A DNA stretch of 64,000 nucleotides from Bacteroidota bacterium (GTDB lineage: Bacteria > Bacteroidota > Bacteroidia > Chitinophagales > Chitinophagaceae). Below, in pieces: positions 1-64,000 of this stretch. The notes beneath the pieces were generated by a model. It worked only from the letters and a program-made list of their open reading frames with translations. It was not told the origin of the DNA and ran no database searches. The stretch covers positions 1 to 64,000 of the forward strand of contig JAKQKY010000365.1 of assembly GCA_029560415.1 (NCBI GenBank). The letters are read 5' to 3'. The position numbers and the translations under genes were made by a program. Within the stretch, counting starts at the first letter, position 1. Each line of letters opens with the position of its first letter.

Positions 1-3000
1 TAACCGTAGCAAGCACCGGCGTACGCAGACTTTCGCAGGTACCATTGGTGATGGCTACATAGAAAGTAGTGGTGCTTGAAATACTGTAAGTACCCAATAC
101 AGAATTCACTTCGCCGGGGATAGCTGTACCACCTGATGGTACAGTGTACCAACGATAGTTACCGTCGGATGTTCCGGAAGCAAAGACAGTTGGAACACCT
201 GTACCGCACTGTGAAGAAGGACCTGTTGAAGGACCAGCCGGCAATGCGATTGTATTGATGGTAATGCCGGTAGATGTTACGGTACAACCGTTAGCATCGG
301 TACCAATGGCAGAATATGTTGTTGTTGTTGTTGGATTCACCGTGAATGGATTGCCGGTACCGATATTAGAAGTACCATCATTCCAGGTAACAGTTGCAAG
401 CGTGGCTGACCCATTTCCTACGAAAGTGAATTTAGGACGGTTTGAACCTGTACCATCACCTGCGGCTGTAGCACATTCTGCAGCCGGTGTAGCGTTATCT
501 GTCTGATCATAAGCTGAACATGTAAAGCCAGCCGGATCAACCCTGATAGAAGAGGCGGTAGCAGTTGCAGCTGCAGGAACCCTGCTCCAGCATATTGAGA
601 TCACCAGGTTTGATGTACCATCCCATGTAAATGAAGAGGATGAACCTGTTCCTGTACCAAATGCCAGGTTATTCACCCCAACGATCGGCGTATAGCCATC
701 ATCGGTAAGGGTTCCTTTGTATACCTGTGTCATTGGAGTTGCCAGGAAGGTGGTGGTCATGACTGTTGCAGCGGTATGACCGATCTGCACCGTAAAGCCC
801 TGGTAAGTCTGACCAGAAGAAGTTGCTTCGAAAGCAAGCGATGTGATCGGGCCGGCGGCCAAACCAATCGTGTTCAGTTCAGAAGCCTTCACGATATACT
901 GAGTTTTAGCTCCACCCCATCCGCCAGGGAAGAAGGAAGCTGCAGTAGACGTTGAAGTGGTACTTCCGGCGCCCAGCACTTTAGATACACCTGTTGTAAC
1001 AAATGTAGCAGTAAGTATTGCAGGACTACCAGAACAAACTGTTGTAAGGTTTGCCGCAATTGAACCGGTAAAGCCAGTCAATGGTTCATCCTGGTAAGAT
1101 GTACCCGTACTAAGTTTACTGGTGATACCATCAACCGCACTAACCGACCAGGTAACTACCGCATTGGCAGGCGTTGCAACCGGGATAACGGCCGTCCAGT
1201 TAGATGTCTGACCTGTATTCGGATCACCACCTGTCATGGCAATAGGCGACTGGGCTACCCCATTAAAAGAATAGTTTAAAGTAACAGAAGTTATCGTAGT
1301 TCCACCTGCTGTTGTATTGGCCGTGATGGTTCTGGCAGCAGCTGTACAAAGGTTTCCGCTTGGTGAAGCAGACACGCTGTTGATGGTGACCAGTATAATT
1401 GGAATGCCACTGAATTCATCTGCACCTACGTCAGGAGTTGTAGCATTCCGGATATCTCCTTCAAAATCATCTGTAAATAATGCAATAGTCGCTCCATTTC
1501 CTTCAGCTAACGTTGGAGTGGCGGTATTCACTTTCAGGAAATCCGCATTTCCACAAGCTGTACTGAGGAATGGAACATTTTCTGTTTGAGATAAACCATC
1601 TCTTGGACTAACCCTGGTTTTGAAAGCGCCGATTGTTTGATCACTATTGGTGCCATCATAATAAATCAGGTTGCTGGCAGATGGTGTGCCGGCATAAAAT
1701 ATATTGTTATTGGATGCAGCAGCATAAGATGTCAATGTAGTTGATGACCTCCTGTATGCTACTGTAAAACCAGTTGTATTTGCGGTTGAAAGGTTAATGA
1801 AAATATTATTTCTCAGGTTAACCGTAGGAGAAGTTGATGCACTTACTGCACTTGAACCAAAAGCTGCACCTGCACTTGTACCATTTAAATGTACGCTATT
1901 ATAATAAGCGTTTATGGTTGTACCGCCAGTCAGGTTCATACCTACCAATGGATTGGCGGCGTTAGCTGCAGTTGCACGTAAATCGGCAATACGGTTATTG
2001 GATGCATTTACGGTTGTACCGCCGGTAACTGAAAGTCCGAATACTGTTGAAGAAACCCCGCTGCTGGCCAGGTTACAAATAGTATTCTTAAAAATATTGG
2101 CAGTGGTACCTCCGGAATTAACCAAACCAACGACACTTGAAGTAGATGAATATCCATTGAGTGTGTTATTGTTAATATTAGTTACTGTAGCCGGACAAGC
2201 ATTTGAAATACCCGTTACAGTTCCACCGATTCCTGAAGAGGTAAGGCCGGTGATTGAATTGGAAGCCATCGTTAATGCTGCAATGGTTCCACTTCCTCCT
2301 ACAAATAACCCGGTAATAGTACTTTGACCCGAAATATTACTGATGGTATTGTTAGAGATATTTGCCGTACCTCCAAAATTGGATTGCAATACGCTGATAG
2401 AACTTGTTCCCCCAGTCCAGTTACTGAATGTATTTCCAGTAATGGTTTTAGGAGGCGTTGCACTTGTTCCATCATTGTTGAACCAACCTGAAATGGTAGT
2501 AGCACCCGTTACGGTGATATTTGAAAAGTTGTTATTATTATTGGTAACAGCCGTTGTAGATGTTGACGACCCTCCATCTGTATATAATGAAACTGTTCCA
2601 CCTGCACCTGTTTTACTGAATGCCGTTACAATACTATTTGAGTTTACCGTTTTAGTACCTGAAGCAGGTGCGTTCATGCTGTTACTGATGAACGTAACAT
2701 TACCTGTTGTATTAACCGTAATATTTGTGAAAGTGTTACTGTTAATGTTTGAAAACTGGAATGTACTGGCGTTTAAAATAAAGATAATTATTCCTGTACC
2801 AGAAACGGTATGTCCAAATGTATTAAAGTCATTGTTATTGACATTTAAAGTACTGGTAGCACTTGCCGAGCCCGATGGTATATTGATACCGTTGATAGCT
2901 CCTCCAGCAAGACCACTCCTCAATGAAATCACATTACTATTAATATTATTGGTATACGTCCCTGTTGGAGCATTGGAGGCCGCTGCTAACTGGATGCCAT

Positions 3001-3931
3001 TTAAGGTACCAACTGTTGTGCCGCCAACAGAACTATTGATAGAATTAAAAGATACCGTAAAGCCATTTGTGTTTCTCAGAAGAATACCGTTTACAGTACC
3101 CGATACGTTGGCATATCCAGAGAATGTTCCGGTTGTTCCAAAATTGGTTAAGGTATTTGCTGTAAGAGCTGTACCACCGATTTCAACACCGGTATTCTGA
3201 TCAGCAGCAGCCGTTGGGCCTACTATTACAATACCATTGTTTACATCAGTGATGTTATTACTGTATATTTTAAGGCCGCTGTTTCCACCTGCCGCAGTTG
3301 TGGCTGTGGCATTAGTAGTAACCGCAGTAGCACTATGCGTTGAGTTACTATATATACCAAAACTATTTTGGTAGGTCCTGTTCAGATCAATTGTATTGTT
3401 CTGAATGGTTATATTCTGAGCACCATTAGTTGTACTTGCATACAAAACAGCAACACCCCACTCCACCATGTTATTGGTGCCGGCAGCTGTTGTTGTGTTG
3501 GCAGCATTTTCATTCAGAACAAAATTCGACAAGGTCATGAAATCAGCACCGATGAATTTGAAGATGGCATCATTCAATGCACCAGCTGTTCCTGCAGGTG
3601 ATGGTGCAGTAATGGTATTGCCACTACCCGTTATCGTTACCTGGTTCACTGCAGAAGCTCCGGAGAGACTTGCCGTGATGGCGTATCCGCCTGCCGGGTT
3701 CGTTTGTGGATTGCCCGGATCAAGTGTTATGGTCACCGGACCTGATATGGCAGTTTGTGTATTCAATGCTGTAATAGCATCTGCAAGCGTTAAATACGAT
3801 GCTGCTAATCCTGGTGTAGTATTACCAGGGTTGGTTACGGTTACCTGTGCAGAAATGGTTCCTGCAAAAAAAGACAAGAAGGTAACAATCGTCGCCAACA
3901 ACAGGTAAAATCCACTTCGAGATTTTTTCAT
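1..3931 (-). CDS. Large secreted beta-helix / Ig-like protein, C-terminus beyond left edge
   Basis: Reading the minus strand from the ATG at 3931, the frame is open to the window edge: I walked most of it codon by codon and found no stop, giving 1310 codons so far. The N-terminus (MKKSRSGFYLLLATIVTFL..SAQ) is a Sec signal peptide. Residues of roughly 100-700 are Thr/Asn/Ser-rich with recurrent N-N-x-I / V-x-G-x-x-x-x-G-G-T-T turns, as in right-handed parallel beta-helices. A GADEF motif near codon 830 typically closes such domains in Bacteroidota. Further on come Ig/Fn3-like segments and, at the edge, the VAITNGTCES type of Ig-like repeat. Proteins of this build normally end in a T9SS sorting domain, which would lie outside the window. 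Role is inferred: a surface or secreted adhesin or polysaccharide-active protein. All open frames on the plus strand here are antisense shadows. Confidence 0.85.
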   Translation of the reverse strand, partial: MKKSRSGFYLLLATIVTFLSFFAGTISAQVTVTNPGNTTPGLAASYLTLADAITALNTQTAISGPVTITLDPGNPQTNPAGGYAITASLSGASAVNQVTITGSGNTITAPSPAGTAGALNDAIFKFIGADFMTLSNFVLNENAANTTTAAGTNNMVEWGVAVLYASTTNGAQNITIQNNTIDLNRTYQNSFGIYSNSTHSATAVTTNATATTAAGGNSGLKIYSNNITDVNNGIVIVGPTAAADQNTGVEIGGTALTANTLTNFGTTGTFSGYANVSGTVNGILLRNTNGFTVSFNSINSSVGGTTVGTLNGIQLAAASNAPTGTYTNNINSNVISLRSGLAGGAINGINIPSGSASATSTLNVNNNDFNTFGHTVSGTGIIIFILNASTFQFSNINSNTFTNITVNTTGNVTFISNSMNAPASGTKTVNSNSIVTAFSKTGAGGTVSLYTDGGSSTSTTAVTNNNNNFSNITVTGATTISGWFNNDGTSATPPKTITGNTFSNWTGGTSSISVLQSNFGGTANISNNTISNISGQSTITGLFVGGSGTIAALTMASNSITGLTSSGIGGTVTGISNACPATVTNINNNTLNGYSSTSSVVGLVNSGGTTANIFKNTICNLASSGVSSTVFGLSVTGGTTVNASNNRIADLRATAANAANPLVGMNLTGGTTINAYYNSVHLNGTSAGAAFGSSAVSASTSPTVNLRNNIFINLSTANTTGFTVAYRRSSTTLTSYAAASNNNIFYAGTPSASNLIYYDGTNSDQTIGAFKTRVSPRDGLSQTENVPFLSTACGNADFLKVNTATPTLAEGNGATIALFTDDFEGDIRNATTPDVGADEFSGIPIILVTINSVSASPSGNLCTAAARTITANTTAGGTTITSVTLNYSFNGVAQSPIAMTGGDPNTGQTSNWTAVIPVATPANAVVTWSVSAVDGITSKLSTGTSYQDEPLTGFTGSIAANLTTVCSGSPAILTATFVTTGVSKVLGAGSTTSTSTAASFFPGGWGGAKTQYIVKASELNTIGLAAGPITSLAFEATSSGQTYQGFTVQIGHTAATVMTTTFLATPMTQVYKGTLTDDGYTPIVGVNNLAFGTGTGSSSSFTWDGTSNLVISICWSRVPAAATATASSIRVDPAGFTCSAYDQTDNATPAAECATAAGDGTGSNRPKFTFVGNGSATLATVTWNDGTSNIGTGNPFTVNPTTTTTYSAIGTDANGCTVTSTGITINTIALPAGPSTGPSSQCGTGVPTVFASGTSDGNYRWYTVPSGGTAIPGEVNSVLGTYSISSTTTFYVAITNGTCESLRTPVLATV

Positions 3932-4785
3932 GTTTGTTGTGTTTGATAGTGTTTGCATTTGGTGCTGTTTTTGAATGTGTATTGTTGAGTTCTGGTAATG
4001 AGTTGGAATGGGGAGAAGAGTCAACTGCCCGACAGGATGTTCAGGATGATCTGAATATTTTTTTTGGGAAATGAAGCTGCGTTTTGAAACGTTCAGCAAT
4101 CTGGTCAATAGCAAGTACAATTCTCTCATAAGCAAAAGGTGTTTTTTTCAAAAAATCTACAACTCAACAGAGCTGTAAAATCCTGGTAAAAAAAATAACG
4201 TACACTAAAGTGTTCGATGGGGTGAAAGCGTTTTGTAAGAGGGACGAATTATACGGACTGTGAATATAGGGCAAATTATCTTAGATTGTAATCAATCAAT
4301 CCCGTTTTTTTTAATTTTCGGCACATATTTCAATGATCAAAATCGTTGATTTGTAATACAATACATTGAGGAGTTGTAAGCTGGATGCTGGTTTTGCTAA
4401 TCGGGCAACTGCTTATTTTTTCCTGAAAATGTTCATATTTTTTTTAAAGTTTTTTTCAAATTGACCGCCATAACCACTCTTTCCGTACACATTTCCATTC
4501 ATTCCACTACATTATTCACGACTGGGAACAGGCTCCTGTTTACCCGGAATGCTGCAGACAAGACCGCCGTTTTTTGCATGCATTTTTTTTCTTCCGGCCA
4601 TAAATAATGACCAGTTCAGCCGTTTGAAATACAGGCAAAAAACCAGCTCTTTTAAAACATTGAAAAGAAGATAACGGAAATGAATAAACGCATTTAAAAA
4701 GGAGACTGTTTTGTATCCGGTTTTTTGAAGTTTATTGGCGAACAAACAGGGCATGCATTATCTTTACTTTTCAGCAGAAAAAAAT
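3932..4785. other. Intergenic region between divergent genes
   Basis: About 850 bases separating the divergent secreted protein and helicase genes. It is A/T rich with several poly-T runs (around 4057, 4306 and 4439). The only open frame of note, minus strand 4512-4754, has no recognisable features and I do not call it. Apart from the promoter-like elements before the helicase I see nothing definite. Confidence 0.5.
4735..4766 (+). promoter_or_regulatory. Putative Bacteroidota promoter for the helicase
   Basis: TTG at 4735-4737 and TATCTTTA at 4759-4766, 21 bases apart, resemble the -33 TTTG and -7 TAnnTTTG elements (one mismatch in the last base). Transcription would then start near 4772. 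This argues that the ATG at 4786, not upstream TTG or ATG codons, begins the helicase. Confidence 0.45.
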
Positions 4786-7299
4786 ATGGATTTTAAAAAA
4801 AATAATGGTTACCGGGTCATCCAGGAATGGCTTAAAAAAAATGACCGCAAACCATTTTTATTCCAGGAAGAAACCTGGCGAAAAATCCATGCCGGAAAAT
4901 CCGGGCTTGTTAATGCACCAACCGGATCGGGAAAAACTTTTTCTGTTTTTTTGGGCACATTGATCCGGTATATCGACCTTCATCCTGATCATGCAACAAG
5001 GAAAAATAATGGACTCCAATTATTATGGATCACTCCCCTCAGGGCACTTGGAAAAGACATCGGAAGAGCGATGGAAAATGTGATCGAAGAATTAAATCTT
5101 CCATGGAAAATCGGCATACGAAATGGGGACACATCCGTTACCGTTAGGCAGCAACAAAAAAGAAATATGCCCGAGGTAATGATCATAACCCCGGAAAGTT
5201 TACAACTCCTGCTGGCACAAAAAGGTTACCCCGATCTCTTTAAAAATCTACTCGTTTTAGCCGTAGATGAATGGCATGAATTGCTCGGAAGTAAACGTGG
5301 TGTACAGGTAGAACTCTCTATTTCAAGGATCATACATTCCCAGTTAGCGCAATCAAAATCCTGTTGTTCGGTATGGGGCATTTCTGCTACGATTGGTAAT
5401 CTTGCCGAAGCCAAAGAAGTGTTGCTCGCTCCCCTGCTACGATCCTGCAACCCGGAAAATATCGACGCCGGCATCGTCCACAGCAAACAACAAAAGAAGC
5501 TCTTGGTACATGCGATCTTTCCCGATGAAATTGAAAAATATCCCTGGGCCGGCCACCTCGGTTTAAAATTATCTGATAAATTACTGCCCCTTATTTACAG
5601 GAATAAGAGTACCCTTATATTTATCAATACCCGGGGCATGAGCGAACGCTGGTACCAGGAACTGTTGCGCATCGATCCGGGATTATCGGGTGCATTGGCC
5701 CTGCACCATGGCAGCATTGAGCCCGAACTCAGGATGTGGGTAGAAGATGCCCTGCATGCCGGTACCTTACAGGCTGTTGTATGTACCTCGAGCCTCGACC
5801 TTGGCGTGGATTTCAGGCCTGTGGATATGGTGGTTCAGGTTGGCTCACCAAAAGGTGTTGCCCGTTTTTTGCAAAGGGCTGGCAGAAGCGGTCACCAGCC
5901 AGGTGCTGCCAGTCATATATATTTCCTGCCTACCCACTCGCTTGAACTGATGGAAGTTGCTGCCTTAAAAGAAGCCATCAGCCTTTCATTGATCGAAAGC
6001 AGGCCACCTTTCATGCTTTGTTTTGATGTACTATTACAATATATGTGTACCCTCGCCATATCAGAAGGTTTTTATCCTGATCAGTTACTTAAAGAAATAA
6101 GAACGACGCATTGTTATGCTGATATAACAGATGATGAATGGATACAGCTCCTTCAATTCATCACAGCCGGCGGGGTGGCCCTGCAACAATATGACGAATT
6201 TAAAAAAGTGGAGATCCGGGAAGATGGGCTCTACCAGATCAGCAACCGTAGGATGGCCATGCGGCACCGGATGCACATAGGCACCATCGTGAGTGATGCC
6301 ATGATGAAAGTAAAATTTATTGCGGGTGGATTTATTGGCGTTATTGAAGAATGGTTCATCTCGAGGCTTAACCCTGGTGATGTATTTACCCTTGCCGGCA
6401 GAAACCTTGAGTTTGTGATGATCAAAGACATGACGGCATTGGTGAGGAAAAGCAGCTCCAAAAAATCGATCGTACCCAGCTGGATGGGTGGACGGTTGCC
6501 GTTGAGCGCCAACCTCGGTTTTATGCTTCGGAAAAAACTCGATGATGTGTCGAGGCAGGAATCTGACACTTTTACAAAAGACAAAGAACTGCATGTACTG
6601 AAACCATTGTTCGATCTGCAGAAACAATTATCGGCCATACCGAAAGAAAATGAATTGCTCATCGAACACATTGAAACGAAGGATGGCTTCCACCTGTTTG
6701 TTTATCCCTTTGAAGGCAGGCTTGTACACGAGGCCATGGCTGCCCTGCTTGCTTACCGGCTTAGCCGCAAAATGCCGATCAGTTTCAGTTTTGCCATGAA
6801 CGATTATGGATTTGAATTGCTGAGCGATCAGCCCATACCACTCGATGACAGCAATGTGTACGACTTGTTCTCGGAGGAAAACCTGTTAAATGATATACGG
6901 TTAAGTGTAAACGCTTCGGAAATGGCCCGGCGTAAATTCAGGGATATCGCCGTCATCGGGGGTTTGATTTTCCAGGGCATGCCCGGCGAAAAAGTAAAAC
7001 AGAAACACCTTCAGTCATCGGCCTCACTCCTCTTTAATGTGTTCTCGGAATATGAACCGGCCAATCTTTTATTAAGGCAGGCCTACCAGGAAGTGATGGA
7101 GCAGCAGATGGACGAGGCCAGGCTGCGCAGTATGCTTCAACGCATCCAGGCCGGAAAAGTGATCATCCAATTCCCTCCCCGGTTAACACCTTTCTGTTTC
7201 CCAATTAAAGTAGACAGTATGCGGGAACAACTTAGCTCGGAACAACTGGAAGACCGGGTTCGCAAAATGAAGGAGCAGCTTGAAAAAAATAATGGCTGA
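4786..7299 (+). CDS. Lhr-like DEXH-box helicase, ligase-associated DNA damage response type
   Basis: An 837-residue superfamily 2 helicase. Seen: Walker A APTGSGKT at residues 44-51, DEWH (DExH box) at 161-164, SAT at 200-202, a C-terminal RecA-like domain with the LGVDF segment near 340 and QRAGRSGHQ (motif VI) at 362-371, then a long Lhr-type C-terminal region. This arrangement matches the family named ligase-associated DNA damage response DEXH box helicase, usually encoded with an ATP-dependent DNA ligase, a beta-lactamase-fold exonuclease and the phosphoesterase PdeM. A pdeM gene follows 0.7 kb downstream, which supports the call; ligase and exonuclease are not in the window. Expected role: ATP-dependent 3'-5' unwinding of DNA or RNA:DNA hybrids during repair, in the cytoplasm. 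The start at 4786 was chosen because a promoter-like element overlaps upstream start candidates. Confidence 0.88.
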   Translation: MDFKKNNGYRVIQEWLKKNDRKPFLFQEETWRKIHAGKSGLVNAPTGSGKTFSVFLGTLIRYIDLHPDHATRKNNGLQLLWITPLRALGKDIGRAMENVIEELNLPWKIGIRNGDTSVTVRQQQKRNMPEVMIITPESLQLLLAQKGYPDLFKNLLVLAVDEWHELLGSKRGVQVELSISRIIHSQLAQSKSCCSVWGISATIGNLAEAKEVLLAPLLRSCNPENIDAGIVHSKQQKKLLVHAIFPDEIEKYPWAGHLGLKLSDKLLPLIYRNKSTLIFINTRGMSERWYQELLRIDPGLSGALALHHGSIEPELRMWVEDALHAGTLQAVVCTSSLDLGVDFRPVDMVVQVGSPKGVARFLQRAGRSGHQPGAASHIYFLPTHSLELMEVAALKEAISLSLIESRPPFMLCFDVLLQYMCTLAISEGFYPDQLLKEIRTTHCYADITDDEWIQLLQFITAGGVALQQYDEFKKVEIREDGLYQISNRRMAMRHRMHIGTIVSDAMMKVKFIAGGFIGVIEEWFISRLNPGDVFTLAGRNLEFVMIKDMTALVRKSSSKKSIVPSWMGGRLPLSANLGFMLRKKLDDVSRQESDTFTKDKELHVLKPLFDLQKQLSAIPKENELLIEHIETKDGFHLFVYPFEGRLVHEAMAALLAYRLSRKMPISFSFAMNDYGFELLSDQPIPLDDSNVYDLFSEENLLNDIRLSVNASEMARRKFRDIAVIGGLIFQGMPGEKVKQKHLQSSASLLFNVFSEYEPANLLLRQAYQEVMEQQMDEARLRSMLQRIQAGKVIIQFPPRLTPFCFPIKVDSMREQLSSEQLEDRVRKMKEQLEKNNG

Positions 7300-7348
7300 T
7301 CCTTTCATAGATCATCAATCTCAATCTCCGGAACAATGTTATACAAAA

Positions 7349-7370
7349 AAAGCAGCCTCATGGCTGCTTT
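7349..7370. terminator. Bidirectional hairpin terminator
   Basis: AAAGCAGCC and GGCTGCTTT form a 9-bp perfect stem around a 4-base loop, preceded by an A-run that serves as a U-run for the minus strand. It sits between the convergent helicase and membrane protein genes and can serve both. Confidence 0.75.
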
Positions 7371-7394
7371 AAATATTTCGTATATCCGTCGGCG

Positions 7395-7910
7395 TTAATA
7401 CACCAGGTCTTTCCGGTAAATAAAATAAAGTATAATAAAGATAACCGGGAACAACAGGCTAATTAACCCAAATCCATTGAATGCTATTGTACCAATAAAA
7501 AAGATCGTGGTAGCAATGGGGAGCAGTTCGCCGGCCAGCCAGAAAATGAATCCTTGCTTCTTCAGCTTGCGCATTTCCATGGCCCCATACAGGCATAATA
7601 ACATGGCCACGATGCTTAAAATAAGTATCGGCATCCTGTTTTCCATCATCTTTTGCTGCATGCCCAGCATTTCGGGTGTCATCATGTTGCGGGCAAACTC
7701 GGGCATGTCATTCACTTTCCCGGAATCGATCAGTTCTTTTGTTTTTTCATAACTCGACTTTGCCGTTACGAAAGAATAAGTACTGAAAACCAGGCCTAAT
7801 ATACATCCTATGATGGTTAGGATGGTGAGTACATTTAAACCGGATGAAAGTTTGGGTGTATTTTCCCCGGTGAAATCTTCTAAAGAATTTTTGGCAGTTG
7901 TTTCGCTCAT
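7395..7910 (-). CDS. Hypothetical membrane protein with four predicted helices
   Basis: A 171-residue protein of no family I recognise. After a short hydrophilic N-terminus, residues about 25-50 (VLTILTIIGCILGLVFSTYS) form a first hydrophobic helix. A Met-rich, charged loop (about 53-92) follows, then three more hydrophobic segments at about 93-112, 122-142 and 143-165, ending in the basic tail YRKDLVY. It lies antiparallel between two DNA-repair genes, convergent with the helicase and divergent from pdeM, with only 92 bases to the pdeM start. Whether the position has functional meaning cannot be told from the sequence. Confidence 0.7.
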   Translation of the reverse strand: MSETTAKNSLEDFTGENTPKLSSGLNVLTILTIIGCILGLVFSTYSFVTAKSSYEKTKELIDSGKVNDMPEFARNMMTPEMLGMQQKMMENRMPILILSIVAMLLCLYGAMEMRKLKKQGFIFWLAGELLPIATTIFFIGTIAFNGFGLISLLFPVIFIILYFIYRKDLVY

Positions 7911-7962
7911 GGTTGTTTTTTTTCCAATTTAGTTTCTTTAGCAGGAACATACAAATCAATTA

Positions 7963-7997
7963 TTTGATGACGGGCATCCTGCTGCAAATTATCTTTG
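7963..7997 (+). promoter_or_regulatory. Promoter of pdeM
   Basis: TTTG at 7963-7966 and a perfect TATCTTTG at 7990-7997, with a 23-base spacer. Transcription would start around 8001-8004, practically at the ATG at 8003, so the message would be leaderless or nearly so. Confidence 0.65.
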
Positions 7998-8002
7998 CAT
8001 GA

Positions 8003-8659
8003 ATGGCGCCTTTTATTCCACACGACCTGCTTGATAATCGTTTTATTTTAACGGCCAACAAAAGTATTTTCTGGGAAAATGAACAGGCCCTGATCCTTTC
8101 CGACCTCCATATCGGCAAAAGTGGTCATTTCAGGAAAAGCGGGATTGCCATTCCCCAATCGATCCTCCTGGAAGACATGCAAAGGTTGCTCGACCAGGTT
8201 CAGTATTTTAAACCCGCCCGGATTATCATTGTAGGTGACCTGTTTCACAGTCATGCCAACCGGGAGCTGGATCTTTTTATGCGTTGGCGGGATCAGTTCA
8301 ACCAGGTTCCTTTTGAACTCGTTATGGGAAATCACGACATATTGGATACCAATTGGTATCACGATGCCGGAATCGGCATTTTCCGGGAACCCCTGTTGGT
8401 TCAGCAATTTGCCTTTATACACGATATAGCTGATTTGCAGGAAGATGACGAAAAGTATTATTTCAGCGGCCATATTCACCCGGGTTATCATTTAAAAGGC
8501 CCGGGCCGCCAGCACTTGCAACTACCCTGTTATTATTTTGGCGAAAAACATGCGGTACTTCCTGCATTTGGAAAGTTTACCGGTACCTACCCCATTCAAC
8601 CTAAAAAGGGAGACTCCATCTATGTATTGGTGAATAACCAGGTGATGAGGATGCAATAG
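8003..8659 (+). CDS. pdeM: Ligase-associated DNA damage response endonuclease PdeM
   Basis: A 218-residue calcineurin-like metallophosphoesterase. All metal-binding motifs are visible: D34-x-H36 (SDLHIGK), GD at 78-79 (VGDLFHS), GNHD at 109-112 and GHIH at 156-159. Length and motif spacing, including the opening segment that leads into LSDLHIGKSGHFR, match the PdeM family. In this family the protein is encoded with an Lhr-like helicase, a ligase and an exonuclease and is thought to act as a nuclease in DNA-damage repair. The helicase lies upstream on the same strand, with one opposite-strand gene between. A strong -7 element ends six bases before the ATG, so the gene has its own promoter and is not in an operon with the helicase. 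Confidence 0.85.
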   Translation: MAPFIPHDLLDNRFILTANKSIFWENEQALILSDLHIGKSGHFRKSGIAIPQSILLEDMQRLLDQVQYFKPARIIIVGDLFHSHANRELDLFMRWRDQFNQVPFELVMGNHDILDTNWYHDAGIGIFREPLLVQQFAFIHDIADLQEDDEKYYFSGHIHPGYHLKGPGRQHLQLPCYYFGEKHAVLPAFGKFTGTYPIQPKKGDSIYVLVNNQVMRMQ

Positions 8660-8674
8660 AAAAATGACTGTTTT

Positions 8675-8831
8675 TTAATTAAAAATTAATAATTAATAAT
8701 TAAGGCCTTATTATAACCAGATGATTTCAAATGACGAATTACTAAACTCTTACAATTGCGAGGAACGAAGCAATCTGTTGTTTGGGTGAAGTATCATCAT
8801 AGCGTAAGATTGCTTCGTTCCTCGCAATGAT
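8675..8831. repeat. Dispersed inverted-repeat element, copy 1
   Basis: An AT-rich block of TTAATTA-type repeats (8675-8703) leads into a segment beginning GGCCTTATTATAACCAGATG. This is followed by a perfect 22-bp inverted repeat, 8755-8776 against 8807-8828, whose arms contain CGAGGAACGAAGCAATC, with a 30-base loop. A diverged copy with the same order of parts lies at 22552-22793. No open frame fits inside, so if mobile it would be non-autonomous. Confidence 0.75.
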
Positions 8832-8834
8832 GTA

Positions 8835-10076
8835 TTATTTTTTAAACCTGCGTTTGAGTTCTTTTTCGATCAGGCCAAGTTCCCTACCGGTTTGGCCGGC
8901 TACCGAGCTGTTTTCCTGGGCCCTTCTCATTAGATATGGGATCACATCTTTAATAGGTCCGAATGGAAGATATTTGCTTACACTGCAACCCATTTTAGCC
9001 AGGTTGAAGGTGATGTTATCACTCATCCCAAAGAGCTGGGAAAAATGAACATGTGGATGATTGTGAGGAAGACCTTTTTCGTCGAGAAGACGGGTGCAAT
9101 ACAAATTACTATGTTCATTGTGCGAAGCTACGATCAAAGCTATGCTGTCGAGATTGTCGACACAAAATGCAACAGCATCGTTATAATCATTGTCGCAGGA
9201 TTCTTTATTAGGTTGTATCGGTGACGGATACCCGAGATCGAGCGCCCTTTTTCTTTCTTTGTCCATGTAGGCACCCCGAACCAATTTTGCTCCCAATATA
9301 AATTTACGTTCCGCGGCTGCTGTGTAGCTGTCTTTCAGGAATGCCAGCCTGTCGTGGCGGTAAAGCTGGATGGTATTGTACACAACTACCTTACCTTTAT
9401 TATAGGTATCCATCATTAAAATGGTCAATGCATCTACAGGGTCCTGGATCCAGGTTTCCTCGGCATCAACCAACACCCCTATATTTTTCTGGCTGGCCAT
9501 TTCACATATTTTCAATAACCTGTTCACCACGCGATGCCATTCTTCTCTTTCTTCTGTTGAAAGCGATTCAACCACGGCATAATAGCGTTTCATAAGCGTG
9601 CCCTCACTGGTATGCATAGCCGCATCCATTTTTTCCAACAGAGCAAACCTTACAATACCGGTTATTTTGATGCTCATGAAAGGAATGTTGTGCTGGGTGG
9701 CAGCATAGTTGATCACCCTGATGAATTCTTCCGTGGCCTGATCAAATCCTGCTTCTCCATTTCCCCCTCCCTCTACACCATAATCGAGGATTACCTGTAC
9801 ATGATATTTTTCCAGTTTATCGGCTACTTTAGCAGTTTGCTCCAGGGTTTCGCCACCTACAAACTGGTTGAATATGGTTTTGCGGATTATCGTCTTCGTG
9901 AAAGGGATGTGCATTTTTATTGCCACCGGTGTGATCTTCAAACCAAGATTTACCAGTGCCGGGGTTCCCATAATCTTAAAAAGAAAATGGGCTTTCTTTA
10001 GTTCTTTATCAGATTTATAGTCGAAGGCGTATTCGGTATTGTCGAAGGAAATTGCTCCGGGTAGTTCATTTTTCAT
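8835..10076 (-). CDS. Proline dehydrogenase
   Basis: A 413-residue monofunctional proline dehydrogenase, the FAD-dependent first step of proline breakdown (proline to pyrroline-5-carboxylate). Seen: a TIM-barrel sequence with LDYGVEGG near 97-104, KLVRGAYMDKER at 264-275 and the signature SKYLPFGPIKDVIPYLMRRA at 367-386 followed by QEN, which binds the substrate carboxylate with paired arginines. There is no aldehyde dehydrogenase domain, so it is not PutA; the partner pyrroline-5-carboxylate dehydrogenase is not in the window. It is transcribed alone. The inverted-repeat element ends four bases after its stop codon and may act as its 3' hairpin. Confidence 0.93.
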   Translation of the reverse strand: MKNELPGAISFDNTEYAFDYKSDKELKKAHFLFKIMGTPALVNLGLKITPVAIKMHIPFTKTIIRKTIFNQFVGGETLEQTAKVADKLEKYHVQVILDYGVEGGGNGEAGFDQATEEFIRVINYAATQHNIPFMSIKITGIVRFALLEKMDAAMHTSEGTLMKRYYAVVESLSTEEREEWHRVVNRLLKICEMASQKNIGVLVDAEETWIQDPVDALTILMMDTYNKGKVVVYNTIQLYRHDRLAFLKDSYTAAAERKFILGAKLVRGAYMDKERKRALDLGYPSPIQPNKESCDNDYNDAVAFCVDNLDSIALIVASHNEHSNLYCTRLLDEKGLPHNHPHVHFSQLFGMSDNITFNLAKMGCSVSKYLPFGPIKDVIPYLMRRAQENSSVAGQTGRELGLIEKELKRRFKK

Positions 10077-10162
10077 TGCGTCGTATTTCTCGTTATTCGT
10101 TTTCAGTTTCCTGTAAGCGATGATGCAGTAAAATTAATAACTATCCGCAAAGAAATAATAAA

Positions 10163-10879
10163 TTATATCGCCTGGTGATTGAATGGCTGCAATACCATTT
10201 CACTAATAACAGCGCTGGAAGGCTGTTGGCAAAGAAACCAGATCGTTTTGGCTGCTTCTTCTGCTACGATCATTTTATCACGTTGTACCCGCAGATCGAT
10301 ATGATCCCAAAATGCAGAATCCACACCGCCAAGATAGAGGTTGGTAATACGAATCTCAGTGCGCTTTAATTCTTCCCGGATACTTTGCATCATACCGGTG
10401 AGTCCATATTTACTGGCGCTATAAGCTGCCGCACCAGCCATGGGCACTTTTCCAAGTACACCGGGGATATTTATGATCAATCCTTTTTTCTGTTCCTTCA
10501 TAGCAGGTAAAAAGGATTTTACCAGGAGGTAAGGACCATAGAGATTGGCCATGATTGTTTGCAGAAATTCATCCTCTTCGAGTTGTTCTACTTGTTTGAT
10601 AATACCGATGCCTGAAGCGATGATGAGCACATCTATACGGGGCATTGCCGCAAAAAATGCTTCTTTTAACCTGGCAATATCTTCTTTATTACTAATGTCG
10701 GCTGCAATGAACCGGTCGGCAGAAAGGTTTAGCTTCAATGCCAGGGCTACCAGTTTGGCCTCATTACGACCTGTTAAGAATAACTGCGCACCCGAAGTGG
10801 CCAGCATCCTGGCGGTTTCGCTGCCAATACTACCTGTTGCGCCTACCAGTAAAATATTTTTTCCCTTGATCTGCTCCAT
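10163..10879 (-). CDS. Short-chain dehydrogenase/reductase with altered active site
   Basis: A 238-residue Rossmann-fold protein of the classical SDR family. Seen: the nucleotide-binding GATGSIG at 13-19, D61 after the third strand, structural N112 and the Y153-S-A-S-K157 catalytic pair. The catalytic Ser expected 13 residues before Tyr is Gly140 here (INIPG where INISS is usual). Substrate is unknown. R38 at the end of the second strand suggests preference for NADP, which is inference. It is monocistronic, 86 bases upstream of the proline dehydrogenase start on the same strand, so the two could be co-transcribed. Confidence 0.85.
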   Translation of the reverse strand: MEQIKGKNILLVGATGSIGSETARMLATSGAQLFLTGRNEAKLVALALKLNLSADRFIAADISNKEDIARLKEAFFAAMPRIDVLIIASGIGIIKQVEQLEEDEFLQTIMANLYGPYLLVKSFLPAMKEQKKGLIINIPGVLGKVPMAGAAAYSASKYGLTGMMQSIREELKRTEIRITNLYLGGVDSAFWDHIDLRVQRDKMIVAEEAAKTIWFLCQQPSSAVISEMVLQPFNHQAI

Positions 10880-11011
10880 ATTAGATTTTCATGGGTAAAC
10901 AATCATGAATAGATTTTGTTTGATTGGATTTGCAGAATGCGATAAAAGCAACCTTTATTAAATTACAGCAACCCAATTGCGGCTTTATGGTCAAATCTTT
11001 CAGTTCATAAT

Positions 11012-11506
11012 ATGAATAGCATAATCACCCGAAAAAAACCATGGAACCGGATCAACAGCCCGGTGTATAGTATCTGCAGCTACGATGGTGAAGCGTACAA
11101 TATGAATATAGCAACTTATATAACCGCCGTAAGCATGAAACCCAAAAGATATCTATGTGCCATTTACAAGCAAACCAAAACACTGGATCTAGTTGAAAAA
11201 AATGCCGGCTTTGTTGTACAGTTATTAGCGTCTACCCAATATCGTTTGGTTGACCTGCTGGGCAAAAAAAGTGGATTTGAAACAGATAAAATCGCCCGAC
11301 TTGAAAAACGAAAAGCGTTGGCTAACTGGAATGGATACCCGATCCTTAAAGATGCGCTCGCCTTGCTGCACATGAAGATCCTGCAACAGTTTGATGCGGG
11401 AGACCATATATGCTTTTTGTGCGATGTAATCGCTTATAAAAACAACGCGGATGGCGAACCGCTTACGCTGGATATATTGAGGGAGAAAAAACTGATCCGG
11501 ATGTAA
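11012..11506 (+). CDS. Flavin reductase-like FMN-binding split-barrel protein
   Basis: A 164-residue protein with the fold of the flavin reductase-like domain. The opening YSICSYDGEAYNMNIATYIT with downstream SMKPKRYLCAIYK matches the FMN-binding first half, where N and T residues contact flavin phosphate. The later part FVVQLLASTQYRLVDLLGKKSG and the C-terminal GDHICFLCDV follow family order. Probable role: reduction of flavin or use of FMN as cofactor. No flavin-dependent monooxygenase partner lies nearby. It is divergent from the SDR gene. Confidence 0.75.
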   Translation: MNSIITRKKPWNRINSPVYSICSYDGEAYNMNIATYITAVSMKPKRYLCAIYKQTKTLDLVEKNAGFVVQLLASTQYRLVDLLGKKSGFETDKIARLEKRKALANWNGYPILKDALALLHMKILQQFDAGDHICFLCDVIAYKNNADGEPLTLDILREKKLIRM

Positions 11507-11582
11507 TGTAATAAAATTGTCTCCCTAATAAGTTCCCATCCTATGAACCATCTAGACCAAATGATTTAACGCTAATTTATTT

Positions 11583-11610
11583 TTTGAACCTGCAAGCCCC
11601 TATATCTTTG
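11583..11610 (+). promoter_or_regulatory. Promoter of the acyl-CoA thioesterase
   Basis: TTTG at 11583-11586 and a perfect TATCTTTG at 11603-11610, separated by 16 bases. The start codon is 13 bases further on, leaving a leader of only a few nucleotides. Confidence 0.65.
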
Positions 11611-11623
11611 CAAAAAAAATGAC

Positions 11624-12133
11624 ATGGATAAGAAAGCAAGTGAGTCGCTCGTGATCATGACAGAACTGGTTTTACCGAATGATACAAACAATTTCGGGAA
11701 CCTGATGGGTGGCCGCCTCATGTACTGGATGGATATCGCCGCAGCTTTATCTGCATTAAAACATTGTGCAGCGCCTGTGGTAACTGCTTCGGTGGATAAC
11801 ATCTCATTTGAAACGCCTATCAAAATCGGCAACGTAGTACACATTGAAGCAAAAGTTACCCGTGCTTTCAACAGCAGTATGGAAGTGCATATGCAGGTTT
11901 GGGGCGAAGATGCTATTCAACAATATAAATATAAAAGCAACGAGGCCTATTACACATTCGTATCACTTGATCCCAATGGCAAGCCCCGGCCCGTAAATAA
12001 ACTTATACCTGAAACCGACCTGGAGATCAAATTATTCGAAGGTGCATTAAGAAGACGGCAACTCAGGCTCATACTCGGCGGTAAAATGAAACCCGAAGAA
12101 GCGGAGGAGCTGAGGGCGTTGTTTGTGAAGTGA
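11624..12133 (+). CDS. Acyl-CoA thioesterase, hotdog fold
   Basis: A 169-residue single hotdog-domain thioesterase that hydrolyses acyl-CoA to free acid and CoA. Seen: the family signature NNFGNLMGGRLMYWMDIAAA at residues 22-41, with the N-x-x-G-N-x-x-G-G core, then the beta-sheet strands VVTASVDNISFETPIKIGNVV and YYTFVSLDPNGKP typical of YciA / cytosolic acyl-CoA hydrolases. The acyl chain preferred cannot be predicted. It stands alone after its own promoter and is followed directly by the tandem-repeat region. Confidence 0.88.
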   Translation: MDKKASESLVIMTELVLPNDTNNFGNLMGGRLMYWMDIAAALSALKHCAAPVVTASVDNISFETPIKIGNVVHIEAKVTRAFNSSMEVHMQVWGEDAIQQYKYKSNEAYYTFVSLDPNGKPRPVNKLIPETDLEIKLFEGALRRRQLRLILGGKMKPEEAEELRALFVK

Positions 12134-12143
12134 TAGAGAATGG

Positions 12144-13160
12144 TGATACGGGATACAAGATGCAGGATACGGGATACGGGATACGGGATTCAGGATGCTG
12201 GATACTGGATGCTGGGTACTGGATGCTGGATACTGGATACTGGATACTGGATGCTGGATACTGGATACTGGATTTCGAAGACTCCACGAATTATTAATTC
12301 TTAATTATTATTTGTTAATTAATAGAAGGGATACTTGAGAATTGAATATTGAGTATTGAATATTGAATATTACTCTTCAACTTCCTTGTTTATAGTTCCT
12401 TGTTTCTTGTTCGATATTTTTTAACCACAGGGGATATGATGCGGAGGGATGGAAACACGGATGACACGGATAACGCGGATTAAACGGATGAGGGATGCTG
12501 GATACTGGATACTGGATACTGGATACTGGATACTGGATACTGGATACTGGATACTGGATACTGGATTTCGAAGACTCCACGAATTATTAATTCTTAATTA
12601 TTATTTGTTAATTATCAGAAGGGATACTTGAGAATTGAGTATTGAATATTGAATATTGAATATTTCTCTTCAACTTCCTTGTTTATAGTTCCTTGTTTCT
12701 TGTTCGATATTTTTTAACCACAGGAGATATGATGCGGAAGGATGGAAACACGGATGACACGGATAACGCGGATTAAACGGATGAGGGATGCTGGATACTG
12801 GATGCTGGATACTGGATACTGGATACTGGATACTGGATACTGGATGCTGGATGCTGGATGCTGGATGCTGGATATCGAAGACTCCACGAATTATTAATTC
12901 TTAATTATTATTTGTTAATTATCAGAAGGGATACTTGAGAATTGAGTATTGAGTATTGAATATTTCTCTTCAACTTCTTCTTTTCTTATTTATTATTTCT
13001 TATTTATTATTTCATTCTTAGTGCACTTTGTATTTCAAAACTTTGTGTGCTTTGTGGTTCAAACTTCCTTGTTCGATTTTTTTAACCACAAGGGGCACAA
13101 TACTGGATACTGGTTCGAAGACTCCACGAATTTTTAATTTTTAATTACTAAATATCTCCC
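12144..13160. repeat. Compound minisatellite with nested heptamer arrays
   Basis: A tandem array whose long units begin TCGAAGACTCCACGAATT at 12275, 12568, 12875 and 13115, giving units of 293, 307 and 240 bases and a short remnant. Each full unit holds, in order, an AT-rich TTAATTATTATTTG block, a short ATTGAATATTGAGT-like array, a unique-looking stretch ending in TTTTTTAACCACAGG, a segment of repeated ACGGAT words, and a (GGATACT / GGATGCT)n heptamer array of about ten copies. The third unit diverges in its middle. Open frames here, such as those encoding SSIQYP repeats, are artefacts of a 7-base unit without stop codons. Confidence 0.9.
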
Positions 13161-13163
13161 TCC

Positions 13164-13952
13164 TCATTTATCTAACTTTCCAATTAAGTGATGTTTGCTT
13201 TTCAGCATGAATTTCTTGCTTTGTTCAATGGCGTCCATGATCTTCTCTAATATATTTTCTGTGGTATCTTCAAAATCAATGTGCATGGGCTCTTTAATCG
13301 TTACCGTTAGTTTGGTTCCTTTCTTCTTGAACTGAAGTCCTTTTTTATTGAAAGCCCTCCAGTAACCGTTGATGATCACCGGTACTACAATGGGTTTATT
13401 TTGCTTGATGATAAAGGCGGTTCCTTTACGACCGGGGGCAAATGGCTTAGTGGTTCCCTGCGGAAAAGTGATCACCCAGTTCTTTTCCAATGCCCTGGTG
13501 ATCTTACGGGTATCGCCGGGATCGAGTCCACGCCTGACCTCTCCCCCATCCGAACGCCATGTACGCTTTACCGTTATTGCCCCTGCCAATGTGAATAGTT
13601 TCGTGAGCCAGTTGCTTTTCATTGTTTCCTCGGCAGCTACATATTTCACCCGGGTAAATGGCCAGAGCAGGTAGTAAGGAATGCCCAGCCTGTTTTTTTT
13701 ACGCCAGCTGGCAGCACAAAAAATATGGATAAACGTGATCACGTCTGCAAAATAAGTCTGGTGATTGCTGACAAATAAAACATTTTTCCTGGGTAATTTT
13801 TCAAGGTGTTCCATGCCACTGATCTGAAGCCTGTTTACCAGGTTAATACCAGGATAAGAAAATATACCTACTACCGCATACACAAATCCCTTCACCAATT
13901 TTGATTCTTTGAAAGCATCGATCCATTTCATGCAAAACAATTTTTCAATCAC
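13164..13952 (-). CDS. PlsC-like lysophospholipid acyltransferase family protein
   Basis: A 262-residue membrane-associated acyltransferase of the family that transfers acyl chains to lysophosphatidate or related lipids. Seen: a hydrophobic N-terminal segment (about 22-36), VSNHQTYFAD at 61-70 as block I, and FPQGTTK at 163-169 as block III, followed by VPVIINGYW. Block I has five residues between His64 and Asp70 where HX4D is the rule, and block III has Gln where Glu is usual (FPEGT). It is therefore a divergent branch and the acceptor is uncertain. The frame begins with GTG at 13952; ATG at 13931 (residue 8) is an equally possible start. Confidence 0.75.
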   Translation of the reverse strand: MIEKLFCMKWIDAFKESKLVKGFVYAVVGIFSYPGINLVNRLQISGMEHLEKLPRKNVLFVSNHQTYFADVITFIHIFCAASWRKKNRLGIPYYLLWPFTRVKYVAAEETMKSNWLTKLFTLAGAITVKRTWRSDGGEVRRGLDPGDTRKITRALEKNWVITFPQGTTKPFAPGRKGTAFIIKQNKPIVVPVIINGYWRAFNKKGLQFKKKGTKLTVTIKEPMHIDFEDTTENILEKIMDAIEQSKKFMLKSKHHLIGKLDK

Positions 13953-14306
13953 ATTAATGCTGTAATATTAATCATAGATTTTGTAAGGGCAGCAAATTGC
14001 CTTTAATAACAACTCCCGGGATCAAAGCTGTCTTTATCTATTTCCTTTTTCAAAATAATCTGCTTTAAATTTTTTGGAATTAAATGAGGTACCAAATACG
14101 GCCCGAATTCTCCTTCCCTCTTTACCGGCAAAAAACCATAAAATTAATAGGGGATTGATTTTCAAAGCTTATTACTCATTTTTAATGAGGCAAACACATT
14201 AAAAAAATTTGCTGAAAATTAATAATTCATTTAATTTACATTAAGTTATGGGGGTTAGCGAACAATTTGACCCTATTTCAATCCACTTTAAACTAAATTT
14301 TTTATT
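13953..14306. other. Divergent intergenic region
   Basis: About 350 A/T-rich bases between divergent genes. A small hairpin CTCATTTTTAATGAG lies at about 14173-14188. TTTG at 14266-14269 and TAAATTTT at 14294-14301 could form a weak promoter for the T9SS cargo gene. No coding potential seen. Confidence 0.45.
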
Positions 14307-17300
14307 ATGCAACCAAAATTTACTCCAAGAAATTTATGGTCGTACTGTATGAAAATCTTTGCTATTGCAATGATCTTTGTATCGGCAACCCAGGTTTCTA
14401 ATGCTCAGGTGCTCTTCAGTGAAGGGTTTGCCACGGCTGTACCCGCTGGTTGGGCTCAGCAAAACTTAAGTACTCCTGTTGGAACCATTCCAACCTGGAG
14501 CCAGGGTATTCCTGCACCAAACCTGTTCGATGCACACAGCGCCCCCGCTGCCTCTTATTCTCGTGGTAGCTTCAATAACGTAGCAGGTAACAACACCATT
14601 AGCAACTGGTTATTTGCACCTACCGTGACCATCACGAATGGTGATAAACTTACTTTCTGGACACGTACTGTAACCGATGTAGGTTTTGCCGACAGGTTAC
14701 AGGTAAGGTTAAGCACTAATGGAGCCAGCACAAACGTAGGCGCCACCAATACCAGCGTAGGAGATTTCACTACCCTGTTGCTTGATATCAACCCAACGTA
14801 TACATTAACTGATTATCCTAATACCTGGACCCAGTTTACCATTACCATTAGCGGTATTCCTACACCCATCCAGGGTCGTGTGGCTTTCCGTTATTTTGTA
14901 GAAAGTGGTGGACCAGCAGGTGATAATTCTGATAACATCGGGCTGGATGATGTGGAATACACTACTTTCCCGTCTGTTTGTGCCGGTACGCCAACACCTG
15001 GTGCTACTTTAGCTTCAGTTCCGGATATTTGTCCTACCATTCCATTCACTGTATCACTTGCAAGCCCGCCAAACGCGGCTGGTCTTACTATTCAATGGGA
15101 AAGTTCAACAGATAACGTTTCATATGCTCCAATTACAGGCGCAACGAATCCAACTTATACAACATCAATCGCAACTGCTACCTGGTTCCGTGCGGTGATT
15201 ACCTGTATCAATTCAGGTCAGTCTGCACCTTCTACACCGGTATTGGTTAATATGTCACCAGCTACCTCTTGCTATTGCATTCCAGCAGCAACAAACTGTA
15301 CGTTTGATGACGAGATCCTGAACGTGAAGTTTGGTGGTATCGACAACAGCAGCAGCGGTTGTTCGGGTAGTGGTTACACTAACTATAGCACTTCAGTTCC
15401 TGCCGGTAACGTATTCAGCGGTGCTGCCAATCCAATGACCGTACGTGTTGGACCAGGTGGTACAGAACACGTAGGTGTTTGGATCGATTACGATCACAAC
15501 GGAACTTTTGATGTTGCTGAATTCACTGCTTTGGGTACCGGAAACGGATCAAACGTGAACGGAAACATTGTTATTCCTTCAACTGCTTTAAATGGCAATA
15601 CAAGGATGAGGATCAGGGTTAGGTTCAATGCAGCCAATCCTGCTACCAATGCTTGTGGTCCGTATGTTTTTGGTGAAACAGAAGATTATACAGTTAACAT
15701 CACGCCTTGCGTTGCAGGTGCATTCACAGCACAACCTGCTGATGTAACCACCATGTGTCCTGGCTTTGCAACTTTCTCTGCAACCGTGGTTGGATCACTG
15801 ATCACTTACCAATGGCAGACCAGAACCAGTGCAACAGCTTTATGGACCAATGTTACTAATGGTCCGGGCGTAACTGGAGCTACTACCAATACGTTGAATC
15901 TGACCAATGCTACTTCAGCTATGGATGGATCTCAATACCGCGTTGTTATCAACGGTGCTTGTACTGCTACTGATTTCAGCGGCATTGCAACATTAACGGT
16001 TAATCCATTGCTCATTGAAGTAAATCCTCCTTCATATACTACTTGTTCTCCGATCACCACGCCTGTTGGTTTTGCTATCACAACCATCAATGCTTCGGGT
16101 AGCTCGGTAACAGAAACCAACTCATTCACTTCTACTACCAATAACATTTCTATTCCGGATGTTGGTTCTGCGGCTGGTATCACCAGTGCCATCCCGATCA
16201 ACCTTCCTGCAGGTGCTGTGATCAGTGCTGCAAGTGTGACCCTGAACATCAACCACACCTGGATCGGTGACCTCGTTGTTGCTTTAAAAGCTCCAAACGG
16301 AAATGTACTGAACCTTGATTATGGTTTGACTCAAACAGGCGGAGCAGGTGCAACCACCGGCTTTACCAATACCGTTATCAGCTCTACGGGAACAGCTACC
16401 CTGGTTTCAGGAACTAACCCATGGACCGGCACTTTCAGACCTGATGCTCCAACAAACCCTGGTACTGTACCAACAGCTGCCACTTCGTTGAGCTCAAGCA
16501 ATGCCAACGTATTCAACTTTGCCGGATTGTATTCAGTACCATCAGGTAACTGGACACTCGGTGTATTTGACTTTGCAACACCAGATGCAGGTACATTGGT
16601 AGACTGGACACTGACCCTGACCTATACTTACCAGGTAGGTGTTCCTTATACTGCAGTATGGACTCCAGCTACAGGTTTATTTACCGATGCAGCAGGAACC
16701 ATTCCTTACGTTGCAGGTACTGAAGAAGATTCAGTATGGGCTGCTCCAAACGCAACTACTGTTTACACAGCTACTGTTACAAGCGCTGCTTGCTCAGTTA
16801 TTCCTGTAGAAGTTCCGGTAAGCATTTTAAAGGCTGATCCGGTTACTACTGTAACTGCAGCTCCTTTCACTGAACTCTATCCAGGTTTAAGGACTTTGTT
16901 AACTGCTAAAACTGATCCAGAAAATGCATCAGCTACTTACCAGTGGTACCTGAGGGATGTTACCAATCCAACAGCGGTATCTGAACCAATTGCTGGTGCT
17001 ACTTCAAAAACTCTTGAAGTTAACATCGACGGATTAGGAGAATATACTGTAGATGTAATAGATCCAACTGTTTGTAGCGGAAAAACCAGCGCTTCTATTA
17101 CTATAACAGATTCGTTGAATACAACCCTGTTCATTTATCCTAACCCGAACAGTGGTGTATTCCAGGTTCGTTACCACAACAAATCGAAAGGCGTTGCGAG
17201 TCCAAGGTTCCTGACTGTATATGACAGCAAAGGATCAAGGATATTCAGTCGTCAATTTGTTGTGAGCAGCAGGTTCGGAAAAATGGATGTTGACATGAGT

Positions 17301-17384
17301 AAGCAACCTAAAGGTGTTTATATCATCGATCTTACAGATGCATCCGGTGTTCGTTTGCAATCTGAACGTGTGATCATATTCTAA
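14307..17384 (+). CDS. Secreted multidomain protein with T9SS sorting domain
   Basis: A 1025-residue exported protein. Domains in order: signal peptide (1-33, ending VSNAQ); a choice-of-anchor J / cleaved-adhesin-like jelly roll (about 36-225, LFSEGFATAVPAGW); an Ig-like stretch; a GEVED domain (about 365-465, WIDYDHNGTFD then GETEDYTVN); another Ig-like stretch (470-590); a proprotein-convertase P-like domain (about 611-773, NHTWIGDLVVALKAPNGN); Ig-like repeats; and a type A T9SS sorting domain (about 936-1025: YPNPNSGVFQV, then PKGVYIIDL). The sorting domain directs export through the T9SS to the surface or medium. No catalytic domain is visible, so an adhesive or structural role is inferred. 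A 16-bp stem terminator follows, so it is monocistronic. Confidence 0.88.
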   Translation: MQPKFTPRNLWSYCMKIFAIAMIFVSATQVSNAQVLFSEGFATAVPAGWAQQNLSTPVGTIPTWSQGIPAPNLFDAHSAPAASYSRGSFNNVAGNNTISNWLFAPTVTITNGDKLTFWTRTVTDVGFADRLQVRLSTNGASTNVGATNTSVGDFTTLLLDINPTYTLTDYPNTWTQFTITISGIPTPIQGRVAFRYFVESGGPAGDNSDNIGLDDVEYTTFPSVCAGTPTPGATLASVPDICPTIPFTVSLASPPNAAGLTIQWESSTDNVSYAPITGATNPTYTTSIATATWFRAVITCINSGQSAPSTPVLVNMSPATSCYCIPAATNCTFDDEILNVKFGGIDNSSSGCSGSGYTNYSTSVPAGNVFSGAANPMTVRVGPGGTEHVGVWIDYDHNGTFDVAEFTALGTGNGSNVNGNIVIPSTALNGNTRMRIRVRFNAANPATNACGPYVFGETEDYTVNITPCVAGAFTAQPADVTTMCPGFATFSATVVGSLITYQWQTRTSATALWTNVTNGPGVTGATTNTLNLTNATSAMDGSQYRVVINGACTATDFSGIATLTVNPLLIEVNPPSYTTCSPITTPVGFAITTINASGSSVTETNSFTSTTNNISIPDVGSAAGITSAIPINLPAGAVISAASVTLNINHTWIGDLVVALKAPNGNVLNLDYGLTQTGGAGATTGFTNTVISSTGTATLVSGTNPWTGTFRPDAPTNPGTVPTAATSLSSSNANVFNFAGLYSVPSGNWTLGVFDFATPDAGTLVDWTLTLTYTYQVGVPYTAVWTPATGLFTDAAGTIPYVAGTEEDSVWAAPNATTVYTATVTSAACSVIPVEVPVSILKADPVTTVTAAPFTELYPGLRTLLTAKTDPENASATYQWYLRDVTNPTAVSEPIAGATSKTLEVNIDGLGEYTVDVIDPTVCSGKTSASITITDSLNTTLFIYPNPNSGVFQVRYHNKSKGVASPRFLTVYDSKGSRIFSRQFVVSSRFGKMDVDMSKQPKGVYIIDLTDASGVRLQSERVIIF

Positions 17385-17402
17385 TACTTTATCACATATT
17401 TT

Positions 17403-17440
17403 AACAAAGAAGCCATCAATTAAATGATGGCTTCTTTGTT
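17403..17440 (+). terminator. Strong intrinsic terminator
   Basis: Perfect 16-bp stem, AACAAAGAAGCCATCA against its complement, six-base loop, then a T-rich tail. It separates the T9SS cargo gene from rpsA. Confidence 0.9.
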
Positions 17441-17506
17441 TTTAGCCATTTTTGGGGTGGATCTAATACAGTGGCCCATTTCCATGGTAAATACCGGAAA
17501 AATGCT

Positions 17507-17536
17507 TAGTTTTGCAACCCCGTCAAAAAACCGGGG
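17507..17536 (+). promoter_or_regulatory. rpsA promoter -7 element and 5'-terminal hairpin
   Basis: TAGTTTTG at 17507-17514 matches the -7 consensus. The start site would fall near 17518-17521, where CCCCG (17518-17522) and CGGGG (17532-17536) can pair around a nine-base loop at the extreme 5' end of the message. The ATG follows nine bases later. Confidence 0.55.
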
Positions 17537-17545
17537 ATACATTAT

Positions 17546-19525
17546 ATGTCTTTTAATATTAACAAACAACTAAACGCAGAAGAACAGGAGCCGATAGCAG
17601 CCGATGCCGCTGAGGTTACTGCGACAACAAATGAACCTGTAGAAACCGCAACAGTAACAACCAAAGCACCAGAGCCGGTGATCGAAACCGCTCATGATGA
17701 TTTTGACTGGAGCCGCGACAAACGTAACGTAGCAGCTTATTCTGTAGAAGAAAAAGCCAAATACGATACGGTGTATGACAACACGTTTAAACAGATCAAC
17801 GATGGTGAAATGATACAGGCAACTGTAGAATCTCTTACCAAAACCGATGCTGTTGTAAACATTGGTTTTAAAAGCGATGGTCTTATTTCACTGAACGAAT
17901 TCAGGGACATTCCTGGTGGCGTGAAAGTGGGTGATATCATTGAAGTAATGGTGGTTGAAAAGGAAGACAGGGAAGGAAACCTGAACCTCAGCCGTAAATC
18001 GGCCCGCATCACCCGTGCATGGGAAAGAATCGTGGAAGTGAACAAAACAGGTGAGATCGTAACGGGACTGGTTACCAGCAAAACAAAAGGTGGATTGATC
18101 GTTGATGTATTCGGCATGGAAACCTTCCTGCCAGGATCACAGATCGATGTGAAACCTGTAACAGATTACGACCAGTTCGTTGGCAAGACCATGGAATTTA
18201 AAGTGGTTAAGATCAATGAAGCCATTAAGAATGCGGTTGTATCGCACAAAGCACTTTTTGAAAGTGACATTGAAGCACAACGTGCCGAGATCATTGGTAA
18301 ACTGGAAAAAGGACAGGTACTGGAAGGAACCATTAAGAACATCACTGATTTCGGAGCATTCCTGGATCTGGGCGGCTTAGATGGCTTACTGTACATTACT
18401 GATATTTCATGGGGACGTATCAACCATCCTTCAGAAGTACTGAAAATGGATCAGAAACTGAACGTGGTTGTACTGGACTTCGATGATGATAAAAAACGTA
18501 TCAGCCTTGGTCTGAAACAATTAACTCCACACCCTTGGGATACCCTTGCAGAAACCCTGAAAGAAGGTGAAATCGTAAAAGGTAAAGTGGTTAATATCGA
18601 AGATTACGGTGCATTCCTGGAAATCATGCCGGGTGTAGAAGGACTGGTTCACGTAAGTGAAATTACCTGGGCCAATACCCCGATCAATGCAAAAGAATTC
18701 TTCAAACTGGGTGATGAATACGAAGCTAAAGTGGTGACCCTGGATAAGGAAACCCGCAAAATGAGCCTTTCTATCAAACAGATGACTGAAGATCCATGGA
18801 GCACTATTGAAAATAAATTCCCTGAGAACAGCCGTCACATGGGCGTTGTTAAAAACATTACGCCTTACGGTGTATTTGTTGAACTGTCAACCGGCATTGG
18901 TGGTATGATCCACATCAGCGATCTGAGCTGGCTGAAACGTTTCAATAACCCTAATGAGTATACGAAAGTTGGCAACGAGATCGAAGTGATCATTCTCAAC
19001 ATCGATAAAGAAGGTCGTAAACTGCAGCTTGGACACAAACAAATCGAAGAAGATCCATGGAATTCACTGGAATCAACCTTCTCTGAAGGTTCAATTCACG
19101 AAGGAACCGTGGTGAAGAAAGACGATAAAGGCGCCGTGGTACAATTGCCATATGGCCTGGAAGGATACGCTCCTATGCGTCACCTGATGAAGGAAGATGA
19201 AAAAACCATCGCGGCTGATGAAATTGCCCAGTTCATGGTGATCGAATTCGACCGCAACGACAAACGCATCGTGTTAAGTCATACCCGCCTCTGGGAACAG
19301 GAAAAAGAAGAGGAAAAGCAGGTTATGATCAAAGAGAAAAAAGCCGAAGCGGAAGTAACCAAGAAAGCGGTGAAAACCATCCAGAGCAAAGTAGAAAAAG
19401 CTACCCTGGGTGACCTTGGAGTTTTGGCTGGATTGAAAGCTAAAATGGACAATGATGCAGCAGCCGGAGAAGCTTCTGCAACAGAGCCAAAAGCCGACGA
19501 ACCAACTGAACCAACAGCTGAGTAA
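17546..19525 (+). CDS. rpsA: 30S ribosomal protein S1
   Basis: A 659-residue S1 protein with six S1 RNA-binding repeats, starting near residues 85, 165, 250, 335, 420 and 505. Each shows the V-x-x-I-x-x-[FY]-G-A-F-[VL]-x-[LI] pattern, for example IKNITDFGAFLDLGGLDGLL and VVNIEDYGAFLEIMPGVEGL. An acidic Glu/Ala/Thr-rich N-terminal extension precedes them and an Ala/Glu-rich tail follows (about 600-659). S1 brings mRNA to the 30S subunit, especially where Shine-Dalgarno sequences are missing, as in this phylum. It has its own promoter and is closed by a strong terminator. Confidence 0.97.
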   Translation: MSFNINKQLNAEEQEPIAADAAEVTATTNEPVETATVTTKAPEPVIETAHDDFDWSRDKRNVAAYSVEEKAKYDTVYDNTFKQINDGEMIQATVESLTKTDAVVNIGFKSDGLISLNEFRDIPGGVKVGDIIEVMVVEKEDREGNLNLSRKSARITRAWERIVEVNKTGEIVTGLVTSKTKGGLIVDVFGMETFLPGSQIDVKPVTDYDQFVGKTMEFKVVKINEAIKNAVVSHKALFESDIEAQRAEIIGKLEKGQVLEGTIKNITDFGAFLDLGGLDGLLYITDISWGRINHPSEVLKMDQKLNVVVLDFDDDKKRISLGLKQLTPHPWDTLAETLKEGEIVKGKVVNIEDYGAFLEIMPGVEGLVHVSEITWANTPINAKEFFKLGDEYEAKVVTLDKETRKMSLSIKQMTEDPWSTIENKFPENSRHMGVVKNITPYGVFVELSTGIGGMIHISDLSWLKRFNNPNEYTKVGNEIEVIILNIDKEGRKLQLGHKQIEEDPWNSLESTFSEGSIHEGTVVKKDDKGAVVQLPYGLEGYAPMRHLMKEDEKTIAADEIAQFMVIEFDRNDKRIVLSHTRLWEQEKEEEKQVMIKEKKAEAEVTKKAVKTIQSKVEKATLGDLGVLAGLKAKMDNDAAAGEASATEPKADEPTEPTAE

Positions 19526-19545
19526 TTCAACCTTTGTTTTATACA

Positions 19546-19568
19546 ATCCCCCGGCAAAACCGGGGGAT
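19546..19568 (+). terminator. rpsA terminator
   Basis: ATCCCCCGG and CCGGGGGAT form a 9-bp GC-rich stem with loop CAAAA, followed by eight or more Ts. Confidence 0.93.
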
Positions 19569-19713
19569 TTTTTTTGCATGGCCAGGACGGTTTATTTTTA
19601 ATTTTTTTTCTTTATAAAGAATTGATATATTTGATAATCATACTGGTACCCTGTTTCACCGGGTATGGGTATCCGGGTTACCGGGTTACACACATCATAT
19701 TAAAAACAAAAAC

Positions 19714-20025
19714 ATGAAAAAATTATTACTTACATCGGTTATTCTTTTAAGCATCAGCGGAGTTGTTTCAGCTCAACAGAAAAAAGCCACTGTAAAAGCT
19801 ACCAAAACCAAGGTAAGCAATACCAGCGGAGACGTAATGGTAACCCCAAGGAATACCTCTACTACCCCTGTAATGTTAAAAGCCAACAGCAACAAGGCAA
19901 AACTGGCCCCGGTAACTACTGAAGCCGGAAAAGCCAAAATGAGTACAACACAGAAACTGGAAGTGATTAAATCGGAAGAAAATATGAACAAAGCCAGTAG
20001 TGCAAAGAAGAAAGTTAAGAGCTAA
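19714..20025 (+). CDS. Small Lys/Thr-rich exported protein, unknown function
   Basis: A 103-residue protein beginning with a clear Sec signal peptide (MKKLLLTSVILLSISGVVSA, cleavage before QQKK). The mature part is strongly basic and of low complexity, rich in Lys, Thr, Ser and Ala (KATVKATKTKVSN...SSAKKKVKS), and probably unstructured. No family recognised. A TATATTTG element at 19626-19633 may be its promoter. The leader between contains three tandem CCGGGTT/A words (19658-19687). A hairpin terminator follows. Confidence 0.7.
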   Translation: MKKLLLTSVILLSISGVVSAQQKKATVKATKTKVSNTSGDVMVTPRNTSTTPVMLKANSNKAKLAPVTTEAGKAKMSTTQKLEVIKSEENMNKASSAKKKVKS

Positions 20026-20065
20026 TTTATACTGCCCGGTGAATCAACCGGCATGATCTGATAAT

Positions 20066-20097
20066 AAAAATCCCCCGGAAAATTCCAGGGGATTTTT
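20066..20097. terminator. Bidirectional terminator
   Basis: AAAAATCCCC at 20066-20075 pairs with GGGGATTTTT at 20088-20097, with A-run before and T-run after, so it works in both directions for the convergent genes on either side. Confidence 0.85.
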
Positions 20098-20117
20098 ATT
20101 TATTTCAAAAAAGTTCT

Positions 20118-20522
20118 TTAATCAAAAGATTCATCATTCAGGTAAACCTTCGTCATATCATAAAAATGATTCTGCAGGTTGTGCACGCTGATGGGATGTA
20201 AAATATGCCGTCTTTCATCGCGATACCAGATCTCCATATGGGAGAAATCTCCTTCCCTTTCCAGCATGATCCTGAAAGCACCTTTCATGTATTTTACCGT
20301 TCCATCATCATTTTTTTGTTTATGGAACTTAAAATTATTCAAGGCCTCTTCGCCTAACGGTATGGCACTGATCTGGTTCATTTCATACCAGAATTCCTGG
20401 CCCGTATCCACGCAAACCTGCTTTTCATCGCCATTGAGATTGGTGATCTCTCCTGATTTTTGATCACCATCGTTATCGGCAATCACATAGTCGCCGATTT
20501 TCAGTTCCTGAAATTTTATCAT
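20118..20522 (-). CDS. Hypothetical protein with N-terminal SH3/KOW-like segment
   Basis: A 134-residue acidic cytoplasmic protein without signal peptide or membrane segment. The first part (FQELKIGDYVIADNDGDQKS, then GEITNLNGDEKQVCVDTGQE) reads like a small beta-barrel of the KOW/SH3 kind. The rest (FKFHKQKNDDGTVKYMKGAF, then HMEIWYRDERRHILHPISVH and LQNHFYDMTK) looks like a conserved domain found in Bacteroidota proteins of unknown role. No function can be assigned. It has its own spacing from the hmgA gene upstream on the same strand (116 bases). Confidence 0.7.
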   Translation of the reverse strand: MIKFQELKIGDYVIADNDGDQKSGEITNLNGDEKQVCVDTGQEFWYEMNQISAIPLGEEALNNFKFHKQKNDDGTVKYMKGAFRIMLEREGDFSHMEIWYRDERRHILHPISVHNLQNHFYDMTKVYLNDESFD

Positions 20523-20638
20523 AGCTGCTATATTTTATTGTTATAGCAATTTAAACAAATAAATCAAAAATTCCCCGGGTTCTTTAAAGATGTGACTAAC
20601 ATCATTAAATGACCAGCCCCTATCCCTTGCAGTAACCT

Positions 20639-21796
20639 TTATTCGGCCCAGCTCATCACATAGCCTTCATTCTCTATTTCCAGTGCTGCCTTTGTAAGCT
20701 GCAGCGGCCTGAATGTATCTACCATCACGGCCAGTTCCTTTGTTTCCCTGGCTCCTATGCTTTTTTCCACGGCACCGGGATGTGGCCCATGAGGAATGCC
20801 GGCAGGATGCAGGGTGATCATGCCCCTGGTCACGTGTTTGCGGCTCATAAAATCGCCGTCTACATAATACAACAGCTCATCACTGTCGATATTGCTATGG
20901 TTATAAGGAGCCGGGATGGCATCGGGATGATAATCATACAGCCTTGGCACAAAAGAACAAACCACGAAGGCATCTGTTTCAAAGGTCTGGTGAACAGGTG
21001 GCGGCTGATGAACCCTGCCTGTAATAGGCTCAAAATCGTGTATGCTGAAAATATAGGGATAGCAACATCCATCCCAACCGATCACATCAAATGGATGTGT
21101 GCCATAATGTATGCCGTAAAGCTGACCTTTCTTTTTTGTTTTGATGATGAAGTCTCCTTTTTCATCATTGGTCTGCAGGTTTTCGGGCACCCGGATATCC
21201 CTTTCACAAAATGGCGAATGTTCCATCAGTTGTCCGTACTTACTCATGTAACGTTTAGGATAACGGATAGGGTGAAACGATTCTACAATGAACAGCCTGT
21301 TCTTTTCATCATTGAAATGTATTTGGTAAATGGTACCTCTCGGTAACACGATATAATCGCCATAACTGAATGGAAGTTCACCATAACAGGTTTTTACTGT
21401 TCCGCTACCTTCATGTACAAAGATCATTTCATCGGCATCGGCATTTTTATAAAAATAATCTGTCATGCTTTTGCGGGGCGAAGCCAATACAATATGGCAA
21501 TCTGAGTTCACAAGAACGGCTTTCCTGCTTTGCAGGTAATCATCCTCCGGTTTAATGTTAAAACCTTCAAAGCTCCGGTGCTTCAACATTTTCTCTTCGG
21601 CGATCACGGGCGACACATCAACCGGTTCGTCGCATTTAACTATCAGCGTGGGTGCGTGAGTGTGATACAGTATGGAATAATCGTTCGAAAAACCTTCGGT
21701 AGAAAAAAGCTGTTCGGCATACAGGCTGCCATCTGGTTTACGGAATTGAGTATGTCGTTTATGGGGAATGGTTCCCGCTTTATGATAATGAGCCAT
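20639..21796 (-). CDS. hmgA: Homogentisate 1,2-dioxygenase
   Basis: A 385-residue cupin-fold dioxygenase that opens the ring of homogentisate in tyrosine and phenylalanine breakdown, using Fe(II). Seen: the FEGFNIKPEDDYLQSRKAVL region, the segment IDSDELLYYVDGDFMSRKHV with conserved Asp-Glu, and PAGIPHGPHPGAVEKSIGAR near residues 332-351, which holds the His/Glu iron ligands of the family. FVVCSFVPRLYDYHPDAIPA is also characteristic. Other steps of the pathway (hydroxyphenylpyruvate dioxygenase, fumarylacetoacetase) are not in the window. No partner gene adjoins it. Confidence 0.88.
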   Translation of the reverse strand: MAHYHKAGTIPHKRHTQFRKPDGSLYAEQLFSTEGFSNDYSILYHTHAPTLIVKCDEPVDVSPVIAEEKMLKHRSFEGFNIKPEDDYLQSRKAVLVNSDCHIVLASPRKSMTDYFYKNADADEMIFVHEGSGTVKTCYGELPFSYGDYIVLPRGTIYQIHFNDEKNRLFIVESFHPIRYPKRYMSKYGQLMEHSPFCERDIRVPENLQTNDEKGDFIIKTKKKGQLYGIHYGTHPFDVIGWDGCCYPYIFSIHDFEPITGRVHQPPPVHQTFETDAFVVCSFVPRLYDYHPDAIPAPYNHSNIDSDELLYYVDGDFMSRKHVTRGMITLHPAGIPHGPHPGAVEKSIGARETKELAVMVDTFRPLQLTKAALEIENEGYVMSWAE

Positions 21797-22040
21797 TTGG
21801 AGGATGTTATGGGTGAAGAATACTTAATTTTCAATTAACAATTATTAATTAAAAATTAATAGCTTTTGCACAAAGAAAGCACCAGGAAATAATATTTCCA
21901 GTTGCGCTTATCGATGTGATAAATAAAATTCCTGTAGTGTGGCATATCGTAATCTTTCAATACCCGTTTACAGGGCTCACCAAATTTACAGGTTAAAATG
22001 GAATCGGGAAGCTGTAATTTTATACATTAACAAAAACAGC

Positions 22041-22547
22041 ATGACCAGGATCGGACTTATTTCAGACACCCATGGATATCTAGATGAATCGGTATTTGAT
22101 CATTTCAGCAATTGCGATGAGGTATGGCATGCCGGTGACTTTGGAAACATAGAAATTGCTGAAAATCTTCAGAAAGGTTTCCTTCCGCGTAACGTAGTTA
22201 TGAGAGGTGTATATGGGAATATCGACGGGAAAGATATAAGAGCCGTATACCCCGAGAAAAATCATTTTAAATGCGAGGAGGTCAATGTTTTCATGCAGCA
22301 TATTGGTGGCTATCCTGGCAGATACGCACCAGGCGTAAAAAAAGAAATACAATCCAGTGGAGCCGGACTATTCATCAGCGGCCATTCACATATCCTGAAA
22401 GTGATGTTTGATCCAACATTGCAATGCCTGCACATGAACCCGGGAGCAGCCGGAAAACAAGGCTGGCATACGATGAGAACCCTGATCCGTTTCGTGATTG
22501 ATGGAAAAGATATAAGAGCTTGTGAAGTGATTGAACTTGGAAGGTGA
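22041..22547 (+). CDS. YfcE-like metallophosphoesterase
   Basis: A 168-residue phosphodiesterase of the MJ0936/YfcE family. Seen: SDTHGYLD (D-x-H metal ligands), HAGDFGN, GNID (GN-x-D), and SGHSH near residue 115, with HMNPGAAG towards the C-terminus. The ATG at 22041 begins MTRIGLISDTHG, the normal family start; the frame is open upstream, but the extra 34 residues have no family counterpart. TAATTTTA at 22014-22021 is a plausible -7 element. Substrate in vivo is unknown; the family cleaves model phosphodiesters and some 2',3'-cyclic nucleotides. Confidence 0.85.
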   Translation: MTRIGLISDTHGYLDESVFDHFSNCDEVWHAGDFGNIEIAENLQKGFLPRNVVMRGVYGNIDGKDIRAVYPEKNHFKCEEVNVFMQHIGGYPGRYAPGVKKEIQSSGAGLFISGHSHILKVMFDPTLQCLHMNPGAAGKQGWHTMRTLIRFVIDGKDIRACEVIELGR

Positions 22548-22551
22548 TTAC

Positions 22552-22793
22552 TAATTAAAAATTAATAATTAGTAATTAATAATTAAAGCCTTGTAATAAC
22601 CAGATAATTTCAAATACGAATTTACTACAAGCCATTTTTAATTGTCTGTTGACTTTTTAAACAGACAAAAGAATTGTGATACCGATTACAATAATTTAAA
22701 CTAACCCCAAATCATCATCGTGGGAAACGAAGAAATCTTTGTGTTTGGGTAAATATCATTAGCGAGAAAGATTGCTTCGTGCCTCGCAATGAC
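22552..22793. repeat. Dispersed inverted-repeat element, copy 2
   Basis: Same architecture as the element at 8675-8831: AT-rich TTAATTA block, then AAGCCTTGTAATAACCAGAT, a spacer, and an inverted repeat (left arm about 22716-22738, diverged; right arm 22769-22790, nearly identical to copy 1). The spacer is about 80 bases longer and holds its own 9-bp hairpin, TTGTCTGTT at 22642-22650 against AACAGACAA at 22660-22668. More TTAATTA repeats follow up to 22837. Confidence 0.7.
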
Positions 22794-22836
22794 GCAAGTA
22801 CGCGTTAATTATTAATTTTTAATTCCTAATTATTAA

Positions 22837-23940
22837 TTACTTCACCCAGTCTGCAATAAAAATATTCGTATCCCTTGTCCCGCCATTGTTACGATTGCTG
22901 CAGAATACAAACTTTTTACCATCGGGGCTGAACATGGGGAATGCATCAAATCCTTTGTCGCGGGAAATTTTTGTGATGTTGCCACCATCCTTATCGGCCA
23001 GGTACATATTAAAAGGAAATCCTCTTTTATATTCGTGGTTGCTGCAGAAAATAAAATGTTCACCATCTGGTGTAAAATTAGGCGCCCAGTTGGCCTGTTC
23101 GAGGTTGGTTACCTGGTGAGCATCTGATCCATTGGCATTGGCAATCCAAACTTCCATGTGTGTTGGTGCAACAAGGTTTTCGGCCAGCAGGCTTTTATAT
23201 TCTTTGATCTCGTCTTCTGTTTTAGGCCGGGAAGCACGCCAGATGATCTTGCTGCCATCAGGACTAAACCATGCTCCCCCATCATAGCCAAGCAAATTGG
23301 TGATTCTTTTTATATGCTTTCCGTTCATGTCCATAGTATACAGGTCCAGGTCACCGTCACGCATAGACGTAAATAATATTTTATCTCCTTTTGGAGAAAT
23401 GGTAGCTTCGGCATCATAGCCTTTGGTATCGGTGAGTCGTTTTACAATATTTCCATTGGTATCGGCTTTAAAAATGTCGAAATCTTCGTACACAGCCCAG
23501 ATGTATTTATTGCCATATTTTTTACGATCGGGTACCGGCGGGCAATCTTTGTTACCTAGGTGAGTGGAGCCATACAGGATGTGTTTTCCATCAGGAAAAA
23601 AATAGGCACAGGTAGTGCGGCCGGTTCCGGTACTTACCAGTTTGGGTGCAAATACATCCCCTGCTTTTTCGGGAATCTTTCCCATCCATATCTGGTCGCA
23701 TTGAATCCCTTCTTTTGGGTTAGACTTCTGGTATATAAGATATTTGCCATCGAAACTAAAATATGCTTCGGCATTATCACCTCCAAACGTGAGCTGTTGT
23801 ACATTGTTGAAATGCGTTTCTCCAGGGAAATGGATCGTATCACTTGCAGGCACGGAGCCTTTAGTAACGATGGAGCGAATGCCGGAAGAGAGTGCAATGA
23901 CCAATACCGTGGCCGTAATAAAAGAAAAGATATTTTTCAT
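22837..23940 (-). CDS. TolB-like beta-propeller protein, exported
   Basis: A 367-residue protein with an N-terminal hydrophobic segment (3-20) that serves as signal peptide or anchor, then about six PD40/WD40-like blades. The blade motif, F-S-[PF]-D-G-K-x-[IL]-[IV]-[YF], recurs as FSFDGKYLIY, FFPDGKHILY, ISPKGDKILF, FSPDGSKIIW, FTPDGEHFIF and FSPDGKKFVF. The fold is that of TolB and oligopeptidase N-terminal propellers; no peptidase domain follows. Probable role: a periplasmic interaction or binding module. The -7 element TACCTTTG precedes it on the minus strand. Its stop codon abuts the AT-rich repeat region. Confidence 0.82.
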   Translation of the reverse strand: MKNIFSFITATVLVIALSSGIRSIVTKGSVPASDTIHFPGETHFNNVQQLTFGGDNAEAYFSFDGKYLIYQKSNPKEGIQCDQIWMGKIPEKAGDVFAPKLVSTGTGRTTCAYFFPDGKHILYGSTHLGNKDCPPVPDRKKYGNKYIWAVYEDFDIFKADTNGNIVKRLTDTKGYDAEATISPKGDKILFTSMRDGDLDLYTMDMNGKHIKRITNLLGYDGGAWFSPDGSKIIWRASRPKTEDEIKEYKSLLAENLVAPTHMEVWIANANGSDAHQVTNLEQANWAPNFTPDGEHFIFCSNHEYKRGFPFNMYLADKDGGNITKISRDKGFDAFPMFSPDGKKFVFCSNRNNGGTRDTNIFIADWVK

Positions 23941-23960
23941 GTTTTTTTACTTATGCCCCG

Positions 23961-23968
23961 CAAAGGTA
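23961..23968 (-). promoter_or_regulatory. -7 element of the beta-propeller gene
   Basis: CAAAGGTA on the plus strand reads TACCTTTG on the minus strand, a perfect TAnnTTTG. A TTG lies 16 bases upstream of it (23985-23987). The leader would be about 17 bases. Confidence 0.6.
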
Positions 23969-24025
23969 CATTTCCTAATCGTTGCAATTGTCAAAATATT
24001 GTCAGCAACCAAAGCGGTTAAACAG

Positions 24026-24033
24026 TAATTTTG
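24026..24033 (+). promoter_or_regulatory. -7 element of the TPR lipoprotein gene
   Basis: TAATTTTG matches TAnnTTTG. Start of transcription would be near 24039 and the ATG lies at 24051, which supports that ATG as the start. Divergent from the promoter at 23961-23968. Confidence 0.6.
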
Positions 24034-24050
24034 TTCCAGAAAGATCATTC

Positions 24051-24845
24051 ATGTGCAAAAAAATATTCATTGTTTTAATCGTTTTTATTGCTGCCTGTAA
24101 TAACCAGCCGAAAGAAAATCCGGCAGCAGAAACGGAAAGTGTTTCAGAAGAACAGAAGCTGAAAAATGCCGTACAGCAGTTTCCTGATTCGATGTTGTTG
24201 AAAGAAACCCTGGTGCAGTATTATCGTGAACACGGGAATTACGACCAGGCATTGCTTGAAGTGAACCGGGCCATTGAAACAGACAGTGTAAATCCACGCT
24301 TTTGGGATATGAAAGCCATCCTTCATTTTGAAGACGGCGATACCTTACAGTCGATTAAGTCTTTTGAGTCGGCCATCCATGTTTTCCCAAACCCGGAATA
24401 CATGATCTCGTTGGGTACACTATATGCCCAGACAAAAAACAAAAAAGCACTGTCCATTTCGGATACCCTTCTACGGTATTATAAAAATGATGCGGAAAAA
24501 GAAGCGCTGTTCATTAAAGGACTTTACTACACCTACATCAATGAAAAAATGAGATCCATTGATTATTTCAACAAATGTATTTCAATCAGCTTCACCTTTA
24601 TGGATGCATACCGGGAAAAGGCAATTGCATTATACGACATGGGGAAATATCCGGAGGCTTTGAACGTACTTGATAAAGCCATTACTTTGCAGAACCGTTT
24701 CGAAGAGGGATATTATTACCGGGGTATGTGCCTGGAAAAATTAAAGCAGGTACCCGAAGCAGTAGAATCTTATCAATTGGCGCTTCAGTACGATCCGGAA
24801 TATACCGAAGCAAGGGATGCATTGGCCAGGCTTGGGTTTAAATAA
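24051..24845 (+). CDS. TPR-repeat lipoprotein
   Basis: A 264-residue protein. The chosen ATG at 24051 gives a lipoprotein signal (MCKKIFIVLIVFIAAC, lipidated Cys16); the upstream in-frame extension would hide it and lies before the promoter. The mature protein is made of about six tetratricopeptide repeats, the clearest at the C-terminus (YPEALNVLDKAITLQNRFEE, then VPEAVESYQLALQYDPEYTE). TPRs bind other proteins, so a scaffold role in the cell envelope is inferred. rpe follows after 49 bases on the same strand and may share its transcript. Confidence 0.85.
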   Translation: MCKKIFIVLIVFIAACNNQPKENPAAETESVSEEQKLKNAVQQFPDSMLLKETLVQYYREHGNYDQALLEVNRAIETDSVNPRFWDMKAILHFEDGDTLQSIKSFESAIHVFPNPEYMISLGTLYAQTKNKKALSISDTLLRYYKNDAEKEALFIKGLYYTYINEKMRSIDYFNKCISISFTFMDAYREKAIALYDMGKYPEALNVLDKAITLQNRFEEGYYYRGMCLEKLKQVPEAVESYQLALQYDPEYTEARDALARLGFK

Positions 24846-24894
24846 ACACATCACTAAAAACAACAAATTAAAAAACCATAAATATTTCCATATC

Positions 24895-25542
24895 ATGCCC
24901 ATCATTGCTCCTTCCCTTTTATCTGCCAACTTCCTTGATCTTAAAACAGATTGTGACATGCTGAATAACAGCCGTGCAGATTGGTTTCACCTGGATGTGA
25001 TGGATGGCAGGTTTGTACCGAATATCAGTTTTGGGCCTATGATCGTTGAATTCTTCCGAAAGAGCACTTCGAAATATTGTGATGTACACCTGATGATAGA
25101 AGAACCCGAAAAATTTGCCGAAGCCTTTAAGAAAGCTGGTGCCGATAACCTCACAATACACATGGAAGCTTGCCGTCACCTGCACCGGAATATTCAGCAG
25201 ATAAAAAGCCTTGGTATGCACGTTGGCGTAGCGTTGAACCCACACACGCCGGTAGACCTGTTGAAAGACATTTTGCAGGATATAGACCTGGTATGTTTGA
25301 TGAGTGTAAATCCAGGTTTTGGCGGACAATCTTTTATACCTCATACCATTTACAAGATCAAGCAACTGAAGGAAATGATCAACGAACAATTGCTGAATGT
25401 AAAGATCGAAATCGACGGAGGCGTTACACTTGAAAATGCGAAATCGATCATGGATGCAGGCGCTGATGTTCTGGTTGCGGGCAATACGGTATTTAAATCG
25501 GCCGATCCTGTTGCAACGATCGAGGCATTGAAAAATATTTAA
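24895..25542 (+). CDS. rpe: Ribulose-phosphate 3-epimerase
   Basis: A 215-residue TIM-barrel enzyme that interconverts ribulose-5-phosphate and xylulose-5-phosphate in the pentose phosphate pathway. Seen: APSLLSANF at 5-13, FHLDVMDGRFVPN at 31-43 (metal ligands His32 and Asp34), VHLMIEEPE, the phosphate-binding SVNPGFGGQSF loop and EIDGGVTLENA. The ATG at 24895 gives the standard MPIIAPSLLSAN start. Its last four bases overlap the stop of the convergent lipoprotein gene. Confidence 0.95.
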   Translation: MPIIAPSLLSANFLDLKTDCDMLNNSRADWFHLDVMDGRFVPNISFGPMIVEFFRKSTSKYCDVHLMIEEPEKFAEAFKKAGADNLTIHMEACRHLHRNIQQIKSLGMHVGVALNPHTPVDLLKDILQDIDLVCLMSVNPGFGGQSFIPHTIYKIKQLKEMINEQLLNVKIEIDGGVTLENAKSIMDAGADVLVAGNTVFKSADPVATIEALKNI

Positions 25543-26423
25543 AGCGAATCGAGTTTCTGTTCCATCTGTCGAAGGACGTATACATTTTGTTTCAGCCAGT
25601 TTTTTTCTCCTTTAGGCCATTGATATTTTTTGGCAAGCAAATCATCTGCTAACCGGTAAGCCTGCATGGCTTGTTCGCGGTTATAAAAACAATCGATCCA
25701 TTTTTGTTCCAGTTCCTCTTTCTTTTGCAGGTAAATGCCACCGGCATACCACCTGAAACAGGAGGGCAATCCGGTAAATGTGACCGTTTCGGTAATTGCC
25801 TTGATTTCCCTGTCGTAAAACAAAATAAAAAATTGAATACACCCTTTTAAGCGGTCCTTCACCTGTTTGCTGTTCTCGGGTTGATTTGGTTTCATACGCC
25901 ATTTAAGATTATCAACATAAAACGGGTCTTTAGAAAGATCAATATACCGGTAAGCCTCAGACGAAAGGTCGATCTTTTTATTATCTGCATCCCGGCTGTT
26001 GACCAGGATCATTTCATAAGGCATGAGATAGGCCAGGTTAAAAACTTCTGATTCGCCCCGGTTTGGTTTGAAGGTTAACCGTACTGGTTTAGAATTTTCA
26101 TTTAACGACCAGCTACCAGCCTGCATACTACCCCTTGGATTTTTTATGGCACTGCCATCTTTAAAAAAACTATAGCCCCGGTAAACCATTTCAAAACCGG
26201 CCGAGGGCTTTGTGAGCCTTACTTCTTCTGCATCTTCCTTATAATCCCAGTTCTGGCAAATGATATCTTTCATCTTCCCCGATTCGTTCAGGTTTTCAAG
26301 ACCCATGGCGCTAAAATTGTTTGCTTTGGATGTTTTTTCCTTACCAGGTTTATTTTCTTTTTTGGCTTTGCAGGCGGGAAACAACAAGGCACTTAAAAGA
26401 AGGATGTACAGCGTAGTTTTCAA
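25539..26423 (-). CDS. Lipoprotein of unknown function
   Basis: With the TTG at 26423 as start the protein has 294 residues and a good lipoprotein signal (LKTTLYILLLSALLFPAC, Cys18). A longer frame back to 26525 would bury the signal under 34 residues and overlap the divergent receptor start, so the TTG is preferred. The mature part starts with a Lys-rich linker (KAKKENKPGKEKTSK). It then has a beta-rich region reading like a stress- or lipocalin-type domain (QNWDYKEDAEEVR, PRGSMQAGSWSLNENSKPVR) and a helical C-terminus. I do not recognise a named family. It ends on the rpe stop codon (4-base convergent overlap). Confidence 0.65.
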   Translation of the reverse strand: MKTTLYILLLSALLFPACKAKKENKPGKEKTSKANNFSAMGLENLNESGKMKDIICQNWDYKEDAEEVRLTKPSAGFEMVYRGYSFFKDGSAIKNPRGSMQAGSWSLNENSKPVRLTFKPNRGESEVFNLAYLMPYEMILVNSRDADNKKIDLSSEAYRYIDLSKDPFYVDNLKWRMKPNQPENSKQVKDRLKGCIQFFILFYDREIKAITETVTFTGLPSCFRWYAGGIYLQKKEELEQKWIDCFYNREQAMQAYRLADDLLAKKYQWPKGEKNWLKQNVYVLRQMEQKLDSL

Positions 26424-26506
26424 AGTTGATATTTGTTTTAAAAATAAAGGATTTGACAAAATAAAGGGAAATGCCGGCAAAGCATAAAAATATTTATCTT
26501 CATGAC

Positions 26507-29008
26507 ATGAGACTGCTGACTGCATTAATTATTTGCCTGACTACCCTTTTCGCCCAAGCGCAGATTAAAACGGCCACCATCAGCGGCCTGGTCATGGATG
26601 GAAATGAAAACCCTATGGCAGGTGTTTCTGTTTCAATATTGGGTAAGACCACCGGTATTATGACGAACGACAGCGGCAGGTTTTCCATAACCGTTCCTGC
26701 AGAAAAAGCATTGGCTCTAACGTTTAGCCATACGGGCTTTTTATCGGTACAAAAAAATTTCTACCTGAGCCAGGGCGAGAAAGAACAGATCAGCCTGCGG
26801 TTGAAACCTGCGGGTAAAACCCTGGAAACAGTTGTGATATCAGATGAAAAGGAACGCAGGGAGAATAGCCTGGTAAAGATCAATCCGAAAAATGCCATCA
26901 CATTACCAAGTACAACAGGAGGTGTGGAAGCGCTGATAAAAACGTTGGTAGGCAGCAATAATGAACTCACATCGCAGTATAATGTACGGGGTGGTAATTA
27001 TGACGAAAACCTGGTTTACATCAATGACTTTGAAATATTCAGACCATACCTCGTGAGCAGCGGGCAACAGGAAGGGCTAAGTTTTATCAATCCCGAACTG
27101 GTAAAGAACGTGCAGTTCTATACGGGCGCTTTTCAATCGAAGTATGGAGATAAGATGAGTAGTGTATTGGACATTCAATATAAAAAACCAACCCGGTTTG
27201 GCGGCAGTGCATATATCAGTTTGCTTGAACAGGGTTTACAGTTTGAGGGTAGTGCCAAAAAAGGAGCCGTTACTTACCTGGTAGGAGTTCGCAATAAAAG
27301 CAACCGCAACCTGTTGAGCAACCAGCCAACACAAGGCGCATATATTCCTGCTGCATCTGATGCACAAGGATTGATCACGTATAAGATCGATTCACACTGG
27401 CAACTGGAATTATTGGGCATTTACTCATCATCCCGTTTTAGTTATTATCCCGAATCGGTTAAAAAAACCTCTTCTGTTTTTTCTCCCCTGTTCAGTTCCA
27501 GTGTAGGCCTGGATATCTATTTTGAAGGACAGGAAAAAGACAGGTATACCACCAGCATGATCGGTGCCAGCATTATACACAGCCCCAATAATAAACTCAA
27601 ATTAAAATGGATGCTGAGCCGGTTTAAAGACAATGAAAAAGAACAATACGATATCGCCGGAACCTATTTATTTGGTGACAGGGATTTTGATAATACCAGC
27701 AGTACTTTCGGACAGATCATTAACCCGCTGGGAGCCGGCTATTACCAGAACTATGCAAGAAATGAACTGAATATTTCATTGTGGAATGCAGGACATAAAG
27801 GTAGCCTGGAAAAAGGTAAGCACTTTATTCAATGGGGTAACAGTATCGAACAAACGAAGATAAACGATATACTGAACCAATTTGACTACCAGGATTCTGC
27901 AGGCTACTCCCTGCCCTACAGCCCGGGCCCACTTCAACTTTTCAGTGCCCAAAACAGCAAGACCGATCTTACCATCATGAAATACACCGGTTACCTGCAG
28001 GATAATATTCATTTACTGAAATCGAAAAACGACATCACGATCCAGGCGGGTTTACGTTATCATTATAATGACCTGAACAAACAATTCCTGATCAGCCCGC
28101 GTATACAGGCAAGCTGGAAACCTTCCTGGAAACGAAATGTAGTATTAAAAGCTGCAGCAGGTATTTATAATCAACCTCCTTTTTACCGGGAATTCAGAAA
28201 ATATGATGGCAGTTTGAACACGGCTATCAAGGCGCAGCAGAGTATGCAGTTTGTTGCAGGTATGGATTATAATTTCAAAGGTCCGGGCAACCGGCCTTTC
28301 CGCATAACGAGTGAAGCTTATTTTAAATCGATGCGTGATGTGGTGCCGTATGATATTGACAATGTGAAAATAAAATACCTGGGTTCCAATAACGCCAAGG
28401 CATATGCGACAGGACTTGAATTAAGATTATTCGGCGAATTGGTGCAGGATGCAGAAAGCTGGCTCAGCATAGGTTTCATGCGTACCAGGGAAAATCTTGA
28501 TGATGATTATTATTATCAATACAAGAATGCTTCCGGTGAAATCATCGGAGCTCAAACACCCGACCAGGTTGCAACCGACAGCACTAAAAATGACATTGGT
28601 TTCCTGCGCAGGCCGACAGACCGGTTGATCACCGTAGGGTTATATCTCGAAGATTACCTGGCCACCAATAAAAATTTTAAAGTGCACCTGAACATGCTGT
28701 ATGGCAGCAACATGGCTTATAATATTCCTAACAGCGTTCGCTATCGCAACAGCCTGATCGTAGAACCCTATATACGTATTGATCTTGGCTTTAGTGCATT
28801 GTTACTTGGAGAAAAGGCTACCCGCAGGAGTCATAGTCCGTTCAGGGGATTTGAAAATATCTGGGCAAGCTTTGAAGTATTCAATCTCATCGACAGGGCC
28901 AATACTATTTCGTTTCAACTCATCAAAGATTTTTCAAACACTACTTATGCCATTCCCAACAGGCTTACTCCGAGGCTGATCAATTTTAAACTGGTAGCAC
29001 GTTTCTAA
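26507..29008 (+). CDS. TonB-dependent receptor with carboxypeptidase-like N-domain
   Basis: An 833-residue outer-membrane receptor. From the ATG at 26507: signal peptide (MRLLTALIICLTTLFAQAQ), a carboxypeptidase-regulatory-like beta-sandwich (about 23-100, ATISGLVMDGNENPMAGVSV), a plug domain (about 115-220, with YNVRGGNYDENLVYINDFEI and FQSKYGDKMSSVLDIQYK), then a long beta-barrel with alternating aromatic strands ending in LINFKLVARF. It imports a ligand using TonB energy. There is no SusD-like neighbour and no regulatory element, so the substrate cannot be predicted. Confidence 0.9.
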   Translation: MRLLTALIICLTTLFAQAQIKTATISGLVMDGNENPMAGVSVSILGKTTGIMTNDSGRFSITVPAEKALALTFSHTGFLSVQKNFYLSQGEKEQISLRLKPAGKTLETVVISDEKERRENSLVKINPKNAITLPSTTGGVEALIKTLVGSNNELTSQYNVRGGNYDENLVYINDFEIFRPYLVSSGQQEGLSFINPELVKNVQFYTGAFQSKYGDKMSSVLDIQYKKPTRFGGSAYISLLEQGLQFEGSAKKGAVTYLVGVRNKSNRNLLSNQPTQGAYIPAASDAQGLITYKIDSHWQLELLGIYSSSRFSYYPESVKKTSSVFSPLFSSSVGLDIYFEGQEKDRYTTSMIGASIIHSPNNKLKLKWMLSRFKDNEKEQYDIAGTYLFGDRDFDNTSSTFGQIINPLGAGYYQNYARNELNISLWNAGHKGSLEKGKHFIQWGNSIEQTKINDILNQFDYQDSAGYSLPYSPGPLQLFSAQNSKTDLTIMKYTGYLQDNIHLLKSKNDITIQAGLRYHYNDLNKQFLISPRIQASWKPSWKRNVVLKAAAGIYNQPPFYREFRKYDGSLNTAIKAQQSMQFVAGMDYNFKGPGNRPFRITSEAYFKSMRDVVPYDIDNVKIKYLGSNNAKAYATGLELRLFGELVQDAESWLSIGFMRTRENLDDDYYYQYKNASGEIIGAQTPDQVATDSTKNDIGFLRRPTDRLITVGLYLEDYLATNKNFKVHLNMLYGSNMAYNIPNSVRYRNSLIVEPYIRIDLGFSALLLGEKATRRSHSPFRGFENIWASFEVFNLIDRANTISFQLIKDFSNTTYAIPNRLTPRLINFKLVARF

Positions 29009-29322
29009 GGGGAGCTTTATATTTTAACAGTATCCTCAAAATATTTCCAATATTCATTCGTTGAATAAACTGTGATCATCAGCTTAGCACTGTACTTGTG
29101 AATGATTAAACCTGGTAAATGAACAATAAGTTAATATTGAAAACCAAAAAATGGTTTTAACTTTTCCACCAATTAAAACAGGATGTGAATAATTATATTC
29201 GTATAGTAATCATATCAATTTATTAAATTTGGAAACACACAGTTGAAAGCATACCTAACAATTTTCATTTTAACCAACATGTTTTTTTTGAAAGAGAGAA
29301 AAGCATTAAAATCTGAAAAGCA
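29009..29322. other. Intergenic region before phoH
   Basis: About 310 A/T-rich bases. A weak hairpin (AAAACC at 29140-29145 with GGTTTT at 29153-29158) might end the receptor transcript. TAAATTTG at 29224-29231 matches the -7 consensus and would give phoH a leader of roughly 85 bases. Confidence 0.45.
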
Positions 29323-30303
29323 TTGACAGACACTATCATCAACCTTGAAACCGTAAACCCCATTGAATTTTTCGGAGTAAACAACGGTAAACTCGACATT
29401 CTGAAAAAAAAATTCCCCCTGTTAAAAATTTTAAGTCGAGGCACGCAGATAAAATTAAGCGGAGCCCCGGAACAGATTGAAGAAGCAAAAGAAAAAATTG
29501 ATCTTCTTGTGCAATACCTGGAAAGGAACGGGCACATGAGCGAAAATTACCTGGAACAGATCCTTGGCGGTGATGATGAAAAAGTGATCGACAATTTCAT
29601 GGACCGCAATCCAAATGATGTATTGGTATTCGGCCCCAATGGTAAAACAGTAAGGGCCCGCACGGCAAACCAGAAAATGATGGTACAGGCCTGCGATAAA
29701 AATGATATTGTATTTGCCATTGGCCCCGCGGGTACCGGTAAAACTTATACGGCCGTAGCATTGGCAGTAAGGGCATTGAAGAATAAACTGGTAAAAAAGA
29801 TCATCCTCACCAGGCCTGCGGTTGAAGCAGGCGAAAGCCTTGGGTTCCTCCCCGGGGATCTCAAGGAAAAGATCGATCCATACCTGCGCCCGTTATACGA
29901 TGCATTGGATGATATGATCCCTGCCGATAAGCTTGGTTATTACATGAGTACAAGGACCATTGAAATTGCGCCCTTGGCGTATATGCGTGGCCGTACGCTC
30001 GATAATGCCTTTATCATTTTGGATGAAGCGCAGAATACCAACGATCTCCAGATCAAGATGTTCCTCACACGTATCGGGCCGAATGCGAAAGCCATCATCA
30101 CCGGCGATCCAACACAGATCGATCTTCCGAAGAACCAGCAGAGCGGTCTTTTCAAAGCTACCCGCATTTTGAAAAACGTGGAAGGCATTGCACACATCGA
30201 GCTGGATGAAGAAGACGTGGTAAGGCACAGGCTTGTAAAAGCCATCATCAAGGCGTACAACAAAGATGATGAGAACAACATGAAAGAACCCGTGAAAAAA
30301 TAG
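29323..30303 (+). CDS. phoH: PhoH-like ATPase
   Basis: A 326-residue cytoplasmic P-loop ATPase, related to the helicase core and implicated in RNA metabolism and stress. Seen: an N-terminal KH-like region ([20 protein letters not shown]), Walker A GPAGTGKT at 134-141, [20 protein letters not shown] at 163-182, Walker B DEAQN at 234-238, and [11 protein letters not shown]. The start must be the TTG at 29323: an in-frame TGA lies at 29314-29316 and the first ATG would remove the KH-like region. A lipoprotein gene follows after 12 bases, probably in the same operon. Confidence 0.93.
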
Positions 30304-30315
30304 GCGATACACGAA

Positions 30316-30996
30316 ATGATTAAAAAATGTTTTACCATGATAAGGTGGCCCCTGGGCTGCCTTATCTTTTTTTTGGCTGCTTGCAACAGCTCAACGCCCT
30401 ATCGCGATCTCGTAGTTTCAGAAAAAGATTCCATCGCTCATGAAGCCATGGTAAACCGGGCATTCGGGCAGATCAAACAATGCAGGCAGCGGATCCAAAC
30501 GGGCGACCTGGTTACCCGAACAGGCAATGACTTTACCAGTGAAAGCCTTCGCTCGTTGAACCGGCGGAATACAACCTATTCTCACTGCGGCATTGCCAGT
30601 GTAGAACATGACAGCATTTTCATATACCACGCTCTTGGTGGCGAATGGAATCCCGATCAAAAGATCAGGCGGGATCCATTAGCGCTTTTTGCCGAGCCAT
30701 ACAGCAATAAAAGACTTGGCATCTTCAGGTTTGACATAACAGATTCGCTGAAAAAAAATGTTCTCAATACCGTTCACTCCTATTATTCCCATGGTGTGAT
30801 GTTTGACATGGATTTTGACCTTGTGAGCGATGACCACATGTATTGCGCCGAGTTTGTGTATAAATGCTATGACAGGGGCAGCCGGGGTTTACTACGCTTT
30901 ACACACAGTTTTATTGAGTCTTTTGAATTCATTGGGGTAGATGACCTCTTCCTTCACCCACAGTGCCACATGGTAACCGAAATTGTATATAAATAA
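30316..30996 (+). CDS. YiiX-like permuted papain-fold lipoprotein
   Basis: A 226-residue lipoprotein (signal ending LIFFLAAC, Cys23). The mature part reads as a YiiX/YaeF-type permuted NlpC/P60 domain: GDLVTRTGNDFTSESLRSLN near 63-82, SHCGI with His90, and YCAEFVYKCY with Cys177 as probable nucleophile. Known relatives are papain-like hydrolases or amidases acting on envelope peptides or lipids; the substrate here is unknown. It follows phoH by 12 bases, so co-transcription is likely although the link in function is not obvious. Confidence 0.65.
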   Translation: MIKKCFTMIRWPLGCLIFFLAACNSSTPYRDLVVSEKDSIAHEAMVNRAFGQIKQCRQRIQTGDLVTRTGNDFTSESLRSLNRRNTTYSHCGIASVEHDSIFIYHALGGEWNPDQKIRRDPLALFAEPYSNKRLGIFRFDITDSLKKNVLNTVHSYYSHGVMFDMDFDLVSDDHMYCAEFVYKCYDRGSRGLLRFTHSFIESFEFIGVDDLFLHPQCHMVTEIVYK

Positions 30997-31054
30997 TGGA
31001 TAAAATATTGAATTTAAAAATTACTTTTGAGCCTTAAACCAAAAAAAACAGTGT

Positions 31055-31603
31055 ATGAAAAAAATCCTTTTAGCAGTTGTTGCCATATCAACTACTTTAT
31101 TTTTTAGTTGCAATTCCGGGGGTGGTGATCCAAAATCTGTTCTGATGCAATTCTTCGAAGCACTATCTAAAAATGATATTACTGCTGCGAGAAAACTGGC
31201 AACTGCAGAAAGTAAATCCATGATCGATATGATGGAAATGGGCATGAAAATGGGTGGCGATACAAAGGATGCAGAAAAATTTGCTAAATCCAACCTCGAG
31301 ATCGGCGAAGCAAAAATCGATGGCGATAAAGCAACCGTTTCTGTAAAAGAAATCAAGAGCGGCGAATCTGTTAACTATATTCTGAAAAAAGAAGGTGGAA
31401 CCTGGAAAGTTGCTTTTGACAAAGCTTCTATGATGAGCATGGGCATGGAAAAAATGAATGAGAAAGGCATTAACCCTGCTGATAGCATTGGAAAAGCCAT
31501 GGACGAATTGAAAAACATCAACATGGATTCTTTAAAAGAAGGCATGAAAGAAGGTATGAGAGCATTGGATTCTGTAAAAGCTGAACTGGATAAAAATAAA
31601 TAA
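31055..31603 (+). CDS. DUF4878-type lipoprotein
   Basis: A 182-residue lipoprotein (MKKILLAVVAISTTLFFSC, Cys19). The N-terminal domain (SVLMQFFEALSKNDITAARK, then ESVNYILKKEGGTWKVAFDK) has the NTF2-like alpha+beta pattern of DUF4878. The C-terminal 60 residues are Met/Lys/Glu-rich and predicted helical (MSMGMEKMNEKG, GMKEGMRALD). Function unknown. A weak terminator follows. The next gene is a smaller lipoprotein of similar fold, suggesting an old duplication. Confidence 0.75.
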   Translation: MKKILLAVVAISTTLFFSCNSGGGDPKSVLMQFFEALSKNDITAARKLATAESKSMIDMMEMGMKMGGDTKDAEKFAKSNLEIGEAKIDGDKATVSVKEIKSGESVNYILKKEGGTWKVAFDKASMMSMGMEKMNEKGINPADSIGKAMDELKNINMDSLKEGMKEGMRALDSVKAELDKNK

Positions 31604-31624
31604 TCTTCGTGATTTTTAGATTTG

Positions 31625-31651
31625 AAAGGCATCCTTACCGGGTGCTTTTTT
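31625..31651 (+). terminator. Intrinsic terminator
   Basis: GCATCC at 31629-31634 pairs with GGGTGC at 31640-31645 (one G-T pair), extended by A-T pairs and followed by a T-run. Short but well placed after the DUF4878 gene. Confidence 0.6.
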
Positions 31652-31698
31652 CATGCCCATAACCGAAAGATGATTAACTTTAAGCCAATAACATCACT

Positions 31699-32112
31699 AT
31701 GCTAAAAAAGATCTCCGTGTTTTTGCTTTTGACCTGTATCCTTATCTCCTGCGCTGCCGACAAGGATAAGAAACCCGAAACCGCCATGGATGCCGGGCGG
31801 AATTTTATCAGGGCCAGTTTAAACGGCGATTTCAAGATCGCCGAAGACCTGCTTTTAAAAGATACACAGAACCTGCAGTTATTTGAATCCTATAAATCTT
31901 CTTATAACCGTTTCCCGGCAGACAAGAAAGATCATTACCGGAAAGCAGACTATGTGATCAACAAATACCTTGACCTTGATGATTCTACCACCATCATCAA
32001 TTACTCCAATGATTACATGAATAAACCCATGGACATAAAAGTAGTTCGCAGGGATCAGACCTGGCAAGTAGATTTTAAATATACCCTATCCGGCAATTTG
32101 CCGATAGATTAA
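31699..32112 (+). CDS. Small NTF2-like lipoprotein
   Basis: A 137-residue lipoprotein (MLKKISVFLLLTCILISC, Cys18). The sequence AMDAGRNFIRASLNGDFKIA, a long helix-turn, then DSTTIINYSNDYMNKPMDIK and VVRRDQTWQVDFKYTL follows the order of NTF2/DUF4878-like domains. The final strands match the preceding lipoprotein (GGTWKVAFD against DQTWQVDFK). Function unknown; it is probably anchored in the outer or inner membrane facing the periplasm. Confidence 0.7.
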   Translation: MLKKISVFLLLTCILISCAADKDKKPETAMDAGRNFIRASLNGDFKIAEDLLLKDTQNLQLFESYKSSYNRFPADKKDHYRKADYVINKYLDLDDSTTIINYSNDYMNKPMDIKVVRRDQTWQVDFKYTLSGNLPID

Positions 32113-32196
32113 TAGCTGCTTTAATAAACCGAAGCCGATTAAATCGGGCAAGCCTTTACGTTAGTTACACACTGAATAAACATAAATTCGAACTAT

Positions 32197-32742
32197 ATGT
32201 ATGTATTACATCCCTGGCATGGTGCTGGTTTCGGCGATAAGAGCCCGGCAGTTGTAAATGCACTGATTGAAATTCCGGAAGGTAGTAAATGCAAGTATGA
32301 GATAGATAAAAAGACCGGTCTCCTCAAACTGGACCGTGTTGTATATTCTTCATTCCATTACCCGGTTAACTATGGCTTCATTCCACAAACTCTGGGAGAA
32401 GACAATGACCCACTTGATATCCTGGTGATGTGCAGCGAAAGCATCCAGCCGCTTTGCCTGGTAGAAGCTACAGTAATTGGCAACATGCAGATGATAGACA
32501 GCGGTGAAAAAGACGATAAGATCATTGCCGTTGCTGCCAAAGATCCATCCGTAAATCATATCAAAGACATCAATGAATTGCCTGCACATTTCTTTGCCGT
32601 ACTCAAAAATTATTTTGAACAATATAAAGTACTCGAAAATAAAAAAGTAGAGATCGATGATTTTCAGGATAAGGAAACGGCCTATAGAGTGATCAATGAA
32701 TCCATTGCATTATATAAAACCAGGTTTGGAGAAAAATCATGA
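32197..32742 (+). CDS. ppa: Inorganic pyrophosphatase
   Basis: A 181-residue family I soluble pyrophosphatase that hydrolyses pyrophosphate and drives biosynthetic reactions. Seen: EIPEGSKCKYEID near 25-37, YPVNYGFIPQT at 55-65, and the metal-binding signature D69-N-D71-P-L-D74, followed by later acidic and Lys residues (DPSVNHIKDINELP). The stop codon overlaps the start of the next gene by four bases (ATGA), so the two genes form an operon. Confidence 0.95.
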   Translation: MYVLHPWHGAGFGDKSPAVVNALIEIPEGSKCKYEIDKKTGLLKLDRVVYSSFHYPVNYGFIPQTLGEDNDPLDILVMCSESIQPLCLVEATVIGNMQMIDSGEKDDKIIAVAAKDPSVNHIKDINELPAHFFAVLKNYFEQYKVLENKKVEIDDFQDKETAYRVINESIALYKTRFGEKS

Positions 32743-33206
32743 TCAATAAAAAAAACAATATGGATCCTCAAACAATCATCATCCTGCTGCTGTTGGGTTT
32801 AGCAGCCGGCACTTTAAGCGGCATGGTGGGCATTGGCGGCGGCATACTCCTTGTACCGGCCCTTGTATATTTCCTTGGCTTTTCCCAGAAAATGGCACAA
32901 GGTACTTCATTGGGCATTTTGTTACTCCCTGTGGGCCTTCTTGGCGTATTGCAGTTTTACAAACAAGGATACATTGATATGCGGGTTGTACTGATCATTT
33001 CTCTTGCTTTTTTCTTCGGAAGTTATTTTGGCAGCAAGATCGCCCTGAGTTTACCACAGGAAACCGTAAAAAAAGTATTTGCCATTATAATGATCCTGGT
33101 TGCTGTAAAAATGCTTTTTTTCGAAAAGAAACCATCTGCTCCTTCCAATACAGCAGCAACACCTGTATCAACCAACATGCAGCCTGGCAATAAACACCCG
33201 GGATAA
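32739..33206 (+). CDS. Half-size TauE/SafE-like membrane protein
   Basis: A 155-residue integral membrane protein. Residues about 11-140 form four hydrophobic segments with the family signature LGLAAGTLSGMVGIGGGILL and later GTSLGILLLPVGLLGVLQFY. TauE/SafE permeases normally have about 250-270 residues with two such halves; this one has a single half and would need to dimerise. The tail is hydrophilic (KKPSAPSNTAATPVSTNMQP). The first ATG overlaps ppa by four bases; ATG at 32760 (MDPQT) is an alternative. Proposed substrates of the family are sulfur oxyanions or other organic anions. Confidence 0.78.
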   Translation: MINKKNNMDPQTIIILLLLGLAAGTLSGMVGIGGGILLVPALVYFLGFSQKMAQGTSLGILLLPVGLLGVLQFYKQGYIDMRVVLIISLAFFFGSYFGSKIALSLPQETVKKVFAIIMILVAVKMLFFEKKPSAPSNTAATPVSTNMQPGNKHPG

Positions 33207-33212
33207 AAAATG

Positions 33213-33235
33213 CCTGCTGCCTGCCACGCAGCAGG
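33213..33235. terminator. Hairpin between TauE-like gene and sigma factor gene
   Basis: CCTGCTGC and GCAGCAGG form an 8-bp perfect stem with a seven-base loop. The A-run lies before it on the plus strand, so its polarity suits a minus-strand terminator, yet no minus-strand gene ends here. On the plus strand it lacks a U-run and ends three bases before the ATG at 33238. Confidence 0.5.
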
Positions 33236-33237
33236 AT

Positions 33238-33864
33238 ATGGAATTTTACAGAAACTACATCTCACTGGTATCCATTACCAATTGTATCAAGTTGAATCTG
33301 CGGAAACATCAACATATAGAAGATAAGGAATTATTACAGCACTATTACAGCGATGGCAATAATGAATGGCTGGGCATCCTGCTGCAACGATACAGCATGC
33401 TGCTTTTCGGCGTATGCATGAAATATATAAAAAATGAAGAGGAGGCGAAGGATTGTGTGCAGCAGATCTTCTTCAAAGTGATCAATGAACTCCATAAATA
33501 TAAAGTAGAATACTTTAAGAGCTGGCTATACATGGTTGCCAAAAACCACTGCCTGATGAAACTGCGTGACAAAGGAAAGCACACTACGGAAATCAATGAA
33601 CAGGTGTTGGCGGCTCCACAGGATGTAATGGACAAAGCCGCACTTTTAGAAAAAGACCGTACATTAGAACTGATGGCCCTTGCACTGAAAGAACTCAATC
33701 ACGAACAACAGCTTTGTGTAACTTTGTTTTATCTTGAAAAGAAAAGCTACCAGCAAATAGCCGATTCAACAGGCTTCAATATGATGCAGGTGAAAAGCCA
33801 TATTCAGAATGGCAAAAGAAATTTAAAATTGCAAATGGACAGAATACAGCAAAATGAGCGATGA
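33238..33864 (+). CDS. ECF-type sigma factor
   Basis: A 208-residue sigma-70 family protein of ECF type. Region 2 is seen at about 45-110 (GILLQRYSMLLFGVCMKYIK, EAKDCVQQIFFKVI, FKSWLYMVAKNHC), region 4 at about 145-200 (LEKKSYQQIADSTGFNMMQV, KSHIQNGKRNLKL) with a helix-turn-helix. The first 20 residues have no family counterpart, and the TTG at 33292 (LNLRKHQ) may be the true start. The next gene overlaps by 11 bases and looks like its anti-sigma factor. Target genes are unknown. Confidence 0.88.
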   Translation: MEFYRNYISLVSITNCIKLNLRKHQHIEDKELLQHYYSDGNNEWLGILLQRYSMLLFGVCMKYIKNEEEAKDCVQQIFFKVINELHKYKVEYFKSWLYMVAKNHCLMKLRDKGKHTTEINEQVLAAPQDVMDKAALLEKDRTLELMALALKELNHEQQLCVTLFYLEKKSYQQIADSTGFNMMQVKSHIQNGKRNLKLQMDRIQQNER

Positions 33865-34210
33865 ATTAAAAAACATATTATCTCATTTAAACCCGGATAC
33901 GGAACAGGAGAAACTATTACAGTATCTCAACCGTAATATGTCGGATGCTGAACAGCATGAATTTGAAAAAGCCATGAATGATGATGCATTCATTAACGAT
34001 GCAGTTGAGGGATTGGAACACGTTGATAATAAAAAAAACATACAGGATATTGTTCTGCAGTTAAATACGGATCTCAAAAAACAACTTGCCAAAAAGAAAA
34101 AGAGAAAAGAAAAAAGAAAATTAAAAGACCAACCCTGGATTCTCTATTCTATTATTTTAATCTTATTGCTACTCCTGGTTTCTTACCTGGTCATTAAAAA
34201 TTTGTTCTAA
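33854..34210 (+). CDS. Putative membrane anti-sigma factor
   Basis: A 118-residue protein overlapping the sigma factor gene by 11 bases. The N-terminal part (LLQYLNRNMSDAEQHEFEKA, then MNDDAFINDAVEGLEHV) matches the cytoplasmic N-terminus of many Bacteroidota anti-sigma-like proteins. A very basic stretch (KKQLAKKKKRKEKRKLK) precedes one transmembrane helix (WILYSIILILLLLLVSYLVI), with only four residues beyond it. There is no periplasmic sensor domain, so any signal must come through a partner. No zinc-finger motif is visible. Its 3' end overlaps the convergent kinase gene by 17 bases. Confidence 0.7.
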   Translation: MSDELKNILSHLNPDTEQEKLLQYLNRNMSDAEQHEFEKAMNDDAFINDAVEGLEHVDNKKNIQDIVLQLNTDLKKQLAKKKKRKEKRKLKDQPWILYSIILILLLLLVSYLVIKNLF

Positions 34211-35078
34211 CTTTTTCGAGGGGGATGTGCATGGCGATCAGGGTTCCTTTACCTGGTGATGAATCTATTTCTATGAACCCATCCAGGTACCTGATCCTTG
34301 ACATCATGTGTTGCAATCCCCTGTTTTCCTGTATAGCCACTTCTTTCATATCAAAGCCTTTGCCATTATCTTCCAGGGTAACCGATATGCCATCTTCAGC
34401 CTCAATGATTGAAATATCCAGGTAACCGGCGGATGCATGCCTGTACGCATTATCGATCCCTTCCTGTATGATTCGGTATAAAATGATTTCCACCGGCAGG
34501 TTCAGCCTTTTCTCAAGTCCCTGTGTATAGAGTTTCACCTTCATTTCCTGCTGATCAGTTTTACCGATCAATTGTTGCACTGCTACCAGCAAACCAGATC
34601 GTTTGAGTGTAGAGGGTGCCAGGTAACGGCTGATGGCCAACAATTCCCTGCAGCTTCCATCCATCAAAGAAAATACCCTGTTGAACAAAACGGGATCTAC
34701 CTTTCGATAACCTGCGAGATCAGATTCAATGCCCGATACATTCATCCTGGCTACACTCACCATCTGTCCAACCCCTTCATGCAGGATCGTTGCTACTTTA
34801 CCCCGTTCGTACTCTTCTGCATAGAGCAGTGCCATCGCTTGTTGTTCCTGCAGCTGTATTCGTTGCTTCATTAAAAGGTTATGTTGCCGTTGTACTTTTA
34901 ATTTCTGATAATAATACAACAATAAAAGAATGCTGGTACCCAACAGTACAGATAGCATCGTAAACGCATTATATATTTGTGCATTAAGTGTACCCAACAC
35001 ATGCAGGGGTTGTGAAATAACTGACCTGGGGCTTAATACCAGCATCAGGAAGAGAATGTACTTTTTAAAACCTTGCAT
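34194..35078 (-). CDS. Orphan sensor histidine kinase of the HisKA_3 (NarL/LuxR-partner) type
   Basis: A 294-residue kinase. Seen: signal or first hydrophobic segment (6-22), one clear transmembrane helix (about 38-58, FTMLSVLLGTSILLLLYYYQ), a coiled-coil-like linker (60-90), a dimerisation segment with His100 in ATILHEGVGQ, and a HATPase domain with N210 (IIQEGIDNAYRH), DNGKGFD at 237-243 and SSPGKGT. The periplasmic part is very short, so it may sense in the membrane or through another protein. The usual LuxR-type response regulator is not adjacent. Convergent overlap of 17 bases with the putative anti-sigma gene. Confidence 0.85.
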   Translation of the reverse strand: MQGFKKYILFLMLVLSPRSVISQPLHVLGTLNAQIYNAFTMLSVLLGTSILLLLYYYQKLKVQRQHNLLMKQRIQLQEQQAMALLYAEEYERGKVATILHEGVGQMVSVARMNVSGIESDLAGYRKVDPVLFNRVFSLMDGSCRELLAISRYLAPSTLKRSGLLVAVQQLIGKTDQQEMKVKLYTQGLEKRLNLPVEIILYRIIQEGIDNAYRHASAGYLDISIIEAEDGISVTLEDNGKGFDMKEVAIQENRGLQHMMSRIRYLDGFIEIDSSPGKGTLIAMHIPLEKVRTNF

Positions 35079-35151
35079 ACTTTTTTATGAATATGCAATA
35101 ACCAACTTATTAAAGGGAGGCAAATACCCGCTTCAGGGTAATTTATGAAAA

Positions 35152-35763
35152 TCAGGCAAAAGCCTGTCGTTGAACAAATGCCAGCATGGGGTGATTTGAA
35201 GTAACGGTTGCTGTATGCGTACAAAGCGGTTGGATGCTTATGAGTTCTCCGGCATGAAAGGGCTTTTCCTGTCCGTCGAAATTCATGATACAGCTACCTT
35301 CCAGGATATAGAGATATTCTATGAAATGATCATGCATTTCCGCTTCGTGTCCTTTTTTAACATACACAAAAAAATTAGTGACTAGGTCAGTAGATGCTGA
35401 AGCAATCATAAACTGGTTGTCATATGTCTCTGCAGGAGGATTCTGCGGATGTGCGGTTATCCATTCCTGTAAGTGCTTGATTGAATCGCTGTTTGTGGCT
35501 GAAAGCAAAGGAGCATAACTCCCGTCTGTGGATGCCTGCTGTTGGTAAATAGTCTGCATCAGGGCCATTTTAACCGAACGGGAAGGCTTTACCTGGTTAG
35601 CTAGTGCATATTGCTCAAAAGATTGGCTGAGCTGATCGATCTCGACCCTTATCTCAGGGTGTGAAGCAGCCATTGCGTGTACCTGTTCCCTTTCCTGCAT
35701 GCTGCAATTACCCATACAGTATTTTTCAATAATACCCGATGCGATAAAAGCTTTTACATTCAT
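35152..35763 (-). CDS. ChrR-like cupin anti-sigma factor
   Basis: A 203-residue two-domain protein. The N-terminus (IEKYCMGNCSMQEREQVHAM, AASHPEIRVEIDQLSQSFEQ) has the look of the short anti-sigma domain of Bacteroidota regulators. The C-terminal half (about 115-200) is a cupin: HEAEMHDHFIEYLYILEGSC, FHAGELISIQPLCTHTAT, with His and Glu metal ligands. The layout resembles ChrR, which holds an ECF sigma factor and releases it on oxidative stress, but no sigma gene adjoins it; the nearest is 1.3 kb away on the other strand. The -7 element lies so close to the ATG that the mRNA is probably leaderless. Confidence 0.68.
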   Translation of the reverse strand: MNVKAFIASGIIEKYCMGNCSMQEREQVHAMAASHPEIRVEIDQLSQSFEQYALANQVKPSRSVKMALMQTIYQQQASTDGSYAPLLSATNSDSIKHLQEWITAHPQNPPAETYDNQFMIASASTDLVTNFFVYVKKGHEAEMHDHFIEYLYILEGSCIMNFDGQEKPFHAGELISIQPLCTHTATVTSNHPMLAFVQRQAFA

Positions 35764-35768
35764 TTCTG

Positions 35769-35776
35769 CAAATGTA
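35769..35776 (-). promoter_or_regulatory. -7 element of the cupin gene
   Basis: CAAATGTA on the plus strand reads TACATTTG on the minus strand, a perfect TAnnTTTG. It ends six bases before the ATG at 35763, implying a leaderless or near-leaderless transcript. Confidence 0.55.
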
Positions 35777-35806
35777 CAACGTTTTTATGCGGGTTGCATC
35801 CAAAAA

Positions 35807-35832
35807 AAATGCTGCCTGGGAGGGCAGCATTT
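35807..35832 (-). terminator. Terminator of the T9SS protein gene
   Basis: AAATGCTGCC and GGCAGCATTT form a 10-bp stem with a six-base loop. The A-run at 35802-35809 gives a U-run in the minus-strand transcript. It lies just after the stop of the T9SS gene ending at 35856. Confidence 0.85.
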
Positions 35833-35855
35833 GATATGTTTATTTAAAATATATC

Positions 35856-38474
35856 TTAATTTTTCACGAAGCGAAGGGTTTTGATCTCCCCATCTTCTGT
35901 GTAACCGGTAACCTGGTAAGAACCATTGGCAAGTTTAGACAGGTTCAGTTTTACCTGGTTGCTTCCGGCAGCAAGTTGTACAATTTGCCTCATTACTTTT
36001 TTACCAGTCAGGTCGGTCACTAAAATCTCCATCCTGCTATTGTTTGCACTGGCAACGTTCAGCAGGGCCATGTCAGTAACCGGGTTTGGTGAAAAGCTTA
36101 CCAGGCTAAAGCCCTGGTCTTTATTCAGGATTGATACTACCTGGCTGTATGAAACATTTCCGTCTGCGTCGGTCATACGGAGCCTGTAATAATTCATACC
36201 AGGCTTTGGTGCATTGTCGGTATAATCAAAGGGCTGTAAACAACGTACTGCCGTAGCTGTTATGTTGGTAATAGCGGTAAACCTGCGGCTGTCTTCGCTG
36301 CGTTCCAGTTCCATTGTTAAACCGGGTGTATTGGTGCAGGTAACTTTCCAATCGAGCTGGTTGCCATTCGTTTTCCTGCTTCCTTTGAAATATTCGATGC
36401 TGATTGGTAACGATAAAAGTGTACCACCCACACCAAATTCTGAAAAGCCAGTCATTCCCGTACGTGATAACACTGCTGAAGCATTGGAGCCTGTTGTTGG
36501 TACATGTGTACCATCCAGTATCCATGGTGAGCTGTTGTCGTTTCTTTTCAGTAATACCAATTGGCTGAAATCAGTAATGTCATTGAAACCAGCAGCCCTG
36601 AAGGTACCTGTATAATTTCCACCAGTTAACCCGTCGCCTGGAGTTACTCTCCAGTAACCAGTACCTGAACTATTGGTAACAAGGTAAATTCCATCGATCA
36701 ATGGAAGACCATTTTCACCACCAGGTAATGAAATAAATTCTGCAGTTAAGGTTCCGCCGGTTGTTGGCGCTGTAGTAAAATTAATATTTACGGTACGGGT
36801 AATTCCAGCAACCCCTACCGGGAAATTGCGGGCAATGGTGGATGCTGAATACCACCTTTTGAATTTACCAACGATGGTACCACTTACATAAGTTGCTGTT
36901 CCGATTGATACATCACTGGTACCCAATGTGAGGGTGCAAACGCCTGTGGTAATATCACCGGCAGACATTATAAGATTTTCAGTGGTAATATCTGAAGGAA
37001 TGGTATTTGCAATGGTTACACCAAGCGGGTTATTGAATTCCAGACTGGCGAAAGCACCGGCAAGGTTACCATCACCATCATAGGTTTGTGCTGCTGTACC
37101 TGCAAAGATGAGCTGACTTCCGACAGCCGTACCATCGATGGTGCCGCTGTTTGTAAGCGTTGCGCCCTGTTGCGTATAGGCAAATCCGTTAGCTGCATCA
37201 TCATTAAGGATGAGTGTAGCCCCGGTTTTTACCAGGGTATTTAATACATTGGTATTATCGAATAGTTGTACCGTGTGGCCGCCAGCTGCATTATCGATCT
37301 CAAGATCAGGAACTGATCCGTTGATGAAAAAAGTTTGTGCCGAACCTGAAGATGCGTTACCGATCTGCAAGGTACCCCCGGTAATATTCATGTTCACAGC
37401 ATTGTTACTAAAATCGCGTGGACCACTAACGGCAGTGCTGGCATTCTGCAACACGATCCTTCCACCACTCATGGTGAAAGAAGAGTTATCCAGGGTTTGA
37501 ATATCGAAAGTTGCTCTTGCTGCACTGGTATTGGCTACGGTATTCAAATTAAAGGTTCCGCCTGTTTGCGTATAGCTGACACCGAAAGTAGATGTAGCAG
37601 AAAACCTGCTGGCGAGGTTAATGGTACCACCATTGATGATGATCGCAGTACCTGCGATGTAACCAAGGCGGTGACCTTGTGCAGTTCCTATGTTCAGGGT
37701 GCCTGCATCTACCTGCAAGGTGCCATCAACGTTGGCTGTTCCGCTTCGGGCAGAAACGATAAAGTTTGCATTATTTAACCAGAGACCACCGCTTGACGGG
37801 ATCGTATATGCGCCCGTTCCGGTAAACAAAGGATTGGTCATGGTAAATGAACCAGATAATTTGAATGTACCATTTAATATATCCAGGAAAGAAGGAGTAG
37901 CTCCATTGGTATTGGAAGAGCCGGTGAAAGTGAATACATCTGTATTTAATTCCAGGATTGATGTAGCATCCGTTCCTTTATCGACAGTGATTCGCAATAC
38001 ATCTGTTACAGAACCACTACCACTAAATGTTGCATTTGCTGCGCCGGTAAATGTTATTCCTGCACCTGCGTTATCAGCATTGGTACTGAAATCAAGGATA
38101 CCATTATTGGTAAGGTTTCCACCTGCAAATAATTCATGACCTGTTTGTGCACCCGAACCGGCAGATTGAAAACTGGCGCCGGAAGCAATTGTCACATTTC
38201 CGGAAACGGTCAATGTTCTTGCACCTGCCGCCTGAAATACAAGTGAACCAGAAACGCCTTGTCCTACGACAACACTTAAAGCATCTGCATTCACATCAAT
38301 GGTAACTGTTGCGCCATCAGCAATAATCACATCATCTGAAGCACCGGGAACTACTGCGCCAACCCATGTGGCGGTATTACTCCAGTCACCACCTGAAGCA
38401 GTAGAAGTGATCTGGGCAAATGAAGGGGAAACAAAGCCTATAAAGGCAATCATCAAGAAGTAAATGTATCTCAT
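35856..38474 (-). CDS. Secreted beta-helix-like protein with T9SS sorting domain
   Basis: An 872-residue exported protein. Signal peptide 1-20 (MRYIYFLMIAFIGFVSPSFA), then SGGDWSNTATWVGAVVPGAS, the start typical of Bacteroidota proteins with filamentous beta-helix repeats. From about 40 to 500 are many short Gly/Thr/Asn-rich strands (GGTLQIGNASSG, GGTINLASRF, AGTLNIGTAQG). A jelly-roll-like region follows, then LPISIEYFKGSRKTNGNQLD with an Fn3-like module (about 690-785), and a type A T9SS sorting domain (about 787-872, FSPNPVTDMALLNV, then LANGSYQVTGY). No catalytic residues are apparent; a surface-structural role is inferred. It is transcribed alone, with a strong terminator. Confidence 0.87.
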   Translation of the reverse strand: MRYIYFLMIAFIGFVSPSFAQITSTASGGDWSNTATWVGAVVPGASDDVIIADGATVTIDVNADALSVVVGQGVSGSLVFQAAGARTLTVSGNVTIASGASFQSAGSGAQTGHELFAGGNLTNNGILDFSTNADNAGAGITFTGAANATFSGSGSVTDVLRITVDKGTDATSILELNTDVFTFTGSSNTNGATPSFLDILNGTFKLSGSFTMTNPLFTGTGAYTIPSSGGLWLNNANFIVSARSGTANVDGTLQVDAGTLNIGTAQGHRLGYIAGTAIIINGGTINLASRFSATSTFGVSYTQTGGTFNLNTVANTSAARATFDIQTLDNSSFTMSGGRIVLQNASTAVSGPRDFSNNAVNMNITGGTLQIGNASSGSAQTFFINGSVPDLEIDNAAGGHTVQLFDNTNVLNTLVKTGATLILNDDAANGFAYTQQGATLTNSGTIDGTAVGSQLIFAGTAAQTYDGDGNLAGAFASLEFNNPLGVTIANTIPSDITTENLIMSAGDITTGVCTLTLGTSDVSIGTATYVSGTIVGKFKRWYSASTIARNFPVGVAGITRTVNINFTTAPTTGGTLTAEFISLPGGENGLPLIDGIYLVTNSSGTGYWRVTPGDGLTGGNYTGTFRAAGFNDITDFSQLVLLKRNDNSSPWILDGTHVPTTGSNASAVLSRTGMTGFSEFGVGGTLLSLPISIEYFKGSRKTNGNQLDWKVTCTNTPGLTMELERSEDSRRFTAITNITATAVRCLQPFDYTDNAPKPGMNYYRLRMTDADGNVSYSQVVSILNKDQGFSLVSFSPNPVTDMALLNVASANNSRMEILVTDLTGKKVMRQIVQLAAGSNQVKLNLSKLANGSYQVTGYTEDGEIKTLRFVKN

Positions 38475-38766
38475 CTTTGGGGTTTTTATTTTCTAACAAT
38501 TATAAAATTACCACAATTTTGCCTCCAATCTATTGTATGTGCATAAAATGTATAACAATCAGCACTTATTTTTCGCATTCCTGATCATGTGGAGATGGAT
38601 TCAAAAAACATCGAAAAAATGATAGCAATAATGATTGAAAAAAATGATCGCTTGTGGAGTATATCACCCTTATGTTTAAGGAAGTAAATGTATAACCGGG
38701 GAATTAGAAGATAGTTTTCGGGCATTAGTTGCCCAATCTATAATTCAGAAGTTCTTTTAAGGACAT
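38475..38766. other. Intergenic region upstream of the T9SS protein
   Basis: About 290 A/T-rich bases with no open frame of interest and no repeat shared with the rest of the window. It must hold the promoter of the T9SS protein gene, but I see no perfect TAnnTTTG near its start. Confidence 0.4.
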
Positions 38767-38771
38767 AAAAA

Positions 38772-38791
38772 AAGCCCCCGATCGGGGGCTT
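38772..38791 (-). terminator. GC-rich palindromic terminator
   Basis: AAGCCCCCGATCGGGGGCTT is a perfect 20-base palindrome preceded on the plus strand by a seven-A run, which forms the U-run for the minus-strand lipoprotein gene just upstream. Confidence 0.88.
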
Positions 38792-38809
38792 CTATATCAA
38801 CAGGATTGA

Positions 38810-39088
38810 TTAATGTTTTGGTTCCATTTTCTCAACCGCTTTTTCGGTCATTTTTTTAGCGGTATCAGCCATATTGCTAACCATTTTGCTGGCGCTGTCC
38901 ATCATTTTGTTAGCGCTGTCGCCCATTTTGTCCATCATTTTGTTGGCGCTGTCTGCCATGTTGCTCATCTGGTTTGCATCCATGGTAACTGAATCAGTGG
39001 TAGCAGCTTCAGTAGATTCTGCTTTTTTCTCGTCGTTGCAAGAAGCCATGAATGCGGCGATGGCAACGATTGCTAATAATTTTTTCAT
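38810..39088 (-). CDS. Small lipoprotein with LEA-like 11-residue repeats
   Basis: From the ATG at 39088 a 92-residue lipoprotein (MKKLLAIVAIAAFMASC, Cys17); the longer frame would bury the signal. The mature part is an amphipathic helix of consecutive 11-residue units: MADSANKMMDK, MGDSANKMMDS, ASKMVSNMADT, AKKMTEKAVEK. This period is that of group 3 LEA and apolipoprotein-like helices. At DNA level the first two units are near-identical, so recent tandem duplication is likely. Function unknown; envelope or desiccation protection is only a suggestion. It has a good promoter and terminator of its own. Confidence 0.8.
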   Translation of the reverse strand: MKKLLAIVAIAAFMASCNDEKKAESTEAATTDSVTMDANQMSNMADSANKMMDKMGDSANKMMDSASKMVSNMADTAKKMTEKAVEKMEPKH

Positions 39089-39121
39089 TTTTTGTTTTTT
39101 TTGGTTTTTTACAATTCGCCG

Positions 39122-39151
39122 CAAAAATAGTCGGTTTTTTGAAACATGCAA
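39122..39151 (-). promoter_or_regulatory. Promoter of the 11-mer lipoprotein gene
   Basis: On the minus strand TTG (39151-39149) and TATTTTTG (39129-39122) are 19 bases apart, close to the ideal Bacteroidota spacing. The leader would be about 28 bases and T-rich in the plus-strand view. Confidence 0.65.
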
Positions 39152-39216
39152 GTTTTTGATGATCTATTTTTATCCATCAATCCAGGAGGATGAAAATCAC
39201 GGATCGGTTGCATCGA

Positions 39217-40527
39217 TTATTTTTTACGGAAGAACAAACGCAATGGCACGCCACTGAAATTAAAGTGCTCCCTTAACTGGTTTTCCAGGTAATTGCGGTA
39301 AGCTGTTTTAATATCGTCGGGATAATTGCAGAAAAAAGCAAAACTGGGTGTATATGTTGGGAGCTGGGTTACATATTTTATTTTTACTGCATTACCCCTC
39401 ACCACTGGTGGATGATAATTCTCAATTGCTTTTAACATCACTTCATTGAGTTTTGAAGTGGTTACTTTCCGGTGTTTATTTTCAAAAACCTGGAGGCCCT
39501 CCTCAATGCTTTTGAAAATTCTTTGTTTTTCGGTAACCGATACAAACAGGATGGGCACATCACTAAAAGGAGCAAATCTTTTTTTAAGATCCTTCTCATA
39601 ATCCCGTGCCGTATTGGTTTCCTTTTCAACCAGGTCCCATTTATTTACAATGACCACGATGCCCTTCCCTTTTTTGGCAGCAAGGGAAAAAATGGAGAGG
39701 TCCTGCGCCGTCAGCCCTTTACCTGCGTCCAATAATAATAAACAAACATCTGCCTCATCCATGGCTTTGATGGCCCTGATCACGGAATAAAATTCCAGGT
39801 CTTCGTGCACTTTGGTTTTACGACGAATACCTGCAGTATCGATGAGAATAAATTCCTTATTGAATAAATTATAGTGTGTATGGATGGTATCGCGGGTGGT
39901 GCCGGCAATGTCACTTACGATGGTTCTTTCCTGCCCGATCAACGCATTCAGCAAAGATGATTTACCCACGTTGGGCTGACCGATGATCGCAAACTTGGGT
40001 ATTTCGGGTTGGGGTTCTTCATCCTCCTTTTTTTCGGGGATCAATGCGGCGATGGCATCCAGTAATTCACCAGTTCCGCTGCCACTGATAGATGACAGGA
40101 AGAAAATATGTTCGAATCCCAGGCTGTAAAATTCGCTGGCTTCCATGAGGCGATTATGGTTATCTACTTTATTCACCACCAGGAAAACCGGTTTAGAACT
40201 TTTACGAAGAATATCGGCCATCCCTTCATCGAGGTTGGTGATCCCTGTAGATGCATCCACCATAAATATCACTGCATTGGCTTCATCAATGGCGATGTGT
40301 ACCTGTTTGCGGATCTCCCTTTCAAAAACATCATCACTCCTGGGTACAAAACCTCCTGTGTCGATCACGTTAAATGATTTGCCGATCCAATCTGCTACTC
40401 CATATTGCCTGTCGCGGGTTACACCGCTCTGGTCATCCACGATGGCTTTGCGTTGCTCGAGCACCCGGTTAAAAAATGTACTTTTCCCTACGTTGGGTCT
40501 GCCTGTGATGGCTACTGTAAAACTCAT
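39217..40527 (-). CDS. der: Ribosome biogenesis GTPase Der (EngA)
   Basis: A 436-residue GTPase with two tandem G domains and a C-terminal KH-like domain, needed for 50S subunit maturation. Seen: first P-loop GRPNVGKS near residue 9, DTGG, NKVD; second P-loop GQPNVGKS near 187, DTAGIRRK and NKWD; then a KH-like tail ending SGVPLRLFFRKK. It follows era by 69 bases on the same strand, so an era-der operon is likely. Confidence 0.97.
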   Translation of the reverse strand: MSFTVAITGRPNVGKSTFFNRVLEQRKAIVDDQSGVTRDRQYGVADWIGKSFNVIDTGGFVPRSDDVFEREIRKQVHIAIDEANAVIFMVDASTGITNLDEGMADILRKSSKPVFLVVNKVDNHNRLMEASEFYSLGFEHIFFLSSISGSGTGELLDAIAALIPEKKEDEEPQPEIPKFAIIGQPNVGKSSLLNALIGQERTIVSDIAGTTRDTIHTHYNLFNKEFILIDTAGIRRKTKVHEDLEFYSVIRAIKAMDEADVCLLLLDAGKGLTAQDLSIFSLAAKKGKGIVVIVNKWDLVEKETNTARDYEKDLKKRFAPFSDVPILFVSVTEKQRIFKSIEEGLQVFENKHRKVTTSKLNEVMLKAIENYHPPVVRGNAVKIKYVTQLPTYTPSFAFFCNYPDDIKTAYRNYLENQLREHFNFSGVPLRLFFRKK

Positions 40528-40596
40528 TGTATGTTGTGTATTTGTATTAAGTGTATGCGTTAACGTTATATATGGAATGAATGCAAGGATTACCTG

Positions 40597-41466
40597 TTAA
40601 TATCCATATTCCTTTAAGTGTGTTTCATTGTCACGCCACTTGGGCCTTACTTTCACAAAAAGTTCCAGGAAAACTTTCCTGTCAAGAAATGCTTCTATGT
40701 CTTTACGGGCAAGGGTTCCCAACTGTTTGATCATGCTTCCTCCTTCTCCAAGTATGATCCCCTTCTGGGTTTCTCTTTGTACGATGATATCAGCAGATAT
40801 TTTGGTAAGCGTAGTTTTTTCTTTAAATTCCTGCACCAGCACGGTTGCATGATAAGGAAGTTCTTCCTGGTAAAGCTGGAATATTTTTTCCCGGATGAGT
40901 TCGCTTACAAAGAATTTGGTTGGCATATCACTCAGGTCATCCCCTTCGTAAAATGGTTGACCTTCGGGCAGGTAGCTTAGAATTATTTTTAATAATTCAT
41001 CGATACCTTTTTTCTTCAATGCTGAGATCTGAACCACTTCCTTGCAATAAGGTTGTTGTTCAAAAAACAAGATAGTGTCTTTAAGGGCCTGTTCATCCTT
41101 AACGGCATCCACTTTATTGACGATGATGATAGCCGGCGATTTCAAACGCAGCGCTGAGAAGATGGCATGACTTTCGGCAACCGGTTCCCTGGCATCCATG
41201 ATAAGGAGGGCAAGGTCAGCATCTTCCAGGCTTCCTTTTACAGCCTGCATCATTTTTTCGTGCAGTTTGTATTTTGGCTCAATGATACCAGGGGTATCGG
41301 AAAAGATGACCTGGTAATCCTTATCGGTGAGGATGGCTTTAATGCGATGCCTGGTTGTTTGCACTTTATGTGAAACGATGGCCATTTTTTCACCCATCAG
41401 GGCATTGAGTAAAGTGCTCTTTCCTGCATTGGGCTTTCCAAAAATATTTACAAATCCTGCTTTCAT
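40597..41466 (-). CDS. era: GTPase Era
   Basis: A 289-residue GTPase that binds 16S rRNA near its 3' end and acts in 30S maturation. Seen: P-loop GKPNAGKS at 10-17, the effector region KVQTTRHRIKAI, DTPGI, NKVD and SALKKKGID. The C-terminal KH domain holds GIILGEGGSMIKQLGTLARK and VFLELFVKVRPKWRD. First gene of the era-der pair, with a -7 element about 40 bases upstream. Confidence 0.97.
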   Translation of the reverse strand: MKAGFVNIFGKPNAGKSTLLNALMGEKMAIVSHKVQTTRHRIKAILTDKDYQVIFSDTPGIIEPKYKLHEKMMQAVKGSLEDADLALLIMDAREPVAESHAIFSALRLKSPAIIIVNKVDAVKDEQALKDTILFFEQQPYCKEVVQISALKKKGIDELLKIILSYLPEGQPFYEGDDLSDMPTKFFVSELIREKIFQLYQEELPYHATVLVQEFKEKTTLTKISADIIVQRETQKGIILGEGGSMIKQLGTLARKDIEAFLDRKVFLELFVKVRPKWRDNETHLKEYGY

Positions 41467-41506
41467 TAATTGAATGTCAACCAGCTTTGTGGCTGATAAT
41501 AACCTG

Positions 41507-41514
41507 CAAAACTA
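41507..41514 (-). promoter_or_regulatory. -7 element of era-der
   Basis: CAAAACTA on the plus strand reads TAGTTTTG on the minus strand, the same word as before rpsA. No clear -33 TTG at the best spacing. Confidence 0.5.
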
Positions 41515-41699
41515 CCTTATTTAAGTGGTAATGCCATTTTAAATGCTTTTGAAGAACGATAAAGGAGCTATACTTCTTTTCTATAGTTGTAAGAACATGC
41601 TTTTACAACTATAGATTCTATATTATTGATGTTCAGTACATTACTAAAGAAAAACAAAAATTAATCTTTTATGAATTTCAAAAAGAACAAATAAAAAAA

Positions 41700-41718
41700 G
41701 CCAGGCATATAGCCCGGC
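41700..41718 (-). terminator. Terminator of the first lipocalin-like lipoprotein gene
   Basis: GCCAGGC and GCCCGGC pair (one G-T) around ATATA, flanked by A-run and T-run, so usable on both strands. It lies 22 bases beyond the stop of the minus-strand gene ending at 41741. Confidence 0.75.
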
Positions 41719-41740
41719 TTTTTTATCAATTATAGTGAGA

Positions 41741-42160
41741 TTATTGTTTAACCAGTGTAATTGTGGTGGTTTCACCGGCAGTAGTTCCATTAAGAATAAC
41801 TGTCATACCAGTACAAGAGAAATTACTTACAGTTCCAGATTGTCCATTGATGGTGAATACATTTGATGCAAATGCCCAAATCCCGGTACTGCTACCATTT
41901 GGTGTGCAAACGGCACCAGCATCCGTAAATGTTACAGAATTGTCTGCATTCAAAACAGTGATATCGTCTTTTTCGCAGGCATCCCAGGTAGCAAATTCAT
42001 CAACTTCCGCAGTTGTTGCATCGGCTTTGTATTTAAGAGCTGTTATTTTGTACGAACCTACGAGGTTTGCCTGGTTCAATTCGCAAACCGGATCTGAATC
42101 TTTTTTACAGCTTACAAATGCAAATGCCATAATGCAGGCGGATAAAATAATTTTTTTCAT
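41741..42160 (-). CDS. Lipocalin-like lipoprotein, paralogue A
   Basis: A 139-residue lipoprotein (MKKIILSACIMAFAFVSC, Cys18, followed by KKDSDPVC). The mature part follows the short lipocalin-like pattern of Bacteroidota: LVGSYKITALKYKADATTAE, WDACEKDDITVLNADNSVTF, STGIWAFASNVFTI. It shares the CKKDSDPVCE start and the conserved order G-S-Y-K / C / L-N-A-D / G-x-W with the next gene upstream, from which it differs widely otherwise; an old tandem duplication is likely. Ligand unknown. Confidence 0.75.
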   Translation of the reverse strand: MKKIILSACIMAFAFVSCKKDSDPVCELNQANLVGSYKITALKYKADATTAEVDEFATWDACEKDDITVLNADNSVTFTDAGAVCTPNGSSTGIWAFASNVFTINGQSGTVSNFSCTGMTVILNGTTAGETTTITLVKQ

Positions 42161-42308
42161 AATGTTGATTGTTTTTTAAATTTCGGGCGAAACTACCATT
42201 CTATATCAATACTTCAATAGAAATTGTTCATTATTTGTAAATTTTAGAGGCTTATTATTTAAACAGGTAGTTTAAAAATCAGGAACAGGAGTAAGTATAG
42301 ACAATAGT

Positions 42309-42339
42309 AAAGCCGGGCATCTTCGAAATGCCCGGCTTT
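42309..42339 (-). terminator. Hairpin after the second lipocalin-like gene
   Basis: AAAGCCGGGCAT and ATGCCCGGCTTT form a 12-bp stem. The T-run follows on the plus strand, while the minus-strand side continues TTTACT, so it is a strong hairpin with a weaker U-run in the direction of the gene it follows. Confidence 0.65.
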
Positions 42340-42355
42340 TTTATGTAAATACAAA

Positions 42356-42796
42356 TTATTGCTTGGTAAAAGTTGTTACATATTTTCCAGATGTGCCACT
42401 TATGTTTACATCTTCAGAAACAACCAAATCAGTGCAATTCCAGCTATCAATAGCTGCATTGTCGTAAACCACAACGCTACCACCAGATGTGGTTTCGCTG
42501 ATGCTTATTTTATTATTCACAACATCCCATACACCCGTAAAACTGTCGGTACAAGAAGATCCTGACTCAGTATAAGTCACCGTTTTATCAGCATTTAACC
42601 TGATAATCGCCCCTTGAACACAAGGAGTTAAAGTAATTGGACTGGGAGTACCAGAAACCACCAATTCTTCTTTTGTTAACTTATAACTTCCGGCAATACC
42701 ACCCACAGATTTTTCACAAACCGGGTCACTGTCTTTTTTACAACTTATCATTGCACTGCTGATCACAAGTGCTGCTAAGAAAATTTTCTTCATCAT
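42356..42796 (-). CDS. Lipocalin-like lipoprotein, paralogue B
   Basis: A 146-residue lipoprotein (MKKIFLAALVISSAMISC, followed by KKDSDPVCEKS); the ATG one codon later (42793) is equally good. Pattern as in paralogue A: IAGSYKLTKEELVVSGTPSP, C, IIRLNADKTVTYTESGSSC, FTGVWDVVNNKISI. Separated from paralogue A by 195 bases with its own hairpin, so the two are transcribed separately. Near matches to the -7 element precede both. Confidence 0.73.
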   Translation of the reverse strand: MMKKIFLAALVISSAMISCKKDSDPVCEKSVGGIAGSYKLTKEELVVSGTPSPITLTPCVQGAIIRLNADKTVTYTESGSSCTDSFTGVWDVVNNKISISETTSGGSVVVYDNAAIDSWNCTDLVVSEDVNISGTSGKYVTTFTKQ

Positions 42797-43131
42797 AACG
42801 GTTACAATTAATTTTTAGCGAAAATATATCATTATTGGTTAAAGAAATTATTTGAGACGGATTTTAACGTAATAATATGCTGATACCGTCGAGCATTGGC
42901 GAGGTTTGGGAATTTGTTGCTATGTCCGCCCGGCCAATGCACTTAATAAAGAACGTAAATTTCCATGTAACCACCAAACCAGACAGCAGACTAAGAGCGT
43001 AGTAAAATCTGCTGGCTGATGAGAAAATGTCAAGCCGAAAACTACTGACTGGCAGCGATTAAATGCTCAGCATTTGGCTGTCCGCCCGAATTTTGCCAAT
43101 GCTTTTGTTGGCCGCAGTGCTTCGATAAGGG
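42797..43131. other. Non-coding stretch with repeated GCATTGGC motifs
   Basis: About 335 bases without a credible gene. GCATTGGC at 42893-42900 is inverted as GCCAATGC at 42933-42940 and again at 43095-43102, and TCCGCCCG occurs twice (42925 and 43080 area). This suggests a structured or decayed repeat element. I see no promoter or conserved RNA. Confidence 0.45.
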
Positions 43132-43500
43132 TTAAATACTTTTCAATTGGATAACTCCTTCAATTGGATAAAATTTTCCATCAGCACGACATACCATTCC
43201 GGAGACCTTTAGTTTGTAGAAGTCAGATACAAGGGTGACAAAAGTTTTATCTGATTCATACCATGATGTCATTACTGTATGGTCATTAATATGAATTGTC
43301 TTTGTTTTCTCGTGGGCTTCTTTTGGCTTACTATCATCTCTCCAAAAAAGAGTAGAATCTGAACTAATTACTATCAGTATATTGCCGCCCGTAAAATTGT
43401 AAATCAATTGTTTGTTTATAATATCTTTAGATGTTAAGTTGGATTGACCGAATCCCTTAAGCGATAATAATAGAATTGTTATGCTAAGCAGTACTTTCAT
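43132..43500 (-). CDS. Exported small beta-rich protein, MoaF-like (tentative)
   Basis: A 122-residue protein with a signal peptide (MKVLLSITILLLSLKGFGQ). The mature sequence is a row of short strands, KQLIYNFTGGNILIVISSDS, TLFWRDDSKPKEAHEKTKTI, MTSWYESDKTFVTLVSDFYK, of the lipocalin-like MoaF type. The family call is weak. It uses more A/T-rich codons than its neighbours and is flanked by non-coding sequence with repeat motifs, so it may be a recent arrival. Confidence 0.55.
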   Translation of the reverse strand: MKVLLSITILLLSLKGFGQSNLTSKDIINKQLIYNFTGGNILIVISSDSTLFWRDDSKPKEAHEKTKTIHINDHTVMTSWYESDKTFVTLVSDFYKLKVSGMVCRADGKFYPIEGVIQLKSI

Positions 43501-43727
43501 AAAAATGATTTTGTAATTGACAAATTAGCAAATAGACTGGGAAAGTGTAAATGATTATTTTGAAAGGCTTTAAAGTATGATGAACTCTTGCATTGCGGTC
43601 CAACTGTTTATTGAAACAATTTCATTGAAAAGGACCTAATTCAAGTCTACGTTTAATTCATTGAGCCTGAGTTATATAACTGATTTATATAAACAGAAAG
43701 AAGGCCCGATAAAACAGACCTTCTTGG

Positions 43728-43780
43728 TTGCGAAGAGAAGGATCGAACTTCTGTCCGCCAGCTGGCGGATATGAGGACGA
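43728..43780 (-). pseudogene. Partial tRNA-Met duplicate interrupted by a palindrome
   Basis: Positions 43728-43753 are identical to the 3' end of the intact tRNA-Met (43834-43859), exactly 106 bases away. After that the D-arm side is missing. TCCGCCAGCTGGCGGA, a perfect 16-bp palindrome at 43754-43769, replaces the end of the T-stem/variable region, and only a faint match (TATGAG) to the anticodon region follows. The imperfect terminator copy at 43698-43725 lies at the same offset. It cannot encode a tRNA. Confidence 0.8.
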
Positions 43781-43803
43781 CAAATGACTTATCTGATTAA
43801 TAG

Positions 43804-43831
43804 AAGAAGGCCTGAAATTTCAGGCCTTCTT
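43804..43831 (-). terminator. Terminator of tRNA-Met
   Basis: A perfect 28-base palindrome with arms AAGAAGGCCTGAAA / TTTCAGGCCTTCTT lies two bases beyond the tRNA 3' end. A degenerate 28-base copy sits at 43698-43725. Confidence 0.8.
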
Positions 43832-43833
43832 AG

Positions 43834-43905
<72 letters not shown>

Positions 43906-43943
43906 TTGCAAAAATAAGCGTTTAAGTTGTTGTAGCCAAAACT

Positions 43944-43951
43944 TATATTTG
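43944..43951 (+). promoter_or_regulatory. -7 element of the esterase-like gene
   Basis: TATATTTG matches TAnnTTTG. The ATG lies 18 bases downstream at 43969. Confidence 0.5.
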
Positions 43952-43968
43952 ATTCTTCATTTCATCGT

Positions 43969-44787
43969 ATGAGAAAAACAGGATTTTACCTTTTAATACT
44001 TTGCAGTATCGTATTGTTTTCAGTGGCTTGTAAGAAAGCCGTCAAATTGCAGGAAGATAAAATCTATAGCAGGCATCTTCAACGGCATGTCACATTAACC
44101 ATCATCACTACTCCCATGCCGGATGACAAAACCAGCATGAACCTGCTTTTATGTAATAACGGGGACGAAATGGAATCTTTGAACATGCAACATATCATCG
44201 ACAGCCTTTATGACGATAAACAGCTTCGCCCGCTAACCATAGTAGGAATCCATGGCAACGCTGCTACAGAATATGGCATGAGTGGCCTTGACATCCCAGG
44301 CGACAAATCTGATAAGCCTGCTAAATTTAATGAATTTGTGATAAAGGAACTTTACCCATTTATCAAGAAAAAAACCGGCATCAGGTCGTTCAGATCTATT
44401 GCCATTTGCGGTACATCACGGAGTGGCATAAACGCAATTGACATAGCCTGGAACAATGCCGACCGCATACAGAAAGTTGGATTGTTTTCGGGTGCATTTG
44501 ATTATGCAGATAAATATCGGGTACCAGGTACCGATAGCATTTCACTTGTGCTGGAAAAATTCAGGTTATCCCGGAAAAGACCAAAACTCCAATATTGGTT
44601 CTATGCGGCAAACAATGCAGATAGCATTCCTTATCAAAACACCGGGAAGCTGATCGACATCCTCCATAAAAAAAATATCACCGGTAATGGTGATATTCAG
44701 TTTATTGCCGATCCATCGGGATCTAATAACATTGCATCCTGGAGAAAACAATTTCCTGCTTTTATCAGCTGGGCTTTTGGCAAATAA
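43969..44787 (+). CDS. Esterase-family lipoprotein lacking catalytic His
   Basis: A 272-residue lipoprotein (signal ending LFSVAC, Cys21) with the alpha/beta-hydrolase fold of the putative esterase (Fes/EstD) family. TIVGIHGNAATEYG and FVIKELYPFIKKKTGIRSFR match the family. The nucleophile elbow reads G148-T-S150-R-S-G, with Ser where the last Gly of GxSxG belongs. Where the intact family member at 62387-63601 has EGSHNEKAW with catalytic His, this protein has SGSNNIASW, so His is Asn253. It may be an inactive binding protein. Convergent with the head-GIN gene, two bases apart. Confidence 0.75.
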   Translation: MRKTGFYLLILCSIVLFSVACKKAVKLQEDKIYSRHLQRHVTLTIITTPMPDDKTSMNLLLCNNGDEMESLNMQHIIDSLYDDKQLRPLTIVGIHGNAATEYGMSGLDIPGDKSDKPAKFNEFVIKELYPFIKKKTGIRSFRSIAICGTSRSGINAIDIAWNNADRIQKVGLFSGAFDYADKYRVPGTDSISLVLEKFRLSRKRPKLQYWFYAANNADSIPYQNTGKLIDILHKKNITGNGDIQFIADPSGSNNIASWRKQFPAFISWAFGK

Positions 44788-44789
44788 AA

Positions 44790-45506
44790 TCAGCCACCTC
44801 GCTTACCAATGCTGCTGGCGCCGTTGCTTTGATTTTCTTTTATAACCGCATCGCCCTTATAATGAATGCTGCTGGCGCCGCTGGCATGGGCACTGAGTTC
44901 CTTGTTCACCGTAACATTGATGTCTGAAGCACCGGAAGCTTTCGCTGTGCAAATATCAGCCACCAGATCGTAGCCTTTTACATCACTGGCCCCGCTGCTT
45001 TCGATAGTGAGATTGGTAGCTTTACCGGCAATCTTCACATCGGATGCACCACTTAAATTCATGGTTAAAGATGTTACCGATACGGCCCCGTTAAAATCAC
45101 TCGCACCCGACATGTTCAGTTGCAAAACGGGTACATTAATAGTTCCCTGCACACGAATATCTGAAGCGCCCGATGCCTGCAACCATTTAAGTTCACGAAA
45201 AGAAATATACACTTTCATATTTCTGTTCTTACTCCATCCCTTATCACCTTCATAATAAATTTTCAACACGTTATCTTCCACAACTGTTTTTATACCCTCT
45301 TTGTATTTATCTTCTGAAGCACTTACCGCAATGGCTTCCTGGTCGGATTGGGACAAATACAGATCAATGGCGTTAGACACTTTGATCGAATGAAAACTGC
45401 CTTGTATCGTGCGCATTTCTGCATTGGCATCCACCACAAATTCTTTTTGCGCAATGGCTGTTGAAGCCAGGATGATACAAGAAATTACAATCCATAATTT
45501 TTTCAT
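44790..45506 (-). CDS. Head-GIN domain protein (DUF2807), paralogue 1
   Basis: A 238-residue exported protein (signal MKKLWIVISCIILASTAIAQ). The body is a DUF2807 (putative auto-transporter adhesin, head GIN) beta-helix. The motif SGASD occurs five times at about 20-residue intervals (ASGASDIRVQ, MSGASDFNGA, LSGASDVKIA, SSGASDVKGY, ASGASDINVT), then SGASS and NGASS, building a regular ladder on one face. Role unknown; adhesion or surface binding is inferred. It follows its paralogue by 11 bases in the same operon. Confidence 0.85.
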   Translation of the reverse strand: MKKLWIVISCIILASTAIAQKEFVVDANAEMRTIQGSFHSIKVSNAIDLYLSQSDQEAIAVSASEDKYKEGIKTVVEDNVLKIYYEGDKGWSKNRNMKVYISFRELKWLQASGASDIRVQGTINVPVLQLNMSGASDFNGAVSVTSLTMNLSGASDVKIAGKATNLTIESSGASDVKGYDLVADICTAKASGASDINVTVNKELSAHASGASSIHYKGDAVIKENQSNGASSIGKRGG

Positions 45507-45517
45507 GGTTAATTATT

Positions 45518-46237
45518 TTAAGCTTTTTTTACAGTGCCTCCACTGCTAACATTAATGTCTTTCAGCATTGCTGCACCTTTGTAACGCACCTGTGCACCAC
45601 TGCTGGCCCGGGCAGATAATTCCTTTTCAATAGTAAAACTGATCTTGGCGCCGCTACTGGCCCTTGCCGAACCCAACTCGGCAGAGAAATCAAAACCCCT
45701 GAAATGTGCTCCACTGCCGGCTTCCACACTTACCCTGTCGGCTTTGCCTGTTAAGTTGATGTGAGAACCGCTGCTTTGTTCAATGGCAATGTCTGTGGCA
45801 GCAACCCGTCCATCAAATGACGAACCGCTCGAAAACTTCATAACCAAATTTCCGACAGAAATACCAACCGGGATTTTTACTGAAGCACCACCTGATGCTT
45901 CCAGTTTTTCCAGCGTTTTGAAAGAAACATAGGCTCTCAGGTTGCGACGTTCCTTGCCCGTCCAGCCGATACCCTTGTTGTCGTAATAAATCCGCAATAC
46001 GCCGTCCTTCACCTCCGTTTTAAACCTCTCTTCGTATTTTGAATCAGAAAAACCAACTGCAACGCTTTCTTCCTTACCTGCACTTAGATAAAGAGTTATA
46101 CCGTCACTTACTTCTATGGCATTAAAAGATCCTTTGATGGCACGTGGCTTCACATTTGGATCTTCCAGCATGGCTTTTTCCTGGGCCATTGTTGAAAACC
46201 CGAGCAGGCTGCAAAAAATGAACAATACTAATTTCAT
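45518..46237 (-). CDS. Head-GIN domain protein (DUF2807), paralogue 2
   Basis: A 239-residue exported protein (signal MKLVLFIFCSLLGFSTMAQ) aligned end to end with paralogue 1: IKGSFNAIEVSDGITLYLSA against IQGSFHSIKVSNAIDLYLSQ, and the YEERFKTEVKDGVLRIYYDN region. The ladder is kept in register but the motif changes to SGGAS, SGSSF, SGSHI, SGAHF, SGAKI, SGAQV and SGGTV; the repeated Asp is gone. First gene of the two-gene operon. Confidence 0.85.
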   Translation of the reverse strand: MKLVLFIFCSLLGFSTMAQEKAMLEDPNVKPRAIKGSFNAIEVSDGITLYLSAGKEESVAVGFSDSKYEERFKTEVKDGVLRIYYDNKGIGWTGKERRNLRAYVSFKTLEKLEASGGASVKIPVGISVGNLVMKFSSGSSFDGRVAATDIAIEQSSGSHINLTGKADRVSVEAGSGAHFRGFDFSAELGSARASSGAKISFTIEKELSARASSGAQVRYKGAAMLKDINVSSGGTVKKA

Positions 46238-46365
46238 GGCTATACTTTTTTATGATACGTTGCTCCTGCACCATTTGTTACAGTTTTGGACAAAAATGTA
46301 TAAATTATCGGTAAGGAATGGCAATTTGCCGTAGTTTCGTGTTTCGTTCTTTACAAAACCGCCTG

Positions 46366-46446
46366 AATTTCCGGGGTGCTTTCAATAGAAGGCTGAGATG
46401 ATACCCGTATAACCTGCACAGGATAATACCTGCGAAGGGAGAAAAG
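46366..46446 (+). promoter_or_regulatory. TPP riboswitch (THI element)
   Basis: The sequence carries the conserved parts of the thiamine pyrophosphate riboswitch in order: GGGGTGC, hairpin CTTTC-AATA-GAAGG, CTGAGA, TACCCG, then ACCTG, CAGG-ATAATA-CCTG and GCGAAGGGA. TTTC at 46368-46371 and GAAA at 46441-46444 close P1. It ends about 60 bases before the receptor ATG. Downstream, GCCCA / TGGGC at 46446-46459 and CGGA / TCCG at 46465-46482 can form hairpins, but no U-run follows, so control of translation seems more likely than termination. In Bacteroidota this riboswitch is known before outer-membrane receptors for thiamine uptake. Confidence 0.9.
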
Positions 46447-46506
46447 CCCAGCCTTGGGCCCTATCGGATCCACCTCTGTCCGGATGTTCAGCACAAAATT
46501 ATCGAG

Positions 46507-48672
46507 ATGAAATATTTAATAGCCCTGGTGATTGTATGCCAGTCCTTTGGAATTTCCTTTGCCCAAACAAACAGCAAACTGGCTGATACCAGCCTTTTAC
46601 AACCCATAGAACTGATTGCAATAAGAGCATCTGATAAAACGCCGGTTGCCAAAACAAATTTATCTGCAGCCGAAATTGCTAAAAACAATATTGGCCTGGA
46701 CCTTCCTTTCCTGCTTAATCAAACTCCTTCGGTAACGGTGAACGCAGACGCAGGTAACGGTATCGGGTACACGGGAATCAGGATACGTGGTTCTGATGCC
46801 AGCCGCATTAATGTGAGCCTGAATGGCATTCCATATAATGATGCAGAAAGCCAGGGCAGTTTTTTTGTAGATCTTCCCGACATCGCTTCATCTGCCAATA
46901 GCATCCAGGTACAACGGGGCGTGGGCACTTCCGCCAATGGAGCAGGTGCATTCGGAGGTAGCATCAACCTAAGCACCAATGACATCAACCGGCAACGATC
47001 GCTTGAATTAAGTAACAGCGTTGGATCATATCATTCATTTAAAAATACCCTTTCACTAAACAGTGGTGTATTGGGAAAACACTTTATACTTAGTGGCAGG
47101 CTGAGTGATATCCGCAGCGATGGATATATTGAAAGAGCTTTCAGCCGGCTGAAATCATTTTACAGCAGCGCAGCCTATATCAATGGATCCGATTCCTGGA
47201 GGATCAATATTTTCTCTGGCAAAGAAAAAACATACCAGGCCTGGAATGGCATCGACGAAAAAACCCTTGCCCTGAACAGGCGATACAATGCTGCCGGTAC
47301 AGAAAAGCCCGGTGAACCTTACGCCAATGAAACAGATAATTATACCCAAACGCATTACCAGCTTTTTTACAACCACAAATTTTCTGATAAATGGAAATCA
47401 AATCTTGCATTCTTTCTTACGAGAGGTAAAGGATATTATGAACAATATAAAGCCGGGGAATCATTGAACAGTTATGGATTACCAGACATCATCCAGGGTG
47501 CAGACACAATCACTTCAACTGACCTGGTGCGGCAACTCTGGCTGGATAATTATTTTTACGGAAGTATTTTTTCCTTCCAATATCAGCAACCCAATACCCA
47601 GTTGATCATCGGTGGCGGATGGAACCGGTATGACGGGAACCATTTCGGAGAAATTACCTGGACCGACGTACAGAACGCAGCACCTACTGGTTACCGTTGG
47701 TACAACCTGGATGCCCGCAAAACAGATGGTTCGCTGTTTGTGAAATGGACAGAAAAGCTGACCGATCATTGGCAGTCATTCATCGACCTGCAGGCCCGGG
47801 CAGTGACTTATCGCATCAATGGATTCAGGGATAACCCAAACCTTGCAATCAACAACCAATATTTTTTCTTAAATCCGAAAGCAGGTATCAGTTACTCAAA
47901 AAACAAAACCACCTGGTACCTTTCCTATGCAAGAGGCGCTAAAGAACCCAACAGGGATGATTTTGAAGCAGGTAACACCCAGCAACCCGTTGCCGAAAAA
48001 CTAAATGATTGGGAAGCAGGTGTAGAACAAAAGAATAAACGAACCAGTTGGGCGGTCAATGCATTCTATATGCAGTACAAAGACCAGCTGGTACTTACCG
48101 GAAAGATTAATGACGTTGGCGCATACACGAGAACCAATATACCAAACAGTTATCGCCTGGGAATAGAATTACAAGGTGCAATTCAATGCAACAAATGGTT
48201 ATCGGCAAGTGGCAATATCAGTTTCAGTGAAAATAAAGTAAAGGACTTTACAGAGTATATCGATGATTATGACAATGGCGGTCAACTGACAAACATTTAT
48301 AAAAAAACAAGCATTGCCTTTTCGCCTTCAGTAGTATCGGCTATCAGTATCAACATCATTCCTTTTAAAAACTCGGAGTTGACACTGATGGGAAAATATG
48401 TAGACAGGCAATATCTCGATAATACATCAAACAAAACAAGGAGCCTTGATGGGTATTATGTACAGGATATGCGGTTAAATTATAACTGGAGCAGCAGCAA
48501 GTCTTCTACCGTTAAAATATTTGTGCAGGCTAACAATATCTTTTCTAATGAGTATGAAGCCAATGGGTATACATTCAGTTATCGATATGGCGGAGAAACA
48601 ACTACGGAGAATTTTTATTTTCCCATGGCACCGTTCAACATGATGGCAGGTATTAGTATAAGTTTAAAGTGA
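46507..48672 (+). CDS. TonB-dependent receptor, probably for thiamine or a precursor
   Basis: A 721-residue outer-membrane receptor. Signal peptide 1-19 (MKYLIALVIVCQSFGISFA); a direct plug domain (about 35-145) with LPFLLNQTPSVTVNADAGNG, GYTGIRIRGSDASRINVSLN and VQRGVGTSANGAGAFGGSIN; then a 22-strand-type barrel with WYLSYARGAKEPNRDDFEAG and the C-terminal strand ending MMAGISISLK. It has no carboxypeptidase-like N-domain, unlike the receptor at 26507. The TPP riboswitch in its leader predicts uptake of thiamine or a related compound when TPP is low. No thiamine biosynthesis gene is adjacent, so the receptor is regulated alone. Confidence 0.9.
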   Translation: MKYLIALVIVCQSFGISFAQTNSKLADTSLLQPIELIAIRASDKTPVAKTNLSAAEIAKNNIGLDLPFLLNQTPSVTVNADAGNGIGYTGIRIRGSDASRINVSLNGIPYNDAESQGSFFVDLPDIASSANSIQVQRGVGTSANGAGAFGGSINLSTNDINRQRSLELSNSVGSYHSFKNTLSLNSGVLGKHFILSGRLSDIRSDGYIERAFSRLKSFYSSAAYINGSDSWRINIFSGKEKTYQAWNGIDEKTLALNRRYNAAGTEKPGEPYANETDNYTQTHYQLFYNHKFSDKWKSNLAFFLTRGKGYYEQYKAGESLNSYGLPDIIQGADTITSTDLVRQLWLDNYFYGSIFSFQYQQPNTQLIIGGGWNRYDGNHFGEITWTDVQNAAPTGYRWYNLDARKTDGSLFVKWTEKLTDHWQSFIDLQARAVTYRINGFRDNPNLAINNQYFFLNPKAGISYSKNKTTWYLSYARGAKEPNRDDFEAGNTQQPVAEKLNDWEAGVEQKNKRTSWAVNAFYMQYKDQLVLTGKINDVGAYTRTNIPNSYRLGIELQGAIQCNKWLSASGNISFSENKVKDFTEYIDDYDNGGQLTNIYKKTSIAFSPSVVSAISINIIPFKNSELTLMGKYVDRQYLDNTSNKTRSLDGYYVQDMRLNYNWSSSKSSTVKIFVQANNIFSNEYEANGYTFSYRYGGETTTENFYFPMAPFNMMAGISISLK

Positions 48673-48689
48673 TAGGCAGTGAGGGCATT

Positions 48690-48731
48690 ATTAATTATTA
48701 ATTATTAATTAATAATTAATAATTAATAATT
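48690..48731. repeat. TTAATTATTAATT palindromic AT array
   Basis: About 40 bases built only of TTAATTA words in both directions, able to form a long AT hairpin. It follows the receptor gene and runs into the 3' end of the rhodanese gene, whose last codons (Ile-Ile-Asn-Tyr-stop) are repeat sequence. Similar arrays occur at several other intergenic sites in the window. Confidence 0.7.
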
Positions 48732-49024
48732 TCCTGCCAGGCCAGCATCCCGCCTGCAAGATTTTTCACATTGCTAAAACCCATGGTTTCCAGCATGAGG
48801 GCTGCCTGCATGCTTCGTTGACCACTTCGGCAATAACAGATCACTTCTTCCTGTTTCAGGTGGTCGATATCATCTGTTTGCATGCTGAGGATATGGCCGA
48901 GGGGCAACGCGATGCCACCGATATTAAATGCTGCGTGTTCATCGGGTTCACGCACATCTATGAGATTTATGTTTTCTGAACCAGAAAGCTTTTCTTTCAG
49001 CTCAGCGGGAGTTATGATTTGCAT
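48716..49024 (-). CDS. Rhodanese-like domain protein
   Basis: A 102-residue single rhodanese domain, a sulfur carrier or thiosulfate sulfurtransferase of the GlpE/PspE size. Seen: INLIDVREPDEHAAFNI at 19-35 and the active-site loop C65-R-S-G-Q-R70, with Cys65 as persulfide-forming residue, and AGGMLAWQE. Cytoplasmic, no signal peptide. Last gene of a probable ddl - PASTA - rhodanese operon (gaps of 46 and 6 bases). The C-terminal residues are encoded by an AT-rich repeat. Confidence 0.88.
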   Translation of the reverse strand: MQIITPAELKEKLSGSENINLIDVREPDEHAAFNIGGIALPLGHILSMQTDDIDHLKQEEVICYCRSGQRSMQAALMLETMGFSNVKNLAGGMLAWQEIINY

Positions 49025-49030
49025 AAAAAA

Positions 49031-49831
49031 TTATTGAGTGATGGTGGTATCCCTTGGAATTTTCATTTCTGCTGAAACCCAGATATCCATTAATTGTCCC
49101 GATTGAATATACACGGGTTCTTTTTCCTCGTTCAGTTTCGGCGGACTTTGCTGGTATACAAATGCTGCGAGGGTGTCTCTTACACCGGGATCAACAATGA
49201 TGGCACCCAGCACGATCTCATTTTGTTCTAACACGATCTTGGCTTCAGCAAGGGTAAGTCCAATCAACGAAGGAACCAATACCTGCTTATCTTCCAACCC
49301 TTTTCCAATCACCAGGTCGATGCGGCTACCCCAGGGAATCTTGGTTCCGGCGGCAATAGATTGATTACGATATTGCTGCTCCAAAACCGATCCCCGCATG
49401 TAATGAGGTTTAAAAACGGTGTCGCCTAGCTGCAGGTGACTCCTGCCAAGAATGTACATGGCGAAGTTGAACGTTTTCCCTTCCAGGGCAGGCATTTCTA
49501 CCAATGGCAAGGTAACCCGGTTCACCGTCAGGTAAACAGTTCTATTGATCTTTACAGTGCTGTTCGGATCGGGTAATTGTTTTAATACGATGCCCATTTT
49601 AGCCGTATCAGTATAAATCGAATCCTGGATCACTACATCGAATCCTTTGTCTTCAAGGAATTTTACCGCTTCTGCTGTTTTCTTACCGGCTACAGATGGA
49701 ACGGTGAGGTATTGTCCGTGCCGGGTGATCATGCCAAGCAATTGCAGAAAAATAAATAATATCAACAATGCCAGCACAATGGCTGCCAATAAGTTTACCC
49801 AGAAGGGCCTGTTGGTGATAAATCTGAACAC
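49031..49831 (-). CDS. Membrane-anchored PASTA domain protein
   Basis: A 266-residue protein with one N-terminal transmembrane helix (about 10-35, FWVNLLAAIVLALLILFIFL) and three PASTA domains outside (about 40-105, 110-178, 183-255), for example VPSVAGKKTAEAVKFLEDKG and VPSLIGLTLAEAKIVLEQNE. PASTA domains bind peptidoglycan or beta-lactam-like ligands in penicillin-binding proteins and serine/threonine kinases, but no kinase or transpeptidase domain is present. It lies 46 bases after ddl on the same strand, a pairing that suggests a role in cell-wall synthesis. Confidence 0.88.
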   Translation of the reverse strand: MFRFITNRPFWVNLLAAIVLALLILFIFLQLLGMITRHGQYLTVPSVAGKKTAEAVKFLEDKGFDVVIQDSIYTDTAKMGIVLKQLPDPNSTVKINRTVYLTVNRVTLPLVEMPALEGKTFNFAMYILGRSHLQLGDTVFKPHYMRGSVLEQQYRNQSIAAGTKIPWGSRIDLVIGKGLEDKQVLVPSLIGLTLAEAKIVLEQNEIVLGAIIVDPGVRDTLAAFVYQQSPPKLNEEKEPVYIQSGQLMDIWVSAEMKIPRDTTITQ

Positions 49832-49877
49832 GTTTGATATTAAAATTTATATGAACAATTCATTGCTGCAAATATGG

Positions 49878-50858
49878 TTACGCCAAACAGGCTTCAATCA
49901 ATGCAGTGTAAAATTCCTTTAACGACCATCCCATTGCTTTTACCTGCTGGGGCACAATGCTGGCGGCACTTTGGCCGGGAACGGTATTGATCTCGAGCAG
50001 GAATGGCCGGGCTGATTTTTCATCGTAAATAAAATCAATCCGCACTACACCCTGGCAATTAAAAACAGCATAAGCTTTTTTGGCCTCTGCCCTCACTTTG
50101 TCTGCAATGACCTCCGAAACCTTTGCCGGGGTCACTTCTTCACTGGCACCTTCGTATTTTGCTTCGAAATCGAAGAATTCATTTTTTGAAATGATCTCGG
50201 TGATGGGGAGCGTTATGATATTTCCTTTTGACTTAAAAACGCCGATAGTAAATTCCCTGCCCACGATACATTCTTCTACAAGCACCTGGTCGTCTTCCTT
50301 AAAAGCTTTATGCAAGGCGGCATCCAGGTCGGCAGACGCCTTCACTTTGCTCATGCCGAGGCTGCTTCCTCCATTGTTTGGTTTTACAAAAACAGGTAAG
50401 GTCAATTGTTGCAGGATCTCTATTGAGGGAATTGGATTTTGTTTAAAAAGGTGTACAGATTTGGCAACGGGAATTCCCGCAAATGCCGCAACAGCAACTG
50501 TATATCGTTTGTTGAACGTAAGCGCAGAGGTTGCTGCATCACAGGAAGTATAAGGGATGTGCAGGCAATCGAAATAACCCTGAAGTTTTCCGTCCTCTCC
50601 TGGTGTGCCATGCAGGCCAATCAATACTGCATCGAAAAGTATCTTTTGTCCTTTATGTGTGATGGAAAAATCGTTTTTATCAACAGTGGTTTTTTCTCCA
50701 TGTTCGTTTTCAAAATACCATCCGGCAGGGTTGATGTCGATAAGATAAGCGTTCCATTTTTCAGGATCGATGTGCTGGCGGATGGTTTCGGCACTTTTAT
50801 AGGAAATAACGGATTCACCGGAATAACCACCTGTTACCAATGCAATGTTTTTTTTCAT
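49878..50858 (-). CDS. ddl: D-alanine--D-alanine ligase
   Basis: A 326-residue ATP-grasp enzyme joining two D-alanines for peptidoglycan precursors. Seen: VTGGYSGESVISYKSAETI near the start, GLHGTPGEDGKLQGYFDCLH, PVFVKPNNGGSSLGMSKV, VEECIVGREFTIGVF, and the C-terminal VRIDFIYDEK...FLLEINTVPGQS with metal ligands. The ATG at 50858 (MKKNIALVTGG) fits the family; the frame extends nine codons further to 50885. First gene of a probable operon with the PASTA and rhodanese genes. Confidence 0.95.
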   Translation of the reverse strand: MKKNIALVTGGYSGESVISYKSAETIRQHIDPEKWNAYLIDINPAGWYFENEHGEKTTVDKNDFSITHKGQKILFDAVLIGLHGTPGEDGKLQGYFDCLHIPYTSCDAATSALTFNKRYTVAVAAFAGIPVAKSVHLFKQNPIPSIEILQQLTLPVFVKPNNGGSSLGMSKVKASADLDAALHKAFKEDDQVLVEECIVGREFTIGVFKSKGNIITLPITEIISKNEFFDFEAKYEGASEEVTPAKVSEVIADKVRAEAKKAYAVFNCQGVVRIDFIYDEKSARPFLLEINTVPGQSAASIVPQQVKAMGWSLKEFYTALIEACLA

Positions 50859-50947
50859 TATATATTGAATGCGATATTTAGACAAAGAAACAAAAAAATG
50901 TTTATCCCCTGCGTTAACCTGGCGCTAAAGAACTTTGCAACCATAGT

Positions 50948-51421
50948 TTACTGATCTCCAATTCCTTCATTGCCGGTATCCAATACGAATTTCCAGCTTC
51001 CGTCTTTTTGTTTTTTCCAGATACTGGTATAGGTACCATAGATCAGGGTGTCTTTAGAAGCAGGCCGCATGGCATAAATGCCATAAGTATAACCCAGTTC
51101 ACCCGATTGGCATACTTCTCCATTGCTTGGCTCCCAGGATAGCGTATAGCCGGAATCGTTTTGTTGTATAAGGTAATCAATGGCATTGGCGCCAATGATG
51201 GGTAACTGTCCGGGCCTCAGCAGTACCCCATTGCTGTCGATATATTCAATAAATGCATTTTTCATGCCCTTTTCTTCGCAGCGTTTAGAAAAGGCCTTAT
51301 CGGCTTCCAGCAAAGCAGCTTTTTCCATCCCTTTGTTTGATGTGGTTTCTTTTTTATCCTTCGATTGACAGGAAACCAGGAACAGGGTAGATATAATCAT
51401 GTAAAATCGGTAATTCATCAT
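50948..51421 (-). CDS. DUF4440-like (SnoaL-fold) lipoprotein
   Basis: A 157-residue lipoprotein (MMNYRFYMIISTLFLVSC, Cys18). The mature domain has the NTF2/SnoaL pattern: ALLEADKAFSKRCEEKGMKN, FIEYIDSNGVLLRPGQLPII, GYTYGIYAMRPASKDTLIYG, TYTSIWKKQKDGSWKFVLDT. Relatives (DUF4440) lack known catalytic activity. Located just upstream of ddl on the same strand, 62 bases apart after ddl's alternative start; a shared transcript is possible. Confidence 0.78.
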   Translation of the reverse strand: MMNYRFYMIISTLFLVSCQSKDKKETTSNKGMEKAALLEADKAFSKRCEEKGMKNAFIEYIDSNGVLLRPGQLPIIGANAIDYLIQQNDSGYTLSWEPSNGEVCQSGELGYTYGIYAMRPASKDTLIYGTYTSIWKKQKDGSWKFVLDTGNEGIGDQ

Positions 51422-51624
51422 AATACGTTTTTTGCAGTTGTCTTACCAGGCGGGAAGCCTGCTGACAAACATCTCTATACCATTCGATTAACGAAAAGAG
51501 GATACAACAAGTTAAGCAATATCACCCATACACTGCAAACAAAAAGGCGAAAGTATTTTACAATACCCTCGCCTGCAGTGCAGGAAATATCACCTGCTTA
51601 AATAGGCCTTCCGGCCATAAGAAC

Positions 51625-51972
51625 TTAAATATGGAGCCTTGCTTTTTTGTCCATTAGTTCGTCTACCGTTTCACGATAGGCTTCATCTGGTACACAGCAG
51701 TCGACAGGGCATACCGCAGCACACTGTGGTTCTTCATGAAAACCCTGGCACTCTGTACACTTATTGGGAACGATATAATAGATATCGCTGCTGATGGGAG
51801 CGTTACGCTGATCTGCATCCAATGAGGATCCATCCATCATTTTGAAACTTCCTTTAATGGTTGTTCCATCAGAAATAGCCCATTCTACCCCGCCTTCATA
51901 AATAGCGTTGTTGGGACACTCGGGTTCGCATGCCCCGCAGTTTATACATTCTTCAGTGATCTTTATAGCCAT
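51625..51972 (-). CDS. 2[4Fe-4S] ferredoxin with long inter-cluster insert
   Basis: A 115-residue electron carrier. First cluster motif C9-x2-C12-x2-C15-x3-C19-P; second C72-x2-C75-x8-C84-x3-C88-P, the expanded second motif known from Allochromatium-type ferredoxins, with further Cys92 and Cys93. Between the clusters lies an unusual insert of about 50 residues (GGVEWAISDGTTIKGSFKMM and onward). Cytoplasmic. Divergent from the acyl-CoA reductase gene, with 35 bases between starts, so the two share a regulatory region and probably a pathway. Confidence 0.9.
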   Translation of the reverse strand: MAIKITEECINCGACEPECPNNAIYEGGVEWAISDGTTIKGSFKMMDGSSLDADQRNAPISSDIYYIVPNKCTECQGFHEEPQCAAVCPVDCCVPDEAYRETVDELMDKKARLHI

Positions 51973-51978
51973 CTATCG

Positions 51979-51986
51979 TAATTTTG
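51979..51986 (+). promoter_or_regulatory. -7 element of the acyl-CoA reductase gene
   Basis: TAATTTTG matches TAnnTTTG. It covers an upstream in-frame TTG (51984), which excludes that codon and supports the ATG at 52008. Confidence 0.6.
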
Positions 51987-52007
51987 TTGCAATTTAATAA
52001 TAACGTT

Positions 52008-53006
52008 ATGAATTTACAACATCGGATCGATTTATTTGTGGAGTTGGGAAATTATTTAAAAAAAAATGAACCTGGCTGGCAGCAAATCAAGGAAAAAGCT
52101 TCACAAAAGAACAATTGGTTCAGCATTGATTTTATAGACATTGCCGTAAAAAACATCATTGAGGAATTCCTGCAGAAAGATAAACTGGAAAAATGGGCCG
52201 CCCATTATTATATTGATAACCCGGCCGAAATAAAAAATGTAGGCATCGTGATGGCGGGCAATATACCACTGGTTGGTTTCCATGATTTCCTTTCGGTTTT
52301 TATCAGTGGTCACCGGCAAACTATAAAACTTTCTTCAAAAGATGATGTATTGCTGGATGCCATCATCAACTACCTGTATCGCATAGACGAAGATGTACGG
52401 AGCTATATTTCCATTGCCGATAACCTGCGTGGATGCGATGCCTACATTGCCACCGGCAGCAATCAAACTTCGAAATACTTTGAACAGTATTTTTCAAAAT
52501 ACCCGAATATCATCCGTAAAAATAAAACCTCTGTGGCCATTCTAAGCGGAAATGAATCGAATGATGAGCTGGAAAAACTTTCCGATGACATTCATTTATT
52601 CTTTGGACTCGGTTGCCGGAACGTGACCAAAATATATGTACCATCCGGGTATGACTTTGTACCACTGCTGGCTTCCTTTAAGAAATATACCTATTTCAGG
52701 GATCACCATAAATACGCCAACAATTACGACTACCAATTGTCGCTGATGTTGCTGAACAACCAGTATTACATGACCAATGAATCCACTTTACTGGCAGAGC
52801 AGAATGCTATTTTTTCCGCGATCAGTGTATTGCATTACGGGTACTACGAGGATGCTGAAAAACTGTCAGCAGAATTACATCGCAACGAAGACATTCAATG
52901 CATTGCAGGACAGCATGGAATACCTTTCGGACAAGCCCAGACACCGGGATTATTTAATTATGCTGATGGCGTGGATACCATGGCGTTTTTGTTAACTTTA
53001 GGGTGA
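52008..53006 (+). CDS. LuxC-type acyl-CoA reductase
   Basis: A 332-residue member of the acyl-CoA reductase (LuxC) family, which reduces an acyl-CoA or acyl-thioester to aldehyde with NADPH. Seen: VGIVMAGNIPLVGFHDFLSV near 80-99 (nucleotide-binding start), the central GSNQTSKYFEQYFSKYPNII, LFFGLGCRNVTKIYVPSGYD with the probable nucleophilic Cys, and a C-terminal FNYADGVDTMAFLLTL. It is shorter than bioluminescence LuxC proteins (about 480 residues). No luciferase or LuxE gene is near. The divergent ferredoxin may supply electrons or mark a shared pathway; the aldehyde's use is unknown. Confidence 0.85.
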   Translation: MNLQHRIDLFVELGNYLKKNEPGWQQIKEKASQKNNWFSIDFIDIAVKNIIEEFLQKDKLEKWAAHYYIDNPAEIKNVGIVMAGNIPLVGFHDFLSVFISGHRQTIKLSSKDDVLLDAIINYLYRIDEDVRSYISIADNLRGCDAYIATGSNQTSKYFEQYFSKYPNIIRKNKTSVAILSGNESNDELEKLSDDIHLFFGLGCRNVTKIYVPSGYDFVPLLASFKKYTYFRDHHKYANNYDYQLSLMLLNNQYYMTNESTLLAEQNAIFSAISVLHYGYYEDAEKLSAELHRNEDIQCIAGQHGIPFGQAQTPGLFNYADGVDTMAFLLTLG

Positions 53007-53145
53007 TCTACGAAGGTCTTACTAATTAATTGTTAAAGATGACAGTTGGAATATTACATAATGTCAGTCCGTTGTTATTTTGCATAGCAGGCACAGGATT
53101 TGATTCCTGATTGCCATGAAGTTGGAAAAAATAAAACCTTAAAAA

Positions 53146-54681
53146 ATGAAACTAAAACAAGTATTAGGAACCGTAGCGATCAGCGCCATAACCACCCTGG
53201 CCGTTGTGTGGGGATATGGCCGCTTCCTGAAACAGGATAGCATGTATGCCGGCCAGCAGCCAGGAGCCGTACCAGGCAACTATAAATATGCAGGCCTCAC
53301 CGATGGTAACACACCGCCTGCAACAGTTGACTTTACAATACCATCCCAGGCTGCCTTACCGGCGGTAGTACACATTAAAACAAAAACGAACGCCAAACAG
53401 GTGACTAATAATCTGCCCAGGATACAAAGGCAGAGCCCATTCAGCGACTTTTTTGATGATGATATGTTCAACCAGCTTTTTGGCGGCGGCCGGATGAATG
53501 TAATTCCCGAACAAAGGGCATCCGGATCGGGAGTGATCATCAGCGACGATGGATTCATCGTAACCAACAACCACGTGGTGCAGAATGCCGATGAAATTAC
53601 CGTTACCCTTAATAATAAGAAAACATACAAGGCAAAAGTGATCGGTTCAGATCCGTCTTATGATCTTTCGGTAATCAAGATCGAAGCAACAGCGCTTCCA
53701 TACCTGTTATATGGCAATTCCGACGATGTGAAGATCGGGCAATGGGTGTTGGCGATTGGCTATCCATTAAACCTTGAAACAACCGTAACGGCTGGTATCG
53801 TGAGTGCCAAAGCCCGTAGCCTTGGCCTTAACAAAGACAGGACCGGTAACCCGGGCAATGCGGTTGAATCATTTATACAAACCGATGCTGCCGTGAACAT
53901 GGGCAATAGTGGCGGCGCACTCATCAATACAGATGGTAAACTGATTGGTATTAATTCGGCCATTGCTTCACCAACCGGTTATTATTCCGGTTACTCATAT
54001 GCAATTCCTGTGAACATCGCCAAAAAAGTGGTAGATGATATCATCAAATTTGGTACCGTACAACGTGGTTACCTGGGTATCGCGTTTGCCAATGCAGCCG
54101 ACCTTACCGATGAGCGTAAGAAAACGGAGGGCATTCCTTCTTCTGCTTACGATGGAATATATGCTACAGATGTACCTACCGATGGTGGTGCATATTCAGC
54201 TGGTATCAAAAAAGGCGACCGTATACAAAAGCTAAACGGCATTGAAATAAATAATGGCGGAGAATTGCAGGAACAGGTGAGCCGTTACAAACCAGGCGAT
54301 AAAGTGACCGTAACTGTTTTGCGGAATGAAAAGCCCCTAAACTTTACCGTTACACTCAAAAACAAAGCAGGTAATTACGATATTGTAAAAACAGATACAG
54401 AGATGGATATGCTGGGCGCCGACCTGTTAACCCTCGACCCCAAAAAAGCAAAAGAGTATGGAGTAAGTGGTGGTGTGATCGTTAAAAAAATCAAGGATGG
54501 TGTACTCAACGATCAAACCAGGATGAAAGACAGTTTTGTTATCCTTAAAGTGAATAACAAAGATGTTAAGAATGTGGCTGAGCTGAAAGCAGCACTTAGC
54601 AGTGAGAAAAGCATCACCATCAGTGGCTTCTACCCTGGCTATGATGGTCTATACGAGTATCCCATCACGTTAGGAGAATAA
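53146..54681 (+). CDS. DegP/HtrA-type periplasmic serine protease
   Basis: A 511-residue protease and chaperone of the periplasm. Seen: N-terminal signal anchor (1-25), a low-complexity linker and acidic patch (about 98-115), the trypsin-like domain with His143 (TNNHVV), Asp173 (YDLSVIKI) and Ser255 (GNSGGA), then two PDZ domains (about 305-400 and 420-500). The first contains GYLGIAFANAADLTDERKKT and DRIQKLNGIEINN, the second VKKIKDGVLNDQTRMKDSFV. It degrades misfolded envelope proteins, a task linked to envelope stress. Followed by a 14-bp stem terminator. Confidence 0.94.
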   Translation: MKLKQVLGTVAISAITTLAVVWGYGRFLKQDSMYAGQQPGAVPGNYKYAGLTDGNTPPATVDFTIPSQAALPAVVHIKTKTNAKQVTNNLPRIQRQSPFSDFFDDDMFNQLFGGGRMNVIPEQRASGSGVIISDDGFIVTNNHVVQNADEITVTLNNKKTYKAKVIGSDPSYDLSVIKIEATALPYLLYGNSDDVKIGQWVLAIGYPLNLETTVTAGIVSAKARSLGLNKDRTGNPGNAVESFIQTDAAVNMGNSGGALINTDGKLIGINSAIASPTGYYSGYSYAIPVNIAKKVVDDIIKFGTVQRGYLGIAFANAADLTDERKKTEGIPSSAYDGIYATDVPTDGGAYSAGIKKGDRIQKLNGIEINNGGELQEQVSRYKPGDKVTVTVLRNEKPLNFTVTLKNKAGNYDIVKTDTEMDMLGADLLTLDPKKAKEYGVSGGVIVKKIKDGVLNDQTRMKDSFVILKVNNKDVKNVAELKAALSSEKSITISGFYPGYDGLYEYPITLGE

Positions 54682-54697
54682 TCGATTTATTTATATT

Positions 54698-54731
54698 AAA
54701 AAGAGTACAGTGATTTAACTGTACTCTTTTT
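54698..54731. terminator. Bidirectional terminator after htrA
   Basis: AAAAAGAGTACAGT pairs fully with ACTGTACTCTTTTT around a six-base loop. A-run and T-run on the two sides serve the convergent htrA and GH13 genes. Confidence 0.92.
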
Positions 54732-54747
54732 TTATGCTATGTACATT

Positions 54748-56004
54748 TTACTTTTTCTGCAGTAGCAGGAATCCTCCCGGTTTTAATTCGATGGGTACAT
54801 GGCCCGATAATTCGGCTTCATTCCCGGTAAACACATCCAGGTAAACTGTTTTTTCTTCTACAAACCAATGACCAATTTGTACAACCTCTTTATCCAGGTT
54901 TATAAAAAGGTACTCCGCCCGGTTGGCATCAACCTTTTCAAATGCCAGTACTTGCTGGTCAAAAGGAATGAACCGGGTATCGCCGGTAGAAAAACTTGTT
55001 TTCCGGTATTGAAGCAGGATTGAATAAAAGGCATGTAGTGCTGGTTGATCTGTCCATTCGATCGTATCTTTCTCAAAAAAAGACAGGCGTTTTAGGTTTG
55101 GTAACTCCTGCCCGCTATAAATGAGCGGCACCGACCGGGAATACACAAAAGAGAATACAGCTAACGCTTTCGCATAGATGCCATACTTTTCATACTCGGT
55201 GCCATTCCAGCTATTCTCATCATGGTTACTGGTAAAATACATTTTTAATGCGTCTCCTGGAAAGCCCTCCCACTCCTGCTTTAACAAACTGGTGAGTTCC
55301 TGAACGGGCAATGAATGTTGTACAAGGTCGGCCGTTTTATGCATCCATTTCCAGGCATAGGAGATATCAAATACTTCATGATAAGAAGGTTCTTCTGTTT
55401 CTGCCAGCCAAACCAGGCCCGGCTTCACATCATCCACCTGGCGGCGGGCTTTTTTCCAGAAAGCCAAGGGCGTAAGGTGTGCCAGGTCGGCCCGGAACCC
55501 ATCTATATTAAATTGGGTTACCCAATATTCCATGGCGTCGGCCATAGCAGCCTGTTCTGCTTCATTATTATGATCGATCTGGATCACATCCGACCAGTCA
55601 TACGGTGATACAAATTGACCCTGCTCATTCCGCACGAAATATTCCGGGTGATCATTTGTCCAGACATTATCCCAAGCCGCATGGTTAGCCACCCAATCGA
55701 TGATCACCCGCATCCCATGGGCATGCGCCAACTCTACCAGTTTTGTAAAATCTTGCGGGCTTCCATATTCCGGGTTCAGGCCACAAAAATCCTTTACCGA
55801 ATAGTAACTACCCATGCTACCCTTCCTGTTAACTTCACCTATCGGGTGTATGGGCATCAACCAGAGAATGTCTACGCCCATTGAGGCCAACCGGGGCAGG
55901 TGTTTCAAAAACCCGGCGATATCTCCCGTGTCACTGTATTGACGAAGATTCACTTCATATAAATTGGCCTGCTGCAATTGAGGAGGAAGAGATGAAAGAT
56001 TCAA
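54748..56004 (-). CDS. GH13 alpha-amylase family enzyme, cytoplasmic
   Basis: A 418-residue glycoside hydrolase family 13 enzyme without signal peptide, so it acts on internal maltodextrin or glycogen. Seen: YEVNLRQYSDTGDIAGFLKH, DILWLMPIHPIGEVNRKG (strand 2), VIIDWVANHAAWD (strand 3), GFRADLAH with nucleophile Asp173, LAETEE with acid/base Glu202, FTSNHDEN with Asp262, and a C-terminal beta domain. Substrate specificity cannot be told; short oligosaccharides are likely given the size. The frame starts with TTG at 56004; TTG at 55974 (LQQANLYE) is an alternative. No glycogen gene adjoins. Confidence 0.88.
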   Translation of the reverse strand: MNLSSLPPQLQQANLYEVNLRQYSDTGDIAGFLKHLPRLASMGVDILWLMPIHPIGEVNRKGSMGSYYSVKDFCGLNPEYGSPQDFTKLVELAHAHGMRVIIDWVANHAAWDNVWTNDHPEYFVRNEQGQFVSPYDWSDVIQIDHNNEAEQAAMADAMEYWVTQFNIDGFRADLAHLTPLAFWKKARRQVDDVKPGLVWLAETEEPSYHEVFDISYAWKWMHKTADLVQHSLPVQELTSLLKQEWEGFPGDALKMYFTSNHDENSWNGTEYEKYGIYAKALAVFSFVYSRSVPLIYSGQELPNLKRLSFFEKDTIEWTDQPALHAFYSILLQYRKTSFSTGDTRFIPFDQQVLAFEKVDANRAEYLFINLDKEVVQIGHWFVEEKTVYLDVFTGNEAELSGHVPIELKPGGFLLLQKK

Positions 56005-56078
56005 AATATATCATTTACTCATTACGTGATTGAATATTGGTAAGGTTGAACGGAAACTATATTTCTGGCACAACGTTG

Positions 56079-56086
56079 TACCTTTG
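56079..56086 (+). promoter_or_regulatory. -7 element of ispH
   Basis: TACCTTTG matches TAnnTTTG and lies 16 bases before the ATG at 56103, ruling out the in-frame upstream codons as starts. Confidence 0.6.
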
Positions 56087-56102
56087 CACCCGATACATTA
56101 CC

Positions 56103-57314
56103 ATGAAGCAATTTACTATTCCTTTTACATATCGAAGCCCGTTGATCAGCGCCATCAAGGAAAACAGGAAGCGAAACGATAAGATGAAAAAAGATTTTTC
56201 ACCGACGCTCCTCGATTTCGGCCCTGTTCAGATCTACCTTGCCCGCCACTTTGGTTTTTGTTATGGCGTAGAAAATGCCATCGAGATCGCCTTTAAAACG
56301 ATCGATGAAAATCCAGGGAAACGTATTTACCTGCTGAGTGAAATGATCCACAACCCGAAAGTAAATGAAGACCTGCAGAAAAGAGGTGTACAGTTTTTGC
56401 AGGACACCTACGGGAAACAGTTAGTTCCCTTTGAATCATTGCATGAAAATGATGTGGTGATCATTCCAGCCTTTGGTACCACCATTGCCATTGAAGAAAA
56501 ACTTCGCTCACTGGGCATTGCCATTGAAAAATACAATACCACCTGCCCCTTCGTGGAAAAGGTATGGAACCGTAGTGAACAGATCGCATTAAAAAAATAT
56601 ACCGTGGTGGTGCATGGCAAACCGAGCCACGAAGAAACCAGGGCAACCTTTTCACATGCAGCCATCAACACGCCTACGATCATTGTAAACAATATGGCGG
56701 AGACGCATATCCTGGGAGATTATATTTCCGGCAAAAGATCGCTGGATGATTTCTATGAAGTATTTGCCGGAAGATATTCAGATGGTTTTAATGCGGCTAC
56801 TGACCTGCAACGAATTGGTGTGGTGAACCAAACTACCATGCTGGCCAGCGATACACAAGCCATTGCTGATTATTTAAAAATGGTAATGCTGGATACATTC
56901 AAAGATGAAGATCGTTTTGCCGATACAAGAGATACCCTTTGCTACGCAACAACCGATAACCAGTCGGCCGTATACGGCTTATTGGATGTTGCTGCCGATC
57001 TGGCCATAGTTGTGGGCGGATACAACAGCAGCAACACTTCGCACCTGGTTGAACTGTGTGAAGAAAAACTACCTACTTATTTTATTGATAACGCAGATAA
57101 AATATTGTCTGCTGAAGAAATATCCCATTTCAACTTTCATACAAAAACCGTTTTACAAACGAAGGGATACTTACCGCAAAAAGAACCAGTTAAAATACTG
57201 ATGACGAGTGGCGCTTCCTGCCCCGATGCCATGGTGGAGGATGTGATCAACAAACTAGCTTCCTTATTTAATTCGGATATGCATACCAGTGAGTTGGTCA
57301 GGCATTTTGCATAA
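56103..57314 (+). CDS. ispH: 4-hydroxy-3-methylbut-2-enyl diphosphate reductase
   Basis: A 403-residue iron-sulfur enzyme, last step of the MEP isoprenoid pathway (HMBPP to IPP and DMAPP). The three cluster cysteines are Cys53 (FGFCYGVE), Cys148 (NTTCPFVEKVW) and Cys373 (SGASCPDAMVEDV). Other family parts: SEMIHNPKVNEDL, VVVHGKPSHEET, VVNQTTMLASDT and GGYNSSNTSHL. It has an N-terminal extension of about 40 residues and insertions compared with the 316-residue E. coli enzyme, as usual for the long form. Its 3' end overlaps cmk by 17 bases in convergent orientation. Confidence 0.94.
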   Translation: MKQFTIPFTYRSPLISAIKENRKRNDKMKKDFSPTLLDFGPVQIYLARHFGFCYGVENAIEIAFKTIDENPGKRIYLLSEMIHNPKVNEDLQKRGVQFLQDTYGKQLVPFESLHENDVVIIPAFGTTIAIEEKLRSLGIAIEKYNTTCPFVEKVWNRSEQIALKKYTVVVHGKPSHEETRATFSHAAINTPTIIVNNMAETHILGDYISGKRSLDDFYEVFAGRYSDGFNAATDLQRIGVVNQTTMLASDTQAIADYLKMVMLDTFKDEDRFADTRDTLCYATTDNQSAVYGLLDVAADLAIVVGGYNSSNTSHLVELCEEKLPTYFIDNADKILSAEEISHFNFHTKTVLQTKGYLPQKEPVKILMTSGASCPDAMVEDVINKLASLFNSDMHTSELVRHFA

Positions 57315-58002
57315 GTTTCAGCTCGGCTCTTTTTTCTTTTACCAATTTGATGGCAAAGGCCAGTTGCTGTTCCATGGTGATGTGTGTATTGTCGAGCAGG
57401 ATGGCGTCTTCGGCCTGTCGTAACGGGCTAACCTCGCGGTTTGAATCGATATAATCCCTCATTTCGAGATTGCTTTTTACTTCTTCAATGCTCACGTTGG
57501 GATTTTTTTCAAACATCTCCTTGAACCTTCTTTCTACCCTCACCGCAATATCGGCCGTCATAAAGATCTTTAGTTCTGCATCAGGGAAAACGGTTGTACC
57601 AATGTCCCTGCCATCCATCACGATCCCTTTGTGTTTACCCATCTGCTGCTGTTGCTTCACGGCAAATTTTCGTACTGCCGGAATGGCTGCAACATCACTT
57701 ACCTTTTCAGCGATCACGAGGTCGCGTATCACATACTCCACATTCTCATCGTTGAGGATCATTTCCGACTGCAATGATTTTTCGTTGTATTCAAAATGAA
57801 GGTTGATCTGCCCCAGGGCATCTTTCACCTGGACCTTGTCTGTCCAGTCGATATGATTTCTCAAAAAAAACAAAGTGATCGCCCTATACATGGCACCGCT
57901 GTCGATGTACACATAGCCGAGGGTTTTGGCTAATTGCTTTGCCAATGTGCTTTTCCCACAGGAAGACCATCCATCGATCGTTATGATTATTTTCTGTGCC
58001 AT
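57298..58002 (-). CDS. cmk: Cytidylate kinase
   Basis: A 234-residue nucleoside monophosphate kinase that turns CMP or dCMP into the diphosphate. Seen: P-loop GWSSCGKST at 11-19, YIDSGAMYRAITLFF, VMDGRDIGTTVFPDAELKIF with the CMP-binding DGRDIG, and RDYIDSNREVSPLRQAEDA. The C-terminus overlaps ispH by 17 bases in convergent arrangement. Nothing suggests co-transcription with other genes. Confidence 0.95.
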   Translation of the reverse strand: MAQKIIITIDGWSSCGKSTLAKQLAKTLGYVYIDSGAMYRAITLFFLRNHIDWTDKVQVKDALGQINLHFEYNEKSLQSEMILNDENVEYVIRDLVIAEKVSDVAAIPAVRKFAVKQQQQMGKHKGIVMDGRDIGTTVFPDAELKIFMTADIAVRVERRFKEMFEKNPNVSIEEVKSNLEMRDYIDSNREVSPLRQAEDAILLDNTHITMEQQLAFAIKLVKEKRAELKLMQNA

Positions 58003-58086
58003 CTTGTATGCAAAAATGAGTCAAAATAAACCGAAATCAAAATGAATTTACCAGATTTTAATGCAGACCAGTTATATATTAAAAAA

Positions 58087-58112
58087 AAGCCCACCGTTAT
58101 TATGCGGTGGGC
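58087..58112 (-). terminator. clpC terminator
   Basis: AGCCCACCG and CGGTGGGCT form a 9-bp stem with an eight-base loop; the A-run at 58079-58087 is the U-run for the minus-strand clpC transcript. Confidence 0.87.
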
Positions 58113-58132
58113 TGTATAAAGGTACTGGGCTG

Positions 58133-60676
58133 TTAGGCTTCAGATTTTTTTTCTTTTTTCTTAGGCTCTTCTTTGAGTTTGAACTTGATCTTCCCGGCTT
58201 CTTTATCCAACTCCGCGATGAGCATATCACCATTTTTGATGGTCATGTTAAGGATCTCTTCTGCCAGCGGATCTTCCAGGTATTTTTGGATGGCCCTGTG
58301 CAAAGGCCTTGCGCCAAACTGGCTGTCGTATCCTTTCTCAGCAATGAAATCCTTGGCTTCTGTAGAAAGTTCGAGGGAGAATCCAAGATTGATCAGCCTG
58401 TTCATAACTCCTTTCATCAGGATGTCGATGATCTCGAAGATATTTTCCTTCGTGAGTGAATTGAAGATCACGATATCATCAATACGGTTTAGGAATTCGG
58501 GACTGAATGTACGTTTCAATGCCTTTTCAATAATGGCCTTGTTATTCTCATCCTGGTTATCCTGGCGTGTTTGCGTGGCAAATCCTACCCCGTCGCCAAA
58601 ATCTTTCAACTGGCGTGCGCCGATGTTGGAGGTCATGATGATCATGGTATTTTTAAAATCCACTTTGCGTCCAAGACCGTCGGTTAGCTGCCCATCATCA
58701 AGAACCTGCAACAGGATGTTATAAATATCCGGGTGTGCTTTCTCAATTTCATCGAGCAGGATCACGCTGTATGGTTTGCGTCTAACCCTTTCCGTTAACT
58801 GTCCACCTTCTTCATATCCCACATATCCCGGAGGCGCCCCGATCAAACGGCTTACGGTGAATTTTTCCATGTATTCACTCATGTCGATGCGGATGAGCGC
58901 ATCTTCACTGTCGAACATATGCTTGGCGAGTGAACGGGCCAGTTCTGTTTTACCAACACCGGTTGGTCCCAGGAAAATGAATGTACCGATCGGCTTTTTA
59001 GGATCTTTCAATCCTACGCGGTTACGCTGGATGGCTTTTACCACTTTAAGGATGGCATCTTCCTGTCCTACCACAGCGCCTTTCAGGTCATCGCCCATGC
59101 GGCGAAGTTTATCAGTTTCGGCCTGCACCATGCGTTTAACCGGAATGCCTGTCATCATGCATACTACTTCGGCAATATCTTCTTCTTCAATCGGGAAACG
59201 TTTGTTCTTGCTTTCTTCTTCCCATTCTGTTTTTGCTTTCTCCAGGTCTTCCTGTAATCTTTTTTCTGTATCTCTTAAAGAAGCCGCTTCTTCAAACTTC
59301 TGGCTCTTCACCACTTTATTCTTTTCAAGCTTGATGTCTTCGATCTTCTTTTCCAGTTCGAGGATGGTTTCAGGAACATTGATGTTCTTGATGTGTTTCC
59401 TGGCGCCTACTTCATCCAGTACGTCGATGGCTTTATCGGGCAGGAGCCTGTCGGTCATATACCGATCACTCAGCTTCACACAAGCTTCAATGGCTTCGCG
59501 GCTATAGGTTACATTATGGTAGTCTTCGTATTTGCTTTTAATGTTGGTCAGAATCTCAATAGCTTCCTCAACAGAAGGTTGTTCAACCATCACTTTCTGG
59601 AAACGCCTGTCTAGTGCACCATCTTTTTCAATGTGCATACGATATTCATCCAACGTAGAAGCACCTATGCATTGCAGTTCGCCACGGGCCAGGGCTGGTT
59701 TAAAAATGTTGGAAGCATCGAGTGAACCACTGGCGCCACCGGCACCTACAATCGTATGGATCTCATCAATAAAGAGGATCACATCCCGATTCTTTTCAAG
59801 TTCATTCATGATGGCTTTCATGCGCTCTTCAAACTGGCCACGGTATTTTGTTCCGGCAACCAGGGCGGCAAGATCAAGACTCACCACTCTTTTGTCGAAT
59901 AACACACGCGACACTTTTCTTTGTACAATGCGCAAGGCAAGCCCTTCCACGATTGCTGTTTTACCCACTCCCGGTTCACCGATGAGGATTGGATTATTTT
60001 TTTTGCGTCGCGATAAAATCTGTGATACCCTTTCAATTTCATTTTCCCTTCCAACGATCGGATCAAGCGAACCGCTTTCTGCCAGGCGGGTGATGTCCCT
60101 GCCAAAATTATCAAGTACCGGCGTTTTTGTTTTCGCCTGGCCTGCAGCACCACCTTTTTGCGAACGGGGTTGCTGACCATACTGTTTTCTTTCTTCATCA
60201 AAATCATCTTCTTCATTAAACTCGGCTTGCGGAGGATTGCTGGTAACAAAGCCCAGCTCATTTTTAAATACGTCGTAATCCACGTCAAATTGATTTAAGA
60301 TCTGTGTAGCAATATTTTCTTTGTTCTTTAAGATCGACAGCATCAAATGTTCGCTTTCAACCTGTGTACTTTTTAGTGCCTTGGCTTCAAGTACGGTGAT
60401 ACGAATCACTTTTTCGGCCTGCTTGGTCAGTGGTAAAGAATTTATGTTGGCTATGTTTTTACCGGTCTTATCTTTTACGGCCATTTCAATTTCCTTTCGC
60501 AATTCATATAGATCTACGTTCAGCGACTTCAGGATCTTAATGGCCGTATTTTCTCCGTCTCTGATCAAGCCTAACACCAAATGCTCTGTTCCAATGAAAT
60601 CATTCCCTAACCGCAAAGCTTCTTCGCGACTATAAGATATGATCTCTTTTACCTGGGTGGAGAAGTTGTTATCCAT
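58133..60676 (-). CDS. clpC: ATP-dependent Clp protease ATP-binding subunit ClpC
   Basis: An 847-residue class I Clp/Hsp100 ATPase that unfolds substrates for ClpP. Seen: two Clp N-repeats (about 1-75 and 78-150), AAA-1 with GEPGVGKT near 240, a UVR-like coiled segment ([18 protein letters not shown]) in the place typical of ClpC, AAA-2 with GPTGVGKT near 570 and DEIEKAHPD, then the D2-small domain with [20 protein letters not shown] and a Lys/Glu-rich tail. The UVR segment distinguishes it from ClpA and ClpB. Monocistronic and terminated by a hairpin. No adaptor gene adjoins. Confidence 0.95.
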
Positions 60677-60925
60677 TCTCTAAGTTTTAATTGTTACAAT
60701 AATAACGATAATTTGAATTTATTAGTTTGCAGAACAATATAAATGTTGATATGTTGAAAAGTTAGGATTTTAAGTCGGTCTTCCATCAAAACAAGCTTTA
60801 AATAAACGTGAAATTGTCTTTTATCTTGTCAACTTTCGCGTTGAATATTTGATGCAATTCGTTTTAAAAATCCGGATTCATTCAAAATTTACTTTATTTT
60901 ACATTACTGCTAAATCCGCTCTGTA

Positions 60926-61318
60926 ATGAATGTCAAAATAGATACCAAAGAAAAATTCACCGTCATAACACCCAATGAGGCTGAAATCTCTGCTAATATG
61001 ACAGGCGAACTGAATGATTTGTTGCTTGGCTATTTGAATAAGGACATACCACACATTATATTAAATATGCATGAAGTGACGCTGTTGAATGCAAAAGCTG
61101 CCGAAAGCATCGCCTCGATCCAGCACCATTTTTACGAAAAAAATTGTTCATTCATTGTTTGTTGTTTATCTGAAACGATCGAAAATCAATTAGATGAACA
61201 GGAGTTGCTGGAGACCATGAATGTGACCCCTACCGAAAGTGAGGCATGGGATATTGTGCAGATGGAAGAAATTGAAAGGGAGCTCATGAGTGATTTTGAT
61301 GAACCTGAAAACGACTAA
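60926..61318 (+). CDS. STAS-domain protein (anti-sigma antagonist-like)
   Basis: A 130-residue cytoplasmic protein with a STAS-like fold: KFTVITPNEAEISANMTGEL, IPHIILNMHEVTLLNAKAAE, SIASIQHHFYEKNCSFIVCC, then a helix and an acidic tail (EEIERELMSDFDEPEND). STAS domains bind partner kinases or sulfate permeases. The conserved Ser of anti-anti-sigma factors is not obvious (the segment reads LLNAKAAES). It lies 60 bases before rnz on the same strand, so an operon is likely. Confidence 0.78.
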   Translation: MNVKIDTKEKFTVITPNEAEISANMTGELNDLLLGYLNKDIPHIILNMHEVTLLNAKAAESIASIQHHFYEKNCSFIVCCLSETIENQLDEQELLETMNVTPTESEAWDIVQMEEIERELMSDFDEPEND

Positions 61319-61378
61319 GCAGCTTTTATACAGGTATTTAAGTCTGATGGATTATTAACGTATAAATTCAACACTTCC

Positions 61379-62281
61379 TTGCTGGCACTTACCATATTGG
61401 GCAATAATTCTGCGATTCCTGCTTTTGGAAGAAATCCAACGGCCCAGATCCTGCAAACATTGGATGAATCTTACCTGATCGATTGCGGGGAAGGCACCCA
61501 GTTGCAAATGAGCAAATACAAGATCAAGCGCAGCAAGATCAGTCACATTTTTATTTCACACCTGCATGGTGATCATTATTTCGGATTGATAGGCCTCCTC
61601 AACAGCATGAGCCTTTTGAGCCGTACACAGGATCTTCATATATATGCACCGGCTTTACTCGAAGAGATCATCCGCATACAATTGCAGGCAGCGCAAACGA
61701 CCTTATCGTTTAACCTGTATTTTCACCCGCTTCACCAGGAAGGAATTATAGCCGATACCAAAAAGATCACTATCACCGCATTCCGGGTTAAACATCGTAT
61801 CGAGTGCTGGGGATTTCTGTTCAGGGAGAAGAAAAAACCAAGAAGCATCAACCCCGACAAAGTAAAGTCTTATGAAATACCAGCCGCCTTTTATGAGCAG
61901 CTGCAACGCGGCGAAGATTATATTACAAAAAAAGGAACCATCATCCCCAACAACGAAGTAACATTGGCTGCCCCTAAGCCTAAAAGTTATGCGTATTGTG
62001 CAGATACCATTTACGATGAAAGCCTGGTGGATATCGTAAAATCGGTTGACCTGCTTTATCATGAAACTACTTACCTGAAAGAATACCATGAACGGGCGGC
62101 AGATCGATACCATTGCACCACGGTACAGGCTGCGGATATTGCTTTAAAAGCAGAAGTCAAAAAACTCATTATCGGGCATTTCTCTTCAAAATATGAAACA
62201 CTTGAATTGTTCCTGGAAGAAGCCAAAACGGTGTTTGACAATACAGAGCTGGCATTGGAAGGAGCTTGTTATAAAATTTAA
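61379..62281 (+). CDS. rnz: Ribonuclease Z
   Basis: A 300-residue beta-lactamase-fold nuclease that matures the 3' end of tRNA precursors. Seen: LTILGNNSAIPAFGRNPTAQ at the start, HLHGDH at 61-66 with the zinc ligands, YCADTIYDE with Asp, HETTY and GHFSSKY near 267. It starts with TTG at 61379, as needed for the LALTILG beginning. Since the tRNAs here lack encoded CCA, this enzyme is expected to cut just after the discriminator. The STAS gene is immediately upstream. Confidence 0.93.
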   Translation: MLALTILGNNSAIPAFGRNPTAQILQTLDESYLIDCGEGTQLQMSKYKIKRSKISHIFISHLHGDHYFGLIGLLNSMSLLSRTQDLHIYAPALLEEIIRIQLQAAQTTLSFNLYFHPLHQEGIIADTKKITITAFRVKHRIECWGFLFREKKKPRSINPDKVKSYEIPAAFYEQLQRGEDYITKKGTIIPNNEVTLAAPKPKSYAYCADTIYDESLVDIVKSVDLLYHETTYLKEYHERAADRYHCTTVQAADIALKAEVKKLIIGHFSSKYETLELFLEEAKTVFDNTELALEGACYKI

Positions 62282-62302
62282 GAAAAAAATTATTAGGAAG
62301 AC

Positions 62303-62376
62303 TTTATGTTCTTCGTGGTTAAGATTTTGAACCACAAAGGCACTAGGGAAAACACAAAGGTCACAAAGAGAAAAGA
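62303..62376. repeat. Dispersed AACCACAAAGGCAC-type repeat
   Basis: A run of CACAAAG words in both orientations (GAACCACAAAGGCACT, then AACACAAAGGTCACAAAGAG) between rnz and the esterase gene. The same words, inverted, occur at 13026-13098 (TTTGTGTGCTTTGTGGTTC and AACCACAAGGGGCAC) at the edge of the compound minisatellite. Confidence 0.55.
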
Positions 62377-62386
62377 TTAAAAAAAA

Positions 62387-63601
62387 TTAGGGAGTTGCCC
62401 GCATCACCTGGTTGAATCCATCGCTCATGATCCAGGTATAATATTCTGCAAACCATTTTCGCCATGCTTTTTCATTGTGTGATCCTTCCGGATCGATCAA
62501 TGTATAGATAACAGCATGTGAATTTTTTGCCAGCTCCTCGGCCATTTGTTTGGTATCATTCAAAAATCTTTCCCAGCCCGATTCCCTTCCTTCCTTTTCG
62601 CCCATGTAAAAAAATACCTTTCCCGAAACTTTATCGCCAATTGAATCGGTAAGCGAACGAAGTTGTGGAGCAATCCAGAATGAAGGAGAAAATACTCCTG
62701 CGTTTCCAAAAACTTCGGGGCGTTTTAAGATCGCATAATACGAGATCAATCCACCCAATGAACTACCGGCAATGTATGTGTGCTCTTTACCCTTAAGGGT
62801 GCGATAGTGTTTGTCGATATAAGGTTTCAACGTATTCGCGAGGAAATCAATATACAAATCACCTTCTCCTGCCCCATACTCAGTATCGTCAAAAGGCTTG
62901 TATTCATTGATCCTTTTCGGACCAGCATCAATACCAACCACGATGCATGGCGGCTTCCCATTCCTTACCAGCGAGTCGATGCATTCATCCACGCCCCATT
63001 CGCCATAGCCTGAGAGTTGTTCATCAAAAAGATTCTGCCCATCCTGCATGTACATCACCGGGTAGCGCTTTTTATTCTTTGCCTTTTCATAGCCTTCGGG
63101 AAGGTATATCCAGATGCGTTTATTCCGATACAATTGCGGGGAGAAAAAAGTACTGTCGAGCAACGATACTTGTGCAGAGGCTGTGTGTACTTTGGGCATT
63201 GCAAGAACCTGTTTCCAGCCTGCAACGGAATAGCGATAAACACTGTCGGATACCAGGTTGATCTCCCGGTTGCTGACATCCTTTCCGTAGGCGTCTACTT
63301 CTACGATATCCCAGCTTCCACCGGTTGTTTTAAATTGATAGTTGCCGGCAGATAAATTCTTAATGTCAAGAATGAAAAGATCTTCGTGTTTGCGTAACCG
63401 GTAGTTTGTATCAGCCGGATTCCAACCATTGAAATTTCCAGCCACAAAGAAGTTGTCTGCTTCCTTGTAACCGGCAGCACTCATTTCCAGGCGCAAGCTG
63501 TATTGAGCAAAGGACATGCTGCTGCAACAAATGCACATCAGCCAGGTGATCAAACGGATGCTATGAACATGCCAGGCTGTATGTGTGCTTGCTGATTTCA
63601 A
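62387..63601 (-). CDS. Secreted esterase with N-terminal glycogen-binding-like domain
   Basis: A 404-residue exported protein. The signal peptide sits at about 14-33 (SIRLITWLMCICCSSMSFAQ). Residues 40-130 resemble an Early-set/AMPK1-CBM type beta-sandwich (FFVAGNFNGWNPADTNYRLR). The catalytic part (about 145-395) is of the putative esterase (EstD/Fes) family: VMYMQDGQNLFD, Ser281 in GSSLGG, and His375 in PEGSHNEKAW. It probably hydrolyses carboxylic esters of polysaccharides or siderophores. The TTG start overlaps the dapA stop (TTGA), suggesting translational coupling; a start further in would lose part of the signal region. Confidence 0.82.
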   Translation of the reverse strand: MKSASTHTAWHVHSIRLITWLMCICCSSMSFAQYSLRLEMSAAGYKEADNFFVAGNFNGWNPADTNYRLRKHEDLFILDIKNLSAGNYQFKTTGGSWDIVEVDAYGKDVSNREINLVSDSVYRYSVAGWKQVLAMPKVHTASAQVSLLDSTFFSPQLYRNKRIWIYLPEGYEKAKNKKRYPVMYMQDGQNLFDEQLSGYGEWGVDECIDSLVRNGKPPCIVVGIDAGPKRINEYKPFDDTEYGAGEGDLYIDFLANTLKPYIDKHYRTLKGKEHTYIAGSSLGGLISYYAILKRPEVFGNAGVFSPSFWIAPQLRSLTDSIGDKVSGKVFFYMGEKEGRESGWERFLNDTKQMAEELAKNSHAVIYTLIDPEGSHNEKAWRKWFAEYYTWIMSDGFNQVMRATP

Positions 63602-64000
63602 GAATGCGATTTAAGGTATTTTTTTACTTCTTCGTGAAGTGATGCACTGATCGGTACCACGGGCAGGCGCATGCTGTTTTCTATGATGCCCATTTCAAAT
63701 AAAAATGCTTTTACACCGGCAGGGTTATTTTCGGTAAACATAAGCCGGTAGGCTTCTATCAGCCTATCATTGATCTTCTTGGCTGCAGCAAATTGCTCTT
63801 TCCGGCATAGCCTGATCATATCGGAAAATACTTTTGGAAAAGCATTCGCTGCTACGCTGATCACGCCATCCATGCCACAGGCAATCTGTGGAAGGGCAAG
63901 TGCATCATCTCCACTAGTGACCAGGAATGATTCGGGCCTGTCCCGGAGAATTTCCATGCATTGGCCCATATCGCCGCTGGCTTCTTTAATACCGGCGATA
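63598..64000 (-). CDS. dapA: 4-hydroxy-tetrahydrodipicolinate synthase, 3' part
   Basis: The last 133 codons of dapA; the 5' part lies beyond the right edge. The visible part opens with IAGIKEASGDMGQC, holding the Schiff-base Lys of the family, then TSGDDALALPQIACGMDGVI and SVAANAFPKVFSDMIRLC. The enzyme condenses pyruvate and aspartate semialdehyde for lysine and diaminopimelate synthesis. Its stop codon overlaps the start of the esterase gene by two bases. Confidence 0.93.
   Translation of the reverse strand, partial: IAGIKEASGDMGQCMEILRDRPESFLVTSGDDALALPQIACGMDGVISVAANAFPKVFSDMIRLCRKEQFAAAKKINDRLIEAYRLMFTENNPAGVKAFLFEMGIIENSMRLPVVPISASLHEEVKKYLKSHS

Follow-up and report, generated by a model that had tools for sequence, protein, structure and literature searches.

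What does the expression platform of a TPP riboswitch act upon in a phylum, the Bacteroidota, where to our knowledge Shine-Dalgarno sequences are lacking? The question is raised by a TPP aptamer lying in front of a gene for a TonB-dependent receptor in the window, i.e. the whole stretch of 64,000 nucleotides analysed here. An earlier note on this DNA had left open what the platform sequesters, and a partial answer can now be proposed, namely that the 5' strand of the aptamer helices P1 and P2 would pair with a stretch just ahead of the start codon. The reading preferred here is thus a TPP riboswitch repressing an OMthi-type receptor by exchange of this 5' strand with a pre-start motif, to which a probability of about two in three can be assigned. 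The broader proposition of a genus-wide toehold-exchange TPP switch free of Shine-Dalgarno sequences, wired unlike that of other genera and serving a receptor with TMP or TPP as cargo, has to hold in all its parts jointly; it is tentative and falls somewhat short of an even chance. The question of riboswitches working without Shine-Dalgarno sequences in Bacteroidota becomes testable in this way by a few point mutations, and the genus itself supplies natural compensatory mutants.

The aptamer, the receptor gene and the promoter

In an Rfam covariance search of the window, the TPP family RF00059 matches positions 46362-46457 of the forward strand over the full length of the model (positions 1-105 of 105), scoring 64.0 bits where the gathering score is 54.3, with an E-value of 3e-10 for a search of 64 kb with 4227 families. 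The conserved core, that is CUGAGA and GCG before AGGGA, and the helices P1 to P5 are all present, including P1 (46368-46371 with its 3' strand at 46441-46444) and P2 (46372-46375/46404-46407) as placed by the Rfam alignment; P1 has one A-A at its outer end, and the distal arm contains one G-A. The claim of the earlier note that all conserved parts of a TPP aptamer are present is borne out by this full-length match above the gathering score, and binding of TPP by the aptamer would be expected from its sequence. The distance from the end of P1 to the ATG at 46507 is 62 nt rather than the 60 given before. A search of the genome with RF00059 found a single TPP element, which is the copy of the window.

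The gene downstream (46507-48672, forward strand) encodes a TonB-dependent receptor of 721 aa, whose ORF carries the TonB plug domain PF07715 (44.4 bits, Pfam). It is putatively of the OMthi type, an assignment made from the plug domain, the TPP aptamer and membership of a BLAST cluster, and transport of a thiamine-type substrate is predicted. Among solved structures, no relative of the receptor was found at E 0.001. A Pfam scan of 57 ORFs of the window detected none of the known thiamine families; the receptor stands alone behind the aptamer and no other thiamine gene was recognised in the window, as had been stated from the sequence. As an observation on this family, the receptors have about 720 residues in this genus and about 790 in many other genera, and the longer ones appear by eye to have an extra N-terminal domain.

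The arrangement as such, an aptamer followed by this receptor, is identified with near certainty and is already known. The OMthi gene (BT2390) published for Bacteroides thetaiotaomicron likewise encodes a TonB-dependent receptor and immediately follows a TPP aptamer (PMC5613172; BT_2390 in PMC7366714), and strains of this species that lose BT2390 along with either pnuT or the biosynthesis operon are reported to grow poorly at low thiamine (PMC5613172, PMC7366714). At E 0.001, TPP matches occur in 207 of 248 genomes of the order and 114 of 117 of the family. From these matches, 133 loci were read, consisting of the best-scoring and the fetched ones rather than all of them, and a length rule picked the downstream ORF in all except one; 81 of the resulting 132 ORFs belong to the same BLAST cluster as the receptor of the window. 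In one scan, ten named relatives of the receptor, with 41-52% identity, include members of the Chitinophagaceae, the Bacteroidales and Flavobacterium. A TPP aptamer lies upstream in eight of the ten, where two matches exceed the gathering score and the remaining six fall short of it, with E-values of at most 3e-4; the two relatives devoid of a TPP match both start within 350 nt of a contig start. The riboswitch-receptor pair is ordinary and not new, and what deserves attention is its mechanism, which for TPP riboswitches of Bacteroidota has been called uncertain (PMC5613172). As a side observation, two tandem TPP aptamers seem to precede a receptor of the same family at one locus (L007, genome G012), a genome with two TPP matches where the second aptamer is visible in the leader.

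Upstream of the aptamer, a probable -7 promoter box, TAGTTTCG, is found at 46332-46339 on the forward strand (consensus TAnnTTTG) according to the genus pattern. Of the 80 genus leaders whose upstream sequence is long enough, 79 have the permissive pattern TAnnTT[TC][GA] ahead of the aptamer, a count made without a shuffle control. With the box at positions -12 to -5 (PMC9723704), the transcript would start near 46344. Close to this 5' end, the hexamer GTTCTT (46346-46351, forward strand) is conserved in the genus, where G[TAC]TCTT is present in 60 of 82 leaders against a mean of 2.0 and a maximum of 6 in shuffled segments. Besides, pairing of this hexamer with a freed P1 3' strand (GAGAA) would be possible on paper, and an inverted repeat, ATGGCAATTTGCCGT, lies at 46318-46332 and overlaps the start of the putative -7 box.

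Pairing of the aptamer 5' strand with a pre-start motif

In the window, a long-range helix is supported by duplex energy and, across the genus, by covariation, with its 5' strand at 46361-46375 and its 3' strand formed by the pre-start motif UCCGGAUGUUCAGC at 46479-46492, both on the forward strand. Positions 46361, 46363-46368 and 46370-46375 would pair with 46492, 46491-46486 and 46484-46479, respectively, at -17.7 kcal/mol, and 14 nt separate the end of the helix from the A of the ATG (median 13 nt in the genus, range 8-20). As positions 46368-46375 also form the 5' sides of P1 and P2, the helix and the two aptamer stems cannot both exist complete. Directly 5' of P1, CUGAA (46363-46367, forward strand) is complementary to UUCAG (46487-46491) and constitutes a putative toehold. 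Folded without constraints, the window leader forms the helix, at -55.5 kcal/mol against -46.2 kcal/mol when the aptamer pairs are enforced, and the modelled probability of the helix is 0.88. The same model gives P1 a probability near 0 in both leader sets, that is in this genus and elsewhere, which makes fold energies a poor guide for the aptamer; the energy gap between aptamer and free fold (median 9.7 in the genus, 11.0 elsewhere) was also tried and does not separate the groups. With the aptamer enforced, CUGAA is still paired with UUCAG in the window. Only the CCGG half of the helix is strictly exclusive, since CUGAA:UUCAG is compatible with P1 in this fold, and according to the model the CUGAA:UUCAG half may persist alongside the aptamer.

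The pairing was then evaluated across the genus and beyond. The list for the genus comprises 103 TPP matches. Six of them, scoring no higher than 44.7 bits, were left out; the other 97 were read as TPP loci, 86 of which precede the receptor, and 82 leaders were retained after leaving out L059, L162, L204 and L221, where the rule gave no ATG start. The comparison set consists of 65 leaders from other genera of the family, obtained from the 81 receptor ORFs by removing seven of the own genus, seven of other families of the order, one reading N and one lacking an ATG start. Common to the genus leaders are a 5' strand of the aptamer resembling CUGAAUUUCCGGGG and a motif before the start resembling CCGGAUGUUCAGCACAAA. 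Relative to dinucleotide-shuffled leaders, the pairing between 5' strand and leader has a z below -2 in 77 of the 82 (median -3.6), and in 74 of 82 when the run was repeated with the leader limits set a little differently, against 1 of 65 in the other genera. The pairing of the window itself is weaker (z -1.8 against shuffles of its leader). Pairing within a leader beats pairing across species in 63 of 82 cases (p 3e-5).

Covariation points in the same direction. In a MAFFT alignment of the 82 leaders (81 distinct), where the motif is misplaced in some rows, 83.6% of the cells are paired and two-sided changes occur at 8 of 12 helix pairs, with 18 such cells; none of 500 shuffles is as high on any of five covariation measures. 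Register 0 is the best of seven on every measure, and a shift by 1-3 columns brings pairing down to 67% or less. When species rows are permuted in a second alignment, none of 1000 permutations reaches the observed pairing (0.821 against 0.810 for the best). On a receptor tree of 80 tips, the two-sided changes add up to 18 parsimony steps over all pairs, with five at a single pair; neighbouring pairs may change in one event. Compensated examples are provided by G390, with GCAAAAUUUCCGG facing CCGAAAUUUUGC, and by G382, with UAGAAUUUCCGG facing CCGGAUGUUCUG. Strand exchange demands that one aptamer strand take part in two pairings that exclude each other, which is found here from overlap and covariation, and strand exchange is a well-supported candidate for the device of the genus.

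Both small hairpins of the earlier note are indeed predicted, namely H1 (GCCCA/UGGGC) at 46446-46459 and H2 at 46465-46482 (46465-46469 with 46478-46482), both on the forward strand; the conserved feature is the long-range helix instead, within which the 3' arm of H2 lies. As a main conserved element, H2 was rejected, such a local hairpin reaching a z below -2 in 10 of 82 genus leaders.

Riboswitches usually switch through the 3' strand of P1. Pairing of the leader with that strand was considered and discarded, as its median z is 0.18 in the genus (2 of 82 below -2) and also slight elsewhere (-0.34, with 5 of 65 below -2). As in the TPP riboswitches of Escherichia coli thiM and thiC, where one strand of the first aptamer helix switches between a partner in the aptamer and one in the platform, exchange would involve a toehold followed by branch migration (PMC10907184). 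In contrast to both, the platform here is complementary to the 5' strand of P1 and P2, over about 115 nt, and the leader has no Shine-Dalgarno sequence to mask. Strand exchange is described as starting at a single-stranded toehold next to a duplex (PMC10907184), and by analogy the position of CUGAA beside P1 would fit this role. No description of such a 5'-strand pairing was found in the literature searches; a preprint on Bacteroides TPP riboswitches (doi 10.1101/867226) may cover related mechanisms.

Direction of the switch and competing mechanisms

In the absence of TPP, the motif at 46479-46492 would pair with the aptamer 5' strand at 46361-46375, nucleation probably taking place on the free CUGAA toehold before P1 and P2 are displaced. 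The A/U-rich region downstream and the AUG would then stay available and the receptor would be made. Once TPP is bound, P1 and P2 would be locked and the pre-start motif released, allowing the local hairpin 46465-46482 to form and rendering initiation less efficient. The region concerned (46494-46506, forward strand) has adenines at -6 and at -9 to -12, and may act in place of a Shine-Dalgarno sequence, by analogy with initiation in Bacteroidota, which is favoured by upstream adenines and low structure from about -20 to +20 (PMC6847099). Openness of the start region (-12 to +12) was compared between leaders with the helix and leaders with P1/P2 enforced, the helices being placeable in 79 of 82 genus leaders and 63 of 65 others. 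It is higher with the helix in 59 of the 79 (p 1.7e-6), by a small difference (0.573 against 0.532 on average), and in the window it is 0.53 in both states, a nil difference; in other genera, it is higher in 27 of 63 (p 0.92). A first openness measure (72 of 82) was abandoned as biased, for it counted bases blocked by the constraint. The modelled direction fits repression by TPP. Within the window, closure of the start by a first-codon hairpin and by the local hairpin are both poorly supported. Regarding the level of control, the earlier suggestion of translational regulation stands in part: with no terminator-like site found by a scan between aptamer and ATG in the window, intrinsic termination is probably not involved, while the translational level, like the OFF effect of TPP, is likely and remains inferred.

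Other genera of the family appear to be wired differently. Their OMthi leaders have the same aptamer, the same receptor family and a similar leader length, yet exhibit complementarity to the first codons instead of 5'-strand pairing, with a z above 2 in 12 of 65 and a p of 1.4e-8 in a wider leader-to-coding test; in one example, UGUUCCCAAA pairs with UUUGGGAACA, leaving the start codon in the loop. Of side interest, a leader element UGUUCCC(AAA), complementary to UUUGGGAACA in the first codons (MKKFLGT), may form a candidate start-codon hairpin in L084, L074, L073, L070, L010, L115 and others from other genera of the family, and the MKRIA and MKKMLLGIC groups have different sequence solutions for such a candidate hairpin.

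Several other mechanisms have to be weighed against the 5'-strand exchange. Should CUGAA/UUCAG be a permanent closing helix (P0) around the aptamer and hairpins, formed whether or not TPP is bound, the local hairpins alone would switch. This is in line with the persistence of CUGAA:UUCAG in the fold with enforced aptamer pairs and with a local hairpin using the CCGG half being predicted in many genus leaders, yet the covarying helix extends into the UUUCCGG part needed by P1/P2, with two-sided changes at columns 20-22, and the local hairpin does better than shuffles in no more than the 10 of 82 leaders already mentioned; a constitutive P0 is hence unlikely. Quite unlikely as well is transcriptional control, where TPP would bring about termination within the leader, either through Rho or in some unrecognised way. 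Other bacteria are known to have TPP riboswitches that act both on translation and through Rho (PMC10907184), but besides the negative terminator scan, the BT2390 transcript of B. thetaiotaomicron is reported to show no significant change with thiamine despite its TPP riboswitch (PMC5613172), and a survey including Bacteroides data gives 6 of 57 riboswitches as transcriptionally active and lists no Bacteroides TPP one among them (PMC12121620).

The wiring of the other genera could in principle apply here too, with an OFF state where a hairpin between leader and first codons buries the start codon. Such stems exceed those of synonymous-codon shuffles in the comparison set of 65 leaders (Wilcoxon p 1.8e-8), and some genus members pair AGCACAAA with UUUGUGCU (G378, G365, G346). 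For the genus as a whole, however, the test gives p 0.15, with a z above 2 in 4 of 82 leaders and -1.7 in the window, and the wider test fails as well (p 0.08), making a start-codon hairpin very improbable as the OFF state of this leader. The opposite polarity, where the long-range helix would be the OFF state and TPP would turn the receptor on, could be argued from the closeness of the helix end to the start, which could hinder ribosome landing. It deserves hardly any credence, as TPP-controlled uptake genes are expected to be repressed by TPP and the start region is predicted to be more open with the helix in most of the leaders compared above.

The 5'-strand exchange proposed here is not restricted to receptor leaders in the genus. 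Three pnuT leaders have the 5'-strand design with other letters (z -2.0, -3.2 and -2.5), as has a leader before a methyltransferase gene (z -4.7), and among four further readable non-receptor leaders, one is at z -2.1 and three are devoid of signal; by the overall count, five of these eight non-receptor leaders are not below -2, one of the five printing as exactly -2.0, which weighs against the reading.

Thiamine metabolism and the likely substrate

In the genome of the window (4.49 Mb in 515 contigs, contamination 7.3), ThiC, the TPK catalytic domain and the TMP-TENI (ThiE) domain were not found, and ThiL is present on another contig (C125) with 312 bits, over the cut-off. A similar picture emerges from 93 genomes of the genus, 86 of which have a TPP element. 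ThiC is found in 2 of them, TMP-TENI in 22 at E 0.001 (4 over the cut-off) and ThiL in 92 at E 0.001 (87 over the cut-off); thiamine pyrophosphokinase as defined by PF04263 is found in none of the 93, the same search giving matches in 7 of 14 genomes used as controls, including Bacteroides ihuae. With ThiL kept and TPK not found, the recognised route to TPP in the genus would thus be from TMP to TPP by ThiL.

Proteins of the PnuC family occur in 89 of the 93 genomes. The sole copy of the window genome (C443) shares 77% identity with two genus copies that have no TPP aptamer and 33-41% with the five TPP-linked ones, and two genes on from it lies a protein with an AAA_28 domain, which we take to be of the NadR kinase type. 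From this identity pattern and the nearby AAA_28 protein, C443 is read as a PnuC rather than a PnuT. PF04973 was accordingly set aside as a thiamine transporter in the window genome, the own copy grouping with copies that lack a TPP aptamer. In B. thetaiotaomicron, there are biosynthesis genes and a TPP-regulated pnuT-tnr3, whereas in the window genome ThiC, ThiE and the Pfam TPK were not found and the single PnuC-family protein belongs with the copies not linked to a TPP aptamer.

The substrate class deduced earlier for the receptor, thiamine or a phosphorylated or precursor form, is supported as thiamine-type, and the counts for ThiC (2/93), Pfam TPK (0/93) and ThiL (87/93) narrow it towards phosphorylated thiamine, which would be the likelier substrate. 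As a reasoned prediction, the cargo would be TMP, or TPP trimmed to TMP, provided that no unrecognised kinase exists. YjbQ has been named as a ThiE substitute (PMC5613172), and precursors may be imported instead of thiamine phosphates. In other words, the missing pyrophosphokinase and the kept ThiL turn a general expectation into a ranked substrate prediction, thiamine phosphates coming first.

Of note, a TPP aptamer precedes a methyltransferase gene at L058 (G199) and at L176/L255 (G328), and the same first gene is found at L072, L077 and L078. In G199, proteins with AIRS and TMP-TENI domains follow the methyltransferase, with similar ORFs in G328, and these loci of G199 and G328 could possibly be a thiamine salvage operon.
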